Source of the DNA: Thermoplasmata archaeon
GTDB taxonomy: Archaea; Thermoplasmatota; Thermoplasmata; Lutacidiplasmatales; UBA184
Assembly: GCA_021817605.1 (NCBI GenBank)
Contig: JAKAUN010000004.1
Span: 1-64,000, forward strand
Direction of reading: 5' to 3'
DNA: 64,000 bases
The notes beneath the pieces are model-generated. The model ran no database searches. It was not told where the DNA came from and saw only the letters and a program-made list of their open reading frames with translations. How positions within the stretch are numbered: position 1 is the first letter of the stretch; every line of letters begins with the position of its first letter. This document shows positions 1 to 64,000 of the stretch, one piece after another. The translations under genes were made by a program, and so were the position numbers.

Positions 1-49
1 GCGCAACGGCTGCGACGATGAAACTATGGGTCGAAGGGAACGATTTCGG

Positions 50-604
50 TCACGCCATTCCCGAGGGCGTTTCACCCCGGGAAGTCGCTCTCGTCAGGCC
101 GGGGCACAAGGCTGAATGCTTACGATTAGCCTTCCTACGCTCGGCCTGACCACGAAGGTCCGCCGGTACGCAGCTCGTCCACCAGTCAGGAGTAAGTTCC
201 GAGAGCCGACTTGCGATACAACCTCGAAGGCCTGCTTCGAGTCGTTGAAGTGTCTCGGGAAAGTCGGGTTCGTGTGACTCTCGCCGCGGGGGTGGCCGGT
301 ACGCCTCGAGTCGGTTCGCGCATCCAGTGACGCCTCGAAGAATTGTTTCGGGCCTACTTGCTGTCGCCGCGTTGGCGAGGTTCGATAGGAGCGACCGGGC
401 CGTCCGGGGGTCAAGGACGGGTCTTGCCGTCTCGATGGCTCGACGGGCTTGATCAACTATGGCAAGGGCTTGGGCACGTGCTTCCTGTTCAGCGCGGAGT
501 CGCGCCGCCCTCTGGTTTGCCGCGGCGAGGGCTTTGCCGTACCGTACCCCCGGGCGCTTGACCCCGAAGAACTCTCGGGTGAGCGTCCCTCCGATCGCCC
601 CCAT
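50..604 (-). CDS. Hypothetical helical protein, left end of island
   Basis: I do not recognise a family. The 184-residue product starts at ATG and is rich in Ala, Arg and Glu over residues 20-80, which suggests a long amphipathic or coiled helix. The C-terminal third has paired Trp and two Cys (TPDWWTSC) but no full metal site. It lies on the same strand as the defence module and 6 nt downstream of another small reading frame, so it could be the last gene of a short operon. Residue composition looks protein-like, not like a chance frame in GC-rich DNA. Existence is moderately likely; function unknown. Confidence 0.45.
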   Translation of the reverse strand: MGAIGGTLTREFFGVKRPGVRYGKALAAANQRAARLRAEQEARAQALAIVDQARRAIETARPVLDPRTARSLLSNLANAATASRPETILRGVTGCANRLEAYRPPPRRESHEPDFPETLQRLEAGLRGCIASRLSELTPDWWTSCVPADLRGQAERRKANRKHSALCPGLTRATSRGETPSGMA

Positions 605-610
605 GATCTC

Positions 611-856
611 CTAGCCTGCGACGTCCTGGGGCGCCACATGAGAAGTGCGTGAAGCCGAGTACGCGCTCAGCAGTTGCTCAGCTTGCCACTTCACACCCTG
701 GAGGGTCGCGCGGACAGCAGCAAGAGGATCGTCGGGCACGTTTTGACGATGGCATCGCCGAAATGAGCTTTCCCAGCCGACATTCTGATTTGCCGACGGT
801 AACCTTTGGATTTCTCGGCTTTGATGTCTCAGCTCGGTCGGGTCTACTTCGGCCAT
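611..856 (-). CDS. Small hypothetical protein
   Basis: An 81-residue frame from the ATG at 856 (MAEVDPTELRHQ). The C-terminal half (DDPLAAVRATLQGVKWQAEQ) looks like a real amphipathic helix. The frame is open further upstream to 1075, but that part lies antiparallel or out of frame to a decayed recombinase segment and looks non-coding, so the internal ATG is preferred. It ends 6 nt before the start of the next gene on the same strand. No family recognised. Confidence 0.3.
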   Translation of the reverse strand: MAEVDPTELRHQSREIQRLPSANQNVGWESSFRRCHRQNVPDDPLAAVRATLQGVKWQAEQLLSAYSASRTSHVAPQDVAG

Positions 857-865
857 CGGGCAGTT

Positions 866-1005
866 TGCCGCGACCGCCCTGCCCGGGTCGCGTAGGAGAC
901 CCACTTCTGGCAGTTCCCCGCCGGGACGTCCAGGTTGTAGGTAACCTGCAACCACGGCAGGTGCCGATCTTCCCGTGGCACCCGGACCTCTTCCGAGAGT
1001 TCGGG
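866..1005 (-). pseudogene. Decayed C-terminal fragment of a serine recombinase
   Basis: The minus-strand translation contains EEVRVPREDRHLPW, then VPAGNCQKWVSYATRAGR. This matches the end of the serine recombinase at 7187-7879 (EKIRVLREERHLPW, VPAGSCRKWFSDAARAR) residue by residue, and the DNA is alignable too. In the intact protein this is the C-terminal helix-turn-helix. Nothing like the catalytic domain is found upstream of it. It is therefore a remnant, in the same orientation as the longer copy, with the two defence genes between them. The nonconserved residues show that it is not a recent exact duplication. Confidence 0.7.
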
Positions 1006-1099
1006 GGTTCCACCCGCGGGCGAGCCGGGGGTCTCCATCATCGGGTTCGGCGACGGTCCTCTCGAATCTCCGCAACCAGTTCCGCTCGCAGCAGCGGAA

Positions 1100-4000
1100 C
1101 TACGGCGTTCGTTTCTTCGGGGGAAAGTGAAGCCTGCAGTAGACCGGCCGCCCCGGCGCTGGGATGAAAGGCACCTTGATGCTCCCTCCGCATGTGGAAC
1201 AGGTGGCGTCATGGAGCTCGCGAGGAGCCTCTGACACCGCCGTGTTCGGCTCACGCTTCAGGCGGGGCCTGTGTCTCGGGCAGTAGATCGGTCGGACTCC
1301 ATCTGGTCGGAACGGGAGCCTGACAGTCGTGCCGCACACCGAACAGGGAAAAGCGACACGCTCCCCCTCTGCAAGCGGCTCAGCGTTGCTCTCTCTCACC
1401 CTCCGAATCTCGAGGGGGTCCCTCACGACCGAGGGGGTTGCGGACTCCCGTCGCAGAGCCTCGCCACTCGCTGTCGCATCTAGGCGCGCCCGACACTCAA
1501 GGCAGACCGACCCGGGAAGAGCTCGACCGCTCTCCCGCGGTCGATAGTGAGGGTGATGGAAGGGGCGATGGCACTCTCGGCAGACCGCGTTTGGTTCACC
1601 CACTAGCGCCCCGCTCCACCGTTGCTTCCTCAGCTCCTGTTTCTCCGACTCTTTGATCCGACGGAACTTCCCAGCGGGAAGGCGGGCGATTCGCCCGCTC
1701 TCGACGAGGAAGTCAAGGAACCGGCTCTCGTCCATGCCCCAGCGCTGAGGATCAAACCAACCGTGAGCCCGCCGGGTCGCAGTCAGTACTTCGGACTCCT
1801 CTACCGGATCGAATGGCTTGGATTCCAACCCTTCGGTGGAGTGACAGAAGGCCTGAACGCCAGCTCCAAGGCTCTCCGGGTCCCGTACGACGGAGGCCCT
1901 GGGGGCAAGGGGGGGCTGACTCCCGAGCGGGTGGAGGGAGTAGGTCCGGTCGGCTTCCCACACCAGTTGGATGAAGCCGTTCTCATGGGCCTGCTTCGCC
2001 AGCTCCTCGAAGTACATGGGCGACCTGCCCTTCCCGAAGGCTCGCATTACCGCATCCCAGCGGCCTGCGAGCGGGGGGTTGGTAGAGATCGGGTGACCAG
2101 CCCGATCGGTCTTGATGGCGCCATCTACCGTGAACTCACGAAACGTGCTCTCCGCAGCGAACTCCACCAGAGCTACACGGTGAGGATCCCTCAAGGCCGA
2201 GTCGGACGCAAGTCCCTCAACTTGCCTGCGGATGAGTTCGTAAATCTCCCAGGGCTTGTCTCTCGCCTTCAAGTCATGGGGGAACCAAAGCTCCGGACGA
2301 GCGAGAAGGGCGGCCGCAAGGGCCCTTCGGGCCAAGAGGGGATGCTCAATCAAAAGGGCGAGTTCTCTGCTCGACTCGGACCCCCTCTCCCTACCATGGG
2401 CAAGGAAGTTGTCGCTTCCGATGAGGAGCCGGCTCTCGTCGACCACTACGAATTTTGAGTGATTGCCCATGGGTGATTCGCTAGATCGCAGATTGTCCGG
2501 ACGCGCCTCAAGGAGGCGATGGAGAACCTCCCGAGCCGCGCCAAGCTCCTCCAAGGTGTCCTTGTCATCTGTCTTCCACGCGGGGTTCTCAAGCCCCCAG
2601 AGAATCCTCACTCGGAGGTCGTCGAGCCGCAGCTCGCCGGCGAGAGAGGCATCAAGTCCCGATTCGTTGAGACGGTCGGTTGCGATTGCGATGGCATGTC
2701 CTGCTGACGACACCTGCTCGACGAGAACGTCGCGGATGTCTTCTCCCTTGACGAGCTCCAGCTTCGGGGACCTGAAGTGGGTCCACAAGACATCCCGCAA
2801 GGCCGTGAGTTGCTCTCGGACCTTCCGCCAATCCCGCGCCTCGTGGACTCCCTCATCAAGAATCGACTGGAAGAGCGAGGATAGGGCACGGAGGCGTTCG
2901 GAAACCGGCTCGCCCACGCTCCCTTGGGTTTCTGTGAGCGAGCCAAGGGTGGACTGAAGGATCGGCTTGGCCTGTTCGTCCGCCTCTTCGATGAGGAGAC
3001 AGAGTAGATCGGCCGACAGCGCTTTCGACCGGCCAAGAATCGTCCCTTCAAGGTAAGGAGCGTGCCCGAATGAGGAGCCGAGATTCCAGCTCCCTAGCAT
3101 GAAGAGGGAGTGGTCATTGACGACGATCTTCTCGTGAGATCGCATCGTGGTCGGTTTCACCAGGACGCGCACCTGACTCCGAACCTTTGCGGACAGGAGA
3201 CGCTGGTAGGTCAGCGCGGTCTCCTCTCTCGCTCTTGCGTCCTCGTCATTGGCATGACCGTAGAGTAGGAGCGCCTCCGACCCATCGGGCATGTCGGAGA
3301 GGAGACTTCCGACCCATGCGACGTGTTTCGGGTTGAGGAACGATGTGAGGACAACCAGCTGCTTCCCTGTCGACAAGCAGAGTCTGCGAAAAGCCGTCGC
3401 TTGGTCCATGGCTGGCCCAATCCACACCTCAAGTTCCGACGCATCGGACGCGGCCTCGGTCGAATCTACCCAACTGGACGCCCACTCGCTAACGAGGGCC
3501 AGGCCTCGAGTGGCCAACAACTGCCTGGTCTCCTTCGACACCGTCTTGAAAGTATTCCAACGAGCTCGCTCCCAAAAGTCGTCGACCGACTCCAAGAGCT
3601 GCAAAGCAGGTGTTCGGTAGAAGCCAAGCCTGAGGTCCTTGGTGTTGATCTTCAGCTCAAGGAGTTGTTGAACGGATCCCCTCAAGACCCGCATCATGCT
3701 CGGAGGGGGATCTGCTCCAACCAGCCACCGCTCGGCCTTCCCCTTCTCGTGGTGGCGGATTGGAATGGCCACTTCCATCGTCCGCGCCAGCGCGAGGGTC
3801 TCGACCCGATCGGCCCTGTCCTCCAAGGACTGCCTCCAGCTGCGGTACTCCTCGAAGTCCATCCGCTCCTTCGGTGGGCTCATGTTCCGCACGAGACGTC
3901 GCAAATCGGTCGTTCTGAGAAGAGCTGGGGCGGTCGTCGCATCCTTTGCGGGGGCAACCGGGACGTCAGATGGGTGCGCCTCCCGGCGCTCGTGCTGAGC

Positions 4001-4345
4001 AACCCAGTTGAATGGGTGGCAGAGCCCTTGCACAAGATCGATTGCCCATGCAGTCTCGAAGCTCTGGAACCCATTCTCACCGTCAAGGGCGGCGCAAGCC
4101 CCAGACTTGCCGGGGGCGGAGAAGAGGGGGATGCCGCGCGTAAGCGCGCGTAGCGCAAGCTCGGCGGTCATTGCTAACGGGAAGGGAGAGACAACAGGCG
4201 GGGTAGCGCCTCGCTTCGCTGCGGCCTCAAGCACTTCAACGGCCGACGCGACCAAGTCAACGTCCGGCGAACCTCCTTTGAGGCGGAGAGTACCAGTCAC
4301 GATTGCCACCGGCACGATTACGCGTGCGCCAGTCTGATCGGTCAA
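1100..4345 (-). CDS. Double-HKD PLD-type nuclease with C-terminal zinc ribbons (Mokosh MkoB-like)
   Basis: Predicted phosphodiesterase or nuclease of the phospholipase D superfamily, 1081 residues. Two HxKxxxxD motifs are visible: H404-E-K406 with D411, followed by GSWN, and H629-S-K631 with D636, followed by GSDN. Two such halves form one PLD active site. The N-terminal 300 residues are not recognised. The C-terminus holds three Cys/His modules at about 922-951 (CxxC...CxxC), 1001-1025 and 1049-1073 (both CxxC, then a PF.P...R segment, then YCxxH), likely for nucleic acid or protein binding. The start codon is TTG and overlaps the helicase stop as TTGA (4342-4345), so the two are translationally coupled. 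Known type I Mokosh pairs a COG1112 helicase with a PLD nuclease. The zinc tail is unusual in that comparison, and the protein is long for a PLD effector. Confidence 0.8.
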   Translation of the reverse strand: MTDQTGARVIVPVAIVTGTLRLKGGSPDVDLVASAVEVLEAAAKRGATPPVVSPFPLAMTAELALRALTRGIPLFSAPGKSGACAALDGENGFQSFETAWAIDLVQGLCHPFNWVAQHERREAHPSDVPVAPAKDATTAPALLRTTDLRRLVRNMSPPKERMDFEEYRSWRQSLEDRADRVETLALARTMEVAIPIRHHEKGKAERWLVGADPPPSMMRVLRGSVQQLLELKINTKDLRLGFYRTPALQLLESVDDFWERARWNTFKTVSKETRQLLATRGLALVSEWASSWVDSTEAASDASELEVWIGPAMDQATAFRRLCLSTGKQLVVLTSFLNPKHVAWVGSLLSDMPDGSEALLLYGHANDEDARAREETALTYQRLLSAKVRSQVRVLVKPTTMRSHEKIVVNDHSLFMLGSWNLGSSFGHAPYLEGTILGRSKALSADLLCLLIEEADEQAKPILQSTLGSLTETQGSVGEPVSERLRALSSLFQSILDEGVHEARDWRKVREQLTALRDVLWTHFRSPKLELVKGEDIRDVLVEQVSSAGHAIAIATDRLNESGLDASLAGELRLDDLRVRILWGLENPAWKTDDKDTLEELGAAREVLHRLLEARPDNLRSSESPMGNHSKFVVVDESRLLIGSDNFLAHGRERGSESSRELALLIEHPLLARRALAAALLARPELWFPHDLKARDKPWEIYELIRRQVEGLASDSALRDPHRVALVEFAAESTFREFTVDGAIKTDRAGHPISTNPPLAGRWDAVMRAFGKGRSPMYFEELAKQAHENGFIQLVWEADRTYSLHPLGSQPPLAPRASVVRDPESLGAGVQAFCHSTEGLESKPFDPVEESEVLTATRRAHGWFDPQRWGMDESRFLDFLVESGRIARLPAGKFRRIKESEKQELRKQRWSGALVGEPNAVCRECHRPFHHPHYRPRESGRALPGSVCLECRARLDATASGEALRRESATPSVVRDPLEIRRVRESNAEPLAEGERVAFPCSVCGTTVRLPFRPDGVRPIYCPRHRPRLKREPNTAVSEAPRELHDATCSTCGGSIKVPFIPAPGRPVYCRLHFPPKKRTP

Positions 4346-6861
4346 ATCCGAACTCCGAGCTCATCTACCGGGACTATCGTCCCGTGCCGCTCGACGTAGC
4401 GAAGAACCGCGACTAGGTGTTCCATCTCGGGGTCAGCCGCATGGCGCCGCACGTGCTCCGCGCAGCCCACTATCACCAACTGACGTCGTGCCCGAGAAAG
4501 CATGACGTTGAGCCTCTCGGGACTGACGAGGAAGCCCCACGCATTCCGAGCGGTTCCGAACGGGTTGTTTCGGACCAAGCTAAGGATGACGAGGTCCGCC
4601 TCGTTCCCCTGGAAACTGTCCACGGTCCTGACGTTTGCTCGCGGATCGATGGAACCAAGGAACTCCGTCTTGGCGGGCAAGCGGGACGGGATGCCGGACC
4701 GGCCCGCGAGTCGATCGACCTGAGCATTGTAAGGAGAGAGAATCGCGAGGCTTCCTCCGTGTCTGTCAACTGCCTTGAGTTCGCGGATGATTGCGGCCAC
4801 CGTCGATAGCTCAATCTCGCTGAACCGCTCTCCAGTTCTGTCCTCCCTTGCTTGAGGTTCCTTCCTGCTGTGCGGAACATCAATCCAAACCAGGGGTGAA
4901 TCGTGAAGGGCGGGATGGCGGAAGAGCGGGGAGCACTCTTCTCGTGGACGCTTATGGTTGAACCTGTGAGGATAGAAGATTGAGCTCACGAGGTCGGAGA
5001 GGACGGGGACCATGCGGTACTGATCCGAGAGCATGAAGCTGGGGCAGCCAGCTTCTTGGAGATGCTTGAAAGGCAGGAGGAGAGAGCCAACGCTCGACCA
5101 GGAGAACTCGGGCGTGCCCTGCACCCTCTCAAACAGGACCGGATTGTGGTCAAGAAGGCGGACCCGGCCCTCCTCCTCTCCCCAAAGCCGTTCGATATCG
5201 TTCAGCGCAGCCGAGACCTCATCGGCTTGGAAGGGCGGAAGCTGTTTCTGGTCGCCGATGAGCAGCGCGTTCCGGCCCTGCGCCAAGACCGAAAGCAGTT
5301 CGGAGGGGTAGCACTTCCCAGCCTCCTCGACGACCACCAGGTCGAATGGCTCGGAGGATGCAGAGACGAGTTCCTCGTGAACTGCAGCAGCTGTGGTGGT
5401 CGAGAAGAGAAGCTGGCTGCTTCGCTGGTGAACCTTGGAGAGAATCGGGGGAGCCTGTCCCTCCCATCTCTTATGAGCCTCCGCCCAACAGGCTGGGAAC
5501 TCCTTGACGGCGGCCCGGCGAACCAGTTCTCTCGCCCATGTCGATGAGAAGGCACTGTCGGAGGCCGCAGAGGATGGGTCGGCAGAGTCGGTTGCTCTCT
5601 CGACGGTAGAATGCTGAGGGGCACTGTCGCCCAGTCGGGTGAGCACGCGATTGCGGAGTAGATGGAGCGCGTTATGCTCCTTCGCACAGACAAGGATCCT
5701 TGCGTGTGGGTCGCGTCGAAGCCATTCCTCGACGACGTCGCAAGCAAGGTGCGTCTTCCCCGTTCCGGGGGGCCCCTGGACGCAGTAGATCCCCTCGTTC
5801 TCGACTATCGAGTCCGCAAGGATCTCGCGAGAGGGTTTCGGGTGGGCATTCGCCTTCCCGCCAAACCACCTGATGATGTGCCGCTTTCGACCTGCCGTGC
5901 GGAGGATGGCCCGCTTTCGCGCCACCAGGGCCCGAGTCCCCTCTGAACGCGGCCGTACCCATCCTCGCTGTGGGAAGGGTTTCCGCTCGAGAGGGCGGAT
6001 GATCAATGCATCCTCATCTTCGTCCGGCGAAGTGAGGATGGCAACTCGGCTGCCCTTGTACTCGAATGGATCTGGGGAGTCGTTCGCAACGAGCTCCAGC
6101 CTCTCTCCATCGCTTTCCCGAAGAAGGCTTTCGAAGAGAGCGGCGGCGGTAGCTCGGTTGAGCCTGCCGAAGACCGGGTGAGGCTGGACGCGATCTAGCA
6201 GGATTGTCAGTTCCTTCCCAGGTTTCTCCTCATCCCTAGTTGCCTCCTTAACAGAAAACGGATAGACCATTTCGTAGGCCGCTACCTCCTCCCCTTGGAG
6301 AGTGGCCATCAACTCGAGTCCCGTGTGCGTCAAAGACTCTGGTGGACCCGGAGCTGGGTCGACGGTTCCCAGGCACTCCCAGTCTCGTTTCTCGCGTGCC
6401 TTGTCGCCAGAGCGAAGGACGAGGTCGAGTGTGGGTGGAGCGACCAGCTCGCCTCCGGTACCTGTGAAAGCGAATCCTTCGTCCAGGCCTCCATGGGAAA
6501 GGCCCCGAGCATGCAGTGCGGAGGCCGTAGTCGCGAGCTTCGGGGACGACGCGACCTCACTCGAGGTCAGAGGGCGGAGGGTGGTCCCGCTCGGCGAAGA
6601 CAGCCAGCACCAAGTCCGACCCGACTCGCTCCACCAGCGTCGGGGTTCGAGAACGCGCAGCCCGTCAGTCCATGCGCCCCACCATCGGCGCAGGATGATC
6701 TTCCAGACACGCTCAGCGATGTCGGACAGATATGGGTTCTCTGGTAAGTGGGAGACTAGCAGGGCGCCATTGGTTGAATCGGTTCTGTCCAGACCGGGCA
6801 CCGCTCCCGCAAAGCTGGAGCGGATTGGGGACGCGAGCGCGTAACGATCCAGTTGGGCCAT
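4342..6861 (-). CDS. SF1 UPF1-like helicase with N-terminal degenerate kinase fold (Mokosh MkoA-like)
   Basis: An 839-residue helicase of the UPF1/COG1112 group. Motifs counted from ATG 6861: Walker A GPPGTGKT 363-370, Walker B VEEA 511-514, GDQKQLPP 536-543, QYRM 614-617, TVDSFQGNEAD 746-756 and NVMLSRARR 785-793. Residues 4-150 read like a protein kinase: LDRYALASPI, LDRTDSTNGALLVSHLP and LHARGLSHGGLDEG fit the N-lobe start, the strand that normally carries the VAxK lysine, and the HRD loop. The lysine is replaced (Ser37) and HRD Asp is Gly125, so it should be catalytically dead. The frame is open to a GTG at 7062, but the kinase-like homology begins at 6861 and a CTTAAG box sits 36 nt upstream, so ATG 6861 is chosen. 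First gene of the pair. Confidence 0.85.
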   Translation of the reverse strand: MAQLDRYALASPIRSSFAGAVPGLDRTDSTNGALLVSHLPENPYLSDIAERVWKIILRRWWGAWTDGLRVLEPRRWWSESGRTWCWLSSPSGTTLRPLTSSEVASSPKLATTASALHARGLSHGGLDEGFAFTGTGGELVAPPTLDLVLRSGDKAREKRDWECLGTVDPAPGPPESLTHTGLELMATLQGEEVAAYEMVYPFSVKEATRDEEKPGKELTILLDRVQPHPVFGRLNRATAAALFESLLRESDGERLELVANDSPDPFEYKGSRVAILTSPDEDEDALIIRPLERKPFPQRGWVRPRSEGTRALVARKRAILRTAGRKRHIIRWFGGKANAHPKPSREILADSIVENEGIYCVQGPPGTGKTHLACDVVEEWLRRDPHARILVCAKEHNALHLLRNRVLTRLGDSAPQHSTVERATDSADPSSAASDSAFSSTWARELVRRAAVKEFPACWAEAHKRWEGQAPPILSKVHQRSSQLLFSTTTAAAVHEELVSASSEPFDLVVVEEAGKCYPSELLSVLAQGRNALLIGDQKQLPPFQADEVSAALNDIERLWGEEEGRVRLLDHNPVLFERVQGTPEFSWSSVGSLLLPFKHLQEAGCPSFMLSDQYRMVPVLSDLVSSIFYPHRFNHKRPREECSPLFRHPALHDSPLVWIDVPHSRKEPQAREDRTGERFSEIELSTVAAIIRELKAVDRHGGSLAILSPYNAQVDRLAGRSGIPSRLPAKTEFLGSIDPRANVRTVDSFQGNEADLVILSLVRNNPFGTARNAWGFLVSPERLNVMLSRARRQLVIVGCAEHVRRHAADPEMEHLVAVLRYVERHGTIVPVDELGVRI

Positions 6862-6894
6862 TTCGGTGCAGATAGGATGATGTGGTACCATGGG

Positions 6895-6900
6895 CTTAAG
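6895..6900 (-). promoter_or_regulatory. TATA-like CTTAAG element of the helicase operon
   Basis: CTTAAG centred 36 nt before the chosen helicase ATG. The same hexamer sits at the same distance (about 36 nt) before the BlaI-like gene and 30 nt before the gene at 24449. It is palindromic, so it could also serve the small plus-strand frame at 6907, but the spacing there is too short. Confidence 0.5.
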
Positions 6901-6906
6901 CATGGC

Positions 6907-7143
6907 ATGGGCGGCTCCGGGGGCGATCACGACAACCGCTCCCACGAGGACAAGGGTGCCAAGCAGGCGGCCGACCGTAGAGAGGTCGCACGCCAGAATG
7001 CGCTGCGTGCTCTCGATCGTGCTCTCATGAGCAGGGAGTCGGCCCAGCGGATCCAATCCCACGCCGATAGGACCGGGAGGAACCAGGACTTCAAGGCCCG
7101 GGCGATGTCTGCCGCTGATCGGAACGAGGACGACGAGGAGTAG
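6907..7143 (+). CDS. Small highly charged hypothetical protein, divergent from the helicase
   Basis: A 78-residue hydrophilic frame starting at ATG (MGGSGGDHDNRSHEDKGAKQ), rich in Asp, Glu, Arg, Gln and Ala and ending EDDEE. It contains one likely long helix over residues 20-60 and no Cys or hydrophobic core. It is divergent from the helicase with only 45 nt between start codons and ends 43 nt before the recombinase stop on the other strand. Its composition is more protein-like than the antisense frame, which would form a spurious N-terminal extension of the helicase. It could be an accessory or regulatory protein of the module, but no family is recognised. Confidence 0.4.
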   Translation: MGGSGGDHDNRSHEDKGAKQAADRREVARQNALRALDRALMSRESAQRIQSHADRTGRNQDFKARAMSAADRNEDDEE

Positions 7144-7186
7144 CGGTCCTCCTACTCCATTGCCCTTGGGGCGTCCAGGCCCGTCT

Positions 7187-7879
7187 TCAAGGCTTCATCG
7201 GGCTGGCTCCGGCCACCGAACCGCTGGCGGCAACCTCCCTTGCCCGAGCCGCGTCGGAGAACCACTTGCGGCAGCTACCTGCCGGGACATGGAGGTTCTG
7301 GGCGATCTGCGACCAGGGAAGGTGCCGTTCCTCCCGTAGCACCCGGATCTTCTCCAAGAGCTCCGGAGTCACCCGCCGGGGACGGCCGGGCGGCCGCCCC
7401 GACCGGGTTTGGCGGCGTCCCTCCCGGATTTCCCGCATCGCCACCCGGACCCGCTCGGACCGGCGTTTCGACTCGAACGACGCGATCACCGGGAGCAACG
7501 CCAGGAGCACATCCCGTCCGAGGTTCGGTTTCCCATCCTCGGGGGTGTCGAGCGTCGGCTCTTTGAGGCTATGGAATGCCACGCCCAGTCTCTCGAGATC
7601 GAGGACCGCCTGTGTCGCCTTCGTGAACGTTGCCTCCCGAGAGAAGCGGTCCAGCGCCCAGACGAGGAGGTGGTTCCAAGGCCGTCCCTCCGCGGCCGCA
7701 TCCCGGAGCAGCCGGTCGTACTCCGTTCGTTCGATCTTGCCCGTCCCCGTCACCTTCTCGCGGTAGGTCTCGATCAGGGGCCAGCCGCGCCGCTCCACTT
7801 AACGCTGGAGATCTCGCTCCTGACCCGCGAGGTCTTGGCCTTCGGTCGAGACCCGGGCGTAAATGGCGACCCGGGTCAT
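7187..7879 (-). pseudogene. Serine recombinase (resolvase/invertase family) with an in-frame TAA
   Basis: From ATG 7879 the product begins MTRVAIYARVSTEGQDLAGQ, the classic catalytic start of serine recombinases (Ser10 in ARVST). After 26 codons a TAA (7799-7801) interrupts the frame, then it continues without a shift as VERRGWPLIETYREK. The later part has LLVWALDRFSREA (the R..R segment of the catalytic domain), ESKRRSERVRVAM and a C-terminal helix-turn-helix (TPELLEKIRVL to CRKWFSDAAR). In relatives the interrupted position is usually an aromatic residue, so one base change from TAC or TAT explains it. A GTG directly after the stop could reinitiate but would lack the nucleophile. The ATG overlaps the methyltransferase stop (ATGA). 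Confidence 0.85.
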
Positions 7880-9258
7880 GTGCTCGCTTTCGCGGTCCCT
7901 TCGCTCGGGGGAGCTGTCACGGAGTCGATTCGCTCTCGAGCGAGAGTCGCGTACACGGGATTGAGGTCGATGCCAACCGATCGCCTCCCCAGACGTCGGG
8001 CGACGGCGAGCACCGTTCCACTGCCCATGAACGGGTCGAGTACCAGGCAGGGACGAACTCGTGCGGTCCGACACGGGCACCGCTTGCGGAAACCCAAGTC
8101 GATCCTCCGGTAAGTCCCGTCGTGGATTCCGGGTGCGGCGATGCCCTGACCCCTCCCGAAGGCCAACGACTTGTTCGGATGCCAATCATGCCCGATCCCG
8201 CCTCCTTCCGCCCGCGCCTCGCGCGCCCATGGGGTTCCGCACTCCGCACACGTTCCCCGCTCGGACGTGCCGGCGCGAATGCAGACCTCCGGTAGCGCCT
8301 CGGGGAACGTGGCGAAGTGGGCCCCGGGGTACGGTTGCGTGGCGATCTGCCACACCGACCGAAGGTTCCGCCCCGCAGGGTCGGTGTTGGCCAGCATCGG
8401 GAACCGTCGGAAGTCGCCCCTCGAGTGCTTGGACCGGTAGTCGGGATTGTCCCCGGCGTTCGGGAGATGATGCTGGAGTCTCCGGAGGGAACTCTCCTGG
8501 AGCGGCTCCCGAACCGCCTCGGCGTCGTAGAAATAGTGCCGCGACTTCGAGAGGAGGAAGACGTATTCGTGCGATCGGGTCGGGCGGTCCCGGACGGGCT
8601 CCGGCATTGGGTTTCTCTTGGCCCAGATGCAGTCTGACCGAAGCCACCACCCCCGCCGACGCATCTCGAAGGCAACCCGCCAGGGAATCCCGGTGAGGTC
8701 CTACGGCTTGAGGTCCCCGTACCGGCTCGCTGGGCGTCGGTTCCCCCCTCGGCTCCGGGTAAGGGAAGGATCCCACTCGCGGGAGAAGACCTCCCGGGAG
8801 GATCTCCGGACCGGGCTGTCGGTATGGTACGTGTCGCCGAGGTTGAGCCAAAGCGTCCCATCCGAGCGGAGGACCCGGTGAACCTCGTCGAAGACAGAGG
8901 CGAGGTGGTCGACGAAGAGGTCGGGATCCGGTTCGAGGCCCAGCTGGCCGAGCCAGCCTCCGCACTTGGAACATGCTTGCGTCGTAGGGAGCTCGATGTT
9001 GGATCCGCGATGACCAGCTTGAATCGACGCGGGGTTCTGCACGTCCTCGGGTGAGCGCTCTCTCCGTGGCGGAACGGGCGCCCAGTCGTGGATGCACGCC
9101 TCGTCCCCTCCCCAGAGCACGGGCGGGATCCCGTAGTCCCGGAGTCCCCAGTATGGCGGAGAGGTGACGACACAGTGGATCGACTCTTCGGGAAGTTGAC
9201 GAAGGACCTCCCGCACCTCTCCCTCGATGACCAAGGGGACGACCCCGCGAGGGATCAT
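7876..9258 (-). pseudogene. DNA (cytosine-N4/adenine-N6) methyltransferase with an in-frame TAG
   Basis: Class beta amino-methyltransferase: the catalytic TSPPYWGLRDYG comes first and the SAM-binding DPFMGSGTVLAVARRL near the C-terminus. TSPPY favours N4-cytosine. Cys pairs (CSKCGG; CAECGTPW; CPC) suggest zinc-binding insertions, as in many phage-borne enzymes. An amber codon (8701-8703) splits the frame at LKP-stop-DLTGIPWRVAF; relatives of this group usually read LKPKDL at this place, so AAG to TAG is the simplest origin. Both halves stay in the same frame. The ATG at 9258 is chosen because it overlaps the upstream stop (ATGA) and directly precedes the conserved start MIPRGVVPLVIEGEV. No restriction endonuclease is seen nearby. 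Confidence 0.85.
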
Positions 9259-9524
9259 GCCGTCCCCTCCAAGTCCCGCCAGAAGCGTTCGTTCCGGGCC
9301 GCTCTCCTCTCGCTGCGGTGGTGCTCGTCCCCGACCTCTCGAATGAACTGGACGCGGGGACCGAACTCCGCCCGAACCCGGTCGAGTTCCCGGCGGACGC
9401 GCCATTCCGGCTTCGTGAACTCCTCGACCGTGTCGTTGAGGCGGGAGGCGTAGCTCTGGAGCAGGAGGACGACGCTCTCGAGTTCGCGGCGGCTGAGGAG
9501 GCGAAGGGGAACGGCGTCGCTCAT
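9255..9524 (-). CDS. Small hypothetical protein of the element operon
   Basis: An 89-residue, strongly charged protein beginning MSDAVPLRLLSRRELESVVL. It has a Leu-rich helix (residues 5-30) and a long Arg/Glu-rich C-terminal helix, likely coiled coil. It overlaps the gene before it and the methyltransferase after it by 4 nt each. The frame continues upstream to 9854, but that part is antisense to a better frame. No family recognised; its place between an unknown gene and a methyltransferase suggests an element accessory factor. Confidence 0.6.
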   Translation of the reverse strand: MSDAVPLRLLSRRELESVVLLLQSYASRLNDTVEEFTKPEWRVRRELDRVRAEFGPRVQFIREVGDEHHRSERRAARNERFWRDLEGTA

Positions 9525-10204
9525 GCAGCGAGCGTCGCCTCCTGGTCGAGGGGACGATACCCTAGGTTTCCCCGGAGGTAATGGAAGTCGGGGATCCGCG
9601 TGGGCGGCGGTGCCGAGTCCTCGATGATCCACTCGTCTCCAGTTCGCCACGCCGGACGAAGCAGGCCACTCTCGCAGAACCCGGCGATGGCGTGGAGCCG
9701 CCGCGGCGGTCGATAGCTCGGGAACGTCTGGACGACCAACCGGTCGAGCGCGGGAAACGGAGCGAGCCAGCCGAACGGGTGAGGGGCGTAGAAGACGCGG
9801 AGGGCGCGCACCGCGGCCTCGTCGACCTTGCGCGGCGCCGCGGCGCGCGCACACACGCGCTGCTTCCAGCGGTAGGCTTCCAGGAGCTCATCGAAGGCGG
9901 CGTCCGAGAGCGGGGGACGCCCCCCGGCGCGTCCCTTCGGTTCTCCCCGACCGGCGGAGCCGACGAGTCCGCGCCTTCCGACAACCTGGCGGATGCGCTG
10001 GAACTCGGCCCAGTTCCGGTCGGAGAGGTAAATCTCGCGGAGGTTGCGCCGGCGGCGGAGAGGTTTGACGGGTGAAACGGTGGGGGTTTCTAGGGTGAAA
10101 GGGGGTGGGTTTATCGGGTGAAACTCGGGGTCGGGGGAGTGGTCCGGGGGCCCGGAAACGGGTCCGGGAAACCCACTCTCTGACGGAACCCTTCGCTCGT
10201 ACAT
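9521..10204 (-). CDS. Hypothetical protein of the element operon
   Basis: A 227-residue product starting at ATG. The N-terminal 50 residues are Pro-rich and low in complexity, coming from a 23-bp DNA repeat. From about residue 51 (RRRRNLREIYLSDRNWAEFQ) it looks like an ordered, basic, possibly DNA-binding domain, and the C-terminal half is rich in aromatic residues (FYAPHPFGWLAPFPALDRLV). No family recognised. The stop overlaps the next start by 4 nt. A later natural start is not evident, so either the Pro-rich leader is translated or a non-ATG start is used after the repeats. Confidence 0.55.
   Translation of the reverse strand: MYERRVPSESGFPGPVSGPPDHSPDPEFHPINPPPFTLETPTVSPVKPLRRRRNLREIYLSDRNWAEFQRIRQVVGRRGLVGSAGRGEPKGRAGGRPPLSDAAFDELLEAYRWKQRVCARAAAPRKVDEAAVRALRVFYAPHPFGWLAPFPALDRLVVQTFPSYRPPRRLHAIAGFCESGLLRPAWRTGDEWIIEDSAPPPTRIPDFHYLRGNLGYRPLDQEATLAA
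10070..10138. repeat. Three 23-bp direct repeats (GGGTGAAA core)
   Basis: GGGTGAAA recurs at 10070, 10093 and 10116, exactly 23 bp apart. The first two units agree at 18 of 23 positions; the third agrees over its first nine bases and then drifts. A partial unit ending GGTTTGAC lies just before. Because 23 is not a multiple of three, the encoded peptide does not repeat, so the signal is at DNA level. It resembles iterons or tandem protein-binding sites near the 5' end of the element operon. Confidence 0.65.
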
Positions 10205-10210
10205 GGGACT

Positions 10211-10429
10211 TCAGCGGGAGAGTTCGTGTGCGCGCGCGTACCCGGTCGGGCGAATCGTTCGAAGCTCGAACGCGAACCCGTGGATCGGGCAGAACGAGAG
10301 GTGGAGGACCGGGTTGTGCCGGATGAAGGAGAAGCACCGACCGCACACCCACCCTGGCACCGGGGAATCCCGTGAAGCGGGCGGCGGCGGTTCGACCTCG
10401 AAGACGATCTCGGCGAAGCCCTCGGTCAC
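10211..10429 (-). CDS. Small zinc-binding protein, first gene of the element operon
   Basis: A 72-residue product from GTG 10429. Residues around 28-50 hold a Cys/His set (VCGRCFSF...LSFCPIHG: CxxC and CxxH), consistent with one zinc ion, followed by a short beta-rich tail. The stop is 6 nt before the next gene. Upstream is a divergent A/T-richer spacer shared with the aldo/keto reductase. Function unknown; small zinc proteins of this kind are common in archaeal mobile elements. Confidence 0.55.
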   Translation of the reverse strand: MTEGFAEIVFEVEPPPPASRDSPVPGWVCGRCFSFIRHNPVLHLSFCPIHGFAFELRTIRPTGYARAHELSR

Positions 10430-10529
10430 GGCACCACCCCCGGAAGCGTTTCAGGCGGGCGGTGGATGGGGCCGGAGTCGCGTCCGGCAACCCGGTGACG
10501 GTGTTCTCCCGGGCTCGGTTTTTGTATGG

Positions 10530-10540
10530 GTTCTATAAGG
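10530..10540 (+). promoter_or_regulatory. TATA-like element for the aldo/keto reductase
   Basis: GTTCTATAAGG lies about 33 nt before the GTG at 10569 in an otherwise GC-rich stretch. The spacer 10430-10568 also separates the divergent element operon, so this is where the island borders housekeeping-type genes. Confidence 0.5.
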
Positions 10541-10568
10541 AAAGAGTTACGGGCCCGCCGGGGCCACG

Positions 10569-11378
10569 GTGGCTCTCGGGGACCGACGTCTCCGCCGGAT
10601 CGGGCTCGGCACGAACCGGATCACCGACACCGAGGCCGCGCGAACGCTCCTGCGTCGAGCGGTGGAGCTCGGGGTCGAGCTCATCGACACCGCCGACATC
10701 TACCAGGCCACCGCGAGCGAAACCACGATCGGAGCTACACTCGGGGGCGACCATCCCCGGGTCGTCGTGGCGACCAAGGGTGGGATGGTTCGTACGGCCG
10801 AGGGCTACGGCGCTGACGGCCGTCCCGAGTACCTTCGGACCGCCCTGGTAGCGAGCCTTCGACGGCTGGGGGCCGACCGGATCGACCTCTACCAGCTACA
10901 CCGGGTTGACCCGCACGTGCCGATCGAACTGAGCGTCGGCGCCCTCCGAGAGATGCAGCGGGAGGGCCTCCTTCGCTGGATCGGACTGTCGAACGTGACG
11001 GTTGAGGAACTCGACCGGGCGCGTCGGGAGGCGACCATCGTCTCCGTGCAGAACCGCTACAACCTCCTCGACCGGGAGCACGAGGCCGTCCTGGAGTACT
11101 GCGAGCGCCACGGGATCGTCTTCCTCCCGTGGACCCCGTTCCGCCGCGGAGGGATCTCCGAGGAGCCGGTCCTCGCCGAGATGGCCGCCCGGCTCGGTGC
11201 GACCGCCCACCAGCTCGCGCTGAGGTGGCTTCTCTGGCGATCGCCGGTCGTCCTCCCGATCCCCGGGACGCTCTCAGTACGGCATCTCGAGGAGAACCTC
11301 GCCGCAGCCGCCTTGGTGCTCGAGCAGGAGGAGCTTCGGCGCCTTGGCGAGCTCGCTCCGCCGGCCGCAAGGCCCTGA
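10569..11378 (+). CDS. Aldo/keto reductase
   Basis: NAD(P)H-dependent oxidoreductase with a TIM-barrel fold, cytosolic, 269 residues, which is usual for short AKRs. The catalytic tetrad is visible: D40 and Y45 in IDTADIY, K70 in VVATKGG and H111 in LYQLHRVD. GLSNVTVEEL and VVLPIPGTLSVRHLEENL are the family's cofactor-binding segments. The start is GTG, close behind a TATA-like element. Substrate cannot be told from sequence. It stands alone between the mobile island and a convergent P-type ATPase. Confidence 0.9.
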   Translation: MALGDRRLRRIGLGTNRITDTEAARTLLRRAVELGVELIDTADIYQATASETTIGATLGGDHPRVVVATKGGMVRTAEGYGADGRPEYLRTALVASLRRLGADRIDLYQLHRVDPHVPIELSVGALREMQREGLLRWIGLSNVTVEELDRARREATIVSVQNRYNLLDREHEAVLEYCERHGIVFLPWTPFRRGGISEEPVLAEMAARLGATAHQLALRWLLWRSPVVLPIPGTLSVRHLEENLAAAALVLEQEELRRLGELAPPAARP

Positions 11379-11463
11379 GCGGGCAGGGCGCGCGGCACGC
11401 ATCCTCCCCCAAACCGCTCCCCACGAGGGGCAGAAGTGCCCGGAAGACCGCGACCCCAAGGCC

Positions 11464-13851
11464 CTATCGGTCGGCCCCGGGGGAGGGGCGCGGCGGTTCG
11501 GTCCGTCGGGCGAGACGCGAGCCGGGGCCGAAGGCGCCGGTGCGTCGGATGAGCTGCTCCTTCACGAAGTCGACCGGGATCGCCACGCCGAGGATGGCGA
11601 CGAGGACCAGCCCCACGAGCCAGGGGCTGATCGCCACCGGCATGAGCGTTCCCGTGACGGCGAGGAGGCCGACCACGACCATGTCGGCCACCACCGCGAC
11701 GAGCAGCGGGGTGCTCGGTCGGGACGACCAGGCGTGGCCGCGCTCGCGCACGAGGAGCAGGGTCGCCTGGGAGCCGAAGACCAGGTAGACGAAGAAGAAG
11801 GTCTGGAGCTCGGCGACTCCGAAGTGGGCGACGGCGAGGGCCCAGCCGAGGAGCCCGAGCGAGAGGGCGAGCCAGGACCCTCCCACGACCCCGGCGACGA
11901 TGGCGATCTCCCGTACATCCCAGCGGTCCGGGCCCGACGAGACGCGGGCGCGGTCGGAGCCGGTGGCCATGGAGACGAAGTCGTTGGCGAAGATGAGCAG
12001 CAGGATGAGGAACGGGCTCGTCACGAAGACCCCCGCGGCGACGAACCCCACGGTGAGAAGGAAGACCTGCTCGAAGTTCTTCGAGACCTTGTTGAGCGTC
12101 CAGGTGAGCATCCGACGGTAGACCTTGCGGCCGGAGCGCACGGCGCTCACGATGTCCGCGAGGCCCGGGCGGGTGAGGACGAGCTTGGCCGAGGCACGGG
12201 CGACGTCGGTGGCGTTCGACACGGCGATGCCGACCTCGGCCTGCTTGAGGGCGGGAGCGTCGTTCACTCCGTCGCCGGTCATCCCGACCACATGCCGGCT
12301 CCTCTGGAGGGCCTCGACCAGGCGGTACTTGTCCTCGGGATAGACTCCCGCGAACCCATCGTAGGCGGACGGGTCCCTCTCGAGGTCCGCACGCTCCCCG
12401 ATGCGCTCGCCGATCCCGACCCGGCGGGCGACCACCAGGGCGGTGGGGCGGGTGTCGCCAGTGAGCATGACGACCCGGACCCCCATCTCCTTGAGCGAGC
12501 TCACGAGCGAGGGTGCGTCCGCCCTTGGCGGGTCCGCGAGGGCGATCAGACCGGCGAGCCGGAGGGCGCCGTCCTGCTCGACGCCGACGCCGAGCACGCG
12601 GGCCCCTCCTTCGGAGAGACGAGTGAGCGCCGCGGGGTCCGGCGCTACCCCGCAGAGCTCCGCTACGACGGACGGGGAGCCGAGGACCACCCGGTGGTCC
12701 TGCCCGTCCGCGCGGACCACCGCTTCGGAACGCTTGAGCGCCGGGTCGAACGGAACGAACCGGACCCGGGAAGGAGGTGTCAGGCCGCGCCGGCCGAGCT
12801 CGGCGAGGATCGCGAGGTCGATAGTGTCACCCGTCGACGCGTCGCAGGCGGCGCTGGCGAGCGCAAGGAGCCGGTCCTCCTCGCCGGGGACGGAGGCCGC
12901 GAGGTCTCGCAGCGTCTCCCGGCCCTCGGTCAGGGTCCCGGTCTTGTCGACGCACAAGAGGTCCATGCTCGCGGCCTCCTGCACGGCGGAGAGCCCGGTG
13001 ACCAGCACCCCTTCCTCGACCAGCTCCCGCGACTCGAGCGCGTTCGCGATCGTGAACGTCGCCGGCATCGCCGCCGGGACCGAGGCGATGAGAAGGATGA
13101 GGACGAACGGGACGACGTCGCTGAGCGGGATGCCCCGCAGCCAGCCCGTGGCCAGGACGAGGACCGCCATCGCGGCGTCCAGCGTGACCAGGTAGCGCAC
13201 GATCCCGAAGAGGAGGCTCTGGAGATGGCTCACCGTCCGCGCGGAGCGGACGAGCTCGGCGGTCTTCCCGTAGAAGCTTCGGGAGGCGGTCGCCGTGACC
13301 TCGGCGTCCGCCTCCCCCCGACGCACGACCGAGCTAGAGTAGATCGTCGCCCCCGGGGAGCGAGAAACGGGCTCTGACTCGCCGGTGAGCGTGGACTGGT
13401 CGACCTCGAGGAGGCCGTCGCGGATCTCGCCGTCGGCCGGGACGATGTCCCCCATCCTGAGGTGGATGCGGTCGCCCGGGACCAGCTCGCGTGCGGGCAG
13501 CGAGACCCAGGCGCCGTCGCGGTAGGTCCTCGTCGTCACCCGCAGCCGGCGACGCAAAAGGTTGAGGGCGGCGGTAGCCCGCTGCTCCTGGAAATAGGCA
13601 AGGAGCGCGTTGAAGACAAGGAGCGAAAAGAGGATCGCTGCCTCGGGAACCTTGTCGAGGACGATCTCGAGGACGAGAGCCGCTTCGAGCATCCAGGCGA
13701 CCGGGCCCCAGAACCTTGCGGCGAGGTCGCGCAGCGGCCGCGAGGGCGTCTCGGGGAGCTCGTTGGGCCCGTAGACTGCGAGACGCGAACGCGCCTCTTC
13801 CGAGGTGAGCCCCCCCGGGCTGCCCGTCGCGGCGAGAGGGGCCGCCGTCAT
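11464..13851 (-). CDS. P3A-type proton-exporting P-type ATPase
   Basis: Membrane ion pump of 795 residues. The phosphorylation motif is VDKTGTLTEG, the actuator loop is STLTGESEP, the hinge region has MLTGDTRPTALVVA and GDGVNDAPALKQAEVGIAV. LIASVPAAMPATFTIA, in the fourth membrane helix, is typical of plasma-membrane H+-ATPases (type IIIA), found in plants, fungi and some acid-tolerant archaea. About ten membrane helices are predicted by eye. ATG 13851 precedes the conserved N-terminal LTSEEARSRLAVYGPNE; the frame is also open to a GTG at 13938, which would add a basic, unlikely leader. It likely maintains pH or membrane potential. Convergent with the aldo/keto reductase. Confidence 0.88.
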   Translation of the reverse strand: MTAAPLAATGSPGGLTSEEARSRLAVYGPNELPETPSRPLRDLAARFWGPVAWMLEAALVLEIVLDKVPEAAILFSLLVFNALLAYFQEQRATAALNLLRRRLRVTTRTYRDGAWVSLPARELVPGDRIHLRMGDIVPADGEIRDGLLEVDQSTLTGESEPVSRSPGATIYSSSVVRRGEADAEVTATASRSFYGKTAELVRSARTVSHLQSLLFGIVRYLVTLDAAMAVLVLATGWLRGIPLSDVVPFVLILLIASVPAAMPATFTIANALESRELVEEGVLVTGLSAVQEAASMDLLCVDKTGTLTEGRETLRDLAASVPGEEDRLLALASAACDASTGDTIDLAILAELGRRGLTPPSRVRFVPFDPALKRSEAVVRADGQDHRVVLGSPSVVAELCGVAPDPAALTRLSEGGARVLGVGVEQDGALRLAGLIALADPPRADAPSLVSSLKEMGVRVVMLTGDTRPTALVVARRVGIGERIGERADLERDPSAYDGFAGVYPEDKYRLVEALQRSRHVVGMTGDGVNDAPALKQAEVGIAVSNATDVARASAKLVLTRPGLADIVSAVRSGRKVYRRMLTWTLNKVSKNFEQVFLLTVGFVAAGVFVTSPFLILLLIFANDFVSMATGSDRARVSSGPDRWDVREIAIVAGVVGGSWLALSLGLLGWALAVAHFGVAELQTFFFVYLVFGSQATLLLVRERGHAWSSRPSTPLLVAVVADMVVVGLLAVTGTLMPVAISPWLVGLVLVAILGVAIPVDFVKEQLIRRTGAFGPGSRLARRTEPPRPSPGADR

Positions 13852-14377
13852 GCCCCCGAGCGACCGGAGCGAAAGGCTCCGGCGCTGCGTACTTGGGTTT
13901 CTGAAGGCACGTTCCCTCGCGGTCCCTTCCGGGCTCACCCACGTCGGGCTAAGTCGTGTTCGTCCCCGCTACGCCGAGCCTACTCCGAGGCCGCCGACTC
14001 CGGCCGCCGCGGGTGCCGCCCGCTGTTCCGCCGAACCCCGGCGCCGCGAGTGTGGAGGCGCTGTACGAGGGTCGCAAGGCGATGCAGGCGTCCTCCCCTG
14101 CTAAGGTTCCGGCACCTCGACGGAAAGAGGAGACCGACGCCAATTTCTCCGCGTCGGGAGGGAAGACCGACTTTCTACCCGCGAGGGCTCCGACCTGCGG
14201 GCTTGCCTGCAGCTGGCGCTCGGCAGCGTCGCATCGAGGCGCTGGAGCGGATCAGTCCGCCACCGGCTCAGCCCGACCGCTCCTTCCAAAGGCTCTTCGC
14301 CGAGCGGACCCGGATTCCCGAAGAGTGTCGAGGGCATTCGGGCAGGAGCCGTGCTCAGCCGCTGGAGCCCGATCCCA
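13852..14377. other. Spacer without a convincing gene
   Basis: Several overlapping frames exist on both strands, as expected in GC-rich DNA, but all have Arg/Pro/Ser-rich, domain-free translations. I see no RNA gene, repeat or clear promoter apart from A/T-richer spots near 13888 and 13951 that might serve the ATPase. It may contain decayed sequence. Confidence 0.4.
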
Positions 14378-15058
14378 CTACGGGAGCGCGCCGCACGCTG
14401 GGCAACGCTCGGTGGCGTCGCGAGGCAAGCTCCCGCCACATGCGGCGCACTTTCGAGAGGTTGAGACCTCGGGGGTGCCTCCCAAGTCCCCGGGGGCTCG
14501 AGCAGGAGGCCGCGGCGCGGCTGCCTCCGCGGACGGCGCGCCTGGGGAGACGGCAGACGGCGTGTGCCTTGAGGTTCGCAACGCACCGGCGTTCGACCGA
14601 ACCCTCCGCTCCCGCCGCAGCCCAAGGACGAGCAGAACGGCCCCCACGACGGCGAAGAGCCCGCCGAGGAGCTGACCGGGATGGACCCCTCCGGACTGCG
14701 CGAAGGTGAGCGTCACGGCGATCTCGGTCGTGCCCGAGCAAGCGTACAGATAGTAGGTGTAGCCCGGGTCGAGGCGGGCCGAGAATGCCCCGGAGGCTCC
14801 TCGGCCGCTGTTCACGAGTACCGAGTTCGGCGGAGGGCAGACGGGCGACCCCGACTCGAGGTAGACGGTAGTGCCGATGGGCTGTCCGGTCCAGCTAACC
14901 GATAGGGTCGTCGCCGTGTAGCGGGTATCGACCAACTGGACCTGCTCGCTCGACGTGAGTCCCACCGTTGTGGGGCTGGTGGGAAGCAGGAAGACGAGGA
15001 TGAGGAGCGCCCCGGTGATCAGAAGGACCACTCCGGCGACGACGTGCCCTCGGCGCAT
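14378..15058 (-). CDS. Two-helix membrane protein with C-terminal zinc ribbon
   Basis: A 226-residue protein from ATG 15058. Residues 3-25 are a hydrophobic helix (VVAGVVLLITGALLILVFLL). An extracytoplasmic beta-rich domain of roughly 90 residues follows (TATTLSVSWTGQPIG; a Cys pair SPVCPPP/YACSG could form a disulfide), then a second helix (LLGGLFAVVGAVLLVLGL) and a cytoplasmic tail ending in CAACGGSL...CPACG. The frame extends upstream to 15202, but the added leader looks non-coding. This layout, outside domain plus inside zinc ribbon, recurs at 25943-26497 and 52740-56147. Function unknown. Confidence 0.72.
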   Translation of the reverse strand: MRRGHVVAGVVLLITGALLILVFLLPTSPTTVGLTSSEQVQLVDTRYTATTLSVSWTGQPIGTTVYLESGSPVCPPPNSVLVNSGRGASGAFSARLDPGYTYYLYACSGTTEIAVTLTFAQSGGVHPGQLLGGLFAVVGAVLLVLGLRRERRVRSNAGALRTSRHTPSAVSPGAPSAEAAAPRPPARAPGDLGGTPEVSTSRKCAACGGSLPRDATERCPACGALP

Positions 15059-15450
15059 CGGCGGTGAACCGTCTGTAGGGTCATAACACGCACACCCAAG
15101 AGGCTCCGGGCTCGCGTTACTACGGCTACGACCACGGGCCCCGCCCGATGGGCGGCCTGCTCGCTGCCGCTCGACGATCCCTCGGCCCGAGCAGTTCGAC
15201 ACCGTCCGCGTGCGGGGTCACGTCTCCTGCGGACCGGCCAGCGGTGGGGTCTTTCGCGTCGGCAAAAGAAGGAGCGGCGGCGAGCGTTTCACGACCTTAC
15301 CGCCCGTGTTTATGACCTCCGTCACCCCTGCCCCGGCGTGAAGCGGCGATCCGGGAGCAAGACAACGACAGTGGGGATGACGGGAACCAAGGTAGCAGCT
15401 GAGACGACGCGTTCCTGGCCGATGCCGTCGCAGGGTCGCCCGGGGTGCGC

Positions 15451-16152
15451 ATGACGCAGTTCGTTCTCGTCCCCGGCGCTTGGCTTGGCGCCTGGGCGTG
15501 GAAGGAGGTAGTCCCTGCCCTCGAGAGCGAGGGGCACTCCGCCTTTCCGGTGACGCTGACAGGGATGGGCGACAGGGTCCATCTCGCCTCGAGGGAGGTC
15601 GGGATGGCGACGGCCATCGAGGATGTGCTGAACGTGATCCGATTCAACGAGATCGACGAGTTCGTGATGGTCGGCCACAGCTTCGCGGGCAAGGTGGCAG
15701 CGGCGGTAGCGGACCGGGTACACAAGCAGGTACGCAGGGTCGTCTACGTCGACGCCCTCCGCCCCGAGAGGGTGAGGACGCCGCAGGCAGGTTTCGACCC
15801 CAGCCAGGAGTTCGGGCCGGCTCCCGAGGGGACTCATGCGATCCCCTTGACCGAGGAGATCGTTGCGAGGATCGGGAAGGACGTCACGGGGCCGAACCTG
15901 AGGAGGATGATTTCCCTAGGAACCCCTTGGCCCGTCAAGATGGCCAAGGATCCGATCACCCTCTCGAAGGAGTACGACGCGCTGAAGGAGGCCTACATCT
16001 TCTGCAGCCTGAGCGGGGACCCGGTCGAGGAGATCGTCGCCGGGAAGTGGGGAAAGCTCGAGGGACCGCACAAGATCATCGAGACCGGCCACTGGCCCAT
16101 GATCACCCAGCCGCAGCAGTTGGCCAAAGACCTACTCGCTCTGGCCAAGTGA
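15451..16152 (+). CDS. Alpha/beta hydrolase
   Basis: A 233-residue esterase-like hydrolase. The strand-turn VLVPGAWLGAW near residue 5 supplies the oxyanion hole, GHSFAG near residue 85 carries the nucleophilic Ser, and ETGHWPM near the C-terminus carries the catalytic His. The short lid and overall layout resemble the MES/HNL-type and EstC hydrolase group. ATG 15451 is chosen over GTG 15445 because it places the first beta strand directly at the N-terminus (MTQFVLVPG). Substrate unknown; cytosolic; stands alone. Confidence 0.88.
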   Translation: MTQFVLVPGAWLGAWAWKEVVPALESEGHSAFPVTLTGMGDRVHLASREVGMATAIEDVLNVIRFNEIDEFVMVGHSFAGKVAAAVADRVHKQVRRVVYVDALRPERVRTPQAGFDPSQEFGPAPEGTHAIPLTEEIVARIGKDVTGPNLRRMISLGTPWPVKMAKDPITLSKEYDALKEAYIFCSLSGDPVEEIVAGKWGKLEGPHKIIETGHWPMITQPQQLAKDLLALAK

Positions 16153-16336
16153 CCCTGGGGTTCGCCCGACACTGGCCGTCTCGTTGGGGCTGATAGGCCC
16201 GGTAAAGAGCGAGGACGTCACGGTCCTAGGGCCCGCTCGTTAGCACCGGCCGTGTCCTGTGGGCGCTTGCAGACGACCTATCGCGGTAGCCGGTGCCACT
16301 GCCCGAAGTGGTCAGGCGAGCCGGAGTTAGGATGAG

Positions 16337-16411
16337 CGGGCGCGGAGGGATTTGAACCCTCGACCGCCGGGTTAGGAACCCGGTGCCCTATCCAGACTAG
16401 GCTACGCGCCC
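16337..16411 (-). tRNA. tRNA-Arg (anticodon CCU)
   Basis: Read on the minus strand, the acceptor stem GGGCGCG pairs with CGCGCCC, the anticodon arm is CCGGG-TTCCTAA-CCCGG and the T arm is GAGGG-TTCAAAT-CCCTC. The 7-nt loop places CCT at positions 34-36, decoding AGG. There is no encoded CCA and no sign of an intron. It sits next to a decayed transposase and a surface-glycan cluster, a common setting for integration. Confidence 0.93.
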
Positions 16412-16544
16412 CGACCAATGTGCTCCTTTCGGGCCCTTTACGGTTTGGGACCGGGGGGCCCGACACTGCTCACGACAGGTAATTTCGCTACTCAGGTGGG
16501 TTGAGCGCGTTAGCTCCTGACGGGGTGGGCGACTCCCCGTCGCC

Positions 16545-17084
16545 TCATGCCAAGGGTGGCCGGACGACTGCCCTGCCGGTTTGCACAAGGCGAAGGCCCG
16601 GGCGGATGGTGGCGCGGTCATGGGTCCGGCTCAAGTCATGCTTCCTCGCGAACTCCGCATGCGGTAGGTGGTTCAGCGAGGAGCGCGGCCGCTGCTTAGT
16701 ATAGCGACCCAGCGACGTCGCCAGAAGGTCTAGCGTTTCCGAGATTGGCCGCGGTTCGGCCGTCCAAAGGGGGTCCGTCTTGAAGGGACCGCGACAGCTC
16801 TCGATCCTCCCGCTTTCCTCCTGCCGCTTCTTGCAGATCGTTTCCAGCTCGATCCCGAGCACCTTCATTCTTTCCCGGAAGTCCTGCGCGATGAACGGGC
16901 TCCCGGCATCCGGCTGGAGGACCGCTCCGTTGGCGTGGAGACACCGACGGACTCCTTCCCCACCGCCGCCGGGATCAGGTAGATGGCCTCGGTCGCACCG
17001 CAGTTCGGGAGAAAACTCCACGCGATCCCTCGGTCCATGCGAAGTCGAGGCTAAGCGCATGGGTCCACCCAGAGTCCGGGTCAC
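16545..17084 (-). pseudogene. Decayed DDE (rve-type) transposase fragment
   Basis: The translation contains PDAGSPFIAQDFRERMKVLG, IELETICKKRQEESGRIES, FKTDPLW and RPRSSLNHLPHAEFAR. These match the integrase-core half of IS3-like transposases: second Asp in the SDNGxPF region, catalytic Glu in the E(S/N)G.IES helix, and the RPHSSLxxxTPxEF tail. Sequence before the second Asp is scrambled, and matching pieces appear in another frame near 17000-17200, so the gene is frameshifted and has lost its N-terminal half. No inverted repeats were found. This is an insertion-sequence relic beside tRNA-Arg. Confidence 0.7.
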
Positions 17085-17395
17085 CTCCGTACGCTCCGCT
17101 GCTCCAATCGGCTCGCCGGCCGTCTTCTACACCGTGGCGGAGGGCCTCCGGCGCGCCGAGGAGGTCCGAGACGCGTTGGCCGCCGATGAGCCGACTGCCA
17201 TTCCGGTCCTCGTGGTCCCACTCAACCGTTTGGTGGCCTGCGCCCCACTGGCCCACATCGACGGCTGGGCGCAGGCGACCCCGCTCACGGGGTGGGCGAA
17301 CCTGACGCCAGAGGAGATCTCCCACAATGCGGTGGAAGGAGCGCTCTACCGGCTTTGCCGCCCTGCACGGAGGCGCGAGCGCGGCCCCTACAGCG

Positions 17396-19285
17396 CTACG
17401 ACGCGGTGTAGATCACGGCAGGCCCATGATACGACTCTTCATACAGTGAAACTGTCCCGGGATAGGCGGTCGACTGGATGGAGACTCGTAAGCCATAGAC
17501 CGAGGTCTCCTTCAGTAGCGACTGAAGAAATGGCGGCACCACAAAGCGCTCCGAAGCATCGACAAGGACGTAATGCGGCAGGTTAGTGGCATTGAAGGGG
17601 AAGTAAGGGAACTGTCCCTCCCAGCCTCCGTACCATGGTAGTGCCACCGCATTTACGTCGTTGGCGACGTAGGGAAAAAGGAAGTCCGACGACAGGAGGA
17701 CCGCTCCCGACGGGATGTACTCGGTCACCTTCCCCATGTACTGCGCAACGGGACTGGTTGTGAACGCGAAACGGTAGCCTGGGTGCGTCGAGTAATTGAC
17801 AGGGCTGAGTGGGCTCATCGCCGCGTTGAAGCCGAGAGCGAGGATGAAAACCACGACGGCCACGCGAGTCGCCAGCCGGCGTCCTCGTAGTGGGTGGGGC
17901 GAGGCACGATCCAAACGGGCAGCTCCAGTGCCAAGCCTTTGCCCCGACTGCAGGACACGTCGCAACCACCAGATGGCTACACTCAGAGAGATCAAACATG
18001 GCCCGACCGACAGAAATACCGCCACCGAACCGATGACGGTTCCCTGAAGCAGCAACGCCGACCCGGGATAGACCGCGACAATCACTAACGCCACCAACGA
18101 GACTAGCACCAGAAGCCCCGGCCCCCTCACCGCGTCGGGGCGGGACCGAAACGCCTCGAGGAGCCAGCCCACCGAGTAGACCAAGGCAATCAACTCTGGT
18201 CCCAAGACGATGAGCGTGTACTGATTCCCATACCACGCGCTGAACTGGCTGCTGCCGAACGTGCTGTACATGAACCAGGGGAGGGATAGGAGGAGGTACC
18301 TCGGCTTCGCCACGACAAGAAAGCCGACTCCCGCGGCCGCGAGGAGCCAGTATGCTCCGGAGGTGAGTAGGGTCGCCGGTGTGAAGGAAACGGTCCACAA
18401 TACGGAAAAGTCTTCCTGGAACCCGCCGCCCAGCCCGGAAGGCGCGGGACCGCTTCCCACCAGATGAGGCACCACGACCCACTGCGCGATCCGGAGAAGG
18501 AGATAGGCCGCGGCACACGCGACCACGAAGGCCGTTCCTACCTTGAGCTCGCCAGAACGAGTAGCTCCATGTATCCGGGCACGCAATTCCCCTACCACCC
18601 CGGCCGGATAGCTCGTCCTCCCATCGAGGGTCCTGGTCAGAAAGACCACCACTGGAATCATTACCGCAAGGAAGGGAAAGACTTCGAGCGTCAGGCACCC
18701 GGCTGCGAGAGCCGCGAAGGCGAGAAGGTATCGCCGCTGAGTATACCAATACCACAGCAACAGGTACTCGAGCGGGATGAACGCCTCCCAATGGAAATCG
18801 TAGAGTAGGCCGGAGAGAAGGGAGAAGCTCAGAAGGTAAATTGCCACAATCCCGAACGCGGCCACGCGCGAGCGGAGCACGGATCGGGAGACGAAAAAGA
18901 GGGGGAAGATCGCTAGCCCCGCGACAAGTCCCTGCGTCAGAAAGAGTGTAAGGGGGCTCGGTGCGGCTTGGTAGAGCGGAACAAAAGCGAGGGCGATGTA
19001 CGCGGAGTGGACCTGCAGGAAGCTCTGCGTACCGTAGGTGATGTAGTCTCCGGCCTCGTAGAGGACCGCTCCGTGGCCGGTTGACCAGAGCATCTGCTGG
19101 CCGATACCCAGGTCCCAGTTGGAAGTGAAGAAGTTCTCGTAGCGTAACCACGAGAGCCAGCCCACGCAGATTGCGTAGCCAACGACCACGATTGCCAAGA
19201 CCGCAGCATCGGGTACCTTGCCAGGTAATCGAAGGCGCCCCCCGGCGGGGCGGTACACCTCCTGAGGGACGCCGACGCCAGTCAT
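17396..19285 (-). CDS. DUF2079 polytopic membrane protein (glycosyltransferase-C-like)
   Basis: A 629-residue protein with about 12 membrane helices. The segment after the first helix (RYENFFTSNWDLGIGQQMLW) is the hallmark of DUF2079 proteins, which resemble GT-C glycosyltransferases, and the HSAYIALAFVPLYQ region follows. A C-terminal extracytoplasmic part of about 100 residues has SGAVLLSSDFLFPYV and YVLVDASERF, as in relatives. It probably transfers or flips a lipid-linked sugar outside the membrane. It is the last gene of a run with two glycosyltransferases, 3 nt behind the preceding stop, so it belongs to a surface-glycan operon. Confidence 0.85.
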   Translation of the reverse strand: MTGVGVPQEVYRPAGGRLRLPGKVPDAAVLAIVVVGYAICVGWLSWLRYENFFTSNWDLGIGQQMLWSTGHGAVLYEAGDYITYGTQSFLQVHSAYIALAFVPLYQAAPSPLTLFLTQGLVAGLAIFPLFFVSRSVLRSRVAAFGIVAIYLLSFSLLSGLLYDFHWEAFIPLEYLLLWYWYTQRRYLLAFAALAAGCLTLEVFPFLAVMIPVVVFLTRTLDGRTSYPAGVVGELRARIHGATRSGELKVGTAFVVACAAAYLLLRIAQWVVVPHLVGSGPAPSGLGGGFQEDFSVLWTVSFTPATLLTSGAYWLLAAAGVGFLVVAKPRYLLLSLPWFMYSTFGSSQFSAWYGNQYTLIVLGPELIALVYSVGWLLEAFRSRPDAVRGPGLLVLVSLVALVIVAVYPGSALLLQGTVIGSVAVFLSVGPCLISLSVAIWWLRRVLQSGQRLGTGAARLDRASPHPLRGRRLATRVAVVVFILALGFNAAMSPLSPVNYSTHPGYRFAFTTSPVAQYMGKVTEYIPSGAVLLSSDFLFPYVANDVNAVALPWYGGWEGQFPYFPFNATNLPHYVLVDASERFVVPPFLQSLLKETSVYGLRVSIQSTAYPGTVSLYEESYHGPAVIYTAS

Positions 19286-19288
19286 CCG

Positions 19289-20374
19289 TCAGGCCTCAAG
19301 GATGGCCCAAGCTACCGCCGCGCGCTGACGGTCCGGGGCGTACTCTGGGGCCCGCAGCAGGGACTTGCGTGCCCAGCTCGCGTAGGTAATCGGATCGCGC
19401 AGGGCCCTCAACGTCTCGACCCACGCCCCTTCGTCGTCCCCGGGGAGTAGAATCGCGGTCCCCGCGACGGTTTCCCTTATCGCGGGGATCGAGGTGGCAA
19501 GCACGGGCAGGCAGAACCCCAGAGACTCGACAGCTGTACGCCCGAACCCCTCGTAGAGGCTCGGGTGAAGGAGTACGTCGCTCAGCTCGTAGACCATGCC
19601 CAGCGACGGCAAGCCGGAAAGGACCCGCACGTTGCCGAGTTTCAACGAGTCGATGTAGCGGCGGGTCCTCGGCGCGAGGCGGGAAACAATGGTGAACTCG
19701 AACTCCTTCCCAAGGCCCTCGGTGGCCAGTCGCTGGGCGATGCGGACCACGAGGCGGAGATTCTTGTACGGACGATCCGTGGAAACCGTCAACACCCGCA
19801 GCGGAGAGCCTTCTTGGAGGCGGGCCACGGACCCCTCCAAGTGCTCCGGGTGAAGACCGAGAAGGGACACATCCGGGATCACTCGAATCATCGTCTCTGG
19901 GAACCCAAGGTTGAGGAGCTCGGAAAGCACTGCCCTGCTCGGAGTCACGAGTCGGTAGACGTCACGCAGTTTGGGGATCACCCGCGAAAACATCCACGTC
20001 GTGGTCCGCTGGTCGGCGAAGGGCCCCAAGGGTCGAAGGTCGTTGACCTTCACGATGGCTCGGGGATGTGACCGCCCGATCTCGACAAGGGTGGGGTCTG
20101 CCATGAACAACACATCCTCCGGGGGCTCACCCAGTCGGTGGCGGAAACCCCACAGCCGGTTGACCCCCATGTCAATTGATCGAAAGGGAATTCCAATCCC
20201 GGGGATGTTTCGGCTGCGAAAGGGGAGGCCCGGTAGGCCGGTCGAACCTTGGTCGAGGCACTGGTACCAGCTGACCTCCGCCCCGAGCGAGGCAAGCGCG
20301 TCCGCGTATGTCCGCATGGAATAGGTGAGGCCGTCGGTCGGCCCCGACGCGCTGACCATCCCGACGGTGACCAT
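19289..20374 (-). CDS. Family 4 glycosyltransferase
   Basis: A 361-residue GT-B-fold glycosyltransferase. The N-terminal domain starts VTVGMVSASGPTDGLTYSMR; the C-terminal domain carries RVLTVSTDRPYKNLRLVVRI and HPSLYEGFGRTAVESLGFCLPVLAT, whose E.F....E pair binds the nucleotide-sugar. The frame is open upstream to 20488, but ATG 20374 gives the expected N-terminal strand and lies 5 nt behind the upstream gene's stop. It likely adds a sugar to a lipid-linked glycan on the cytoplasmic side. Donor and acceptor cannot be deduced. Confidence 0.88.
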   Translation of the reverse strand: MVTVGMVSASGPTDGLTYSMRTYADALASLGAEVSWYQCLDQGSTGLPGLPFRSRNIPGIGIPFRSIDMGVNRLWGFRHRLGEPPEDVLFMADPTLVEIGRSHPRAIVKVNDLRPLGPFADQRTTTWMFSRVIPKLRDVYRLVTPSRAVLSELLNLGFPETMIRVIPDVSLLGLHPEHLEGSVARLQEGSPLRVLTVSTDRPYKNLRLVVRIAQRLATEGLGKEFEFTIVSRLAPRTRRYIDSLKLGNVRVLSGLPSLGMVYELSDVLLHPSLYEGFGRTAVESLGFCLPVLATSIPAIRETVAGTAILLPGDDEGAWVETLRALRDPITYASWARKSLLRAPEYAPDRQRAAVAWAILEA

Positions 20375-20379
20375 GCCGG

Positions 20380-21507
20380 TCACTCGAGGAGACGACCGAT
20401 GAGCCGGCGCGCATGGGGATCGAACTCGAACTCCGCGGCCCTCCGCCGACAGATGTCCGGGGCTATCCCTGTCGACCGTCCAGCCCACAATTCGATGGCC
20501 TTGTCCTCCATCTCACGGGAGGAGCGGCAAAGCCAGCCGGTAACGCCGTCAACGACAGTGAACGCGGGGCCCTGCCGGCCATACGTCAGCACCGGGGTCC
20601 CGCAGGCCATCGACTCTATCGGAACGAAGCCCAAGGCCTCGTAACTGAACGGGACCATGGTGAAAAGAGCGTTCGTGTACAACCGACGGAGGTCAGCGTC
20701 CGACACCTGACCAAGCCGCTCGATCGCCCCCAGCCCGTCGTTCAGCTTCCCCCCTGCCACGGGCTTTCCCCCGAAGGCCACGATCCTCACGCCCGCCTCG
20801 TGGAGACGATGCCAGTCCAGCCGGGAGGTTTCCTTACCGGAGTACAGAAGAACGTAGTCGCGGGTTCGATCACCGGAACTGGGCTGGAAGGTGGCGAGGT
20901 CGGGAAAGCCGTAGACAAGGCCATCGGTAGGGATTCCCCTGGCCAAGAACACCTCTTGGACGTAGGGCGAGATCGCCATTGCGCTGTTGGCCATAGCACG
21001 GATACGGCGCAGCAGCCTCGTGTCCATCGCTTTGATCAACGGGGCCGTCCACTGGCCCATTACCCGAGCAAGAGTATTGGTCTCTCGCATCCCCCGCAGG
21101 GTAAGATCGAGGGGGATCCCTTGGCACCACCAGAGATCGGCCGCGACAGCTACCGTGGAGGAGAGGTTCAACACACGGTCTTGTCCGGCCCGTGCTCTCT
21201 CAGCCGCGATCGAATTCGAGCGGAACAACGACTCATGGATCCAGCTCTCTAACCAGACCATCGACTCACTGACCCCCGTGCGCCGGCTGACTCGCTCAAC
21301 CACAGATCCCCTCGCGGCCCAGCTTGCCGGTTCGCAGACAGTGCACGAGGAGGCCTCGAACAGGGACCGCCGTTCTGCCCCGATGTAGGGGGCAAACAAC
21401 GAGACTTCGAAGTGACTCGTTAGGTGTGTTAGCAGCGCGGAAACGATGCGGGACTGGACCGAGACTCCGTCCGGGAGCGGGTCAGTGACGAGCAGGATTC
21501 GCGTCAC
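20380..21507 (-). CDS. Glycosyltransferase (GT4-like)
   Basis: A 375-residue GT-B protein starting at GTG (MTRILLVTDPLPDGVSVQSR). The C-terminal domain has LGQVSDADLRRLYTNALFTMVPFSYEALGFVPIESMACGTPV, the donor-binding signature of family 4. The middle section (ANSAMAISPYVQEVFLARGI) is the usual linker. First gene of the glycan operon on this strand; the two downstream genes follow within 5 nt. No strong promoter was recognised upstream. Sugar specificity unknown. Confidence 0.85.
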   Translation of the reverse strand: MTRILLVTDPLPDGVSVQSRIVSALLTHLTSHFEVSLFAPYIGAERRSLFEASSCTVCEPASWAARGSVVERVSRRTGVSESMVWLESWIHESLFRSNSIAAERARAGQDRVLNLSSTVAVAADLWWCQGIPLDLTLRGMRETNTLARVMGQWTAPLIKAMDTRLLRRIRAMANSAMAISPYVQEVFLARGIPTDGLVYGFPDLATFQPSSGDRTRDYVLLYSGKETSRLDWHRLHEAGVRIVAFGGKPVAGGKLNDGLGAIERLGQVSDADLRRLYTNALFTMVPFSYEALGFVPIESMACGTPVLTYGRQGPAFTVVDGVTGWLCRSSREMEDKAIELWAGRSTGIAPDICRRRAAEFEFDPHARRLIGRLLE

Positions 21508-22269
21508 GTACGTTGCAGGCTGAGGCGTTTACCCAGCGGTAGCACGGACAAGAAGGCGTCGTGAACGCCCTCCGCCGACCAGGAGGGACCCTCTGAACAC
21601 CCTCCGAGGTGACAACCAGCCTCGAGATAGCCACCCTGCTTTCACGAACGAACCCGTCTGCCCCTTCGATTGATTGAAAGTATCGGTCGGCAGCCGCACC
21701 GGCAACTAGCTCTCACGTTGGGTCCGACCTGCCGCCTTTCCCGCGGGAGCCCTCGGAGTTGTGATGATATTAAAGTTCTTCCGGCTCTGTCGCGGGAAGG
21801 TTCTGGTAGGCGGCTGCCCCCCCGATGCCGGGGACGCGGAGGGTGCAGGACTCTGCCTCTATCGCCACCATCTGGGGTAGCCCTGCGCCTTGGTGAACCG
21901 CCGCGCCCCGGATCCTTCTGCGCCTTAGGCTCTTTCCGGTGGCCCGTGCCCTCGCGATGCGAGGGCAACCTCAGCCTCCCCTTCCTCGAGGCTGCACTGG
22001 ACCCGAGCCCGGAGGGCGATGTTCCTCGGTCGCAGGCGGCGCTGCGACCGCTCCTCACGCGGCTCCGTCAGCTAGACAGCAGCTGGATGCCTCGCGCGAG
22101 ATGAGGGGGCGGTCGCAAGCCAAGGGGAAGGACGATCATGGGCCACCTCAGCCGGGACCCCTTCCAGCTGGCGGTGCTGTTCCGCCGGGGCGGTCTGTCG
22201 CTTCCTCGACCGCTACCGCCGACTCGACCCGCCAAGGGATTATAGGTTCCTCGGGAGCACCCCGGTCTC
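21508..22269. other. Long spacer upstream of divergent glycan genes
   Basis: About 760 bases without a convincing gene. Frames on both strands are Arg/Pro/Ser-rich and domain-free. An A/T-rich spot (GATATTAAAG at about 21767) looks like a promoter element, but no gene begins within 60 nt of it on either strand, so a small RNA is possible. A second TATA-like site at 22239 serves the gene at 22270. Confidence 0.4.
22238..22246 (+). promoter_or_regulatory. TATA-like element of the TylF-like gene
   Basis: GATTATAGG is centred about 28 nt before the GTG at 22270, the spacing expected for a leaderless archaeal transcript. It supports the GTG start. Confidence 0.5.
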
Positions 22270-23049
22270 GTGACGGGGGTGAATGCGGTGTCCGGGAACG
22301 GCCGACTCCCCCGGACTCCTCGGTTGGCAAGGGTCTTGGCGATGCTCGCGGCCCATTCCCTTCGGGAGCTCCGCGCCCTAGGCTATCCGGCTGGCCAGGG
22401 ACGTGGCAGCCTCTCATTAGCGAGGGCAACCTTGCGCTTCATCTACTCCAATCTAGCCGGGGGATTCATGATCCTATCCTGGTATGTTGCGGGAATGCCC
22501 TCCAGAACCACCCCGCTCTTCCTCTCGAGGTTCGAGCTGCTTGGCTTCGCGGCCGCTTGCGCTCCGCAGGGAGGGCTTTGGCTGGAGTTTGGGGTTTACC
22601 AAGGAGCGAGCATCAACTTCCTGGCTACGCGAGCCCCCGGCGAAGTCGTGGGCTTCGACTCCTTTGAAGGGCTCCCAGCGGACTGGACCCGGTCCTTTCC
22701 CAAGGGCAGCTTCGCGCTCAAGGGGAGTCCTCCGACGGTCGCGGGGAATGTTCGACTGGTAAAGGGAATGTTCGGAGAGACGGTGCGGCCCTTCCTGGAG
22801 GCGCGTCCCGGAACAATGGTCTCCTTGGCCCATGTTGACTCTGACCTCTACAGCAGTGCCAAGGAAGTTCTTTCTCTGATCGCCTCTCGGATGGGGCCGG
22901 GGACGGTGGTAGTGTTCGACGAGTTCGCCACAGGGTATCCCGATGATGAAGCGCGGGCTTTCCGAGAATTTCTTCGAGACCAACCTCGCCGGTTCCGTTA
23001 CCTTGGGGGCTCCCTCAACGGCTCGGTTGCGGTACAGTTCCTCACGTAG
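22270..23049 (+). CDS. TylF/MycF-like SAM-dependent O-methyltransferase
   Basis: A 259-residue class I methyltransferase. WLEFGVYQGASINFLA binds SAM, VVGFDSFEGLPADW is the acidic loop after strand 2, and HVDSDLYSSAKEVL with VVFDEF supply the metal-binding acids used by macrocin-type O-methyltransferases. Family members methylate sugars of antibiotics or surface glycans, which fits the divergent glycosyltransferase operon. The start is GTG 22270, placed by a TATA-like site. The N-terminal 60 residues are helical and not conserved in my reading, so a later start is possible. Confidence 0.85.
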   Translation: MTGVNAVSGNGRLPRTPRLARVLAMLAAHSLRELRALGYPAGQGRGSLSLARATLRFIYSNLAGGFMILSWYVAGMPSRTTPLFLSRFELLGFAAACAPQGGLWLEFGVYQGASINFLATRAPGEVVGFDSFEGLPADWTRSFPKGSFALKGSPPTVAGNVRLVKGMFGETVRPFLEARPGTMVSLAHVDSDLYSSAKEVLSLIASRMGPGTVVVFDEFATGYPDDEARAFREFLRDQPRRFRYLGGSLNGSVAVQFLT

Positions 23050-23277
23050 CGATACGGATGAACTCCTCTGCCCGGCTCTCGCGCCCCGCCTCCGGTCCGC
23101 GGCCCGACGAGGGTCACCCCCCACCAGGAGCGGGCGAAACGCAGGCTGGACGGCGCCCAGGAGAACCGTCCGTTCCATGTCGGGAGACGCGCGCTGCCAA
23201 CTCCTGGGAGCCAATGCCGACGCTACGAGTGAGGGAGTTTCCGTTTACCCTCGCGGTTTCGGCGGTGCGCCCCGCCT

Positions 23278-24267
23278 TCAGGCCGACGCCGCGTGGTCCT
23301 TCAGGGGAGGAAGGCGATCATACCGGTGGTCAAGGAGGCATGCAGAGGAAGCAGCCGGCTCCTGGACAATCTCGATTCCTTCTAGGTGTTCACGCAGCGT
23401 CGCAAGGACGGGGCGTCGAGGCGGGTTGCTAGCGGGTGGGGGATTCGAGCCGCCCAGGGCCCCCAGCATCCAGCGCTCCGACCCGGTGACGAAGAGGAAC
23501 GGGAAGACACGACAGTCACTCCCGAGCACGGCGAAAAGAGTTTCCGGGAGAGCCGATGGTCTCGGCGTACCCGTGATCAGTACGATTTGGTCGGCTGCGC
23601 GACCTTGGTAGGGCGGCACACGCCCTGGTTCTAGAATCGTTCGATGAGTGACCCAGCCGCGTTCTATCAAACGACGCTGCGAAAAAGGCAGTCCGAGCGG
23701 CCCGACGAGATGGCCGCCGCGACCTCGCTCGCCGGCGACGAAAGGTCGACGCAGCAACTCGCCGACAGCCCACCGCTGATGGGCCGACAAACGGGGAAGG
23801 GTTCCCCCGTCCTCCTCTCGGCCGGTCGTCGCCATACCCCCGCCTAGGCCGTGGGGATAGGCCTGGGTACCTCCTATTCCCGCGAGATGGCACCAGAGCC
23901 CCTCGAAATCGAAGTAGACCGGGATCGTCGGACCTTCGGCACGCACCGTGACCAGGGTGGGCGTCGGGGCTAGCTGGGCCTTCTCGATCTGGTCCACCAA
24001 CCGGCGTGGCTCGGTGGCTTTCGCGTGGAAGAAGACGGAGAGGGAGACCTGGGCCCCGGTCCAGAGGACCACGGCACCCTCGTCCTCGGCGATCGTCTTG
24101 GAAAGATCCTCGGCACGATCCGCATACGGGCGGGCAAGAAGGAAGGAGACGACCGGGCGTCCCAGCGGGACGGGGTGAGGGACGTAGCGGTCGCGTATCC
24201 AGCCCTCCTGATAGGCTCGCCTTCGGACAGCGTGGTAGGTCGACCGGGGGACGTCGACCGTCCTCAA
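23278..24267 (-). CDS. Putative DNA-binding protein of unknown family
   Basis: A 329-residue frame beginning at TTG. RSTYHAVRRRAYQEGWIRDRYVP near the N-terminus looks like a winged-helix recognition segment, and a ligand-sensing or regulatory body follows (VVLWTGAQVSLSVFFHAK, IPVYFDFEGLWCHLAG). Coding-like sequence continues upstream of the TTG in the same frame to about 24350 (LTPAEARVIAVLLAARPDHE, a plausible first helix) but has no ATG, GTG or TTG, so the true N-terminus is unresolved. The C-terminal 60 residues are low in complexity. Likely a transcriptional regulator, with low certainty; the target might be the divergent gene at 24449. Confidence 0.55.
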   Translation of the reverse strand: MRTVDVPRSTYHAVRRRAYQEGWIRDRYVPHPVPLGRPVVSFLLARPYADRAEDLSKTIAEDEGAVVLWTGAQVSLSVFFHAKATEPRRLVDQIEKAQLAPTPTLVTVRAEGPTIPVYFDFEGLWCHLAGIGGTQAYPHGLGGGMATTGREEDGGTLPRLSAHQRWAVGELLRRPFVAGERGRGGHLVGPLGLPFSQRRLIERGWVTHRTILEPGRVPPYQGRAADQIVLITGTPRPSALPETLFAVLGSDCRVFPFLFVTGSERWMLGALGGSNPPPASNPPRRPVLATLREHLEGIEIVQEPAASSACLLDHRYDRLPPLKDHAASA

Positions 24268-24415
24268 TCGGTCGCGTTCGTGGTCCGGACGAGCCGCAAG
24301 CAGGACCGCGATGACCCGCGCTTCCGCGGGAGTGAGAGCCCTCGCCGTGCTACCTACCCCCGCTGCTAGACCTTAGCACGGTGTCCAACGGCACGGCCCG
24401 GGGCTGAAACCGTGG

Positions 24416-24421
24416 CTTAAG
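24416..24421 (+). promoter_or_regulatory. TATA-like CTTAAG element
   Basis: CTTAAG centred about 30 nt before the ATG at 24449. It is the same hexamer used before the helicase operon and the BlaI-like gene. Confidence 0.5.
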
Positions 24422-24448
24422 TGTGCCGACGGTGCTTCTTGCGATAGG

Positions 24449-25933
24449 ATGGGAGCTCAAGGTCCGCGTTCCGCGATCCTGCGCCGTGCCTTCTCGGCCC
24501 CTGTGCTTGCAGTCGCGTCCGCGCTCTTGATGGTATCCGTCGCGGGGAACTCGCTGGCGCTCTCGTCGCCGAGCTCGGGAGCCGCGGCCGGAGGGGGCAC
24601 GACCTGGGCCTACGGGGGGCTCAAGGAGCTCCACGCCTCCGGGCTCTCGGGAACGACCGGGTCGACCGAGGTCGCCTACTCCGCGAACGGCACCTTCGGG
24701 TTCGCCGTTGTGCTCACCGAGACCCAGGAGTCCGGCGGCGTCTACGTCGTGAACGTCTCGCGCGTGATGGGCTCGATCCTGACGGTCCACTTCTGTCGGC
24801 CGACGTGCGCCTCGCCCGTCGCGACCGCCTCGATCCTTCATCGATCGTGGGAGTCGCTGAACGCGTCGGTGATTCTCGTCACGGACGGCACGGTCACCAC
24901 CCCCACCGGCAACGTTTCGGCGCTGGCGCTCAGAAGCTCCACGCTCGAGCTCTCGGCCGGGCTGAGGGATTCCGCCGTCTACACCGTGAGCGGAACCCTC
25001 GAGCGGTCCCACAATCTCTCGGCGTCGCTCGTCGCGCACGACGCGCTCAGCCTTTTCCCGCCGCTCGGCCTGTTCCCGCTCAACATCACCGCGGGCGAGA
25101 CGTGGTCGTCCTCCAGCAACTACCAGCAGGCCGGGGCGTACAACTGGTCGCTGTCCAATCAGGTCTCCGGGGCCATGATCTCGCCGGTCGCCAAGGGCTA
25201 CGCACGCAACGGTAGCGGGACGTTCAATACGTCCGGCCAGGTGAGCCTCCGAGGCGGCGACTCGGGCCAGCCCGTCGACCTTGGCGGGAGCCCCTACCAG
25301 GCGCTCAACCTCACCGTGCAGCAGGGAGCCTTCCTCCTTCGGGAGGGGTTCCTCCTCCTGCCGAGGGCCGCGGACCTGTTCGGGGCGACTCGGCAGGCTT
25401 GGCTCTCCAACGAGACCGGCTTTGCCAACGCGACGCAGGTCAATTTCGAGGTCGCGAGCCAGCTCGTGGGAGCGAACCACCTCGCGCTCGCCGGCTCCGG
25501 CGAGTGGTGGCTCTCGCGGGCGAACAACCCGCTTCCCCCCGGGCCCGCGTCGGTGCTTAGTCCGGCCGTCAGTGTCTCCTCACCGAGCCCGCGGCCGAAC
25601 GCGACCTACGTCCAGGGCGCGCCGGAGTCGCCGTCGCAGGCGGCCACCCAGCAGAACTGCCTGCTGACGGACACGAACTGCCCGGCGGGCTCCCTGCCTT
25701 TCCGCGGGGCGTTCGGCACGATCGTCCTCGTCGGGGCGGTCGTCCTCGTGGCGGTTTTCGCGGCCGCCCTCGTCGTCGGCCAGCGCCGGCGCCTTCCGCC
25801 CCCGGTCTACCCCAACGCCTCACTCTACCCACCCGGGCAGAACCTTGCTACTACGCGCGGGGCAGCCTCGGAAAAGCCCGCCTCGTCGCCCCCGGCCGCC
25901 GAGGAGGAAGACCCCCTCGGCCACCTCTGGTAG
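24449..25933 (+). CDS. Exported, membrane-anchored surface protein
   Basis: A 494-residue protein. Residues 11-38 form a signal peptide (LRRAFSAPVLAVASALLMVSVAGNSLA). The body is beta-rich, with many N-x-S/T sequons (NGTFG, NVSRV, NASVI, NLSAS, NITAG, NWSLS), so it is probably N-glycosylated. Two Cys pairs (FCRPTC; NCLLTDTNC) may form disulfides. A C-terminal helix (GTIVLVGAVVLVAVFAAALVV) precedes a short basic and Pro-rich cytoplasmic tail. No known domain is recognised. It is preceded by a CTTAAG box and convergent with the next gene. Confidence 0.8.
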   Translation: MGAQGPRSAILRRAFSAPVLAVASALLMVSVAGNSLALSSPSSGAAAGGGTTWAYGGLKELHASGLSGTTGSTEVAYSANGTFGFAVVLTETQESGGVYVVNVSRVMGSILTVHFCRPTCASPVATASILHRSWESLNASVILVTDGTVTTPTGNVSALALRSSTLELSAGLRDSAVYTVSGTLERSHNLSASLVAHDALSLFPPLGLFPLNITAGETWSSSSNYQQAGAYNWSLSNQVSGAMISPVAKGYARNGSGTFNTSGQVSLRGGDSGQPVDLGGSPYQALNLTVQQGAFLLREGFLLLPRAADLFGATRQAWLSNETGFANATQVNFEVASQLVGANHLALAGSGEWWLSRANNPLPPGPASVLSPAVSVSSPSPRPNATYVQGAPESPSQAATQQNCLLTDTNCPAGSLPFRGAFGTIVLVGAVVLVAVFAAALVVGQRRRLPPPVYPNASLYPPGQNLATTRGAASEKPASSPPAAEEEDPLGHLW

Positions 25934-25942
25934 TCGCGCGAC

Positions 25943-26497
25943 TCAGGCGTAGCTACTGCAGCGGTAGCAGTAGAAGCGCCGGTACTCGGGGATCCACGTC
26001 GTGGGGGTCCCGCACTTCGGACAGGCCGGGGGAGCACCCGCCGGCCCGCTGACGGGGGGAGGCGGGAGCGGAGCGGCGCTCGGCTGCGAGAGCCCCTCGA
26101 TCCGAATCCAGGCAATCGCCAGGACGATCCCGACCACGACGAAGAACACGAGGCCAAGGACGACCCAGACGATCATCTGGTCGCGCACCACCCCGTACTG
26201 TCGGTCGGAGGCGAGCTTCTCGAGCTTGGGTATCTCCTGCCAGGCGAGGTAGTTCACCACCGCCGAGGCGAGGCAGTAGACGGCGGTGAAGACGCCGCCC
26301 GCCGTCTGGTGGAAGACGAGGTTGAGGATCGAGAGGATGAGAAACACGAGGAAGAGCACCCCCGCGAGCGCGGCCATGAGCAGCGCGAGGCTCCGCGCGA
26401 GCGAGAGCATCGACGCGATGGCTCCGTCCGGGCTCGGGGTGGAGGGAGCTGCCGGGGGCGGGGGAGGCACGGGCGTGGCGGGAGGAGCTGCGCTCAT
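25943..26497 (-). CDS. Membrane protein with three helices and a C-terminal zinc ribbon
   Basis: A 184-residue protein. A Pro-rich N-terminus is followed by helices at about 34-62 (LALLMAALAGVLFLVFLILS), 66-85 and 108-130 (MIVWVVLGLVFFVVVGIVLA). The tail ends in a zinc ribbon, CPKCGTPTTWIPEYRRFYCYRC. The ribbon is cytoplasmic if the positive-inside rule holds. A TATA-like site 29 nt upstream supports ATG 26497. It is read in the same direction as aRF1 but with its own promoter inside the end of that gene. Function unknown. Confidence 0.75.
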   Translation of the reverse strand: MSAAPPATPVPPPPPAAPSTPSPDGAIASMLSLARSLALLMAALAGVLFLVFLILSILNLVFHQTAGGVFTAVYCLASAVVNYLAWQEIPKLEKLASDRQYGVVRDQMIVWVVLGLVFFVVVGIVLAIAWIRIEGLSQPSAAPLPPPPVSGPAGAPPACPKCGTPTTWIPEYRRFYCYRCSSYA

Positions 26498-26524
26498 CTC
26501 CCGTTACGAGGAGGTGGGGGGTCT

Positions 26525-27814
26525 TTATCCCTGCGCTTTGACGCGAAGCGGGGGCGCCGAGGGGAGCGGGTAGCGGAGGATCGCCGCGACGCCCTCGAAG
26601 GCCCTCAGGAGCATCTCGCCCTCGTCGCTCTCGGTCGAGACCAGCCGCGCCTCCCCCCCGGAGTCGATGGCGCGGCGGAAGAGGTTCTCGACGTAGTCTT
26701 CGCTGCGGAGCAGGCTCACCGCCAGGGCCCCGCACTTCGGGCACGGGGCCTCGAGCACCTCGTCCTCCTTCCCGTCGGCCACCGAGCGGGAGAACTCCTC
26801 CCCGCAGGAGCCGCAGCGGAAGCTCGAGCGCTGGCGCCGAAGACCGTCGGAGACCAGGAGCGTCGCGACCGCGCCGAGGTCGAGGGCCCGGCCCACGTCC
26901 CGTTCGCCGTAGGCGGCGAGGCCGACCTCTGCCCGACGGATCTCGGCCAGGAGCCTCTGGACGAGACGCTTTTCCTCGGTGAGCTCGAGGCCGTGAAGGG
27001 TCTGCGTCGCCTTCTCGACCAGCTCGCGGAGGCCGTACTCGTCCGTGTAGCCTGTGTCGAAGAGGGGAGTGATGACCTTCTGCTGGAGGAGCGGGGTGAG
27101 GAACCCCTCCTTGACGAAGAACTCCTTGGTCGCCCCCGGCCCGCCGACCAGGATCCCCTTGAGCTCCCCGGCTCTCGGCAGGAAGACCTCCGCGGACATC
27201 TCGGCGACCTTCACGAAGAACTCGTGCGCCGCGTGCTCGATCATCCGCTCGAACCGGTGCGCGGACTGGCCGCCGCGTCCGTGCTTGCTGGGGACGAGCG
27301 ACTGGCGGTTGCGCAGCGTCTCGACCCGCTTTCCCCGCAAGAAGCCGATCGTCACTTCGGCGCGGTCGACGACGAGGAGCCCCCAGAGGTCGGGCTCGTG
27401 GACCATCGAGAGGAGAGGGTCGAGGTAGAAGGTCGAGTCGCAGCGGTAGAGGAACGTGTTGAGCGGCTCGGGCGGCTCGACGATGAACGTGACCGCCTCG
27501 GACTTGTCCGCTCCCACGGCCTTCGAGCCGACGAAGAAGGCGACGCCGTTGTCCGGAGGCTCCTTGAAGCCCCGCACGCGGTTCATGAGCGACTCGATCG
27601 CCCACATCACGTTCTTGCGGGTCGTGCGGCTCTTGATGTTGGAGCTCTGGGCGTATTCGTTCCTCAGGTAGCCGATCACGTCGAAGATCTTCTTGCCCGC
27701 CGGCACGTAGAGGCTGATGAGCTCGGTCGCCCGGCCCTTCGCCTGCGCGATCTCATCGAGCTTGCGCTGGAACGTGTAACGCGCGAGCTGCGTTCCGGGG
27801 ACCTCCGGGCTCAT
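26525..27814 (-). CDS. prf1: Archaeal peptide chain release factor 1 (aRF1)
   Basis: A 429-residue class I release factor, about the usual archaeal length. NIKS at 59-62, in SSNIKSRTTRKNV, reads the stop codon; GGQ at 181-183, in GRGGQSAHRFER, triggers peptidyl-tRNA hydrolysis. The C-terminal domain carries a mini-domain with Cys pairs (CGSCGEEF...CPKCG) and contacts the RF3-like or ABCE1 partner. It recognises all three stop codons in archaea. TAG ends several genes here, so TAG is evidently a normal stop. Confidence 0.97.
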   Translation of the reverse strand: MSPEVPGTQLARYTFQRKLDEIAQAKGRATELISLYVPAGKKIFDVIGYLRNEYAQSSNIKSRTTRKNVMWAIESLMNRVRGFKEPPDNGVAFFVGSKAVGADKSEAVTFIVEPPEPLNTFLYRCDSTFYLDPLLSMVHEPDLWGLLVVDRAEVTIGFLRGKRVETLRNRQSLVPSKHGRGGQSAHRFERMIEHAAHEFFVKVAEMSAEVFLPRAGELKGILVGGPGATKEFFVKEGFLTPLLQQKVITPLFDTGYTDEYGLRELVEKATQTLHGLELTEEKRLVQRLLAEIRRAEVGLAAYGERDVGRALDLGAVATLLVSDGLRRQRSSFRCGSCGEEFSRSVADGKEDEVLEAPCPKCGALAVSLLRSEDYVENLFRRAIDSGGEARLVSTESDEGEMLLRAFEGVAAILRYPLPSAPPLRVKAQG

Positions 27815-27906
27815 GCCGCGGGCCTCCCGGCCGGAAGCGAAGCGTGCCCTCGCAACCCTACGGCGGGACCGGCGCTACGGCCGGACCCGCTCCCCGGGCG
27901 GCAGAG

Positions 27907-28224
27907 TCAGAGGAGCTTCTGGACGTGCTCGTCGATGACTTCCTCAGGATAGGCACCGACGATGCGGTCGACCAGCTTTCCCTGCTTGTAGAGCAGCAGC
28001 GTCGGGATGCTCATGATACCGAGGGCTCCCGCCTTCTCGCCGTTGTCGTCGGAGTTCATCTTTCCGAAGGCAACCTTGGCCTTGTACTTCTCGCTCAGGC
28101 GGTCGACGATCGGGGAGACGACCCGGCAGGGCCCGCACCAGGGTGCCCAGACATCCACCACGGCTGCGGAGCTGCCCGCTGTGAACTTGTCGAACTCGGC
28201 ACCCCCAATCTCCTTGACCACCAT
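27907..28224 (-). CDS. trxA: Thioredoxin
   Basis: A 105-residue cytosolic thiol-disulfide oxidoreductase. The active site is WCGPC (VVDVWAPWCGPCRVV), followed by KMNSDDNGEKAGALGIMSIPTLLLYKQGKLV with the conserved cis-Pro in SIPT. ATG 28224 gives a standard N-terminus; the longer open frame is not needed. A TATA-like CTTTAATAC lies about 36 nt upstream. The neighbours are unrelated, so it is a single-gene unit. Confidence 0.95.
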   Translation of the reverse strand: MVVKEIGGAEFDKFTAGSSAAVVDVWAPWCGPCRVVSPIVDRLSEKYKAKVAFGKMNSDDNGEKAGALGIMSIPTLLLYKQGKLVDRIVGAYPEEVIDEHVQKLL

Positions 28225-28369
28225 GCGAGACCACCACTCCTTCGTAGGCCGGAGAGTATTAAAGGGACCTCTGGCGAGGACGCCACCTGTCGACGCGAGG
28301 GCCAGCCGGGGCACGCGCGACGGGCGCCGGCGTCGGCGAACCGCAGTCGATTTGGCCGCAGCGGAACCC

Positions 28370-28376
28370 TGATACG
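28370..28376 (+). promoter_or_regulatory. TATA-like element
   Basis: TGATACG is centred 26 nt before GTG 28399, the leaderless spacing; it sets the start of the methyltransferase-like gene. Confidence 0.4.
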
Positions 28377-28398
28377 AGGCGACCGCATCTGTAGTCCC

Positions 28399-29226
28399 GT
28401 GAGTTCTTCGTCCCCCTCGTCACGGTCCCCTGCCCCTCGGTCCACTTCGTCTCTCCTCCCCGAACGGAGCGTCTCCTCCGAGACCGGACCGCGCACCCGT
28501 CGCCTAGGGCGCCCGGCGCTCCTCACCCCCGCGGCCCGCAAGGCGATCAAGCAACGGATGCTCTACTTGCGCAGCGCTTCGCTGCAGAAGATCAGCCAGC
28601 TCGCCCGCGTCAACGACGGGGAGCTCGGACGCTTCCGCCGCGAGCTCCGCGGGAGCGAGCTTCCCGACACCCTCCTCGCGCGCGGCGCGGGGCTCGCCTT
28701 CACCCGGGAGCTGCCGCAGGGGGCGCTCCTCTACCTCCTCGTGCGCGCGATGCGGCCGGCACGCGTGGTGGAGACCGGGGTGCGCCCGGGCTACTCGACC
28801 GCGTGGATCCTCGCGGGTCTGGAGGAGAACCGTGCCGGCGAGCTCATCTCGCTGGGGCCGGGAACCGTCGCCGGACGCTCCACCGGCGTGGAGAACGTTT
28901 CGGTAGGGCAGTTCGTCCCGCCGACCCTGCGCTCGCGCTGGACGCTCGCGCTCGGCAACACCGAGGGCCGTCTCCGCGAGATCCTGGCGACGACCCCGCA
29001 CGTCGACCTCTTCCTCTACGACAACGGGCCGGACGCCGCGAGGGCGAGATTCGAGCTGCGGGCGGCCTGGGACGCCCTGAGCGAACGAGGCGTCCTCCTC
29101 GCGACGCACATCGACGCGAACGGAGCTTGGAGCGACTTCTGCCGCCTGCAGGGGCTCCCCGTCCAGGTCCTGGACGCCGGACCTCCTCCGATGGGAGCGC
29201 TCGCGGTCCGGGTCGCCCCCCGCTGA
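28399..29226 (+). CDS. Class I SAM-dependent methyltransferase-like protein
   Basis: A 275-residue protein from GTG 28399. After a Ser/Pro-rich leader and helical segments, RVVETGVRPGYSTAWILAGL is the SAM-binding loop and strand; HVDLFLYDNGPDAARARFEL and GVLLATHIDANGAW complete a Methyltransf_24-type core. The leader (residues 1-40) is low in complexity, so the functional start may be later (ATG 28558, MLYLRSASLQ). The partner substrate is unknown. It is divergent from thioredoxin and convergent with moaB. Confidence 0.75.
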   Translation: MSSSSPSSRSPAPRSTSSLLPERSVSSETGPRTRRLGRPALLTPAARKAIKQRMLYLRSASLQKISQLARVNDGELGRFRRELRGSELPDTLLARGAGLAFTRELPQGALLYLLVRAMRPARVVETGVRPGYSTAWILAGLEENRAGELISLGPGTVAGRSTGVENVSVGQFVPPTLRSRWTLALGNTEGRLREILATTPHVDLFLYDNGPDAARARFELRAAWDALSERGVLLATHIDANGAWSDFCRLQGLPVQVLDAGPPPMGALAVRVAPR

Positions 29227-29251
29227 GTCGGGGGGCGCGAGCCCGCAGCGC

Positions 29252-29782
29252 CTAGCGCTCGAGCTCCTCGACCAGGTGGATCGACGCCGGCAGGATGAGC
29301 TTCTCGAGGGCGGTGCGGACCGCCCGCTCGCTCCCGGGAAGGGCGAAGACCGGTTTCTGATGGAGAACGAAGAGCGCCGCGCGGCTGATCATGGCGAGAG
29401 GCCCCACCTCCGCGAAGCTGAGCGAGCGGTAGATCTCGCCGAAGCCCTCGAGCTTGCGACCGCCCATCGTCTCGAGGGCGTTCACGGTGAGGTCGCGGGA
29501 GCTCACTCCGGTTCCCCCGACCGTGAGGACCGCCTCGACGACCGGGTCGGCGAGCCACGGCTCGAGCTTCTCGCGCACGTCGGCGACCGAGTTGGCGACC
29601 AGAGCGTAGTGGCGGACCTTGTGCGACCCGCCCTCCAGCAGCCGGCGGGCAAGCTGGCCGGACGGGTCGTCCTCCTCCGTGTGCGTGTCGGAGACCGACA
29701 GGACGCCGAATCCCAGGCTGCGGCTGCCTCCCAGGTGGTGGCGGTCGGACGGGTGCTTGCTCGACGGGGTTCCCTCGCTCAT
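29252..29782 (-). CDS. moaB: Molybdopterin adenylyltransferase-type protein MoaB
   Basis: A 176-residue MoaB/Mog-family protein, which adenylylates molybdopterin before metal insertion. Motifs are VLSVSDTHTEEDDPSGQ, VLTVGGTGVSSRDLTVNAL (the GGTG phosphate loop) and PVFALPGSERAVRTAL. The 20-residue leader before LGFGVLSV is not conserved. ATG 29782 overlaps the moaC stop by 4 nt, so the two molybdenum cofactor genes are coupled; rfcS lies just upstream on the same strand. Confidence 0.93.
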   Translation of the reverse strand: MSEGTPSSKHPSDRHHLGGSRSLGFGVLSVSDTHTEEDDPSGQLARRLLEGGSHKVRHYALVANSVADVREKLEPWLADPVVEAVLTVGGTGVSSRDLTVNALETMGGRKLEGFGEIYRSLSFAEVGPLAMISRAALFVLHQKPVFALPGSERAVRTALEKLILPASIHLVEELER

Positions 29783-30231
29783 GACAGACGGTCCTCCACG
29801 ACCTTCTCCTTGCGCTCGACCCGTACCGGGCCGAGCCGTGTCGCCGGGTAGAGCCCGCGCGCATCCTTCTCGAGGTACTTGACCATGTCCCATACGGTGA
29901 GCAACGCGACGGTAGCCCCGACCAGAGCCTCCATCTCGACCCCGGTGCGGTCGAGGGCATTCGCTTCCGCGCGTGCCCGGACGCCCCGCGGGGAGAGCGT
30001 GAGGTCCACCCGCGAGGAGGTGAGGTTCACCCGGTGGCAATGGGGGATGAGCTCCGGGGTCCGCTTCATCGCGAGGAGGCCGGCGATCTCTCCGGCCGCC
30101 AGGGGATCGCCCTTGGCGACCGTGCGGGCGCGTACCGCCCGAACGGTCTTGGAAGCGAGCGTCAAGGTCCCGACCGCGACCGCCCGACGCCGGGCGATCG
30201 GCTTCTCTCCGACCTCCACCTGCCGGGCCAT
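29779..30231 (-). CDS. moaC: Cyclic pyranopterin monophosphate synthase MoaC
   Basis: A 150-residue enzyme that makes cyclic pyranopterin monophosphate from the MoaA product. Family motifs are ARTVAKGDPLAAGEIAGLLAMKRT, IPHCHRVNLT (catalytic HCH) and TGVEMEALVGATVALLTVWDMVK. A Lys in the K..D...G..Y segment near the C-terminus (DMVKYLEKDARGLYPAT) is the second catalytic group. It sits 6 nt behind rfcS and overlaps moaB. The MoaA partner is not in the window. Confidence 0.95.
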   Translation of the reverse strand: MARQVEVGEKPIARRRAVAVGTLTLASKTVRAVRARTVAKGDPLAAGEIAGLLAMKRTPELIPHCHRVNLTSSRVDLTLSPRGVRARAEANALDRTGVEMEALVGATVALLTVWDMVKYLEKDARGLYPATRLGPVRVERKEKVVEDRLS

Positions 30232-30237
30232 GGGGCG

Positions 30238-31221
30238 CTAGGTCCTGGGAGGCGCTCCGGCGGCCAAGTGGGCGAGCACCGCCTCGAGCTGGATGCGGTC
30301 GGAGGCTCCCTGCGCCAGGCGGAAGTCGACCTCGCCCAGGTACTCGAGCAGGCGGACCTTCTCGCGCGCCGGGAGCAGCGACTCCGCGATCTCGGGGAGG
30401 TAGCTGTGGATGGCCCGGAGGATCTCCTCTCCCGCCGCACCCCGGTCGACGAAGAGCGCAAGGAGCCTGTCGCGGGCGTCCTGGAAGCGGCCGGCGAGCG
30501 CCGCGCCGAGCATCCCCTCGACCTCCTGGCGGAGCGGGGCGGTCGCGTACTCCTTGAGGGTCGCCTCGGTGACGTGGTCGACGTGCGTCGCCGCGAGCTG
30601 GAGCAGGTTGGTCGCCCGACGCATGTCGCCGGCGCTCGTCGCGACCACCGCCTCGAGCGCCGCCGGGTCGAGCTTCTTCCCCTCGGCCTTGGCAACCCGC
30701 TGGATCTGGTCGCGGACCGCCTCGGGACGGTAGGCCCTGAAGCGGAAGACGGCGCAGCGCGACTGGATGGGATCGATGATGCGGGAGGAGTAGTTGCACG
30801 AGAGGACGAAGCGGCACGAGGTCGAGTAGCGCTCCATCATCCGCCGCAACGACGCCTGGGCCTCGGCGGTCAGGTTGTCGGCCTCGTCCAGGAAGAGGAT
30901 CTTGAAGCCGACGTTGCCGAGGGGGGCGGTGCGAGCGTACTGCTTGATCGTCGTGCGGACGGTCTCGATCCCGCGCTCGTCCGAGGCGTTGAGCTCGAGG
31001 AAGTTCTGCCGCCACTCCGGGCCGAAGAGGTCGCGGGCGAGGGCGATCGCCGCCGTCGTCTTCCCGGTCCCCGGCGGACCCGCGAAGAGGAGATGGGGCA
31101 TCGAGTGCTTCTCGGCGTAGGCGCGCAGCAGGGGGACGATCGACTCCTGGCCGGTCATCTGCGCGAGGGTCGTCGGCCGGTACTTCTCGACCCAGACCGC
31201 CTCGACTGCCCTGTCGGCCAT
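30238..31221 (-). CDS. rfcS: Replication factor C small subunit
   Basis: A 327-residue AAA+ clamp loader that opens the PCNA ring at primer ends. It has [10 protein letters not shown] at the N-terminus, Walker [10 protein letters not shown] at 48-56, Walker [10 protein letters not shown], sensor-1 FVLSCNYSS and the arginine-finger motif SRC in [13 protein letters not shown] 31221 is the start matching the family; the frame upstream is spurious. The large subunit is not present here. It heads an operon with moaC and moaB, an odd but tight pairing (6-nt gap). Confidence 0.96.
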
Positions 31222-31261
31222 CCGTCCTCCTGACGCCGTCCTCGGTCCCTTACGGCGGCTA

Positions 31262-31711
31262 TTACGGTTGCCCCGGACCTTCTCCCGAGCCGGTCGGCAC
31301 ACCGGCCACCTTCGTGTCGAGCAGCTTCTGCTCGCGACGACGGTGCTCCCGAAGGGCCTCGACGAGGATCTTCCCGTACTGGCCGAGCGCCTGGCGGTTG
31401 CCTCCGTGGTCGTCACGCTCCAGGATCGAGGAGAGCCACCGCAGCTGTCCGACCGAGGAAAGGAACCTCTCGTGGTCGGCGGCGAGGGCAGCGCCGGCGC
31501 GTCCGTCCGAGCCGCCGCGCAACGGCCGCGGGGCGGCGCGCGCGTGGGAGCTCAGTGCGTCGGCGAACTCCCGCACCACGCGAAGGAGCTCCGGCCGGGG
31601 CACCTCCGCGAGGAGCACCATCCCGTGGGAGAACCGGTCGAACTCCTGGACCCGACGGTCGAACTCGGATCCGAAAGAGTCGGCCGGGGGCGCGGGGACG
31701 GGTCGGGCCAA
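31262..31711 (-). CDS. Hypothetical helical protein
   Basis: A 149-residue, charged, all-alpha protein ([59 protein letters not shown]) with no cysteines or membrane segments. It is 40 nt upstream of rfcS on the same strand and could be cotranscribed. No family recognised; it could be a small adaptor or coiled-coil protein. Confidence 0.6.
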
Positions 31712-31884
31712 CGTCTTTCGTCAGCCGCCGTGGACGATGAACTGACCGGTCCGCCGCGATCCCCCGGGGCTCGACCGACAGGCGGTAGGAAAGACGCTTC
31801 GGCAGCCTCTCCCGAGGTCGCCGAGCGTCCCGAGGGCCCAAGGGTCGGGCTATAAGCGGGAGGCTCCTCGGCTGGAGGGCACCG

Positions 31885-32676
31885 ATGCGCGAGCTCCTCG
31901 GCTTGGTGAGCTATCGCGGCACGATCCGCGAGCGCAACGTCGAGCCGTTCCTCCGGATGCTTCGTCGCCTGAGGACGTTCCGGCGGCTCAAGGGGGTCCT
32001 CTTGGAGATCTCGAGCGGAGGCGGCGAGGTCGTGGCCTCGGAGGACCTTCGCCTCGCGGTCCAACGCCTCAACGAACGGGTCCCGGTCTTCGCCTCGATC
32101 GGGGCGGTCGGGGCCTCGGGTGCCTACCTCGCGAGTCTCGGGGCGCGCAAGATCTTCGCCTATCCCGATTCTCAGGTGGGATCGATCGGCGTCATCTATC
32201 CGCATCTCGCCGTCCGCGAACTCGTCCGCCGTCTCGGCGTCTCCCTCGAGCTCATCCACGCCGGGGTCCACAAGGACGCCTACCAGGGCTATCGACCGCT
32301 CACCGAGGTCGAGCGGGCCAAGATGCAGGCGCTCGTGGAGGAGGACTACGAGCGCTTCGTGGCGGTCGTCGCCGAGGCCCGCCACCGCCCCGTCGAGGAG
32401 ATCCGGGCGCTGGCGACCGGGGAGGTCTGGTCGGGAAGCCGGGCTCTCTCCCTCGGCCTGGTCGACGCGCTGGGCGACCGCGAGGTGGCTCTCGAGGCGC
32501 TCGCGAGGCTCACGGGCGTGTCGGTCCGCCGTGCGGTCCGCATGGAGCCTCCGCGACCGTTCCTCGAGCGGCTCGTCTCCTCGGGAGCCGGGGCCTTTGC
32601 CTCCGGGGTCTCGGGCAGGCTTCACGACATGGTCGAGGAGACGCTCCTCGACCTCGGGCCGTCGCTCCGCCGCTGA
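31885..32676 (+). CDS. Signal peptide peptidase SppA-like serine protease (S49)
   Basis: A 263-residue protein with the S49 fold: LLGLVSYRGTI, KGVLLEISSGGGEVVASEDL, the nucleophile region GAVGASGAYLASLGARKIFA, GSIGVI and a Lys (GVHKDAYQGYRPLTEVERAKMQ) in the place of the general base. WSGSRALSLGLVDALGD is the usual C-terminal motif. No membrane helix is seen at the N-terminus, unlike many SppA proteins, so it may be cytoplasmic or peripheral. CTATAAG at 31850 supplies a TATA-like promoter 32 nt upstream. Probably degrades leftover signal peptides or membrane fragments. Confidence 0.85.
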   Translation: MRELLGLVSYRGTIRERNVEPFLRMLRRLRTFRRLKGVLLEISSGGGEVVASEDLRLAVQRLNERVPVFASIGAVGASGAYLASLGARKIFAYPDSQVGSIGVIYPHLAVRELVRRLGVSLELIHAGVHKDAYQGYRPLTEVERAKMQALVEEDYERFVAVVAEARHRPVEEIRALATGEVWSGSRALSLGLVDALGDREVALEALARLTGVSVRRAVRMEPPRPFLERLVSSGAGAFASGVSGRLHDMVEETLLDLGPSLRR

Positions 32677-32683
32677 GCCAAGG

Positions 32684-32690
32684 GTTATCT
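32684..32690 (+). promoter_or_regulatory. TATA-like element of secG
   Basis: GTTATCT is centred 27 nt before the ATG at 32714, inside a 37-nt gap after the SppA-like gene. Confidence 0.45.
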
Positions 32691-32713
32691 AGGGCCTTCG
32701 GGGTCGGAGAGGC

Positions 32714-32875
32714 ATGCCCGATCGCAAGCGTTCCGGCTTCTCGAGCGCGGCCGGTCTCATCCAGTACTACGACATGGAGGAGACCAAGGCACTCAAGATC
32801 AACCCGTACCTTGTCATGGGCTTCGGCCTCGGCGCCGCGGTCCTGGTCGAGATTCTCAACTGGCGGATGATCTAG
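32714..32875 (+). CDS. secG: Preprotein translocase subunit Sec61-beta/SecG
   Basis: A 53-residue protein that is easy to miss. It starts MPDRKRSGFSSAAGLIQYYD, continues MEETKALKINPYLVMGFGLG and ends in one membrane helix (AAVLVEILNW). The basic start, SSAGLI.YYD/E and IxP segments and the single C-terminal helix match archaeal Sec61-beta, which binds SecY in the SecYEG channel. Length is typical. It has its own TATA-like site and stops 13 nt before the convergent TYW1 stop. Confidence 0.93.
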   Translation: MPDRKRSGFSSAAGLIQYYDMEETKALKINPYLVMGFGLGAAVLVEILNWRMI

Positions 32876-32882
32876 CCGCGCC

Positions 32883-32887
32883 AAAAA
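32883..32887 (-). terminator. Possible T-tract terminator after TYW1
   Basis: Five T on the minus strand begin 1 nt after the TYW1 stop codon, in the 13-nt gap between convergent genes. Archaeal transcription can end at such short T tracts. Very small signal. Confidence 0.25.
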
Positions 32888-32888
32888 C

Positions 32889-33857
32889 CTACGCGGTCAG
32901 GGCCTCCGCAAGCTGCGGGGCATGGCCGGGAAGGTACCGTCCTTCCTGCGAGTGGCCGAGGAGCAGGACCTTCGACTCCGGCGACTCGTCGAGCACCTTG
33001 TAGCCCGTCGCGCGGGCGAGCCGTCGGCCGAAGCTCGCGATCTCCTCGTGCTCGGGGACGTGGTCGCGTCCGAGGCGCTGGCGCGAGCGGCCCATGTAGA
33101 CGTAGCCCTTCGGCTCGATGAAGTCGGGACGTGCGAGGGAGTCGAGCTCGGCGTAGCGGTCGACCCAGCCCAGGTTCCAGCCGCGGACGAGCGTGTGGCG
33201 GACGACTCGGCGGGTCCTGAGATCGCGAACGATGCCGAGCGACTCGACCAGCCGCTCCCAGGCGTCCTCGTGCGCGGGCAGCGTCAGGCGCCGGAACACT
33301 TCGGGGTTGGGAGCGGTCACCGAGACGTAGAGCTGCGTCGGGAGAGGGTCAAGGGCCCGCAGAGCCTCCGGGTTGGTCCCGTTGGTCACGAGGAAGGTCG
33401 TGATGCCGCGCTCGTGGCAGAGCTCGAGGAAGCGGTTCATCTTCGGATAGAGGGTCGGCTCGCCCGTGAGCGAGATCGCGATGTGGCGGGGGCTCTGGGA
33501 AGCCTCCCAGCGGTCGAGCTCGACCGCGGGGTCGCCCTTGAACCCGGAGAGGATGCGGCGCTGGGCCTCGATCGACCGGTCGAGGAGCGCCTCGGGGTCG
33601 TCGAACTCGGGCATCGTCTCGTCGTTCTCCCATCCCTGGCTCCGCCAGCAGAACCGGCAGTGAAGGTTGCACGAGTCGATCGCCGGCGACATCTGCAGGC
33701 ACCGATGGCTCTCGATGCCGTAGAAGCGGCCCTTGTAGCAGTCCCGTCCGTGCGCGAGCGACTCCCTCGTCCAGTAGCAGAGCTTGACGGCGGAGTGACG
33801 CCCGACCAGCTGGTAACCCTGCTCGGCGAGACCCGAGGCAAGGTCCTGGTCGCCCAT
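32889..33857 (-). CDS. taw1: 4-demethylwyosine synthase TYW1 (radical SAM)
   Basis: A 322-residue enzyme that builds the tricyclic core of wyosine at m1G37 of tRNA-Phe from pyruvate. The radical-SAM cluster motif is C63-NLH-C67-RF-C70, preceded by ESHRCLQMSPAIDSCN; additional Cys (C27, C40, C53) fit the second cluster of TYW1. SLTGEPTLYPKMNRF and VTNGTNPEAL are further motifs. A TATA-like GGGTTATGGG about 30 nt upstream supports ATG 33857. A Trm5/Taw2-like gene at the right window edge belongs to the same tRNA pathway. Confidence 0.95.
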   Translation of the reverse strand: MGDQDLASGLAEQGYQLVGRHSAVKLCYWTRESLAHGRDCYKGRFYGIESHRCLQMSPAIDSCNLHCRFCWRSQGWENDETMPEFDDPEALLDRSIEAQRRILSGFKGDPAVELDRWEASQSPRHIAISLTGEPTLYPKMNRFLELCHERGITTFLVTNGTNPEALRALDPLPTQLYVSVTAPNPEVFRRLTLPAHEDAWERLVESLGIVRDLRTRRVVRHTLVRGWNLGWVDRYAELDSLARPDFIEPKGYVYMGRSRQRLGRDHVPEHEEIASFGRRLARATGYKVLDESPESKVLLLGHSQEGRYLPGHAPQLAEALTA

Positions 33858-33929
33858 CGGAGGCGGGTCCGACCTGGGCCCGACCCATAACCCTTTCTCG
33901 GAAGGACCGCCGTCCTCCAGCGCCCGGGG

Positions 33930-35177
33930 GTGCGGACGTTGGATCGGAACATCCGGCTGCTCGGCTACGTCGCCATCGTCCGTGCGACGGGAGTGAGCCT
34001 CATCCTTCCGTTCGTCGCGCTCTACCTGAGGAACGTCGTTCACCTCGGCTTCGGCGAGATCGGCCTGCTCATCGCGGTCCTCGGCATCGCCCCGCTGCTC
34101 CTCGTGCCGTTCGGCGGGCTCTTCGCCGACCGGCTCGGGCGACGGCGGCTGTTCCTCCTCTCCCTCTTCGTCGAGGCCCTCAGCGTCGCCGGCACCGGTG
34201 CGGCGATGCTCTTTCGCTCGGTCCCCGGGGTCATCGGAGGCGCCCTCCTCGTCTCCCTCTCCGGCTCGCTCGGGGGTCCGGCGCTCTCGGCCTATGTCGC
34301 CGACCTCGCGAGCGGCTCGAGCCGCACGGAGGGATTCACCTTCCTAAGGATCGGCTGGAACGTCGGCTTCACGATCGGGGTGTTCAGCGGCGGAGTTCTC
34401 ATCGGAGCCCTCGGCTTTTCCCGGGTCGGGCTCGCCGCGGGCGCGGTCCTGTTCGTCAGTACCGCGATCCTCGCCGCCCTCCTCGAGGTCTCCCCCTACG
34501 ACCGGGCGAGGGAGCGCGGGAGCTCCGAGACGGCCTCCGGGCCGGTCCGCAGGCCGTCCTTCGGCTGGTCGCTCCGCCTCCTCGCCGGCGACCGCGCCTT
34601 CCTCGGGCTCTGCGCGCTCGTCGGCGTCGCGGAGCTCTCCGTCGGCCAGTGGTCGTCGACCTTCCCGCTGTACGTCAACTCGGTGCTCCACATCCCCTAC
34701 GCGATCCTCGGCGCGGGCCTCGCGCTCAACGGCCTCCTGGTCGTCATCGCGCAGAGCCCGACCACCCGGGCGGCGATCGGCCGGCGCCACACGACGTTGG
34801 TGGAGATCGGCGTCCTCCTCTACGTCGTCGGCTTTCTGCTCTTCGGCCTTGTTGCCCCGCTCCCGCAGGTCGTCGTGGCGGGCTTCTTCGTCGCGGTCTT
34901 CGTCCTCACCATGGGGGAGAACGTCCTCTCGATCCCGACCTCCACGCTCCCGTCCAACCTCGCCCCTCCCACCGAGATCGGCGCCTACAACGGCACCTTC
35001 TTCGCCCTCATGGGGGTCGGGCAGATCCTCGCCCCGGCGCTCGGCGGGGCGGTGCTCTCCCTAGGGCTCGCTCCGTCGATCACCTGGGCGCTCCTCATGG
35101 TCCCCGCCGTTCCGGCGGTCGTCGCGAGCCGGCTCTGGCTCGCGCGCAAGGTCCCCGAACGACCGAACACCGCGTAG
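33930..35177 (+). CDS. MFS transporter
   Basis: A 415-residue polytopic protein with 12 predicted helices. GLFADRLGRRRLF is the loop 2-3 signature of the major facilitator superfamily. The N-half and C-half repeat is visible, with a cytoplasmic loop at about 190-210. Likely an efflux or uptake carrier driven by the proton gradient; substrate unknown. It starts at GTG after a TATA-like CCCATAACCC shared, in the opposite sense, with TYW1. No regulator is adjacent. Confidence 0.88.
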   Translation: MRTLDRNIRLLGYVAIVRATGVSLILPFVALYLRNVVHLGFGEIGLLIAVLGIAPLLLVPFGGLFADRLGRRRLFLLSLFVEALSVAGTGAAMLFRSVPGVIGGALLVSLSGSLGGPALSAYVADLASGSSRTEGFTFLRIGWNVGFTIGVFSGGVLIGALGFSRVGLAAGAVLFVSTAILAALLEVSPYDRARERGSSETASGPVRRPSFGWSLRLLAGDRAFLGLCALVGVAELSVGQWSSTFPLYVNSVLHIPYAILGAGLALNGLLVVIAQSPTTRAAIGRRHTTLVEIGVLLYVVGFLLFGLVAPLPQVVVAGFFVAVFVLTMGENVLSIPTSTLPSNLAPPTEIGAYNGTFFALMGVGQILAPALGGAVLSLGLAPSITWALLMVPAVPAVVASRLWLARKVPERPNTA

Positions 35178-35189
35178 GCGGCGGCCGGC

Positions 35190-36059
35190 TCAGGTGAACT
35201 CCTCGCGCTCGAAGAGGAGGAGGCCGAGAAGGCTCGTCACGACGAAGTAGCCGAGCATGATGGCGATCCCTTCCCCGAGGGTCGGGCTGTAGCTGACCAG
35301 CGCGCCGAAGCGCACGAGGTGCTGCGGAGTGCCGGTGAGGGGGTAGCCGATCACGGGGGCGGCGTAGGAGATGACGAACCACGGCTCGGTCTGGAAGAGG
35401 CTCGTGACGACGCTGGTGAGGATGTTCCAGCCGATGAGGAACATGAACAGGACCACGAGGACGCCGAAGAGGCTCTGCTTGAACAGCGAGCTGAAGAGGA
35501 AGGCCGTGCCGAGGACGGCGAGCAGGTAGAGCAGCGCGAGGCCGAGCGAGGCGACGAGCTGCCCGGGGTCGGAGACCGCGCCCCCTCCGAGGAAGTAGGA
35601 GGCGTCGGCGACGAGGATCGCGAGGTAGAACAGGACCGCGACCACGCACGCCGCGAAGGAGGCGAGGAACTTGCCGGCGTAGACCGCAGCGCGCCGGACC
35701 GGAAGACCGAGCAGGAAGTAGCCGGTGCGGTTCTGGAACTCGCCGGCGATCGCGTCGCCGCCGTAGATGATGACGGCGACGACCATCACGAAGACGACAC
35801 CGCCCGTCCAGAAGGACCCGTAGAACGCACTGGCGCTGTGGAGGACCGCGGGGCGGAAGTGGACCAGCAGGATCGTGATGATCACCCCGATCGCGCCGAC
35901 GATGCCCATCATCAGCGAGAAGCGGAACGCGCGCAGGTAGTCGCGCAGCTGGAAACGCGCGAGGATGATCGCCTGCTTCCACGACGGGGGGGTCGTCCGG
36001 GTCGTCGGGGGCGCCGCCCCGGCGACGGGACGCGCGTCGGCCACGGCGGAGCCGCTCAT
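35190..36059 (-). CDS. ABC-2-type transporter permease
   Basis: A 289-residue membrane protein with six helices. AIILARFQLRDYLRAFRFSLMM is the amphipathic elbow before helix 1; GEFQNRTGYFLLGLPVRRAAVYAGKFL between helices 2 and 3 is typical of ABC-2 permeases. ATG 36059 overlaps the stop of the ATPase gene (36056) by 4 nt, so the pair makes one exporter. The ligand is unknown. Confidence 0.88.
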   Translation of the reverse strand: MSGSAVADARPVAGAAPPTTRTTPPSWKQAIILARFQLRDYLRAFRFSLMMGIVGAIGVIITILLVHFRPAVLHSASAFYGSFWTGGVVFVMVVAVIIYGGDAIAGEFQNRTGYFLLGLPVRRAAVYAGKFLASFAACVVAVLFYLAILVADASYFLGGGAVSDPGQLVASLGLALLYLLAVLGTAFLFSSLFKQSLFGVLVVLFMFLIGWNILTSVVTSLFQTEPWFVISYAAPVIGYPLTGTPQHLVRFGALVSYSPTLGEGIAIMLGYFVVTSLLGLLLFEREEFT

Positions 36060-37015
36060 TGCTCCCCCTGGGTGATCTCGCGGAGGTAGACCTCTTCGAG
36101 GGCGCTGCGCGACTCGCGGAAGCTCCACAGCCCGGTCCGTCGCGCGACGAGCGTCTCGAGGATGCGGGACTGCGCCTCCGTTCCCCCCTGGATCCGCAGC
36201 GTGACCCGGTCGGGTCCGGCCCGGCTCCAGCTGACGAGGTCGGGGACCCCGGTGAGGTGGGAAAGGAGCTCGTCATCGCTCAGCGGCTTGAGGAAGACCG
36301 CGGTCACCTCCGTGGCTCCCCCGGCGAGACGGGCGCTCACGTTCGCGAGGGTGTCGTAGAAGAGGAGCTTCCCTCGGTCGATGAGGGCGACCTCGTCGCA
36401 GACATCGACGACCTCGCTGAGGATGTGGCTGCTCATGAACACGAGACGCCCGGAGCGCTTGAGGCCGCGGACGATCTCGCGGACCTCGGCCATGCCGCGG
36501 GGATCGAGCCCGGTGCTCGGCTCGTCCAGGAGGAGGATGTTCGGGTCGGAGAGGAGAGCGGCGGCGATGTGGATCCGCTGCTTCATCCCCTTGGAGAACC
36601 GACCGGTCTTGCGGTCGATCCACTCCGACATCTTCACCTCCTCGAGGACGACGCGCGTCCTCTCGCGCACGTAGTCCGCTTCGAGGCCCCGGAGCCTGCC
36701 GGCCATCTCGAGCGCCTCGCGCGGGGTGAGCGACGGGTAGATCTCGGGCGTCTCGATGAGCGTGCCCACACCGGCGAGCGCTCTCTTGCGGTCGCGCTGG
36801 ACCGAGACGCCGTTGAGGAAGGCCTCCCCGGCAGTGGGAAAGATGAGGTCGGTGAGCATCTTGAGGGCCGTCGTCTTCCCGGCGCCGTTCGGTCCCAGGA
36901 ACCCGACCACCTTGGTCCCCTCGACGGTGAGGTCGAGGTGGTCGACCGCAACGAACCGCCCGAACCGCCGGGTGAGACCGTGGGTCACAAGGCTCGGGGA
37001 GGAGGCGCCGGCCAT
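36056..37015 (-). CDS. ABC transporter ATP-binding protein
   Basis: A 319-residue ATPase. Walker A is GPNGAGKTT, the signature is FSKGMKQRI, Walker B is ILLLDEPSTGLDP and the switch His is in FMSSHILSEV. The C-terminal 90 residues form an ABC-2-type accessory domain. ATG 37015 is chosen; the frame upstream is Arg-rich and non-coding. It energises the permease encoded immediately downstream. All catalytic residues are present, in contrast to the ABC gene at 37604. Confidence 0.93.
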   Translation of the reverse strand: MAGASSPSLVTHGLTRRFGRFVAVDHLDLTVEGTKVVGFLGPNGAGKTTALKMLTDLIFPTAGEAFLNGVSVQRDRKRALAGVGTLIETPEIYPSLTPREALEMAGRLRGLEADYVRERTRVVLEEVKMSEWIDRKTGRFSKGMKQRIHIAAALLSDPNILLLDEPSTGLDPRGMAEVREIVRGLKRSGRLVFMSSHILSEVVDVCDEVALIDRGKLLFYDTLANVSARLAGGATEVTAVFLKPLSDDELLSHLTGVPDLVSWSRAGPDRVTLRIQGGTEAQSRILETLVARRTGLWSFRESRSALEEVYLREITQGEQ

Positions 37016-37130
37016 ACGGCAGGGTGGGGCTCGCGGGCGTTCAAAACGGTTGGCCCGCCGCCCGCCGGCCAAGGAGAGGGTTTCGCACGGGCCAGCAACC
37101 GCTATCCCGAGCGGCCAGTAGGTTCCGTCG

Positions 37131-37457
37131 ATGGTAGCCCATCTCGGGCCCCGTGCGGTCGCCGACCGGCTCCGTGAGGAGCCCGAGGAAGTCGTGCTGC
37201 TGGACGTGCGCGAGCCGTTCGAGCGGGAGTACGCGGCGATCGAGCCGTCGCTGCACATCCCGATGCAGGAGGTCGCCGACCGCACGGACGAGATCCCCAG
37301 GGACCGGACCGTCGTCGTCTACTGCCACACCGGAGCTCGTTCTCTGATGGTCGCCGGGTTCCTCGAGACCCGCGGGTTCCGCTCGGTCGCGAACCTGCGC
37401 GGGGGCATCGAGGCGTGGTCGATTGATGTCGACTCCGGCGTGCCGCGTTACGGCTGA
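37131..37457 (+). CDS. Rhodanese-like protein
   Basis: A 108-residue single-domain rhodanese. The active-site loop is YCHTGARS with Cys65; VLLDVREPFEREYAAI and NLRGGIEAW are the usual flanking motifs. It probably carries sulfur as a persulfide. A TATA-like GCTATCC lies 26 nt before the ATG. It is divergent from the ABC ATPase and stands alone. The acceptor protein is unknown; sulfur-using pathways in the window include MoaC/MoaB and cysteine synthesis. Confidence 0.93.
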   Translation: MVAHLGPRAVADRLREEPEEVVLLDVREPFEREYAAIEPSLHIPMQEVADRTDEIPRDRTVVVYCHTGARSLMVAGFLETRGFRSVANLRGGIEAWSIDVDSGVPRYG

Positions 37458-37603
37458 GGCCTCCGAATAAGGGGCCGCAGGGGTTCACCGGACGTGAGTC
37501 GTCGGCGTGCGCCGGGCCGTTGACCCGCCCGGTCCATCCTCCCGGCGCAGGGGGGATGCGGCGGTAAGAGGAGCCGACGGCAGAAGCCGGCAGGCCCGAG
37601 ATC

Positions 37604-38341
37604 GTGTCGGCCACCCGCCGGCTGCGTTGTAGCTGCCGAACCAGGACCGGCGTGAGCGCGGCCAACTGCGGAATCGACCTGGACGTCAGGGCCGGGGAGA
37701 TCGTCGCCTTCCTCGGGCCCAACGGGGCGGGCAAAACGACGCTGCTTCGGCAGGTCGCCGGCCAGCCTCTACCGAGCCCCGGCTCGATCCGTGTCGCGGA
37801 GATCGATCTTCTCCGCGAGCCGCTGCGGGCCAGGAAGTTCCTCTCGGTCATCCCCCTGGAAGGCAAGCCCAAGCGCGACCTCACCACGGAGGGCCACCTC
37901 CGCTCCTTCGCCCTCCTCAAGCGGGTCCCCTCCACGAGGGGGAAGAGCGAGGTCGACCGGCTGCTCGGGGAGACCGGGCCCGGCGGCCAACGGGAAGAGC
38001 TCGTGCGGGGGCTCTCCGGAGGACTGGCTGCCGGGTGCGGTTCGGCGTCGCCCTCGCGGGGGGGGAGCACCAAGCACCTCCTCCTTGACGGGCCGACGAC
38101 GGGTGTCGACCCCGAGGCGCGACGCGCCGTCTGGCGGCTCATCGACCACCTGCGCCGCCGTGGCGTCAGCATCCTGCTCACGACGCACTACCTCGAGGAG
38201 ACCGAGCATCGTGCCGACCGTCTCGTGGTGATCCACGAGGGCCGCCTCGTCGCCCAGGGAACGGTCGAGCAGATCCTCGCCGGCTTTGTCACCCTCTGGT
38301 TCCTTCTCATCGGGGAGGGCCTGCGGTGGCGTGAGAGCTGA
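37604..38341 (+). pseudogene. Decaying ABC transporter ATPase
   Basis: Walker A (GPNGAGKTT) and the later H-loop (LLTTHYLEE) are intact, but the part between is damaged. After VRGLSGG the expected signature helix is replaced by a Ser/Gly-rich string. The neighbouring frame over 38027-38065 reads RVRFGVALA, as a healthy ATPase would, so two compensating frameshifts have occurred. Walker B is LLLDGPTTG: the catalytic Glu is Gly. The N-terminal strand is also poor, and the C-terminus is short. No permease is next to it. The frame stays open over 245 codons, but the protein should not hydrolyse ATP. Confidence 0.6.
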
Positions 38342-38368
38342 GCGCCTCTCGCCCGGAGGACGTCGGCC

Positions 38369-38710
38369 CTACCGCTCGTGGCCGTTCCACGGGGCGGCCG
38401 AGGACCCGAGCAGCTCGACGTAGCCGCGCATCTTCCAGTAGGTGTCGAGGAACTCCTGGCCGCGGGGCGTGATGTCGTAGACCGGTCGGCCGTCCACCTC
38501 CTCGCTCGAGAGGAGCCCCAGGGCGAGGAGACGGGCGAGGAAGCCACGCAGGCGGTCGACCGGCATCCCCACCCCGTAGGAGACCCGGGTGATCCGCGCG
38601 GTCCCGTGGTAGCGCTTGACGACCTCGAGGACGGTGGCATAAAGGTCAGTGACCTCGCGTCGGCGGCTTGGGCGGCTCTGCGGCCGCTTGCTCGGTCCGG
38701 CGCTCTCCAT
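38369..38710 (-). CDS. Winged-helix transcriptional regulator (HTH_45-like)
   Basis: A 113-residue protein. After a basic leader, TDLYATVLEVVKRYHGTARITRVSYGVGMPVDRLRGFLARLLALGLL forms the helices and recognition helix, and DGRPVYDITPRGQEFLDTYWKMRGYVELL the wing and dimer helix. This matches small archaeal winged-helix proteins of the HTH_45 kind. It follows the bactofilin-like gene by 15 nt on the same strand, so the pair may be cotranscribed. Confidence 0.82.
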   Translation of the reverse strand: MESAGPSKRPQSRPSRRREVTDLYATVLEVVKRYHGTARITRVSYGVGMPVDRLRGFLARLLALGLLSSEEVDGRPVYDITPRGQEFLDTYWKMRGYVELLGSSAAPWNGHER

Positions 38711-38725
38711 CGGACACGGGCCCCG

Positions 38726-39943
38726 CTACAGCGGGAACGGCGGCAGGGTGTCGACCTTGCGCGGCGGCGCGCGGGCGGTGAGATGGTCTCCCGCTTCGAT
38801 CGAGCGGGTGTAGCTCACCTCGTCGACGACCACGTCCGAACCGAGGTGGACCTCGGCGGCGAAGAGGCGCTTGGCGGTCGCCCGGGAGGCGAGCTCGACG
38901 CGCTCGCCGTAGATGTCCTCGACCTGCGCTCGCTCGTGGACCAGCACGTGGCCGCCGACGAGCGGGCCCACGACCCGCGAGCGGCGCTCGATCGTGAGCT
39001 CGACGGCCTTGAGGCCCTCCCGCGTCGAGGCCTTGCCGCGAATCGCCGCCCGGGAGCTCAAGACCGCACGACGGGCCGAAAGGCTCCCTCCGACCTCGAG
39101 GTCCGAGCCCTCGAGAGCCTCGCGGACGGAGGCCGCGCCCCCGACCTCGAGCGAGCCGGTGAGCTTGAGCCCTCCACCGACCTCGAGCTTGCCGCCGACC
39201 TCCACCGATCGGCCCGTGGCGTTGCCCGAGATCGTCCCGATCCCGCCGATCTCGAGCGAGTCGAAGTCGAGGTCCCCGTCGGAGGAGAGCATTCCTCCGA
39301 CCTCGATGGAGCCTCCGTGGGAGCCTCCGTGGAGCTGGACGATGCCGCCGACCTCGAGCGAGCCGAAGGAGAGAGGGGCTGTCGCGCGGAACCTTCCGCC
39401 CACCTCCACCGAGCGTCGGATCGTACCCCCGGCCACGCTCGCCGACCCTCCTGCCTCGAGGGTCTCGAGCTCGACCTCGGCGAGGTCGGCTTTGCCGCCG
39501 GCCTCGACCTTCTGGGCGATCAGCTTGCCGCGGAGCTCGACCGTTCCCCCGACCGAGACCTTGCGTGCCGTGAGCGTGCTGCCACCTTCCAAGGTGCCTC
39601 CGATCTCAACCTCGTCGGCGGTGATCGGCCCGGTCACCCGGAGCGCCCTGTCGACGTCGACGCGTCGGGCCGAGAGCGCTCCGGCGATCTCGAGCGAACT
39701 GTCGCGGGCCACGAGCTCCTCGAGGACCTTGAGCTCGCCGCGGAACGTGACCGTGTGGCCTTCGCAGCGCAGCGAGCGGCACTCTGCCGGGCCGGAGACC
39801 TCGCCGTTGCCGTCGAAGCGGAGCTCGCCCGAGACGGCCAGCCGGCCGTCGACCTCGATGCGGCCGTCGCGCTCGACCCGGAGGTCGCCGTCGACCACAC
39901 CGAGGCGCATGGTGCTTCCGCGGGGGACCCGAGTCTCTGCCAC
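38726..39943 (-). CDS. Bactofilin-like beta-helix (polymer-forming) protein
   Basis: A 405-residue protein made almost wholly of short beta-strand repeats. LEVGG, VEVGG, IEVGG and LEIGG recur every 15-25 residues from about 110 to 300, as in right-handed beta-solenoids and the bactofilin/polymer-forming family, which assembles into filaments without nucleotide. It is much longer than bacterial bactofilins and has no signal peptide or membrane helix, so it should act in the cytoplasm. The start is GTG 39943, set by CTATAG 27 nt upstream; ATG 39910 is the alternative. A winged-helix regulator follows. Confidence 0.75.
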   Translation of the reverse strand: MAETRVPRGSTMRLGVVDGDLRVERDGRIEVDGRLAVSGELRFDGNGEVSGPAECRSLRCEGHTVTFRGELKVLEELVARDSSLEIAGALSARRVDVDRALRVTGPITADEVEIGGTLEGGSTLTARKVSVGGTVELRGKLIAQKVEAGGKADLAEVELETLEAGGSASVAGGTIRRSVEVGGRFRATAPLSFGSLEVGGIVQLHGGSHGGSIEVGGMLSSDGDLDFDSLEIGGIGTISGNATGRSVEVGGKLEVGGGLKLTGSLEVGGAASVREALEGSDLEVGGSLSARRAVLSSRAAIRGKASTREGLKAVELTIERRSRVVGPLVGGHVLVHERAQVEDIYGERVELASRATAKRLFAAEVHLGSDVVVDEVSYTRSIEAGDHLTARAPPRKVDTLPPFPL

Positions 39944-39966
39944 GAACCCCCCATCGGCCCGGGCGT

Positions 39967-39972
39967 CTATAG
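39967..39972 (-). promoter_or_regulatory. TATA-like element of the bactofilin-like gene
   Basis: CTATAG centred about 27 nt before the GTG at 39943, consistent with a leaderless transcript. Confidence 0.45.
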
Positions 39973-40053
39973 CGCTAGGTCACCGGCGGTGAGCAGCGCT
40001 CGTTCGTCCCGGCTAGCGAAAGGCGATTAGGCGGCGCGGCCCCAGCGCGGGAG

Positions 40054-40755
40054 ATGGCCGACTCCCTCGACCTCGTGCGCAAGGAGGTCGTCGCTTGTGT
40101 CAAATGCCCCCGTCTGGTCCGCTACCGCGAGAAGGTCGGGCAGGAGAAGAAGCGCGAGTTCCGCACGGACATCTACTGGGCCCGCGGCGTCCCCGGTTTC
40201 GGGGACCCGAAGGCACGGCTCTTCGTGGTCGGGCTCGCCCCCGCGGCCCACGGCTCCAACCGCACGGGGAGGATGTTCACGGGCGACCGCTCGGCGGCGT
40301 TCCTGGTCCGCGCGTTCCACACCGCGGGCTTCGCCAACCAGCCGACCTCCCTACGACGCAGCGACGGGTTGCGCTACCACGACCTCTACCTCACCGCCGC
40401 GGTCCGGTGCGCGCCGCCGGGGAACCGCCCCCTTCCCCGCGAGCTCCTCAACTGTCAGGGCTACTTGGACCGCGAGCTGCGTCTCCTTCCCGAGGTCCGC
40501 GCCGTCCTCGCCCTCGGCGGCTTTGCTTGGGACGCGGTGCGTGGCTCGGCCTCGCGGGTCTACGGCGTGCCGCTGCCGAAGGTCCCGTTCGCGCACGGCG
40601 CGTGCGTGCCCTTGGGGCCGGGACGGCCGACGCTCTGGGGGTCGTACCACCCGAGCCCGCAGAACACGCAGACCGGAAAGCTCACCCCCGCGATGCTGGC
40701 CGGCCTTCTCAACAACATCCGAGCCTCCTTCGGCGCGAGGCCCGTCGCCCGGTAA
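40054..40755 (+). CDS. Family 5 uracil-DNA glycosylase (UDGb)
   Basis: A 233-residue base-excision repair enzyme. Motif 1 is GLAPAAHGSNRTGRMFTGD and motif 2 is SYHPSPQNTQTGKLT; the lack of a catalytic Asp/Asn in motif 1 is the trait of family 5. Cys15 and Cys18 (CVKC) with later Cys (VRCAPP, LNCQG) bind a 4Fe-4S cluster. It removes uracil and oxidised bases from DNA. A TATA-like GATTAGG 27 nt before the ATG suggests a leaderless transcript. TGT follows with its own promoter. Confidence 0.94.
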   Translation: MADSLDLVRKEVVACVKCPRLVRYREKVGQEKKREFRTDIYWARGVPGFGDPKARLFVVGLAPAAHGSNRTGRMFTGDRSAAFLVRAFHTAGFANQPTSLRRSDGLRYHDLYLTAAVRCAPPGNRPLPRELLNCQGYLDRELRLLPEVRAVLALGGFAWDAVRGSASRVYGVPLPKVPFAHGACVPLGPGRPTLWGSYHPSPQNTQTGKLTPAMLAGLLNNIRASFGARPVAR

Positions 40756-40762
40756 CGTCTCG

Positions 40763-40768
40763 CTTAAC
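40763..40768 (+). promoter_or_regulatory. TATA-like element of tgtA
   Basis: CTTAAC centred about 31 nt before ATG 40797, overlapping nothing but the short gap after the UDG stop. Confidence 0.45.
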
Positions 40769-40796
40769 TCACCGCCCCGCTCGGCCTTCGCGACCG

Positions 40797-42755
40797 ATGG
40801 CTGCCTTCGAGCTCCTCGAGCGTGACGGCTTCGCCCGTCTCGGGAAGCTCTCGACGCCGCACGGGGTCCTCGAGACCCCGGCGCTGCTGCCGGTGATCCA
40901 CCCGGACCCGGAGCGACAGGCTTGGCGGCCGAGCGAGATCGCCCGCCGGCTCGGGGTCCGCGGCGTGATCAGCTCCGCGTACATCACCTGGCGAACCCCT
41001 CCGCTGCGCGCGGTGGCGGAGAGCTCGGGGATCCACGGTCTCCTCGGCTTCGACGGGGTCGTGATGACGGACTCGGGAGCCTTCCAGGAGCATGCCTACG
41101 GCTCCGTCGAGGTCGATCCGGAGGAGATCCTCGCCTTCCAGGACCGCATCGGATCGGACATCGCCACGGTCCTCGACCGCTTCACCGAACCCGACACGCC
41201 GAGCGCGGAGGCCGAGGAGGCGCTCCGGACGACCCACGAGCGGGCCGTCCGAGCCCGGGCCGCGCGTCGGGGGCTCCTCGCCGTCCCCGTCCAAGGGGGG
41301 CTTGACCCGCTGTTGAGGGCACGGGCTGCTCGGGAGGCGAGCGGCCTCGGCGACGTCCTAGCGGTCGGAGGCGTCGTGCCGCTCCTCGAGCAGTATCGCT
41401 TCGTGGAGCTCGCGCGGGCCCTCACGGCGGCGCGACCGCATCTCGCCCCGGAGGCGGCGGTGCATCTCTTCGGAGCAGGCCACCCGATGGTCTTCGCCTT
41501 CGCCGCCCTCCTTGGCGTCGACCTCTTCGACTCCTCGGCCTACCACAAGTTCGCGCGCCGGGGAAAGCTCCTGTTCCCCGAGGGAACGGTCGACGTCGAC
41601 ACGATCCGGGAGCCGTTCTGTGGCTGCGCCCTCTGCGAGGAGCACCCCCTCTCCGAGGTCGCCGGCTGGTCGCTCGCCGAGCGCGTGAGCCATCTCTCGC
41701 TCCACAACCTCGCGGTGAGCGTCCGCGAGGTCGCCCGGGTCCGCCAAGCGATCCGCGACGGGACCCTCTGGGAGCTCGTCGAGCGCCGGGCCGTGGCCCA
41801 CCCGGCGCTGCGAGCCGGCCTGCGCGCCGCCACCGAGCGGCCCGAGCTCTTCGCGACGACCGAGCCCGAGAGCCGTCGGGCGTTCCGGGAGATCGGGCCG
41901 GAGAGCCCGCGTCGCCCGTCCGTCGACAGGTTCTCCCGACGCGTCGCTGCGTTTCTCGCGGGACGTCCCGTCCCGAGGAGCCTTCCGCGTCTCCCGCTCC
42001 GACCGGAGTACCTCGGCAGGATCCCCACCTCGGACCGGAGCGGTGCTCCGATCCTTTGGGTCTCTCCGACGTTCCTCGGAGCGGTTCCCCTCGAGCTCAC
42101 CGAGCTCTATCCGGTCGGCCCCTACCTCGGCCTCGAGGAGTTCGAGCAGCCCCGGGCGTCGGTGAGCCCTTCGCTCCTCCGCGAGCTGCTCGCCGCCCTC
42201 CCCGACCTCGGTGCCGAACTCAACCGCGATTGGTCGGCTGCCTGGACCGAGCGCCAGATCGTGAGCCTTCTCGAGTGGCAGTTCGGCCGCCCCTCCGCCG
42301 AGGTCCTCGCCCCGCTCCTCCGGGGCGAGCGCTCGCGGCGGACAGGGCGCCTTAGGCTTCTCACGTCCGACGGACGACCTGCGTTCGTCCTCGGCGACGA
42401 CGCGATCCCTAGGCCCACGTTCCACGGGGCGACCCGCCTCAAGGAGGCCGTCGGACCGGGCCGGCTGCGGGTGCATGTCGCCGAAGAGGCCGCGGAGTTC
42501 GCCCGCGCGGGGCGCAGCGTCTTCTCGAAGTTCGTCCTCGCCGCGGACCCGGCGCTCGTGCCGGGGTCGAGCGCCATGGTCGTGGACGACTCCGACGAGC
42601 TCCTCGGAGTCGGGCGGCTCCTGCTCGCCCCGCACGAGATGGGACGGCTTCGGCGGGGCGTGGCGGTGCGCATCACCTCCCACGCCCGTGCTCCCGAGCC
42701 CGAACCGGAGGAGCCGGCCGAAGGCCCCGAGAGCCTCTACCCCGAACGGGAGTGA
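40797..42755 (+). CDS. tgtA: Archaeosine tRNA-guanine transglycosylase
   Basis: A 652-residue enzyme that replaces guanine-15 of tRNAs with preQ0, the first step of archaeosine formation. The N-terminal TIM barrel has the Asp in MTDSGAFQ (D92), LAVPVQGG and VGGVVPLLEQYRF; the zinc site is CGCALCEEH. The C-terminal third holds the linker domains and a PUA domain (SRRTGRLRLLTSDGRPAFVLGDDA... AEFARAGRSVFSKFVLAADP) that binds the acceptor stem. ATG 40797 matches the family start. The long single-chain form is typical of archaea. Confidence 0.95.
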   Translation: MAAFELLERDGFARLGKLSTPHGVLETPALLPVIHPDPERQAWRPSEIARRLGVRGVISSAYITWRTPPLRAVAESSGIHGLLGFDGVVMTDSGAFQEHAYGSVEVDPEEILAFQDRIGSDIATVLDRFTEPDTPSAEAEEALRTTHERAVRARAARRGLLAVPVQGGLDPLLRARAAREASGLGDVLAVGGVVPLLEQYRFVELARALTAARPHLAPEAAVHLFGAGHPMVFAFAALLGVDLFDSSAYHKFARRGKLLFPEGTVDVDTIREPFCGCALCEEHPLSEVAGWSLAERVSHLSLHNLAVSVREVARVRQAIRDGTLWELVERRAVAHPALRAGLRAATERPELFATTEPESRRAFREIGPESPRRPSVDRFSRRVAAFLAGRPVPRSLPRLPLRPEYLGRIPTSDRSGAPILWVSPTFLGAVPLELTELYPVGPYLGLEEFEQPRASVSPSLLRELLAALPDLGAELNRDWSAAWTERQIVSLLEWQFGRPSAEVLAPLLRGERSRRTGRLRLLTSDGRPAFVLGDDAIPRPTFHGATRLKEAVGPGRLRVHVAEEAAEFARAGRSVFSKFVLAADPALVPGSSAMVVDDSDELLGVGRLLLAPHEMGRLRRGVAVRITSHARAPEPEPEEPAEGPESLYPERE

Positions 42756-42866
42756 GCCCCGCAACCGCTGCCCTCGCCTTCCCTCGGCGGGAGGACGGGG
42801 GCCGGCCGGCACGCTTATGGCACCACCGCCGCTCGCGGTTTGGCTGCGCCAGAAGCGGTCGGTACG

Positions 42867-43103
42867 ATGGTCACCAAAACGTTCCTTCTCCTCCAGCTCG
42901 ACAGCGAGGGAGCCCCCTATTCCCGGGTCGCTGAGATCTTGGAGAGCGTCGGGTTCCGGCCCGAGACCGAGGGCTACGACTTCGTCTACGAGTGGGGGAG
43001 GGCGGCGACGGTGCGTGAGACCCTGGAGCTCGCCGACCGCATCCAGGCCGCTCTCCGCGGCTCGCGCGTCTCCTTCCGCATCGAGTCGACCGACACGGAC
43101 TGA
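42867..43103 (+). CDS. Small conserved-looking hypothetical protein
   Basis: A 78-residue protein with alternating strands and helices: MVTKTFLLLQLDSEGAPYSR, VAEILESVGFRPETEGYDF, TVRETLELADRIQAAL and SRVSFRIESTDTD. The pattern (beta-alpha-beta-alpha-beta) suggests a ferredoxin-like fold. It lies between tgtA and kae1 on the same strand, but no family is recognised. ATG 42867 is preferred over an earlier TTG in the same frame. Confidence 0.75.
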   Translation: MVTKTFLLLQLDSEGAPYSRVAEILESVGFRPETEGYDFVYEWGRAATVRETLELADRIQAALRGSRVSFRIESTDTD

Positions 43104-43135
43104 GCGGGCTCCCGCCCTTCCCCGCGCGCGGCCCG

Positions 43136-43142
43136 TTATAAT
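43136..43142 (+). promoter_or_regulatory. TATA element of kae1
   Basis: TTATAAT centred 25 nt before ATG 43164: the best TATA match in the window, and too close to leave a leader. Confidence 0.6.
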
Positions 43143-43163
43143 CCAAGAGGGGCTTCGCGTCCA

Positions 43164-44201
43164 ATGGTCGTCCTCGGGATCGAGTCGACCGCGCACACCG
43201 CGTCGGTCGGCATCGTCGACGAGGAGGCGAAGGTCCTCGCCCTCGCCTCCGACATGCACCGGCCGACCGCCGGTGGCATCCACCCGCGCGAGGCGGCCAA
43301 TCACCACGTAGAGCTGCTCCCCGGGCTCGTCGCCAAGGCGCTGGAGGACGGGCACGTTCGGCCCAAGGAGATCGACGCGGTCGCCTTCGCGCAGGGCCCG
43401 GGCCTCGGGCCGTGCCTTAGGGCCGGCGCGACGGTCGCCCGCATGCTCTCGCTCGCCTGGAACCGGCCCCTCGTGCCGGTGAACCACTGCGTGGCCCATG
43501 TCGAGATCGCCCGGGTCCTGAGCGGGCTGACCGACCCCATCCTGCTCTACGCGAGCGGAGGCAACACCCAGGTCATCGCCTACTTTCGGGGCCGCTACCG
43601 GGTCCTCGGCGAAACCCTCGACATCGGGATCGGCAACTTCCTCGACAAGCTCTGGATCGGCCTCGGAGGAACGTTCCCGGGAGGGCCGGCGCTCGAGCTC
43701 GAGGCGCGGCGGGGAAGCGAGCTCCATCCGCTTCCCTACTCGGTCCACGGGATGGATGTCGCCTTTTCCGGGATGCTCACCGCCGCCCTCGCGCTGCGCG
43801 CGAAGGGGGTCCCGAGGACGGAGCTCGCCTACTCGGTCGAGGTGACGGCCTACTCGATGCTTACCGAGATCACCGAGAGGGCCGTCGCCCATCGCCGCCG
43901 CAACGAGGTCGTCCTCGGCGGCGGGGTGGCGTGCAACGAGAGGCTCCGAGGGATGGTCCGCGAGATGATCGAGGGCCGCGGAGGAACGACCTTCGCTCCG
44001 CCTCGCTCGCTCTGCGTCGACAACGGCGCGATGATCGCCTGGACCGGCCACCTCGCCTTGGAGGAGGGGCTCGTCGCCGCGGTCGAGGAGTCGGCGGTCC
44101 AGCCGCGGCAGAGGACCGATCTTGTCCTGACCCCGTGGCGCGAGCGGAACGGGACGTCGCGTCCAGCCCCGACCGTGCCGCTGTTGGCGAGCCCGGCCTA
44201 A
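43164..44201 (+). CDS. kae1: Kae1, tRNA N6-threonylcarbamoyladenosine synthase subunit
   Basis: A 345-residue ASKHA-fold protein, the catalytic part of KEOPS that makes t6A37. LGIESTAHTASVGIV at the N-terminus, the metal-binding HxxxH in VNHCVAHVEIAR, ILYASGGNTQV and LGGGVACNERLR are the family motifs. The protein ends about 20 residues after the Kae1 domain, so the Bud32 kinase fused in many archaea is absent and must be encoded elsewhere. GTFPGGPALELEA and VDNGAMIAWTG complete the site. Leaderless start. Confidence 0.96.
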   Translation: MVVLGIESTAHTASVGIVDEEAKVLALASDMHRPTAGGIHPREAANHHVELLPGLVAKALEDGHVRPKEIDAVAFAQGPGLGPCLRAGATVARMLSLAWNRPLVPVNHCVAHVEIARVLSGLTDPILLYASGGNTQVIAYFRGRYRVLGETLDIGIGNFLDKLWIGLGGTFPGGPALELEARRGSELHPLPYSVHGMDVAFSGMLTAALALRAKGVPRTELAYSVEVTAYSMLTEITERAVAHRRRNEVVLGGGVACNERLRGMVREMIEGRGGTTFAPPRSLCVDNGAMIAWTGHLALEEGLVAAVEESAVQPRQRTDLVLTPWRERNGTSRPAPTVPLLASPA

Positions 44202-44203
44202 AG
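44198..44203 (+). promoter_or_regulatory. TATA-like element overlapping the kae1 stop
   Basis: CTAAAG, including the TAA stop of kae1, is centred 27 nt before GTG 44228. Confidence 0.4.
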
Positions 44204-44227
44204 AGCCGACCCCGTCTTCGTCAGCCC

Positions 44228-45475
44228 GTGGAGCGGCTCGACGCGCTCGTGGTCGGGGCGGGCCCCGCCGGCACGACGTTCGCCTACCGCCTCGCCGAGG
44301 CCGGTCGACGCGTTCTCGTCGTCGAGGAACACCCGCGTGTCGGCCGTCCCGTCCAGTGCGCCGGCCTCGTCTCCCAGCGCGTCCTCGACCTCGCGGGCTC
44401 CTCGTCCATGGTCGTCCGGCCGGTCCGGGGAGCGACCGTCGTCGGCCCGGGCCACGGCGCCTTCGAGTTCAAGGCCGAGGAGCCCCGCGCCTTCGTCATC
44501 GACCGCGCCGCCCTGGATGTCCATCTCGCCGAGCGGGCGGCACGCGCCGGCGCCGAGCTCCGCACGGGCACCCGCTTTGACGGGATCGTGCGACGCGAGC
44601 CGGACGCCGTCCGGGTGCGCCTCACGGGAGCGGACGGGGCGACCGACGAGGTCGCGGCGAGCGTCGTGGTGGGCGCCGACGGGGTCGCGAGCTCCGTCGC
44701 CCGCGCCTTCCGGCTGCGGCGGCCGGTCGAGATCCTCCCGGCCTTCGAGGTGGAGTACCCTCAGGCCCCGGGCGACCCGGACACGGTCGAGGTCTACCTC
44801 GGCCGGGCGTTCGCTCCCGGGCTGTTCGGCTGGTGGATCCCCGACGGACACGGCGGCGCCCGTGTCGGCGTGGCGGCCGACGCGGACGGCACGCCAGCGC
44901 GTGTGTACTTCGAGCGGCTCCTCGACCAGCTGGAGCGGCGAACCGGCCACCGGCTCGCGAATCCGACCGCGATCCTCGCCTCGGGGATCCCGATCGGCAC
45001 CCTGCCACGCTACGTCGGCGAGCGCGTGCTCCTCGTCGGCGACGCGGCGGCGCAGGTGAAGCCGCTCTCCGGCGGCGGGATCTTCACGGGGATGCGGGCC
45101 GCCGAGCTCGCGGCGACGGTCGTCCTGCGGGCGCTCGGCGGCGGAGAGCCCTCCGAGCGTGCCCTCGCCGACTATCCCCGTGCCTTCGAGGCCGAGCTCG
45201 GCGAGGAGTTCCGCCGGGCGCTCTACCTACGGCGGGTCTTCTGCCGGCTCTCCGACCGCGAGCTTGATGCCCTCGTGGATGCCCTCCGCGAGGGGAACCT
45301 CAAGGGGACCGTGGTCGCCTTCGGCGACATCGATTTCCCCACGCACGTCGCCCGCCAGCTGTTGAGGGCCTCTCCCGGCCTCGTCCGCCTGCTTCCGAAG
45401 GCTCTCGGGGCGTGGATGAGCCCGGGGACGAGCTACCCGGCTCCCGAGCTCGAGCCGTCGGTCCTTCGGAAGTAG
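44228..45475 (+). CDS. Geranylgeranyl reductase family FAD-dependent protein
   Basis: A 415-residue flavoprotein. ALVVGAGPAGTTFAYRLAEAG binds FAD at the N-terminus; RPVQCAGLVS (conserved Cys), VVGADGVASSVAR and LVGDAAAQVKPLSGGGIFTGM are signature segments of archaeal geranylgeranyl reductases, which saturate the isoprenoid chains of membrane lipids. The start is GTG, placed by a TATA-like site. The last 43 nt overlap the convergent surface-protein gene. Confidence 0.92.
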   Translation: MERLDALVVGAGPAGTTFAYRLAEAGRRVLVVEEHPRVGRPVQCAGLVSQRVLDLAGSSSMVVRPVRGATVVGPGHGAFEFKAEEPRAFVIDRAALDVHLAERAARAGAELRTGTRFDGIVRREPDAVRVRLTGADGATDEVAASVVVGADGVASSVARAFRLRRPVEILPAFEVEYPQAPGDPDTVEVYLGRAFAPGLFGWWIPDGHGGARVGVAADADGTPARVYFERLLDQLERRTGHRLANPTAILASGIPIGTLPRYVGERVLLVGDAAAQVKPLSGGGIFTGMRAAELAATVVLRALGGGEPSERALADYPRAFEAELGEEFRRALYLRRVFCRLSDRELDALVDALREGNLKGTVVAFGDIDFPTHVARQLLRASPGLVRLLPKALGAWMSPGTSYPAPELEPSVLRK

Positions 45476-46167
45476 AGCCACGCCGCGAGGCCGACCAGCA
45501 CGAGCCCTCCGACGAGGAGAGCACCGAGCACGTAGGGCCAGGAGGAGACCTTCACCAAGACCGCGGTCTCGGGGAGGATCCCCGAGACGTTGAGCATCGT
45601 GAGGTTCACGGTCGCGCTCCCGTTCGGTCCGCGGGTGGCGTTCGCCCAGAGCGCGGCCCCGAACCAGCCTCGGGACTCGAAACGGTAGCTCTTCCCGCCC
45701 GCTTCGAAGGAGAGGGCCGTGCGGATCGCGAAGGTCCCCGACGGGGTCGATGACGAGCTCGCCACCGTGATCGTCCCGTGGTCGGAGCTGCCCGTGCGGA
45801 GGCTCGAAAGCGAGAAACTGACCGACGGGCCCGAGACGTTGGCGGTCGCCAAGGTCGGCGCATGCGCCACCGGGGTCGGGGAGACCGCATCGCCGGGAAA
45901 GCCGTTGAAGGCGTAGAGACCGAAGCTCAGCACGAGGCCGGTGAGCGTGAGGTTCGTCGGATCGGTGAGCTCGAAGGCAAGATGCGTGGTCGCCCCGGGG
46001 TCGATCGACGGGACGGAGAGGTTGGAAAGGAACTCACGACCGGGCTCGGGCAGGGTGGGGTAGCTGGCGGCCCGAGCCGAAGGAGCGAGCGCGGGAAGCG
46101 TGAGGAGCAAAAGCAACGCGACGGCAACGAGGGCCGGGAACGTCGGGGAGCGCCCCGGCCTAGGCAA
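45433..46167 (-). CDS. Exported, membrane-anchored protein of the BlaI/protease operon
   Basis: A 244-residue protein from TTG 46167. Residues 9-33 form a signal peptide (FPALVAVALLLLLTLPALAPSARA). An ectodomain of about 170 residues has DPTNLTLTGLVLSFGLYAF and many N-x-S/T sites, in the style of an Ig-like beta fold. A membrane helix (WPYVLGALLVGGLVLVGLAAWLYF) ends the chain with a short tail. The start overlaps the stop of the protease gene by 8 nt, so translation is coupled. It could be the extracytoplasmic sensor or the substrate of the protease. Confidence 0.75.
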   Translation of the reverse strand: MPRPGRSPTFPALVAVALLLLLTLPALAPSARAASYPTLPEPGREFLSNLSVPSIDPGATTHLAFELTDPTNLTLTGLVLSFGLYAFNGFPGDAVSPTPVAHAPTLATANVSGPSVSFSLSSLRTGSSDHGTITVASSSSTPSGTFAIRTALSFEAGGKSYRFESRGWFGAALWANATRGPNGSATVNLTMLNVSGILPETAVLVKVSSWPYVLGALLVGGLVLVGLAAWLYFRRTDGSSSGAG

Positions 46168-47077
46168 CGGCCTCCTCCTCGAACTGGCCGCTCTCGGCGA
46201 GGGCGACCAGGCGGCGGATCCGCTCGAAGGTCTGGCGCTGGCCACGGCGTCCCCCCGGCCCGAGCAGGCCGGCGAGGGGACCGGGATGCGACGGGGTCGC
46301 GAGGCGGCTCGCCTTGTAGATCGCCCGCGCGAGGGCCCGGGGCCGCCGCGTGAGCTCGACCGCGTCGGCGTCAGCACGGAACTCCTCGCGGCGGGTGAAG
46401 CCAACCGCGACCGCCGCCAGGATCGGGTCCCAGCGCATGAGATGGGCGAAGGTGCGAAGGAAGGTGAGGTAGCGGCCGTCCTTCTCGTGCACGTGGCCGA
46501 GCTCGTGGGCGACCACCGCCGTCCACTCCTCGGGGTCGAGGGCGCCCAGGAGGGCATCGGAGACCATGATGACCTCGTCGCGGGTCCAGGAGAACCCGAG
46601 GCGCGGGCGGAGCAGGGCGAAGGTGAAGGCGTCCGGCCGCTCCGAGGCGAACGTCAGGAGCCGAACCGGGCTCTCCGGCGCAGCAAGCCCTGCTGGCCAC
46701 GCGAGAGGTCGTGGGTCGAGCAGGCGGAGAAGCCCCCGACCGACCGCCTGGCAGAGGAGGAAGGCAGCGAAGAACACGAGGAAGGCGCCGACGGCCCCCA
46801 GGGCCCAGACCTCGAGGCTGGCCGAGGAGAACAGGCGGGCTGGAGAGTCGACCAGCTGGGAGATCGCCCCGAGACCCCCTCGCGCGAGGATCCAGACAAC
46901 GGTGGTCGTCGCCAGCAGCGCCCAGAGAGCGACGGCGACCACCGCCACCCGATAGAGCAGGACCGTGTACTGGGCGCCGGGCCGGCGGAGGGGCGAAGTA
47001 CCAGGAACCGGGCCGGGCGACATGGCGAGCGGACCCGACGAACCCGCCGCCCCCATCCCGGGGTCGCGACCGTTCAC
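46160..47077 (-). CDS. Membrane zinc metalloprotease (M48/M56-like)
   Basis: A 305-residue protein. Two membrane helices (about 40-66 and 90-113) are followed by a cytoplasmic protease domain with HELGH at 191-195 and the third zinc ligand in REEFRADADAVELTR. The layout and partner resemble BlaR1/MecR1-type M56 proteases, which cleave BlaI-family repressors after sensing a signal outside; M48 HtpX is the alternative. The BlaR1 sensor domain is missing from this chain. GTG 47077 overlaps the BlaI-like gene's stop (GTGA), and a membrane-anchored gene follows with overlap. Confidence 0.85.
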   Translation of the reverse strand: MNGRDPGMGAAGSSGPLAMSPGPVPGTSPLRRPGAQYTVLLYRVAVVAVALWALLATTTVVWILARGGLGAISQLVDSPARLFSSASLEVWALGAVGAFLVFFAAFLLCQAVGRGLLRLLDPRPLAWPAGLAAPESPVRLLTFASERPDAFTFALLRPRLGFSWTRDEVIMVSDALLGALDPEEWTAVVAHELGHVHEKDGRYLTFLRTFAHLMRWDPILAAVAVGFTRREEFRADADAVELTRRPRALARAIYKASRLATPSHPGPLAGLLGPGGRRGQRQTFERIRRLVALAESGQFEEEAVA

Positions 47078-47433
47078 TCGAGCCTGAGGCGGCGCCTCAG
47101 AGCACGCTCTTCGGAGGGGTCGAGCTTGGCGAGCTCCTCGTTCAGGTGGACCACACCGGTGGGGCCGAACATCGCCACGACGCCGCGGAGGAGGTTGCGC
47201 AGGTATTTCTGCTCCACCTCAGCGGGACGGTAGACGTACCGCTCGCCTCCCCGGCAGCTCTCGCGACGGCGACTGACGAACCCCTTAGCGTGCAGGCGGG
47301 AGAGGATCGTGGCCACCGTGGTGTAGGCGACCCGGATCCCGCGTCCGTCGAGCGAGCGACGCACGTCCCGCGCCGAGCCCTCCTTCAGCCCACGGAGGGA
47401 GAGCATGACCTCGGTCTCGAGCGAGCCTAGCAT
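47074..47433 (-). CDS. BlaI/MecI/CopY-family transcriptional repressor
   Basis: A 119-residue winged-helix protein. LGSLETEVMLSLRGLKEGSARDVRRSLDGRGIRVAYTTVATILSRLHAKGFVSRRRES and YVYRPAEVEQKYLRNLLRGV match the BlaI pattern (LxxLExEVM, AYTTVxxILxRLxxKG, YxYxP). In bacteria such repressors are cleaved by BlaR1-type proteases. Here it is coupled by overlap to a membrane HELGH protease. CTTAAG lies 36 nt upstream, and a 5-bp dyad (47497-47513) lies further up, between this gene and the divergent cysteine operon. Confidence 0.9.
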   Translation of the reverse strand: MLGSLETEVMLSLRGLKEGSARDVRRSLDGRGIRVAYTTVATILSRLHAKGFVSRRRESCRGGERYVYRPAEVEQKYLRNLLRGVVAMFGPTGVVHLNEELAKLDPSEERALRRRLRLE

Positions 47434-47465
47434 CGATGCGCACGGAGCACAATCGGCCCGGTCGC

Positions 47466-47471
47466 CTTAAG
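47466..47471 (-). promoter_or_regulatory. TATA-like CTTAAG element of the BlaI-like gene
   Basis: CTTAAG centred about 36 nt before ATG 47433, the same hexamer and spacing as in front of the helicase operon. Confidence 0.5.
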
Positions 47472-47496
47472 AAGTGCGCCGGATGAGAACGCACCT

Positions 47497-47513
47497 GTAA
47501 GTACGACCCTTAC
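47497..47513. promoter_or_regulatory. Possible operator dyad between BlaI-like gene and CBS gene
   Basis: GTAAG, 7 nt, CTTAC forms a perfect 5-bp inverted repeat in the 149-nt divergent spacer. BlaI-family repressors bind short dyads near their own promoters, so it could be an operator for both directions. The repeat is short enough to be chance. Confidence 0.3.
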
Positions 47514-47551
47514 TGCGGGGGAAAAAACACACGTGGCTCCCCCGCGATACC

Positions 47552-47557
47552 ATTAAC
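47552..47557 (+). promoter_or_regulatory. TATA-like element of the cysteine operon
   Basis: ATTAAC centred about 28 nt before GTG 47583; it supports that start and a leaderless mRNA for the first gene. Confidence 0.45.
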
Positions 47558-47582
47558 TCGCTTGCCTGGCTCGCCGCGCTCC

Positions 47583-48983
47583 GTGACAGGTCGGCCGCGG
47601 CCGGTCGAGACCATCCTCGACCTCATCGGCAACACGCCGGTCGTCCCCCTCCGACGCGTCGCCGAGGGGGTCCCCTACCGCCTGCTGGCCAAGCTCGAGT
47701 TCCTTAACCCGGGCGGCTCGGTCAAGGACCGCATCGCCCAGAAGATGGTCGAGGCGGCCGAGCGTGACGGGCGGCTCAAGCCCGGGGGAACGATCGTCGA
47801 GGCGACCAGCGGCAACACCGGCGTCGGCCTCGCCCTCCTCGCCGCGGTCCGCGGCTACCGCATCGTCTTCGTCCTTCCGGATAAGATGAGCACCGAGAAG
47901 ATCCGGCTGCTGCGCGCCTACGGAGCGCGCGTCGTGATCACTCCCGCTGCGGTGCCGCCGGACCACCCGATGAGCCACTACTCGGTGGCGCGCCGCTTGG
48001 CCCGAGAGATCCCGGGCGCCTACTATCCCAACCAGTACGAGAACCCCGGCAACGCCGAGTCGCACTACGCGTCGACCGGTCCCGAGATCGCGGCGGTCCT
48101 CGGCGACGGACCCGCGGGGGTCGTGGGGACGGTCGGGACCGGAGGCACCCTCAGTGGGGTCGGCCGGTACATGAAAGAGCACCGCCCCGACGTGAAGGTC
48201 GTGGCGGTCGACCCGGTCGGCTCGGTCCTCGCCGGTTACTTCCGTACCCACGAGGTCGGGGCCGCCGTCCCCTACCTTGTCGAGGGGATCGGCGAGGACA
48301 TGGTCCCGAGGTCGATCGACATGCGCTACCTCGACGAGTTCGTCCAGGTCGGCGATCGCGAGTCGTTCGTCATGGCCCGGCGCCTCGCGCGCGAGGAGGG
48401 TCTCTTTGTCGGCGGCTCCTCAGGGTCGGCGGTCGCGGGAGCCCTCGACTGGCTTTCGCGTCGTCCTCTCCCCGAGGGCGCGACGGTCGTCGTCGTCCTG
48501 CCGGATTCGGGGGATCGCTATCTTTCCAAGTTCTACTCCGACGACTGGATGGTCGAGAAGGGGTTCCTGGATGCGGGGACGACCGCCCGAGGCCTCCTCG
48601 ACCGCAAGGTCGCGACCCCAGCGCTGGTCGCCGTCGAGCCGACGAGCACGCTCCGCGACGCGCTCGAGCGGTTCCGCTCCCACGACATCGAAGAGATGCC
48701 CGTGCTCGACGGGGTGACGAACACCGGGAGTCTCCGCCAGGATGACCTTCTGCGGCGGAGCCTCGAAGACAGCACCGTCCTCGACCGCTCGGTGCGCGCG
48801 GTGATGTCCTCGCCGATGGTCGAGCTCCCTGCGGACGCCGCGCTCGCCGATTTGCTTCGCGAGCTCAAGGAGGAGCGGGCCGTTCTCGTCCGGGACCGCG
48901 TCACGGGGGCCCCCGTCGGGGTTTTGACGCGGGCGGACCTGGTCGGCTTCCTCTCCGAGCAAGGAGGTGCCCATGCGGTTTGA
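47583..48983 (+). CDS. Cystathionine beta-synthase with C-terminal CBS domains
   Basis: A 466-residue PLP enzyme. ILDLIGNTPVVPLRRV, the PLP lysine K48 in NPGGSVKDR, EATSGNTGVGLAL and VGTVGTGGTLSGVGRYM define the cysteine synthase/CBS fold. After about residue 330 two CBS domains follow (LVAVEPTSTLRDALERFRSHDIEEMPVL; VELPADAALADLLRELKEERAVLV), which bind adenosyl ligands in homologs and regulate activity. The length and CBS tail favour cystathionine beta-synthase (serine plus homocysteine) over O-acetylserine sulfhydrylase, and the next gene acts on cystathionine. First gene of a three-gene cysteine operon. Confidence 0.9.
   Translation: MTGRPRPVETILDLIGNTPVVPLRRVAEGVPYRLLAKLEFLNPGGSVKDRIAQKMVEAAERDGRLKPGGTIVEATSGNTGVGLALLAAVRGYRIVFVLPDKMSTEKIRLLRAYGARVVITPAAVPPDHPMSHYSVARRLAREIPGAYYPNQYENPGNAESHYASTGPEIAAVLGDGPAGVVGTVGTGGTLSGVGRYMKEHRPDVKVVAVDPVGSVLAGYFRTHEVGAAVPYLVEGIGEDMVPRSIDMRYLDEFVQVGDRESFVMARRLAREEGLFVGGSSGSAVAGALDWLSRRPLPEGATVVVVLPDSGDRYLSKFYSDDWMVEKGFLDAGTTARGLLDRKVATPALVAVEPTSTLRDALERFRSHDIEEMPVLDGVTNTGSLRQDDLLRRSLEDSTVLDRSVRAVMSSPMVELPADAALADLLRELKEERAVLVRDRVTGAPVGVLTRADLVGFLSEQGGAHAV
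48963..48969 (+). promoter_or_regulatory. Shine-Dalgarno site of the gamma-lyase gene
   Basis: GGAGGTG lies 3 nt before ATG 48973, inside the end of the CBS coding region. Strong internal ribosome sites contrast with the apparently leaderless first genes of operons. Confidence 0.65.
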
Positions 48984-50115
48984 CACCCGTCTCATCCACG
49001 AGGCCCAGTCCCCCGACCCGCTCACCGGAGCGGTGAATCCTCCGGTCTACCTCTCGAGCACGTTCCGCCAGTCCGCTCCGAACCGTGCCAAGGGGTTCGT
49101 CTACGGACGCACCGGCAACCCGACGCGCGCGGTCCTCGAGGCGGTGCTCGCGGGCATCGAGTCCGGCCGCGCCGGTCTCGCCTTCTCCTCTGGGCTCGGG
49201 GCGCTCACCACGCTGCTCGAGGCCTTCGGCTCGAAGAGCCGCATCGTGGCGATGGACGACCTCTACGGCGGGAGCTGGAGGCTCCTCGACCATCACCGAC
49301 GGCAGTTCGGGCTCCGGACCGAGTTCCTCGACCTCGGGGAGGCGTCCGTCGCCACGAAGGCGCTCTCGGAGCCCGCCGATCTCGTCTACGTCGAGAGTCC
49401 CACCAACCCGCTCCTCAAGCTCGTGGACCTCCGGGCGCTCGCCCGTCGCGCGCACGACGCCGGGGCCCTCCTCGCCGTCGACAACACCTTCGCGACCCCG
49501 GCCCACCAGCGCCCGATCGAGCTCGGCGCCGACATCGTCCTCCACTCGACGACCAAGTACCTCGGGGGCCACTCCGACGTCATCGGCGGAGCCCTCGTGC
49601 TCAAGAACCGGGCGCTCGGGCGACGGTATGCCTGGCTGCAGAACGCGGTCGGTGCCGTCCCGAGTCCCTTCGACTGCTACCTCACGCTGCGCGGGATCCG
49701 CACCCTCGGCGTGCGGATGCGGGCCCACGAGGCGGCTGCGCGAGCCGTCGCCCGAGAGCTCGAGGGCCATCGCAAGGTCCTCAAGGTCCACTACCCGGGG
49801 CTTTCCTCCCATCCACAGCATGCCCTCGCCCGCCGCCAGATGAGCGGCTTCGGAGGGATCGTGAGCGTCGAGGTACGCGGCGGCCTGGGCGGAGCCAAGC
49901 GGTTCCTCCGTGGCCTCAGGGTCTTCACGCTCGCCGAGAGCCTCGGAGGCGTCGAATCGCTGGTCGACCATCCGGCGTCGATGACGCATGCGAGCGTCCC
50001 CCGCGAGCAGCGCGAGGCACACGGCGTGACCGACGGGCTCCTGCGGCTCTCCTGCGGGATCGAGGACCCGGCCGATCTCGTCGAGGATGTCCGCTCTGCT
50101 CTCGGGAGGATCTGA
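48973..50115 (+). CDS. Cystathionine gamma-lyase/gamma-synthase family PLP enzyme
   Basis: A 380-residue Cys/Met-metabolism PLP enzyme. NPPVYLSSTFRQ, YGRTGNPTRAVLE, FSSGLGALTTLL, DDLYGGSWRLL, VESPTNPLLKL, the PLP lysine K195 in STTKYLGGHSD, and SLGGVESLVDHPASMTHASV are the family motifs. Following CBS, the likely role is to split cystathionine into cysteine, 2-oxobutyrate and ammonia; gamma-synthase activity cannot be excluded from sequence. It overlaps the CBS gene by 11 nt and is followed by cysS after 2 nt. Confidence 0.9.
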   Translation: MRFDTRLIHEAQSPDPLTGAVNPPVYLSSTFRQSAPNRAKGFVYGRTGNPTRAVLEAVLAGIESGRAGLAFSSGLGALTTLLEAFGSKSRIVAMDDLYGGSWRLLDHHRRQFGLRTEFLDLGEASVATKALSEPADLVYVESPTNPLLKLVDLRALARRAHDAGALLAVDNTFATPAHQRPIELGADIVLHSTTKYLGGHSDVIGGALVLKNRALGRRYAWLQNAVGAVPSPFDCYLTLRGIRTLGVRMRAHEAAARAVARELEGHRKVLKVHYPGLSSHPQHALARRQMSGFGGIVSVEVRGGLGGAKRFLRGLRVFTLAESLGGVESLVDHPASMTHASVPREQREAHGVTDGLLRLSCGIEDPADLVEDVRSALGRI

Positions 50116-50117
50116 GC

Positions 50118-51560
50118 GTGCGTCGGGTGACGATCTACGACTCGCGCACCCGCGCGAGCCGGCTCTTCCAGCCTCTTCACCCTCCTCGGGTCGGGCTCTA
50201 CGTCTGCGGGCTAACCCCGTATGCCCCGGCCCACGTCGGCCACGGCCGCACGTTCGTCTTCTTCGATGTCGTCGCCCGAGCCCTGCGGCGCTGGGGCTAC
50301 CGGGTCTTCTACGTCCAGAACGTCACGAACCTCGACGACAAGCTCATCGCCCGCGCCGCCGAGGAAGGCTCCGACCCTCTGGCGCTCGCCGAGCGGCACT
50401 TCGGCGACTACCGCCACGCGATGGAGCGCCTCGGGGTCCGCTCGGTCAACTACTACCCGTTCGCGACCGACTACGTCCCCGAGATCATCGGCCAGATCGG
50501 CGCGCTGGTGGATCGCGGCCTCGCCTACCGCTCGGAGGACGGATCGGTCTACTACGAGGTCGCGAAGTTCCCCTCCTACGGCGAGCTCTCCGGCCAGAAG
50601 GTCGAGAAGCTCCGCCCCGGGGCCCGCGTCGAGGTCGATCCCCACAAGCGCTCCCCGGAGGACTTCGCGATCTGGAAGGCGGCAACCCCGGGCGAGCCCT
50701 CCTGGGAGAGCCCCTGGGGGCCGGGTCGCCCGGGCTGGCACGTAGAGGACACGGCGATCACCGAGCATCTGCTCGGGGCCCGCTACGACCTTCATGGGGC
50801 GGCGGTCGATCTCATCTTCCCGCACCACGAGGCGGAGATCGCCATCGCCGAGGGAGCGAGCGGGCTCGCGCCGCTTGCCGCCTTCTGGATGCACGGCGGG
50901 CTTCTCCTCCTCTCCGGCGAGAAGATGTCAAAATCCCTCGGCAACATCCTGCCGCTCGACACCGCGATCGAGCGCGCCGGGCCGGGGCCGCTGCGCTTCT
51001 ACTACATCAACTCCCAGTACCGCAGCCCGCTCGACTTCGACCCGGAGAAGAGCCTTTCCGAATCGGCGGAGGCGTACGCGCGGCTGCGCCAGCCCTTCGA
51101 CCGCATCCAGCAGGCGCTCGCCCTAGGTGGTGACGACCGACCCGGCGAGGAGGCCCCGGCCGGACTTGCCGAGGCTGCGGGCGAGCTGGTCGACCAGCTG
51201 GATACGACCCTCGCTGAGGACTTCAACACGCGCGAGGCGATCGCGAGCCTCTTCGGCTGGAGCCGCCGCCTCTCAGAGCTCGGGGAGCGGCTCGACCGGC
51301 TCGGTGGCCCTGCGCTCGTGCGGCTGCGCGCCCCCTACGACTGGGCCCGGGAGGTCCTCGGCCTCCTCGAGGAAGGAGCGGCGGCGCCGAGCGGGAACTG
51401 GTCTAAGATGGTCGGCGTGGCGATCGCCGCCCGCGCGCGGGCACGGGCACGCGGGGACTTTGCGGAGGCGGACCGCATCCGCGACGAGCTCCAGCGCGCC
51501 GGGGTCGTTCTCGAGGACGGAACGAGCGGGACGCGCTGGAAGCCGGTCCGAACGGAGTGA
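50118..51560 (+). CDS. cysS: Cysteinyl-tRNA synthetase
   Basis: A 480-residue class I aminoacyl-tRNA synthetase. HIGH is HVGH at 39-42 (APAHVGHGRTF), the zinc Cys is in YVCGLTPY, and the second signature is GEKMSKSLGN; FPHHEAEIAIAEG and GWHVEDTAI are further motifs. The C-terminal helical domain is complete, with FAEADRIRDELQRAGVVLEDG. GTG start, 2 nt after the gamma-lyase stop. An operon that makes cysteine and charges it onto tRNA means this archaeon does not depend on the SepRS/SepCysS route. Confidence 0.97.
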   Translation: MRRVTIYDSRTRASRLFQPLHPPRVGLYVCGLTPYAPAHVGHGRTFVFFDVVARALRRWGYRVFYVQNVTNLDDKLIARAAEEGSDPLALAERHFGDYRHAMERLGVRSVNYYPFATDYVPEIIGQIGALVDRGLAYRSEDGSVYYEVAKFPSYGELSGQKVEKLRPGARVEVDPHKRSPEDFAIWKAATPGEPSWESPWGPGRPGWHVEDTAITEHLLGARYDLHGAAVDLIFPHHEAEIAIAEGASGLAPLAAFWMHGGLLLLSGEKMSKSLGNILPLDTAIERAGPGPLRFYYINSQYRSPLDFDPEKSLSESAEAYARLRQPFDRIQQALALGGDDRPGEEAPAGLAEAAGELVDQLDTTLAEDFNTREAIASLFGWSRRLSELGERLDRLGGPALVRLRAPYDWAREVLGLLEEGAAAPSGNWSKMVGVAIAARARARARGDFAEADRIRDELQRAGVVLEDGTSGTRWKPVRTE

Positions 51561-51566
51561 GACCGC

Positions 51567-52607
51567 GTGCGGGGCTTCGGCTTCGAGGAGCATGGCGGGC
51601 TCGAGCGGCTCAAGTTCGTAGAGGTCCACGAACCCAGAGTGGGTCCCGGCGGGGTCCGGGTCCGTATCCGTGCGGCAGCGTTCAACCGACTCGATCGGTT
51701 CACGCTGACCGGGATCCCGGGAGTCACCGTCGAGCGACCTCACGTGCTGGGCTCCGACGGCGCGGGGGTCGTCGAGTCGGTCGGAGAAAGGGTCGAGGAC
51801 CTGGCCGTGGGCGCGCGGGTGCTGCTCAACCCGGGAATGTGGGACGGCACGTGCGCCGCCTGCCAGCGGCACGAGGAGGCCCTTTGCCGAGAATATCGCA
51901 TCGTCGGCGAGCACACCCAAGGCACGGCCACGGAGCTCATCGTTGTCCCGCGGCGGAACGTCCGAGCACTCCCCGAGTCGCTCTCCTTCGAACAGGGCGC
52001 CGCGGCGCCGCTCGTCTTCCAGACCGCCTGGCGGGCTCTTTCCACGGTCGGCGCGGTGAAGCCCGGCGAGCGCGTCGCGATCGTGGGCTCGGGAGGCGGT
52101 GTCGCCACCGCGGCTGTCCAGGTCGCCAAGCTCCTTGGAGGCCGGGTCGCGGTCGCCGCGAGGACAGCGAGACATCGGGAGAAGATCCTCGCGCTCGGCG
52201 CGGATGCTTTCCTCGCCTACGACGAGGCCATGCCGCTCGACCGCGCCCTCTGGCAGTGGAGCGAGAAGCAGGGTGTCGACGTCATCTTCGACTCGGTGGG
52301 CGCCCCCACGCTCGGCCGATCGCTCCGAGCGATTGCACGGGGCGGTCGCGTGGTCGTAATAGGGGCGACGGCCGGACCCGTGGTGGAGCTCGACGTCCGC
52401 ACGCTCTTCTGGCGCCAGGGGTCGATCCGGGGGAGCACGATGGCCTCGGCCGCAGAGTTCGACCAGGTCCTCGGCCACCTGGAGGCCGGCCGTCTGCGGG
52501 CGGTTGTCGACTCAAAGTTCGGCTTCGAGCAGGGGGTCGAGGCGTTCCGTCACTTCGATTCCGGAGGCCTCTTCGGCAAGGTCGTTCTCGGCGGCCCGGG
52601 AACGTAG
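51567..52607 (+). CDS. MDR-superfamily alcohol dehydrogenase/quinone reductase
   Basis: A 346-residue medium-chain dehydrogenase. LGSDGAGVVESVGERV and AFNRLDRFTLTG belong to the catalytic domain; a structural-zinc-like loop GTCAACQRHEEALC is present; VAIVGSGGGVATAAVQVAKLLGGRV binds NAD(P). The Cys at the catalytic zinc position (C-x-T/D near residue 40) is replaced by Asn-Arg, as in quinone reductases. It begins 6 nt after the cysS stop and may be the last operon gene; the functional link to cysteine is unclear. Confidence 0.85.
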   Translation: MRGFGFEEHGGLERLKFVEVHEPRVGPGGVRVRIRAAAFNRLDRFTLTGIPGVTVERPHVLGSDGAGVVESVGERVEDLAVGARVLLNPGMWDGTCAACQRHEEALCREYRIVGEHTQGTATELIVVPRRNVRALPESLSFEQGAAAPLVFQTAWRALSTVGAVKPGERVAIVGSGGGVATAAVQVAKLLGGRVAVAARTARHREKILALGADAFLAYDEAMPLDRALWQWSEKQGVDVIFDSVGAPTLGRSLRAIARGGRVVVIGATAGPVVELDVRTLFWRQGSIRGSTMASAAEFDQVLGHLEAGRLRAVVDSKFGFEQGVEAFRHFDSGGLFGKVVLGGPGT

Positions 52608-52706
52608 AACGACCCTTGCCTCTCCCCGTACAGTAGGAGCTTCGTGTTGTCTGAAGGATAACCGACGATTTGGGACGTCGGCGGGCCGGGCGTTCGCTGT
52701 CGTGGC

Positions 52707-52714
52707 ATTTAAAT
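52707..52714 (+). promoter_or_regulatory. TATA element of the large surface protein gene
   Basis: ATTTAAAT centred 29-30 nt before GTG 52740. This picks GTG 52740 over a TTG nine bases earlier. Confidence 0.6.
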
Positions 52715-52739
52715 AGGCGAACCCCGACTGTTGAGCACC

Positions 52740-55700
52740 GTGAGCGCCTCACGGGCGAGCCCTCCCGGCATGGGGGGACGATTTTTGCCATCGAGCCGAT
52801 CGAGACAGGGAATCCTCGTGGTCGCGGTGCTGCTCGGCCTCGTGCTGGGTGGCTTCCTTGCCGCTCCTGCCCTCCACCCCGCGGGTGGGGCCGTCGGGGC
52901 ACCGGCGCCAGCGGTGATCTCTCGCCCGACCGCGGCCTCCACGCCGGCCGCGGTGGTGACCCACGGTGACCTCGTGGTCTCGAGCGGCCAGACCTTCGTC
53001 ATCCAGCCAGACGCCTCCTCATCCACCTACTACCAGGGCGGCAACATCACGATCCAAGCCGGAGGCAAGCTCCTCATCACCAACGTCACGCTCTCCTTCG
53101 TCCAGTTCGTCACCCCGAACGGGACCGCCCAGCAGCGGCTCACCCACATCTTCCACTTCCTCGACGACGGAACCGTGACCGTCACCAACTCGACGATCAC
53201 GACCGATGTGATCGGCGTGAACGTCTACCCCAAGCTCAACATGGTCGTCGCGGGCGGAGGGTCGATGACGCTCCGCGACTCCACCATCGCCTTCCCCGGA
53301 TGGGTCTCGGTGACCGGTTCGGGCACGAGCCTCACGCTCAACCGCTCGCTCGTCCAAGGCAACACCGAGGTCCAGGGGCTCGTTGAGCCTGCGGTCATCA
53401 AGGGAGACTCGAGCTTCGCGCCGTCCATCTCCGTAACGAGCGGCGGCGCCCTCAACCTCTTCGCGAGCCGCGTGACCAACCTCTACGCGGACAACTTCAC
53501 GAAGAACGGTACGCCTCGGCCGGCCCCGCTTAGCGCGTTCGCGGGGTTGACCGGCTTCCCTATCGGTAGCGGGGTCAATCTTACGGCCAAATCGACTCCT
53601 GCACTCGCTACCTCTGGTGACTCGGCCAACCTCACACAGGACTGGCTCTACTACACCACGCCAGTTACGGGCGGAGAAGTCACTCTGTACTACAACGATA
53701 CGTTCTCGACTTCGTCATCCGTCCAAGTAGCGGTTTGGTACGGGGGCGTGTCCTACGCTATCGGGACCCTGACATTCAAGAGCAAGACCTCGAATGGCAT
53801 CGCGACCTTGCCGTTCCCCTCGACCCTGGTATCGGCCATCGATACGAAGGGTCTCCTCACCTATCTCAACTACACAAGTGACTTCGGCGTGACACCCCCG
53901 ACCCCGGAGATCGGGATAGCCTTCAGCTCCCTGACGGGCAATGTGGTCAACGCGTCCCGTGTCTCGTTTCTCCTAAACCCTGCTGTAACCAATGACCTGC
54001 TGGTAAGCGGCACCGGCAGCACCATTAGCACAGTCGACAGCGGGATGGGTCTCAGTTTCAACAACCTCCCTGCCTCGCCGCTCTCTTTGACCAAACCCCT
54101 CCCCTGGCTATCGAACAAGTTGGTCCTCACCAATGGGGCGAGCGGCTACCTTGGGAACCTCACTGTAACCAATCCCATCAAGCAGGTCTTCACGACCTCC
54201 GCGGTCATCGCGGATGCTACCAGCCACGCCTACCTCTACCGGTGGGCCACGTTCCACATGACCGGCCGCGGTGGCGTGCCGGCGGTGCAGAACGGAACCG
54301 TCAGGACATACTACGCCTACAACAACAACCAAGCGAACAATGCCACCGCGACGGCCGTCAATGACCTCAGGACTGCCGACCCGGCGATCTGGGGATACCT
54401 ACAGTTCTGGGACAAGACCAACGGGGCGCCGGCCTACGCGACCTCGGGCGCGAGCGGAACGGCTTCCGTACTGCTCGCCTCGAACGAGATCACGGGCGCC
54501 TCGTTGCCCGAAGGGATCTTCCTCGGCGGCTACCACGTATACCTCTCCCTTCCGGCCAGCGCCGGAGGGACCCAAGTCGCGTTCAACTGGTCCGTCAGCG
54601 CTTACCCCATCGGGGTTGCTGAGGGGACACCGGGCTACGCTATGCCCGACGCGGCCCCGTCGACCACGTTCACAGGCTACTACGCGTCCGCCGCAGTGAG
54701 CAGCGTCTCGGTGCTCGTCGGAACGTCTCCCTCCACGACCGTGAGCTACGGGCAGATCATGCGCGTTGCCATCACCGTCAAGGACAACGGCACTGCCCCG
54801 ATCTACTCCTTGGTGGATACCCTCTACTACTCGGCAACTTCCAAGACGAGCCTTGAGACCAACCAGACCTCGGTCGACCTGACCGCCCAGGGCCAGACGG
54901 CGACGACATACGTCGACTGGCTGGTGACCGATGCGGCGACCGGCCTGCAGGGGAACATCTCCGGGCACATCTTCCCGGTCAACACGATCTGGTACGGCGG
55001 CGTGGCGAACGCGGGCGGCGGGATCTCTAACGGGAACACCACCCCAATCAACATCCACGCGAGCAATGTCGTCGTGAAGGGTATCAGCGGCACGAGTCCC
55101 TCGACGAAGCTGAGCGCCAACACGGACTACTACGCGGCCGGGACGCTCGTCTACAACGGGACGCACCCGGCGGCCGTGGAGGTCGTGGCGGTCGGTGGTG
55201 GCGGACAGACCGTGGTGGGCTACCAGACGTTCGGCCCGGCGTCGACGATGGGCGGCAGCGTCAGTTTCAGCCTGACGTGGAACAGTTCCTACTTCAGCGC
55301 CGGGACGAAGTACACGCTGGAGGTCAAGGCGATCTACAACGGCTACGGCTCAAAGCCCGTCACGATGGGGACCTACGGGATCCCCTCCTCCACTCCGTCC
55401 AATATCATCTACATGCCCATCTTGGGCGAACCTCTCTGGCTCTGGCTCGTGATCGCCGCGGTGATCATCGCGGCCGTGCTCGGGCTTCTGCTGTTCTTCC
55501 GCCGCTCTGCCGCGGGCAAGCTGGTCGAGTGCGGCGAGTGCGGCAACCTCATCCCAGAGGAGGCCCGCGTCTGTCCGAAGTGCGGCGCCGAGTTCGAGGC
55601 GGACGTAGTGCGCTGCAGTCGCTGCGCGTCGACCATCCCGGCGAACTCGAAGTTCTGCCCCGAGTGCGCCGCCCAGCTCCTTGGAAAGCCCGAGGAGGCC

Positions 55701-56147
55701 GGCTCCGACCCCGAGCGCCTGGCCTACGCGGGCTACACCGAGCGCTTCCGTGCCGAGGGCAAGAAGGAGCTCGGCGAGAACTACTCGGAAGGGGCGTTCT
55801 GGGACTGGTGGAAGCGCCAGCCGACCTACACGCCCTTCAGTCAGTGGAAGCTCCAGCAGAGCCAGGGGGTGGCGCGGGCGGGAATGTCCGCGCCTCCTGC
55901 CGCCTCTACTCCGGAACAGCCCTCCATGCCACCGGGCCGGCCGCCCTCCTCGGGCGGAAGCGGCGGCATGGGAGCGCCTCCCGCGGGTCGGCCCCCTGCC
56001 TCCGCGGGCGGGGCGAAGGGAGGCGCGGGGGCTGCGTCCGCCGCTCCGCCACCTGCCCCAGGCGCGATGAAGGCCTGTCCGAGCTGCTCGCGGGATATCC
56101 CTGCGGACTACCTCGTCTGCCCCTTCTGCGGGTCGGTGACCCAGTAG
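52740..56147 (+). CDS. Large surface protein with cytoplasmic zinc ribbons
   Basis: A 1135-residue protein. A signal helix (ILVVAVLLGLVLGGFLAAPA) is followed by an ectodomain of about 850 residues, rich in Thr, Ser and N-x-S/T sequons, with beta-helix-like segments (GNITIQAGGKLLITNVTLSF; TVTNSTITTDVIG) and an Ig-like region near 660-760. One membrane helix (WLWLVIAAVIIAAVLGLLLFF) precedes a cytoplasmic tail with three zinc ribbons: CGECGNLI...CPKCG, CSRCAST...CPEC, and CPSCSRDI...CPFCG at the very end, separated by an ordered EGAFWDWWKRQPTYTPFSQW segment and a Gly/Pro-rich linker. Possibly an adhesin or S-layer-type protein with a signalling tail. Bases 53590-54650 are visibly less GC-rich at third positions. 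Confidence 0.82.
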   Translation: MSASRASPPGMGGRFLPSSRSRQGILVVAVLLGLVLGGFLAAPALHPAGGAVGAPAPAVISRPTAASTPAAVVTHGDLVVSSGQTFVIQPDASSSTYYQGGNITIQAGGKLLITNVTLSFVQFVTPNGTAQQRLTHIFHFLDDGTVTVTNSTITTDVIGVNVYPKLNMVVAGGGSMTLRDSTIAFPGWVSVTGSGTSLTLNRSLVQGNTEVQGLVEPAVIKGDSSFAPSISVTSGGALNLFASRVTNLYADNFTKNGTPRPAPLSAFAGLTGFPIGSGVNLTAKSTPALATSGDSANLTQDWLYYTTPVTGGEVTLYYNDTFSTSSSVQVAVWYGGVSYAIGTLTFKSKTSNGIATLPFPSTLVSAIDTKGLLTYLNYTSDFGVTPPTPEIGIAFSSLTGNVVNASRVSFLLNPAVTNDLLVSGTGSTISTVDSGMGLSFNNLPASPLSLTKPLPWLSNKLVLTNGASGYLGNLTVTNPIKQVFTTSAVIADATSHAYLYRWATFHMTGRGGVPAVQNGTVRTYYAYNNNQANNATATAVNDLRTADPAIWGYLQFWDKTNGAPAYATSGASGTASVLLASNEITGASLPEGIFLGGYHVYLSLPASAGGTQVAFNWSVSAYPIGVAEGTPGYAMPDAAPSTTFTGYYASAAVSSVSVLVGTSPSTTVSYGQIMRVAITVKDNGTAPIYSLVDTLYYSATSKTSLETNQTSVDLTAQGQTATTYVDWLVTDAATGLQGNISGHIFPVNTIWYGGVANAGGGISNGNTTPINIHASNVVVKGISGTSPSTKLSANTDYYAAGTLVYNGTHPAAVEVVAVGGGGQTVVGYQTFGPASTMGGSVSFSLTWNSSYFSAGTKYTLEVKAIYNGYGSKPVTMGTYGIPSSTPSNIIYMPILGEPLWLWLVIAAVIIAAVLGLLLFFRRSAAGKLVECGECGNLIPEEARVCPKCGAEFEADVVRCSRCASTIPANSKFCPECAAQLLGKPEEAGSDPERLAYAGYTERFRAEGKKELGENYSEGAFWDWWKRQPTYTPFSQWKLQQSQGVARAGMSAPPAASTPEQPSMPPGRPPSSGGSGGMGAPPAGRPPASAGGAKGGAGAASAAPPPAPGAMKACPSCSRDIPADYLVCPFCGSVTQ

Positions 56148-56258
56148 GGAGCCGAACGGACCAGGTTCGGAACGAAGTACGCGCCGGGTCGGGAGGCCCC
56201 CGGCTCGGCGCGAGGAGCCAGCCTTTATCTCGCCAAGCCGCTCGCCGTGCCGGTTGGC

Positions 56259-57491
56259 ATGAAGGGAGATCTCGAGCGAGGACGGCTCAAGATAAGCTGG
56301 GCCCGGGCCCACATGCCCGTGCTCGAAGGGATCCGGGCCCGGTTCGCTGCAGAGAAGCCGTTCGCCGGCCTCACGGTTTCGGCGGTCCTCCACGTGGAGG
56401 CTAAGACCTGCGCACTCGCGCTTGCCCTCAAGGCGGGGGGCGCGGACGTGCGTCTCGCCGCAGGCAACCCCCTCACGACGGACGATGACGCGGCCGCCGC
56501 GGTTCGTGAGGAGGGCGTGGAGACCCGAGCGGAACGCGGCGAGAGCCTCGCCGAGTACCGGGCAGGAGTCACGGCGATGCTCGACGCCGACCCGGATGTC
56601 ATCGTCGACGACGGGGCGGACCTGGTCGCCCTCGTCCACACGACCCGACGCTCCCGAGGTCGCCTCCGGGGCTCCACCGAGGAGACCACCACCGGAGTCA
56701 CCCGCCTCAAGGCCCTCGAGCGGTCCGGCGAGCTGCTCTTCCCCGCGATCAACGTCAACGACGCGGAGATGAAGCACCTCTTCGACAACCGCTACGGGAC
56801 AGGGCAATCGACCCTCGACGGGATCCTCTCGGCAACGAACCTGTTGGTGGCGGGGAAGGTCGCGGTCGTCGCGGGCTACGGATGGTCCGGCAAGGGCGTT
56901 GCGGCCCGCCTCCACGGCATGGGCGCCGAGGTCGTGGTGACCGAAGTGGACCCGGTCCGCGCCCTTGAGGCTCGGATGGACGGCTTCCGCGTCCGCTCAA
57001 TGCTGGAGGCGGCGGCTCAGGCCGACCTTATCGTGACCGTTACCGGCAGCACCGGTATCCTCCGCGCGGAACACCTGAGGGTGCTCAAGGATGGCTGCCT
57101 GCTCGCCAACGCAGGCCACTTCGACGTGGAGATCTCCAAGCCGGATCTCGAGGGACTCTCCGTCACGCACCGCACGGCCCGCCCGAACGTCGAGGAGTAC
57201 CGCTTCGCCGACGGACGCCGGGCCTACCTGCTCGCCGAGGGACGCCTCGTGAACCTCGCGGCCGGCCAGGGCCACCCGGCCGAGATCATGGACCTCTCCT
57301 TCGCGCTCCAGGCCCTCTCGGTCGAGCACCTGGTGCACCACGGCCGAGAGATGGCCATCAAGGTCCACCCGGTCCCCGAGACCCTCGATCGCGCGGTCGC
57401 CCACGCGGCGCTCGGGCCGATGGGGATCGTCCTCGACGAGAGGACCGACCAACAGCTCAAGTACGCCGAGTCCTGGCAAGGAGGGACCTAG
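56259..57491 (+). CDS. ahcY: Adenosylhomocysteinase (or SIBH-type hydrolase)
   Basis: A 410-residue NAD-dependent enzyme that splits S-adenosylhomocysteine to homocysteine and adenosine (in some archaea the substrate is S-inosylhomocysteine). RLKISWARAHMPVLEGIRARF, LHVEAKTCALALALKAGGA, the NAD loop VVAGYGWSGKGVAARLHGMGA, AGHFDVEI and NLAAGQGHPAEIMDLSF are the signature regions. ATG 56259 is chosen over GTG 56247 by the position of a TATA-like TTTATC near 56225. It supplies homocysteine to the CBS gene in this window. Confidence 0.93.
   Translation: MKGDLERGRLKISWARAHMPVLEGIRARFAAEKPFAGLTVSAVLHVEAKTCALALALKAGGADVRLAAGNPLTTDDDAAAAVREEGVETRAERGESLAEYRAGVTAMLDADPDVIVDDGADLVALVHTTRRSRGRLRGSTEETTTGVTRLKALERSGELLFPAINVNDAEMKHLFDNRYGTGQSTLDGILSATNLLVAGKVAVVAGYGWSGKGVAARLHGMGAEVVVTEVDPVRALEARMDGFRVRSMLEAAAQADLIVTVTGSTGILRAEHLRVLKDGCLLANAGHFDVEISKPDLEGLSVTHRTARPNVEEYRFADGRRAYLLAEGRLVNLAAGQGHPAEIMDLSFALQALSVEHLVHHGREMAIKVHPVPETLDRAVAHAALGPMGIVLDERTDQQLKYAESWQGGT
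57478..57485 (+). promoter_or_regulatory. Shine-Dalgarno site of gcvH
   Basis: AAGGAGGG, 6 nt before the gcvH ATG and inside the last codons of ahcY. Confidence 0.6.
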
Positions 57492-57884
57492 ATGGAGACC
57501 GGCAAGATCCCTCCCGAGCTCAAGTACACCAAGAGCCACGAGTGGGTCAAGATCGAGGGGTCGATCGCGACGGTCGGGATCACCGACCACGCGCAATCCG
57601 AGCTCACGGACATCGTCTTCGTCGACCTCCCCTCGGCGGGGAAGTCGTTCGACGCAGGGGCCTCGGTCGCCGTGCTCGAGTCGGTGAAGACGGTGGCCGA
57701 CGTCTACGCCCCGGCCTCCTGCCGCGTCACCGAGGCGAACCCTGAGCTCAAGACCCATCCCGAGTACGTCAACCAGGACCCGTACGGGAAGGGCTGGCTG
57801 TTCCGCTGCGAGCTCACCGGTGACCTCACCGCCGTGCTCATCGGACCGGACGACTACAAGCGACTTGTCGAGTCGCCGGCGTAG
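57492..57884 (+). CDS. gcvH: Glycine cleavage system H protein
   Basis: A 130-residue lipoyl-domain protein. YTKSHEWVKIEGSIATVGIT, the lipoylated K66 in ESVKTVADVYAP and NPELKTHPEYVNQDPYGKGWL match GcvH. It starts at the base after the ahcY stop, so both are cotranscribed. The other glycine cleavage genes (P, T, L) are not in the window. Coupling to AhcY makes sense as one-carbon metabolism, though a lone H protein may also serve in lipoate assembly. Confidence 0.95.
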   Translation: METGKIPPELKYTKSHEWVKIEGSIATVGITDHAQSELTDIVFVDLPSAGKSFDAGASVAVLESVKTVADVYAPASCRVTEANPELKTHPEYVNQDPYGKGWLFRCELTGDLTAVLIGPDDYKRLVESPA

Positions 57885-57949
57885 GCCGCTGCTCGCTCCC
57901 CTGCGGGGGGAGGGCGAACCCTTCGGACTCGTCGGGACGGTGGGAAGCC

Positions 57950-59857
57950 CTACTTCCCCGTGAACTTGGGCTTGCGCTTCTCGAGGAACGCCTGCATGCC
58001 CTCGGTCTTGTCGGCGGTCGTGAACGTCCGACCGGCAGACTCCCCTTCCATGTGGAGGGCACTCGCCAGCGAGGCGTCCATGCCGCGGTCGACGACCTGC
58101 TTTACCCAGCGGACCGCCAGCGGCGCGCGCGAGGCGACGGTCGCGGCGAGCTTGGAGACCTCCTCGCGCGCGGTCGCCGCAGGGACGACCCGCGCGACAA
58201 AGCCGAGACGCTGGGCCTCCTCCGCCTCGACCGGGACGCCGGAATAGAGGAGGAGCTTGGCGTTCGCCCGGCCGATGAGACGGGAGAGGCGCGTGGCGCC
58301 CCCCATCCCCGGATGGATCCCCACGGTCACCTCGGGAAGGCCGAGCTGGCTGCCCTTGGCAGCGACGACGAAATCGGCGGCGAGGGCGAGCTCGAGCCCC
58401 CCGCCCAGGGCGTACCCTTCCACGAAGGCAATGACGGGTAAGCGGCATTGGTCGATCTTCTCGGCGACGCGCAGGCCCAAGGCGCCGAACTCGAAGCCCT
58501 CGGCAGGCGTCTTCTTCGCCATCTCTGCGATGTCGGCCCCGGCCGCGAAGACCGCCCCCGAGCCGGCGAGGACAACGACCCGAGTTTCGGGGTCGGCCTC
58601 GAGGCTTCGGACCGCGGCCTCGAGCTGCGTGAGAAGCTCGGAGTTGAGCGCGTTGAGCACCTCGGGCCGGTCGAGGAGGACCCATCCCACGGGTCCCTCC
58701 TTCTCCACCCTAACGAGGCGCAGCGGCCAGCTCTTCTCGTGACGAGCCGCCCGCTCGCGGAGCTCCCGCGAGACCGGGAAGCTCCCCGGCCAGCGCTTGG
58801 CATACTCCTCGACCAGGCGCAGACCCTCGGCGAGACCGACCTCGGCGAGCTGGGCGAAGGGGCCGTCCCTGCGGCGCAGGCCGACCACCGCGCCGCGGTC
58901 GACCGCCTCCGGGGAAGCGACCTTCTCCTCAACCAGGCGCGTCGCGATGCCGATCGTCTGACCCAGGAACCGCGCCCGGACGGCAGCCTTCTTCTCGGGC
59001 TCCACTGCGGTCTCCTTCCAGGCCCACGGCTTGCCGCTGCGGAACTGGCTCTCGAGAAGCTTGGTCGGCTGATAGGCCGGGCCGAAGGAGGCGGCGAGGG
59101 AGCTCTCGGCGTGGAAGGCGATGGCGACGCCGGTGACGTTCATCAGCTCGAACGGCCCCAGGGTGGCACCGAAGAGCTCGCGTCCTACCTCCTCGATGGT
59201 CGCGAGGCTCGCGACGCCCTCCTCCGCGAGGCGGGTCGCCTCGTTGAGGTACGGGACGAAGAAGCGGTTGACACAGAAGCCCGCCCTGTCGGCGGTCTCG
59301 ATCGGGATCTTGCCAAGGCGGCTCGAGAAGCGGAGGAGCGCCTCGAGCGTCTCTCGCGAGGTCGCCTCGCCTCCGACGACCTCGATGAGCTTGTTGATCG
59401 CCGCCGGATAGAAGAAGTGGAGACCGGCGAACCTGCCCGGGTCCGGGAACCCTCGGGCAAGGGCGGTGACGGAGAGCGAGGAGGTGTTCGTGGCCACGAT
59501 GGTCGTGGGAGCCACGAGGGGGGCGATCTCGGTGAAGAGGGCGTGCTTGACGAGCTCCTCCTCGAAGACCGCCTCGATGACGAGGGCGGCACCCTCCACG
59601 GCCGCCTTGAGGTCGGTCGTGAAGGTGATCCGGCCCAGGATCTCGTCACGACGCGCGGGGGTGAGCTTTCCCCGTTCCACCCCCCCGGCCAGGGTGCGCT
59701 CCAGGATCGACTTCCCGCGAGCGAGCGCGGCCTCGTCCACGTCCCGCACCCGGACGGGAAAGCCCGCGGAGGCGCACGCCTGCGCGATCCCTGAGCCCAT
59801 ATTGCCCCCGCCGAGGACCGCGACCGGCTGAGGGGGTTCGATCTTCGGAGCGACCAT
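57950..59857 (-). CDS. Fused 3-hydroxyacyl-CoA dehydrogenase/enoyl-CoA hydratase
   Basis: A 635-residue bifunctional enzyme. The N-terminal half is an NAD-dependent dehydrogenase: VAVLGGGNMGSGIAQACASAG, IVATNTSSLSVTAL, LHFFYPA with the catalytic His, and DRAGFCVNRFFVPYLNEA. The C-terminal half is a crotonase: LLDRPEVLNALNSEL, AGADIAEMAKK and EGYALGGGLELALAADFVVA with GLPEVTVGIHPGMGG. The order (dehydrogenase first) is the reverse of bacterial FadB and is that of the archaeal crotonyl-CoA hydratase/3-hydroxybutyryl-CoA dehydrogenase. It may serve beta-oxidation, amino acid catabolism or a carbon-fixation cycle; no other pathway genes are nearby. Confidence 0.93.
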   Translation of the reverse strand: MVAPKIEPPQPVAVLGGGNMGSGIAQACASAGFPVRVRDVDEAALARGKSILERTLAGGVERGKLTPARRDEILGRITFTTDLKAAVEGAALVIEAVFEEELVKHALFTEIAPLVAPTTIVATNTSSLSVTALARGFPDPGRFAGLHFFYPAAINKLIEVVGGEATSRETLEALLRFSSRLGKIPIETADRAGFCVNRFFVPYLNEATRLAEEGVASLATIEEVGRELFGATLGPFELMNVTGVAIAFHAESSLAASFGPAYQPTKLLESQFRSGKPWAWKETAVEPEKKAAVRARFLGQTIGIATRLVEEKVASPEAVDRGAVVGLRRRDGPFAQLAEVGLAEGLRLVEEYAKRWPGSFPVSRELRERAARHEKSWPLRLVRVEKEGPVGWVLLDRPEVLNALNSELLTQLEAAVRSLEADPETRVVVLAGSGAVFAAGADIAEMAKKTPAEGFEFGALGLRVAEKIDQCRLPVIAFVEGYALGGGLELALAADFVVAAKGSQLGLPEVTVGIHPGMGGATRLSRLIGRANAKLLLYSGVPVEAEEAQRLGFVARVVPAATAREEVSKLAATVASRAPLAVRWVKQVVDRGMDASLASALHMEGESAGRTFTTADKTEGMQAFLEKRKPKFTGK

Positions 59858-59988
59858 GGCCGACGGTTTCCACCGGGTCTCGGCGGACGGCGCAGGTGGG
59901 GGGCTGCGTCACTATAAGTCGTTCGGCTCGGAGGGCGTCCCCCGACGAGGGGCTCGGTTTCCTAAGCTCCCCCGGCTACTGCCGAGCC

Positions 59989-60825
59989 GTGACCGACGCC
60001 GCGGAGGAGCTCGACAGCGAGCGCGCCCTGGACGCCGAGGTCGAGTTCGTCCTGACGATGGGCGGGCTCGCCCTGCGGCTTGCCGGGGCGACCCTCGTGA
60101 CCCACGAGAAGATCCCGGTGCCCCGGTTCAACTTCGTCTGGGCGAGGGGCGTGGGGGCGGAGCGGCAGACCTCGTTCTTCGAGCGGGCCCTGGACCACTA
60201 CTTCCAGCGGGCGCTTCGTCCCACGTTCCGCGTGCCGCTCCCCGTCGAGGGCCATCTCGACCGGGGGCTCCGCCGCCTCGGCTTCTCGCTCCGTCCCGAG
60301 CCGCTCACGCTTCTCCTGGAACGGGCCCAAACGGTCCGCGAGCCCGAGGAGGCGGCGGAGGTCTCGCAAGCAACGGCTTCCGACCTTGACGCGGTCGCCG
60401 GCTTCTGGACCTCGGCCAAGGAACGGCCGGAGTTCCGGACGGCCCTCGACATCGCCTGGCACCATCCGAACCCCGACGAGGAGCTCGTGCCGCTGCTCGC
60501 GCGGCTCGAGGGCGAACCCGCTTCGGCCGCGGTGCTCTATCGCCATGGGAGCGCGGCAGGGATCCACCTCGTTGCCACGCATCTCTCGGCCCGGGGGCGG
60601 GGAGCGGCCTCCGACATCGTCCGCTACGCGCTGCGCGAGCGGCCCCTCCGCAGCGCAGCCCGGTTCTCGATCTTCGCGGACTCGCCCAGACTCGAAAGCC
60701 GCCTTGTCAAACTGGGATTTACTCCGGTGCGATCGTTCGCCGTCTACGACCTGCCGGAGTCAGCCGAGCTGGCCATACCTCCTCCCGGTCCGCCGACGCC
60801 CCCGCGGTGGCGTCCGCCGCGATAG
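59989..60825 (+). CDS. GNAT-family acetyltransferase
   Basis: A 278-residue protein from GTG 59989. VSQATASDLDAVAGFWTSAK begins a GNAT domain; LEGEPASAAVLYRHG is the central strand pair and LSARGRGAASDIVRYAL the pantetheine-binding loop (R-x-R-G-A). The N-terminal 120 residues form a second, degenerate domain. GTG 59989 is set by a TATA-like CCTAAG about 27 nt upstream; an upstream ATG in the same frame is less likely. Substrate unknown. The C-terminal Pro-rich tail is probably disordered. Confidence 0.82.
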   Translation: MTDAAEELDSERALDAEVEFVLTMGGLALRLAGATLVTHEKIPVPRFNFVWARGVGAERQTSFFERALDHYFQRALRPTFRVPLPVEGHLDRGLRRLGFSLRPEPLTLLLERAQTVREPEEAAEVSQATASDLDAVAGFWTSAKERPEFRTALDIAWHHPNPDEELVPLLARLEGEPASAAVLYRHGSAAGIHLVATHLSARGRGAASDIVRYALRERPLRSAARFSIFADSPRLESRLVKLGFTPVRSFAVYDLPESAELAIPPPGPPTPPRWRPPR

Positions 60826-60913
60826 GTGCTGGATCGCACCTCTCTGTGCCTCGGCCCTGGCTTCCACCCCGCAACCCACGCTGTCGGGGAGGTCGAGGGG
60901 ACCCGAAGGGGTC

Positions 60914-63232
60914 TCAGCTGCTGCGCATCCCGTCGAGCTTCATCTTCTGCTCGATCGCCGCGATCGACCGGGCCGTCGTGACGACCGTGTCGGCGTTCAG
61001 GGAGATGGAGTCGATCCCCTCGCGGACGAGGAACTCGGCGAACTCGGGATAGACGCTGGGGCCCTGCCCGCAGATCCCTACGGTCCGTCCCTCGGCGTGG
61101 GCCCCCTCGATCAGCAGACGGACCGCCTGGAGGACCGCCGGGTCGCGCTCGTCGAAGTAGCCCATCCGCCCGAGCGTCTCGGAATCGCGATCGGCGCCGA
61201 GGACCAGTTGCGTGAGGTCGTTCGAGCCTATGGAGAAGCCGTCGCAGTGGTGCGAGAACTCCCGCGCGAGGAGCACGGTCGAGGGGACCTCGGCCATGAG
61301 GTAGAGCTTGAAGTCCCGGGAGCGGCGCAGGCCCGCCGAGCGCATCGTCTCGGCGATCTCCTCGAGCTCCCAGGTGTTGCGGACGAAAGGTAGCATCACC
61401 ATGGCGTTCTTGAGGCCCATGTCGGTCCGCACGCGCTGGATCGCCTCGAGCTCGCAGAGGAACGCGGGCCGATAGACCGGCGAGATGTACCTCGAGCAGC
61501 CGCGCCAGCCGATCATCGGGTTCTCCTCGACCGGCTCGAAAGGCTCGCCGCCGGGCATACCCCGGTACTCGTTGGTCTTGAAGTCGGAGGTACGGATGAT
61601 CACCGGCCGCGGGTGGAACGCCTGGCAGACCTTCCCGATCCCTTCGGCGAGGCGACGGACCAGCTCCTCCTTCCTACCCTGCTGGAGGAGCGCGAGGGGA
61701 TGCTCGCGCACGTGGGCGGTGAAGATGAACTCGATGCGAAGGAGGCCGACGCCCGAGACCGGCAGGCGGGCATACTCCTCCGCCTTCTCGGGGACCCCGA
61801 CGTTCACCATGATCCGGGTCGCGGTCACGGGGACGAGATGGTGGGCCGACACTCCCGAGTCGAGACCCGCCGCGGGGGCCGGCTTCGCGATCGCACGGAG
61901 CCCGTGGTAGACCGACCCGGTCTTGCCGTCGACGGTGATCTCGCTGCCGGCGGAGATCTTCCGGGTTGCCTCCCGGGTACCGACCACGCACGGCACCCCG
62001 AGCTCTCGCGAGACGATGGCGGCGTGACAGGTCATCCCGCCCTCGTCCGTCACGATGGCCGAGGCCCGGGACATCGCCGGGACCATGTCCGGCGTCGTCA
62101 TCGTCGTCACCAGGACCTCACCGGCCTGGAGCCGGTCCATCTCGGCGGAGCCGTGGAGGATGCGCGCGACCCCCGAGGCAACTCCCGGGCTCGCACCGAA
62201 GCCGCGGAGGAACGCGTCGGTCTCGGCCCCGGTCGGGGGCTTGGGGACGGAGGGCCCGGGCTCACCGGCGGAGAGCGTCGGGATCGTCGTCACCGGGCGG
62301 GCCTGGACGATGTAGAGGGTCGAGGCGTCGGCGCACCACTCGATGTCCATCGGACGACGGTAGTGCGACTCGATGAGGCGTGCGAGGGAGACGAGCCTCA
62401 GCAGCCGTGCGTCCGGGAGCTTCTGCTGGCTTCGCTCCGGGGGCGGCACCTCCTCCCGACGGTTCCCGCCGCCCTCGGCGCGAACGAGACGCATCTTCTG
62501 CTCGGAGATCTGCTTGTGGATGATCTTCTGGGTCGACCCGTCGACCACATAGTGGTCCGGGGTCACCTCACCTCCCACGATCGCCTCGCCAAGGCCCCAG
62601 CCGGCCTCGACGATCATGTGGTTCTCCCCCGTGTTCGGGTCGCGGGTGAAGAGGATGCCGCTCACCGTCGAGTCGACCATCTTCTGCACGAGGACGGCGA
62701 GGCGGACGGTCGCGTGGTCGAACCCCTTCTTCTGGCGGTAGACCAACACTCTCGGCGTGAAGAGCGAGCCCCAGCAGCGGCGCACCGCGTCGAGGACGTT
62801 CTCCTCGCCATGGACGTTGAGGTAGGTCTCCTGTAGCCCCGCGAAGGAGGCTCCCTCGAGGTCCTCGGCCGTGGCGCTCGAGCGCACCGCCGAGAACTTG
62901 ACCGAGTGCTTCCGAGTGAACTCCTCGTAGGCCTTCGCGATGGTGGCGCGGAGCTCCTTGGGGAACTCCGTCGACTCAAAGGCGGTCCGGATGCGCTGGG
63001 AGGCCCCCTCGACCGATTGCGGATGGGACTCGTCCACGCCGGCGAGAGCTTCCCGGATGACCTCGGCGAGCCCGCTCGCCTCGACGAACCCGGAGTAGGC
63101 CTCGGTGGTGATCACGAATCCCGGAGGCACCGGCAGCCCCTGCCGAACGAGCTCGCCGAGCTTCCCTGCCTTTCCCCCGACCAGGGGCAGGTCGGAGTCG
63201 GAGACCTCGCCCAAGTTGACGATGGTCGGCAT
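60914..63232 (-). CDS. ppsA: Phosphoenolpyruvate synthase
   Basis: A 772-residue enzyme that converts pyruvate, ATP and water to PEP, AMP and phosphate in gluconeogenesis. LPLVGGKAGKLGEL and SAVRSSATAEDLEGASFAG belong to the N-terminal ATP-grasp domain; the swivelling domain has the catalytic His in EGGMTCHAAIVSRELG; the C-terminal TIM barrel has LRIEFIFT, MGLKNAMVMLPFVRN, SIGSNDLTQLVLG and GICGQGPS. The ATG at 63232 is 4 nt behind the stop of the Trm5-like gene, so both may share a transcript. It is of normal length and complete. Confidence 0.95.
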   Translation of the reverse strand: MPTIVNLGEVSDSDLPLVGGKAGKLGELVRQGLPVPPGFVITTEAYSGFVEASGLAEVIREALAGVDESHPQSVEGASQRIRTAFESTEFPKELRATIAKAYEEFTRKHSVKFSAVRSSATAEDLEGASFAGLQETYLNVHGEENVLDAVRRCWGSLFTPRVLVYRQKKGFDHATVRLAVLVQKMVDSTVSGILFTRDPNTGENHMIVEAGWGLGEAIVGGEVTPDHYVVDGSTQKIIHKQISEQKMRLVRAEGGGNRREEVPPPERSQQKLPDARLLRLVSLARLIESHYRRPMDIEWCADASTLYIVQARPVTTIPTLSAGEPGPSVPKPPTGAETDAFLRGFGASPGVASGVARILHGSAEMDRLQAGEVLVTTMTTPDMVPAMSRASAIVTDEGGMTCHAAIVSRELGVPCVVGTREATRKISAGSEITVDGKTGSVYHGLRAIAKPAPAAGLDSGVSAHHLVPVTATRIMVNVGVPEKAEEYARLPVSGVGLLRIEFIFTAHVREHPLALLQQGRKEELVRRLAEGIGKVCQAFHPRPVIIRTSDFKTNEYRGMPGGEPFEPVEENPMIGWRGCSRYISPVYRPAFLCELEAIQRVRTDMGLKNAMVMLPFVRNTWELEEIAETMRSAGLRRSRDFKLYLMAEVPSTVLLAREFSHHCDGFSIGSNDLTQLVLGADRDSETLGRMGYFDERDPAVLQAVRLLIEGAHAEGRTVGICGQGPSVYPEFAEFLVREGIDSISLNADTVVTTARSIAAIEQKMKLDGMRSS

Positions 63233-63236
63233 CGGG

Positions 63237-64000
63237 CTAGGCCCTCCCACGCTCGAAGAGGAAGCTCACGAGGTCGGCGGAAGGGGAGTACGGATGGACG
63301 AGCCGCTGGGAACGAAGTACAAAACCACCCGGCGGAGGGAGCAAGCTCTCGATCACCTTTCCTCTCCGATCGACCTCGTCCCGGGGCACGACCTCGTAGT
63401 AGCGGAACTGCCCGCCCGCGGCGACGAGCCGTGCCACCAGGGGTGCGTACTTAATCCCTTCCCGGGGGAGGTTGAGCACGACCCTGTCGGCGGGGGGAGC
63501 CTCGGCGGCGAAGCCCTCCACGCGTCCCTCGACCGCTCGCACCCGATCCGAGAGCCCGTGCCGCGCTAACGTCCTCCGCAGGAGGGCGATCGCCACGGGA
63601 TTGAGGTCGACCGCGGTGATGCCCCGCGCCCTGCCGTGCCGAGCGATGGTGACGGAGAACGGCCCGACACCGCAACAGAGGTCGTAGACGCTCTCGCCCG
63701 CTCGGACCTCGGAGGCGACCAGCGCATGCTCCCGAGCGAGCCGGGGGGAGAAGTACGCCTGCTCGACATCCACCTCGAACTCGAGCTGGTTCTCGCGGTG
63801 CCGCGTCGCCCAGCTCCCCGTCCCCGCGAGCCTCTCCACGACCCGCAGGCGCTCTTCCCCTCGGACCCCGCGGTCCTCGCCAACGATCCGGGCCCCCGGG
63901 ACGAAACGAAGGAGGGCCTCTCCGACCTCGACCCTTCGGGGTTCGAGCTCGCCGGGGAGGCGGACGAGCACGATGTCGCCGACGACGTCGAAAGCACGGG
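63237..64000 (-). CDS. Trm5/Taw2-type tRNA-Phe methyltransferase or wyosine transferase (partial)
   Basis: The gene runs off the right edge: the minus-strand reading continues beyond the last ATG-like start with RAFDVVGDIVLVRLPGEL, the N-terminal motif of Trm5-family enzymes. ENQLEFEVDVEQAYFSPRL, YDLCCGVGPFSVTIA, ITAVDLNPVAIALLRR and VVLNLPREG are the class I SAM motifs, with NLP in the active site. Trm5 methylates G37 N1; Taw2 transfers aminocarboxypropyl to the wyosine core. Both are compatible; NLPREG and the TYW1 gene in this window make a role at tRNA-Phe G37 likely. The N-terminus is missing, so the first residues are not known. Confidence 0.88.
   Translation of the reverse strand, partial: RAFDVVGDIVLVRLPGELEPRRVEVGEALLRFVPGARIVGEDRGVRGEERLRVVERLAGTGSWATRHRENQLEFEVDVEQAYFSPRLAREHALVASEVRAGESVYDLCCGVGPFSVTIARHGRARGITAVDLNPVAIALLRRTLARHGLSDRVRAVEGRVEGFAAEAPPADRVVLNLPREGIKYAPLVARLVAAGGQFRYYEVVPRDEVDRRGKVIESLLPPPGGFVLRSQRLVHPYSPSADLVSFLFERGRA

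Follow-up and report, generated by a model that had tools for sequence, protein, structure and literature searches.

Gene layout and conservation of the locus

In the window, which is the whole 64,000-nucleotide stretch of DNA analysed here, three minus-strand open reading frames (ORFs) encode a regulator, a membrane protease and a third, exported protein. The regulator (47074..47433, minus strand, 119 aa) is a winged-helix protein of the BlaI/MecI/CopY family that matches Penicillinase_R (PF03965), and the protease (46160..47056, minus strand) is a membrane metalloprotease of 298 aa from its conserved ATG, placed at the M48/M56 boundary. The third gene (45433..46167, minus strand) encodes 244 aa from a TTG start, with a signal peptide, an Ig/E-set-like ectodomain and a C-terminal transmembrane helix predicted from its AF2 model and family profile. 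The initial annotation had described a repressor, a HELGH protease and an exported single-pass protein, and this description was borne out by the ORFs, by the Pfam matches and by the hydrophobic N-terminal segment and single C-terminal transmembrane segment of the third product. The host belongs to the UBA184/Lutacidiplasma family of Thermoplasmata, a group of soil archaea.

Locus comparison found the arrangement of regulator, protease and third gene again in other members of the genus and in related genera, and it is therefore not due to chance. The flanking genes are likewise syntenic throughout the genus. Translational coupling, which had been proposed for all three genes, held for the protease and the third gene. 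In 53 of 66 loci the third gene starts with GTG or TTG within the protease ORF, 8 nt short of its end (46160..46167, minus strand, in the window), and third-protein identity ranges from 29 to 52% across the loci that keep this −8 overlap with its weak start codons. Judged from the position of the start codon, translation of the third gene is tied to that of the protease. Coupling did not hold for the regulator and the protease, for which a 4-nt overlap is possible in only 3 of 66 loci. The start codon conserved for the protease is an ATG that mostly follows the blaI stop by about 10–27 nt; in the window it lies at 47056, and a GTG at 47077 offers an alternative. For the third ORF, the TTG at 46167 is preferable to the mechanical start at 46557.

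Identity of the regulator and the protease

The regulator scored 58.1 bits against PF03965 (cut-off 22.6, E 1.4e-15), with residues 2–116 aligned to model positions 1–113 of 115. It thus exceeded the Pfam threshold over both its winged helix and its dimer region, which confirmed its assignment as BlaI-like, and it was the sole match above this threshold in the window's genome. A profile of the regulator also found 2g9w (E 7e-5) over the DNA-binding part; we take this structure to be the M. tuberculosis BlaI-type protein Rv1846c. In genome G070, a frameshifted blaI was ruled out as a decaying gene, the break being an assembly gap of two N.

The protease scored 47.5 bits against Pfam M48, above the cut-off of 20.3, and 28.1–28.2 bits against M56, under the cut-off of 31. 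All 12 proteases of the f1 family matched M56 below E 0.01, and four paired relatives in other families reached 37.9–39.8 bits, above the M56 cut-off of 31. The HELGH zinc-binding motif (46493..46507, minus strand) is invariant in an alignment of 60 homologues except at its middle positions, the invariant residues being H184, E185, H188, D193, D210, P211, E224, E225, A228 and D229, which include an EExxAD motif at residues 224–229. The AF2 model (pLDDT 84.2) matched the transmembrane and metalloprotease scaffold of BlaR1 (8exs; Z 10.5, rmsd 5.6, 202 aligned, model residues 21–274 to BlaR1 25–294), while ZMPSTE24 was tied (6bh8; Z 10.9, rmsd 5.2, 183 aligned), so that the fold does not separate M56 from M48; BepA gave Z 9.3. 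In the model, the chain stops after the protease domain, ending behind a helix at 270–288, and no sensor-domain family was matched in Pfam. These results support a BlaR1-like transmembrane and metalloprotease layout that lacks a sensor domain.

The initial annotation had named an exclusive grouping with HtpX housekeeping enzymes as evidence against its reading. In our tree, which left out the pair protease of locus L294, the 12 f1 proteases formed one clade (100/98) apart from 11 HtpX sequences in another (100/99). The window protease scored at most 34.6 bits against HtpX models, and the genome's own HtpX scored 291 bits. By tree and profile score, then, the protease is not HtpX and belongs to a clade of its own, distinct from the HtpX of the same genome; it shares with HtpX (M48B) the M48 fold and the zinc motif. 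The NCBIfam cut-off was unusable for deciding HtpX identity, as the control HtpX (291 bits) also fell under its cut-off of 369.

Co-occurrence of the pair and the third gene

Profile searches found BlaI and the protease in the same 49 of 62 family genomes. Outside the family, at most 25 of 238 class genomes had any BlaI match, and a comparison of the two match lists placed 21 of 31 BlaI matches beside a protease-profile match on the same contig. This distribution supports the view that the BlaI-type regulator and the sensor-less BlaR1-like protease are conserved as a unit. To this extent, the proposal of an archaeal split BlaR1/BlaI system stands.

The other part of that proposal makes the third protein a detached sensor dedicated to the pair: a ligand of its ectodomain would turn on the protease through the membrane, and BlaI would be removed. 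The topology of an outside domain with one transmembrane helix fits such a role, as do a protease without a sensor domain of its own and a gene order and start/stop overlap kept with the pair in the family, and this lineage could have co-opted an old surface protein for sensing. However, 11 of 62 family genomes and 108 of 238 class genomes sampled outside the UBA184/Lutacidiplasma family have the third family but not the pair. In one genus member (G071), deletion has left no more of the pair than an 88-bp blaI remnant, yet the third gene is intact. Of the 10 BlaI-protease loci that were read in other families, none has the third gene. Co-occurrence, which had been set as the test of this role, therefore fails in both directions outside the immediate lineage, and we regard a detached sensor as unlikely. 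The proposed survey of the three-gene order gave a divided answer: the order is kept where the pair exists in the family, which makes a functional link still likely, but not at the pair loci of other families. In two of those families a MacB/FtsX permease gene follows the pair in place of the third gene, and one of them adds an ABC ATPase gene. Such a turnover of downstream genes is what one would expect if the switch is portable and its outputs change.

Taken together with its survival in G071, the distribution of the third family indicates that this family is older than the pair and outlives it. The pair was lost in one clade and again in G071, with the third gene retained both times. These losses, along with the genus-wide synteny of the flanking genes, would also fit an insertion of the pair next to a housekeeping surface gene that has nothing to do with it, in which case the overlap would reflect compact packing only. 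We consider this rather unlikely, since the exact −8 overlap persists with weak start codons in most loci at such low third-protein identity, and in this family the pair was not seen at any other place, away from the third gene.

A near-unique element upstream of blaI

An 18-bp element with the genus consensus GTWCGWAC-NN-GTTCGTTC lies upstream of blaI and reads GTACTTACAGGTGCGTTC in the window (47487..47504, minus strand), where it is a putative operator. It was present at ≤3 mismatches in 42 of 57 blaI upstream regions; in the other 15 it was absent or had more than three mismatches, and among these is L040, whose contig begins inside blaI and so offers no genuine upstream region. The motif TTAAG (47466..47470, minus strand), probably the TATA-like box of the blaI operon, follows 34 bp from the element, start to start, and this spacing is found in 38 of 40 loci. 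The distance to the divergent cysK gene, in contrast, ranges from 70 to 1644 bp. The element therefore belongs to the blaI promoter, and a role as cysK operator was rejected. Its halves match about equally well as an inverted repeat (5.5 of 8) and as a direct repeat (5.6 of 8).

The element is nearly unique in each genome. At ≤1 mismatch, 15 genomes contained 12 matches, of which 7 lay at the blaI promoter, and a reversed control pattern gave none in the same genomes; in the window's genome the element itself is the only site at ≤3 mismatches. The 11 family loci that lack blaI also lack the element, save for one 3-mismatch palindrome. Among 10 pair-bearing loci of the family's other genera, nine had no element at ≤3 mismatches and the tenth had one 3-mismatch match. 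A near-unique element at fixed spacing before blaI suggests an autoregulated operon.

The sign of this regulation deserves comment. Archaeal activators often bind upstream of the TATA box. The element precedes the TATA-like box by about 16 bp, at a fixed helical phase and without covering it, so regulation could be positive. The BlaI-family protein would then recruit the transcription machinery, and its removal by the protease would turn the operon off. To our knowledge, however, the characterised BlaI/MecI/CopY proteins are repressors, and the spacing between element and box is no proof of sign; an activator seems to us quite unlikely.

A probable sensor-less switch upstream of an older surface-protein gene

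We somewhat favour an autoregulated, sensor-less BlaI/protease switch that lies before, and would be co-transcribed with, an older gene for a membrane-anchored Ig-fold surface protein. Its sequence-derived parts are the families, the conserved unit, the start/stop overlap, the near-unique element and the third gene that survives without the pair; BlaI binding, activation of the protease, inactivation of BlaI and the ensuing expression are steps that we infer. BlaI dimers would bind the element and keep the operon down until some envelope or membrane state turns the protease on. The active protease would cleave or otherwise inactivate BlaI, and the resulting expression of the operon would supply more protease and more third protein until the cue fades. 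Under this switch model, the third protein would mainly be an output and not a sensor. The third gene may also carry an internal promoter of its own.

The closest comparison is with M. tuberculosis, where a BlaI-family regulator (Rv1846c) is likewise accompanied by a BlaR1-type zinc metalloprotease. According to PMC9834060, the M. tuberculosis BlaR1 homologue has no equivalent sensor domain, and how a signal is perceived there is unclear. The archaeal locus differs in its host, in a protease that scores higher against M48 than M56, and in a third, co-translated surface protein. It also shows a single dominant site in the genome, in contrast to the multi-gene regulon that Sala in 2009 reportedly described for M. 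tuberculosis BlaI. With the staphylococcal BlaR1/BlaI and MecR1/MecI systems, the kind of switch that bacteria turn against penicillin, it shares the regulator family and an HExxH protease within a transmembrane scaffold, but it lacks the C-terminal penicillin-binding sensor domain and any beta-lactam context. The locus most likely represents a BlaI/BlaR-type switch without a sensor that resembles the M. tuberculosis pair, its visible output being an older surface protein. We found no paper describing the operon or the third family, which is not proof of their absence from print, and the accessible passages of PMC9287336 mention neither BlaI, M48, M56 nor geranylgeranyl. The archaeal lineage offers dozens of natural variants of such a switch, including a genome in which it was recently deleted and the downstream gene kept, together with a small candidate regulon; these make it possible to test which signal the proteases respond to and which genes the switch governs.

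The third protein could instead be what the protease acts on, a substrate or client that it would trim or degrade in an envelope quality-control operon with feedback through BlaI. The protease resembles the quality-control proteases ZMPSTE24 and BepA as well as BlaR1, and its gene stands in tight stoichiometric coupling with the third gene. Against this, most genomes with the third family are without the protease, and the topology would place the catalytic domain in the cytoplasm and the third protein mostly outside, which makes a substrate role distinctly unlikely.

Fold and genomic context of the third protein

The AF2 model of the third protein (pLDDT 90.4) comprises a helix at 9–27, a beta-sandwich at 47–205 and a helix at 210–234. 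Its Ig-like sandwich resembles NEW3/NPCBM_assoc and other E-set Ig folds, and eukaryotic TRAP subunits share its order of signal peptide, Ig domain and C-terminal transmembrane helix. The model matched TRAP 8b6l_F (Z 9.1, rmsd 5.1, 141 residues including the transmembrane helix), yet many unrelated E-set proteins scored equally well or better. Pfam and PDB sequence searches gave no support for TRAP, and no TRAP family appeared among the matches of 28 members at E up to 0.1 or of 20 members at E up to 1; the resemblance to TRAP subunits is one of fold, and a TRAP identity was kept only for the speculative reading given below. No named function for this Thermoplasmatota surface-protein family was found in the analysis. 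That a Thermoplasmatota-wide protein of TRAP-like layout, encoded beside a lipid gene, was placed in one family under a BlaI/protease switch reading the membrane lipid or translocation state is improbable; if true, it would mean that archaea control their membrane through a circuit of regulated proteolysis with a TRAP-like translocation or envelope factor as its output.

The locus points to a conserved surface-protein family whose gene overlaps one for lipid biosynthesis. In the window, the third gene (minus strand) shares a 43-nt tail-to-tail overlap (45433..45475) with a plus-strand gene ending at 45475, which from its sequence is presumably of the geranylgeranyl-reductase type. At first sight the third protein also has a conserved cytoplasmic tail. 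This reading was dropped: the tail coding region overlaps the opposite-strand reductase gene, and its conservation is therefore not creditable to the third protein. Across the family loci, whether they carry the pair or lack blaI, the overlap spans 43–124 nt (22 nt in one), and the convergent arrangement was found in all 87 loci that have a match for the neighbour.

Gene order and translational coupling

In the genome carrying the window (1.75 Mb in 16 contigs), three genes on the minus strand form one unit. A BlaI-family regulator (47074-47433) matching Penicillinase_R across its whole length in Pfam is followed by a membrane HELGH metalloprotease (46160-47056) and by a third gene (45433-46167) with the hydrophobic layout of a single-pass exported protein, for which the Pfam search matched no family. 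The unit lies between a geranylgeranyl-reductase-type gene and a divergent cysK-type gene; we take the neighbours to be GGR, Kae1 and cysK from their sequences.

Sixty loci were drawn from further genomes of the window's genus. In 54 of them, homologues of protease, regulator and third gene were counted by script, from whatever part of the contig was present, and the gaps inspected were mostly due to contig ends. With the window included, the extracted sequences numbered 58 regulators, 55 proteases and 56 third proteins. Adding 10 loci from other genera of the window's family (UBA184/Lutacidiplasma, in the Thermoplasmata) and the window itself gave 71 loci, 66 of them readable, with protease and third gene on one strand. 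A GTG or TTG start codon of the third gene lies 8 nt short of the protease ORF's end in 53 of these 66; in a second, overlapping set of related loci the figure was 53/63. A 4-nt overlap between blaI and the protease gene was possible in only 3/66, the window included. The initial annotation had described all three genes as translationally coupled; given these counts, this is correct for protease and third gene and a local possibility for regulator and protease. In one genome (locus L076, 2997-4831), an insertion separates protease from third gene; one inserted gene presumably encodes an IS607-type serine recombinase and another a TnpB-like protein.

Relationship of the protease

The AF2 model of the protease (pLDDT 84.2) aligned equally well with S. 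aureus BlaR1, over its transmembrane and protease part (8exs; Z 10.5, rmsd 5.6, 202 residues), and with ZMPSTE24 (6bh8; Z 10.9, rmsd 5.2, 183 residues). In a tree of 32 catalytic domains, 12 proteases of the window's family formed one clade (100/98), adjoined by two BlaI-paired proteases from outside the family. A separate clade (100/99) held 11 HtpX proteins, this genome's own among them. The protease is therefore not a housekeeping HtpX, and the grouping with such enzymes alone, which the initial annotation had named as evidence against its proposal, was not what the tree returned. In Pfam, its M48 match exceeded the cut-off and its M56 match fell just under it, so that an M56 label for the window protease would go too far; four paired relatives did exceed the M56 cut-off.

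Independence of the third family from the pair

We searched 300 genomes of the class, 62 from the window's family and 238 outside it, with profiles of all three proteins. The third family was found in 58/62 and 108/238 genomes, respectively, and the regulator in 49/62 and 25/238; strong protease matches (E below 1e-80) fell in the same 49 genomes. Eleven genomes of the family carried the third gene without the regulator-protease pair: 4, 2 and 4 from genera g36, g39 and g40, plus G071 from the window's own genus. Two had the pair without a third-gene match (G043 and G286; the listed protease match covers the N-terminal part only, at a contig start in G043), and two lacked all three (G039, G317). 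Outside the family, at least 21 of the 31 listed regulator places adjoined a protease-profile match on the same contig, and the third family was absent from all 10 regulator-protease loci read there (L192-L196, L199-L202, L294). In a phylum sample, 29 of 194 genomes matched the third family (E up to 0.001), and these extended to several families of other classes; 7 of the 29 matches were weak (E 1e-6 or worse). The third family thus occurs independently of the pair.

In a tree of the neighbouring reductase (88 rows), the label 'pair present' required 3 changes. The 10 pair-less loci of the three genera formed one group together with pair-bearing G124, and G071 branched deep inside the pair-bearing genomes, with G070 next to it. 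The 263 bases preceding the third gene in G071 retained an 88-bp blaI remnant (local score 68; maximum 30 in 200 shuffles) and no protease remnant (score 22 versus a shuffle maximum of 31). The third ORF was intact (profile match E 6.9e-103). The third protein had been proposed as the detached sensor of a split BlaR1/BlaI system, and a dedicated sensor should decay once its switch is deleted; the intact gene in G071 counts against this. As the deletion may be recent, the argument is strong only when joined to the older pair-less loci of the family: in all 10, the third gene is likewise intact.

The third protein and its lipid-gene neighbour

In the third-protein model (pLDDT 90.4), an Ig/E-set sandwich sits between a signal helix and a C-terminal transmembrane helix. 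Its fold matches were generic E-set proteins (transglutaminase C-terminal domains and dextranase, Z about 10; TRAP subunits, Z 9.1), with weak sequence matches of the family to NEW3/NPCBM_assoc (best E 0.0042 in 6/28 members and 6.5e-6 in 5/20). Third gene and reductase gene were convergent and overlapping in 65/65 pair-bearing loci with a third-gene match (70 given), in 11/11 pair-less loci of the family and in 11/20 loci of other families, the remaining 9 having no reductase match. This tail-to-tail overlap (45433-45475 in the window) was kept in 87 loci, all those where both genes were found, mostly at 43 or about 103-127 nt in the window's family and 81 nt in others; the overlap frame also differs between them. 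The convergent overlap of surface-protein and lipid gene is old, and because it is kept in pair-bearing and pair-less loci and outside the family, the lipid gene, rather than the switch, is the oldest visible neighbour of the third gene. In G132 (locus L184, 4775-5494), a gene for CDP-archaeol synthase (CarS; Pfam E 2e-51) lies upstream of the third gene, giving this family a second lipid gene as neighbour.

A candidate operator and a proposed model of the switch

An 18-bp element, GTWCGWAC-NN-GTTCGTTC (47487-47504, minus strand, in the window), was present with up to 3 mismatches in 42 of 57 regions upstream of blaI, 18 of them exact; one of the 57, L040, has no true upstream region. Forty loci combined an element of at most 2 mismatches with a cysK match; in 38 of them its start-to-start distance to a TTAAG box was 34, and across the 40 its distance to cysK ranged from 70 to 1644. 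Across 15 genomes, 12 matches with at most 1 mismatch were found, 7 of them at the blaI promoter (reversed control, 0). The window's genome has a variant that differs from the consensus at 2 positions, and no other site there comes within 3 mismatches of it. The element is lost upstream in G071. Counting against its role, it was missing or strongly changed in deeper branches of the genus; among 10 pair-bearing loci from the family's other genera, 9 gave no match within 3 mismatches and the tenth gave one 3-mismatch match.

Most simply, the locus is read as a BlaI/BlaR-type switch that lacks a built-in sensor and controls the operon it belongs to, the third protein being its output. What the sequences show are the components, their conservation as a unit, a signal for co-translation, an element that is nearly unique in the genome and a third family that occurs independently. 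On this reading, BlaI would repress the operon, the protease would cleave BlaI, and a membrane or envelope cue would act on the switch. The position of the element upstream of the TTAAG box would also suit an activator. For comparison, the M. tuberculosis BlaR1 homologue lacks an equivalent sensor domain (PMC9834060). What is new here is that the system is archaeal, that its protease is of an intermediate type, that an Ig-fold surface protein is co-translated and that a natural deletion exists.

Neighbours of BlaI-like genes in other families

In families f29 and f22, the gene next to the pair encodes a MacB/FtsX permease, followed in f29 by an ABC ATPase; loci L202 (with the ATPase gene) and L294 have this order, representing the same switch, probably with a different output. 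The regulators closest to the window BlaI, in family f25 (L287, L288, L289), have no protease beside them; they lie near a gene whose beginning resembles that of the AbrB/PhoU-type gene (MazE and PhoU in Pfam) adjoining the third gene at L163 in pair-less genus g36. In family f23 (L291, L292), BlaI-like genes without a protease lie directly upstream of oxidoreductase-like genes, which we take to resemble 2-oxoacid:ferredoxin oxidoreductase subunits.
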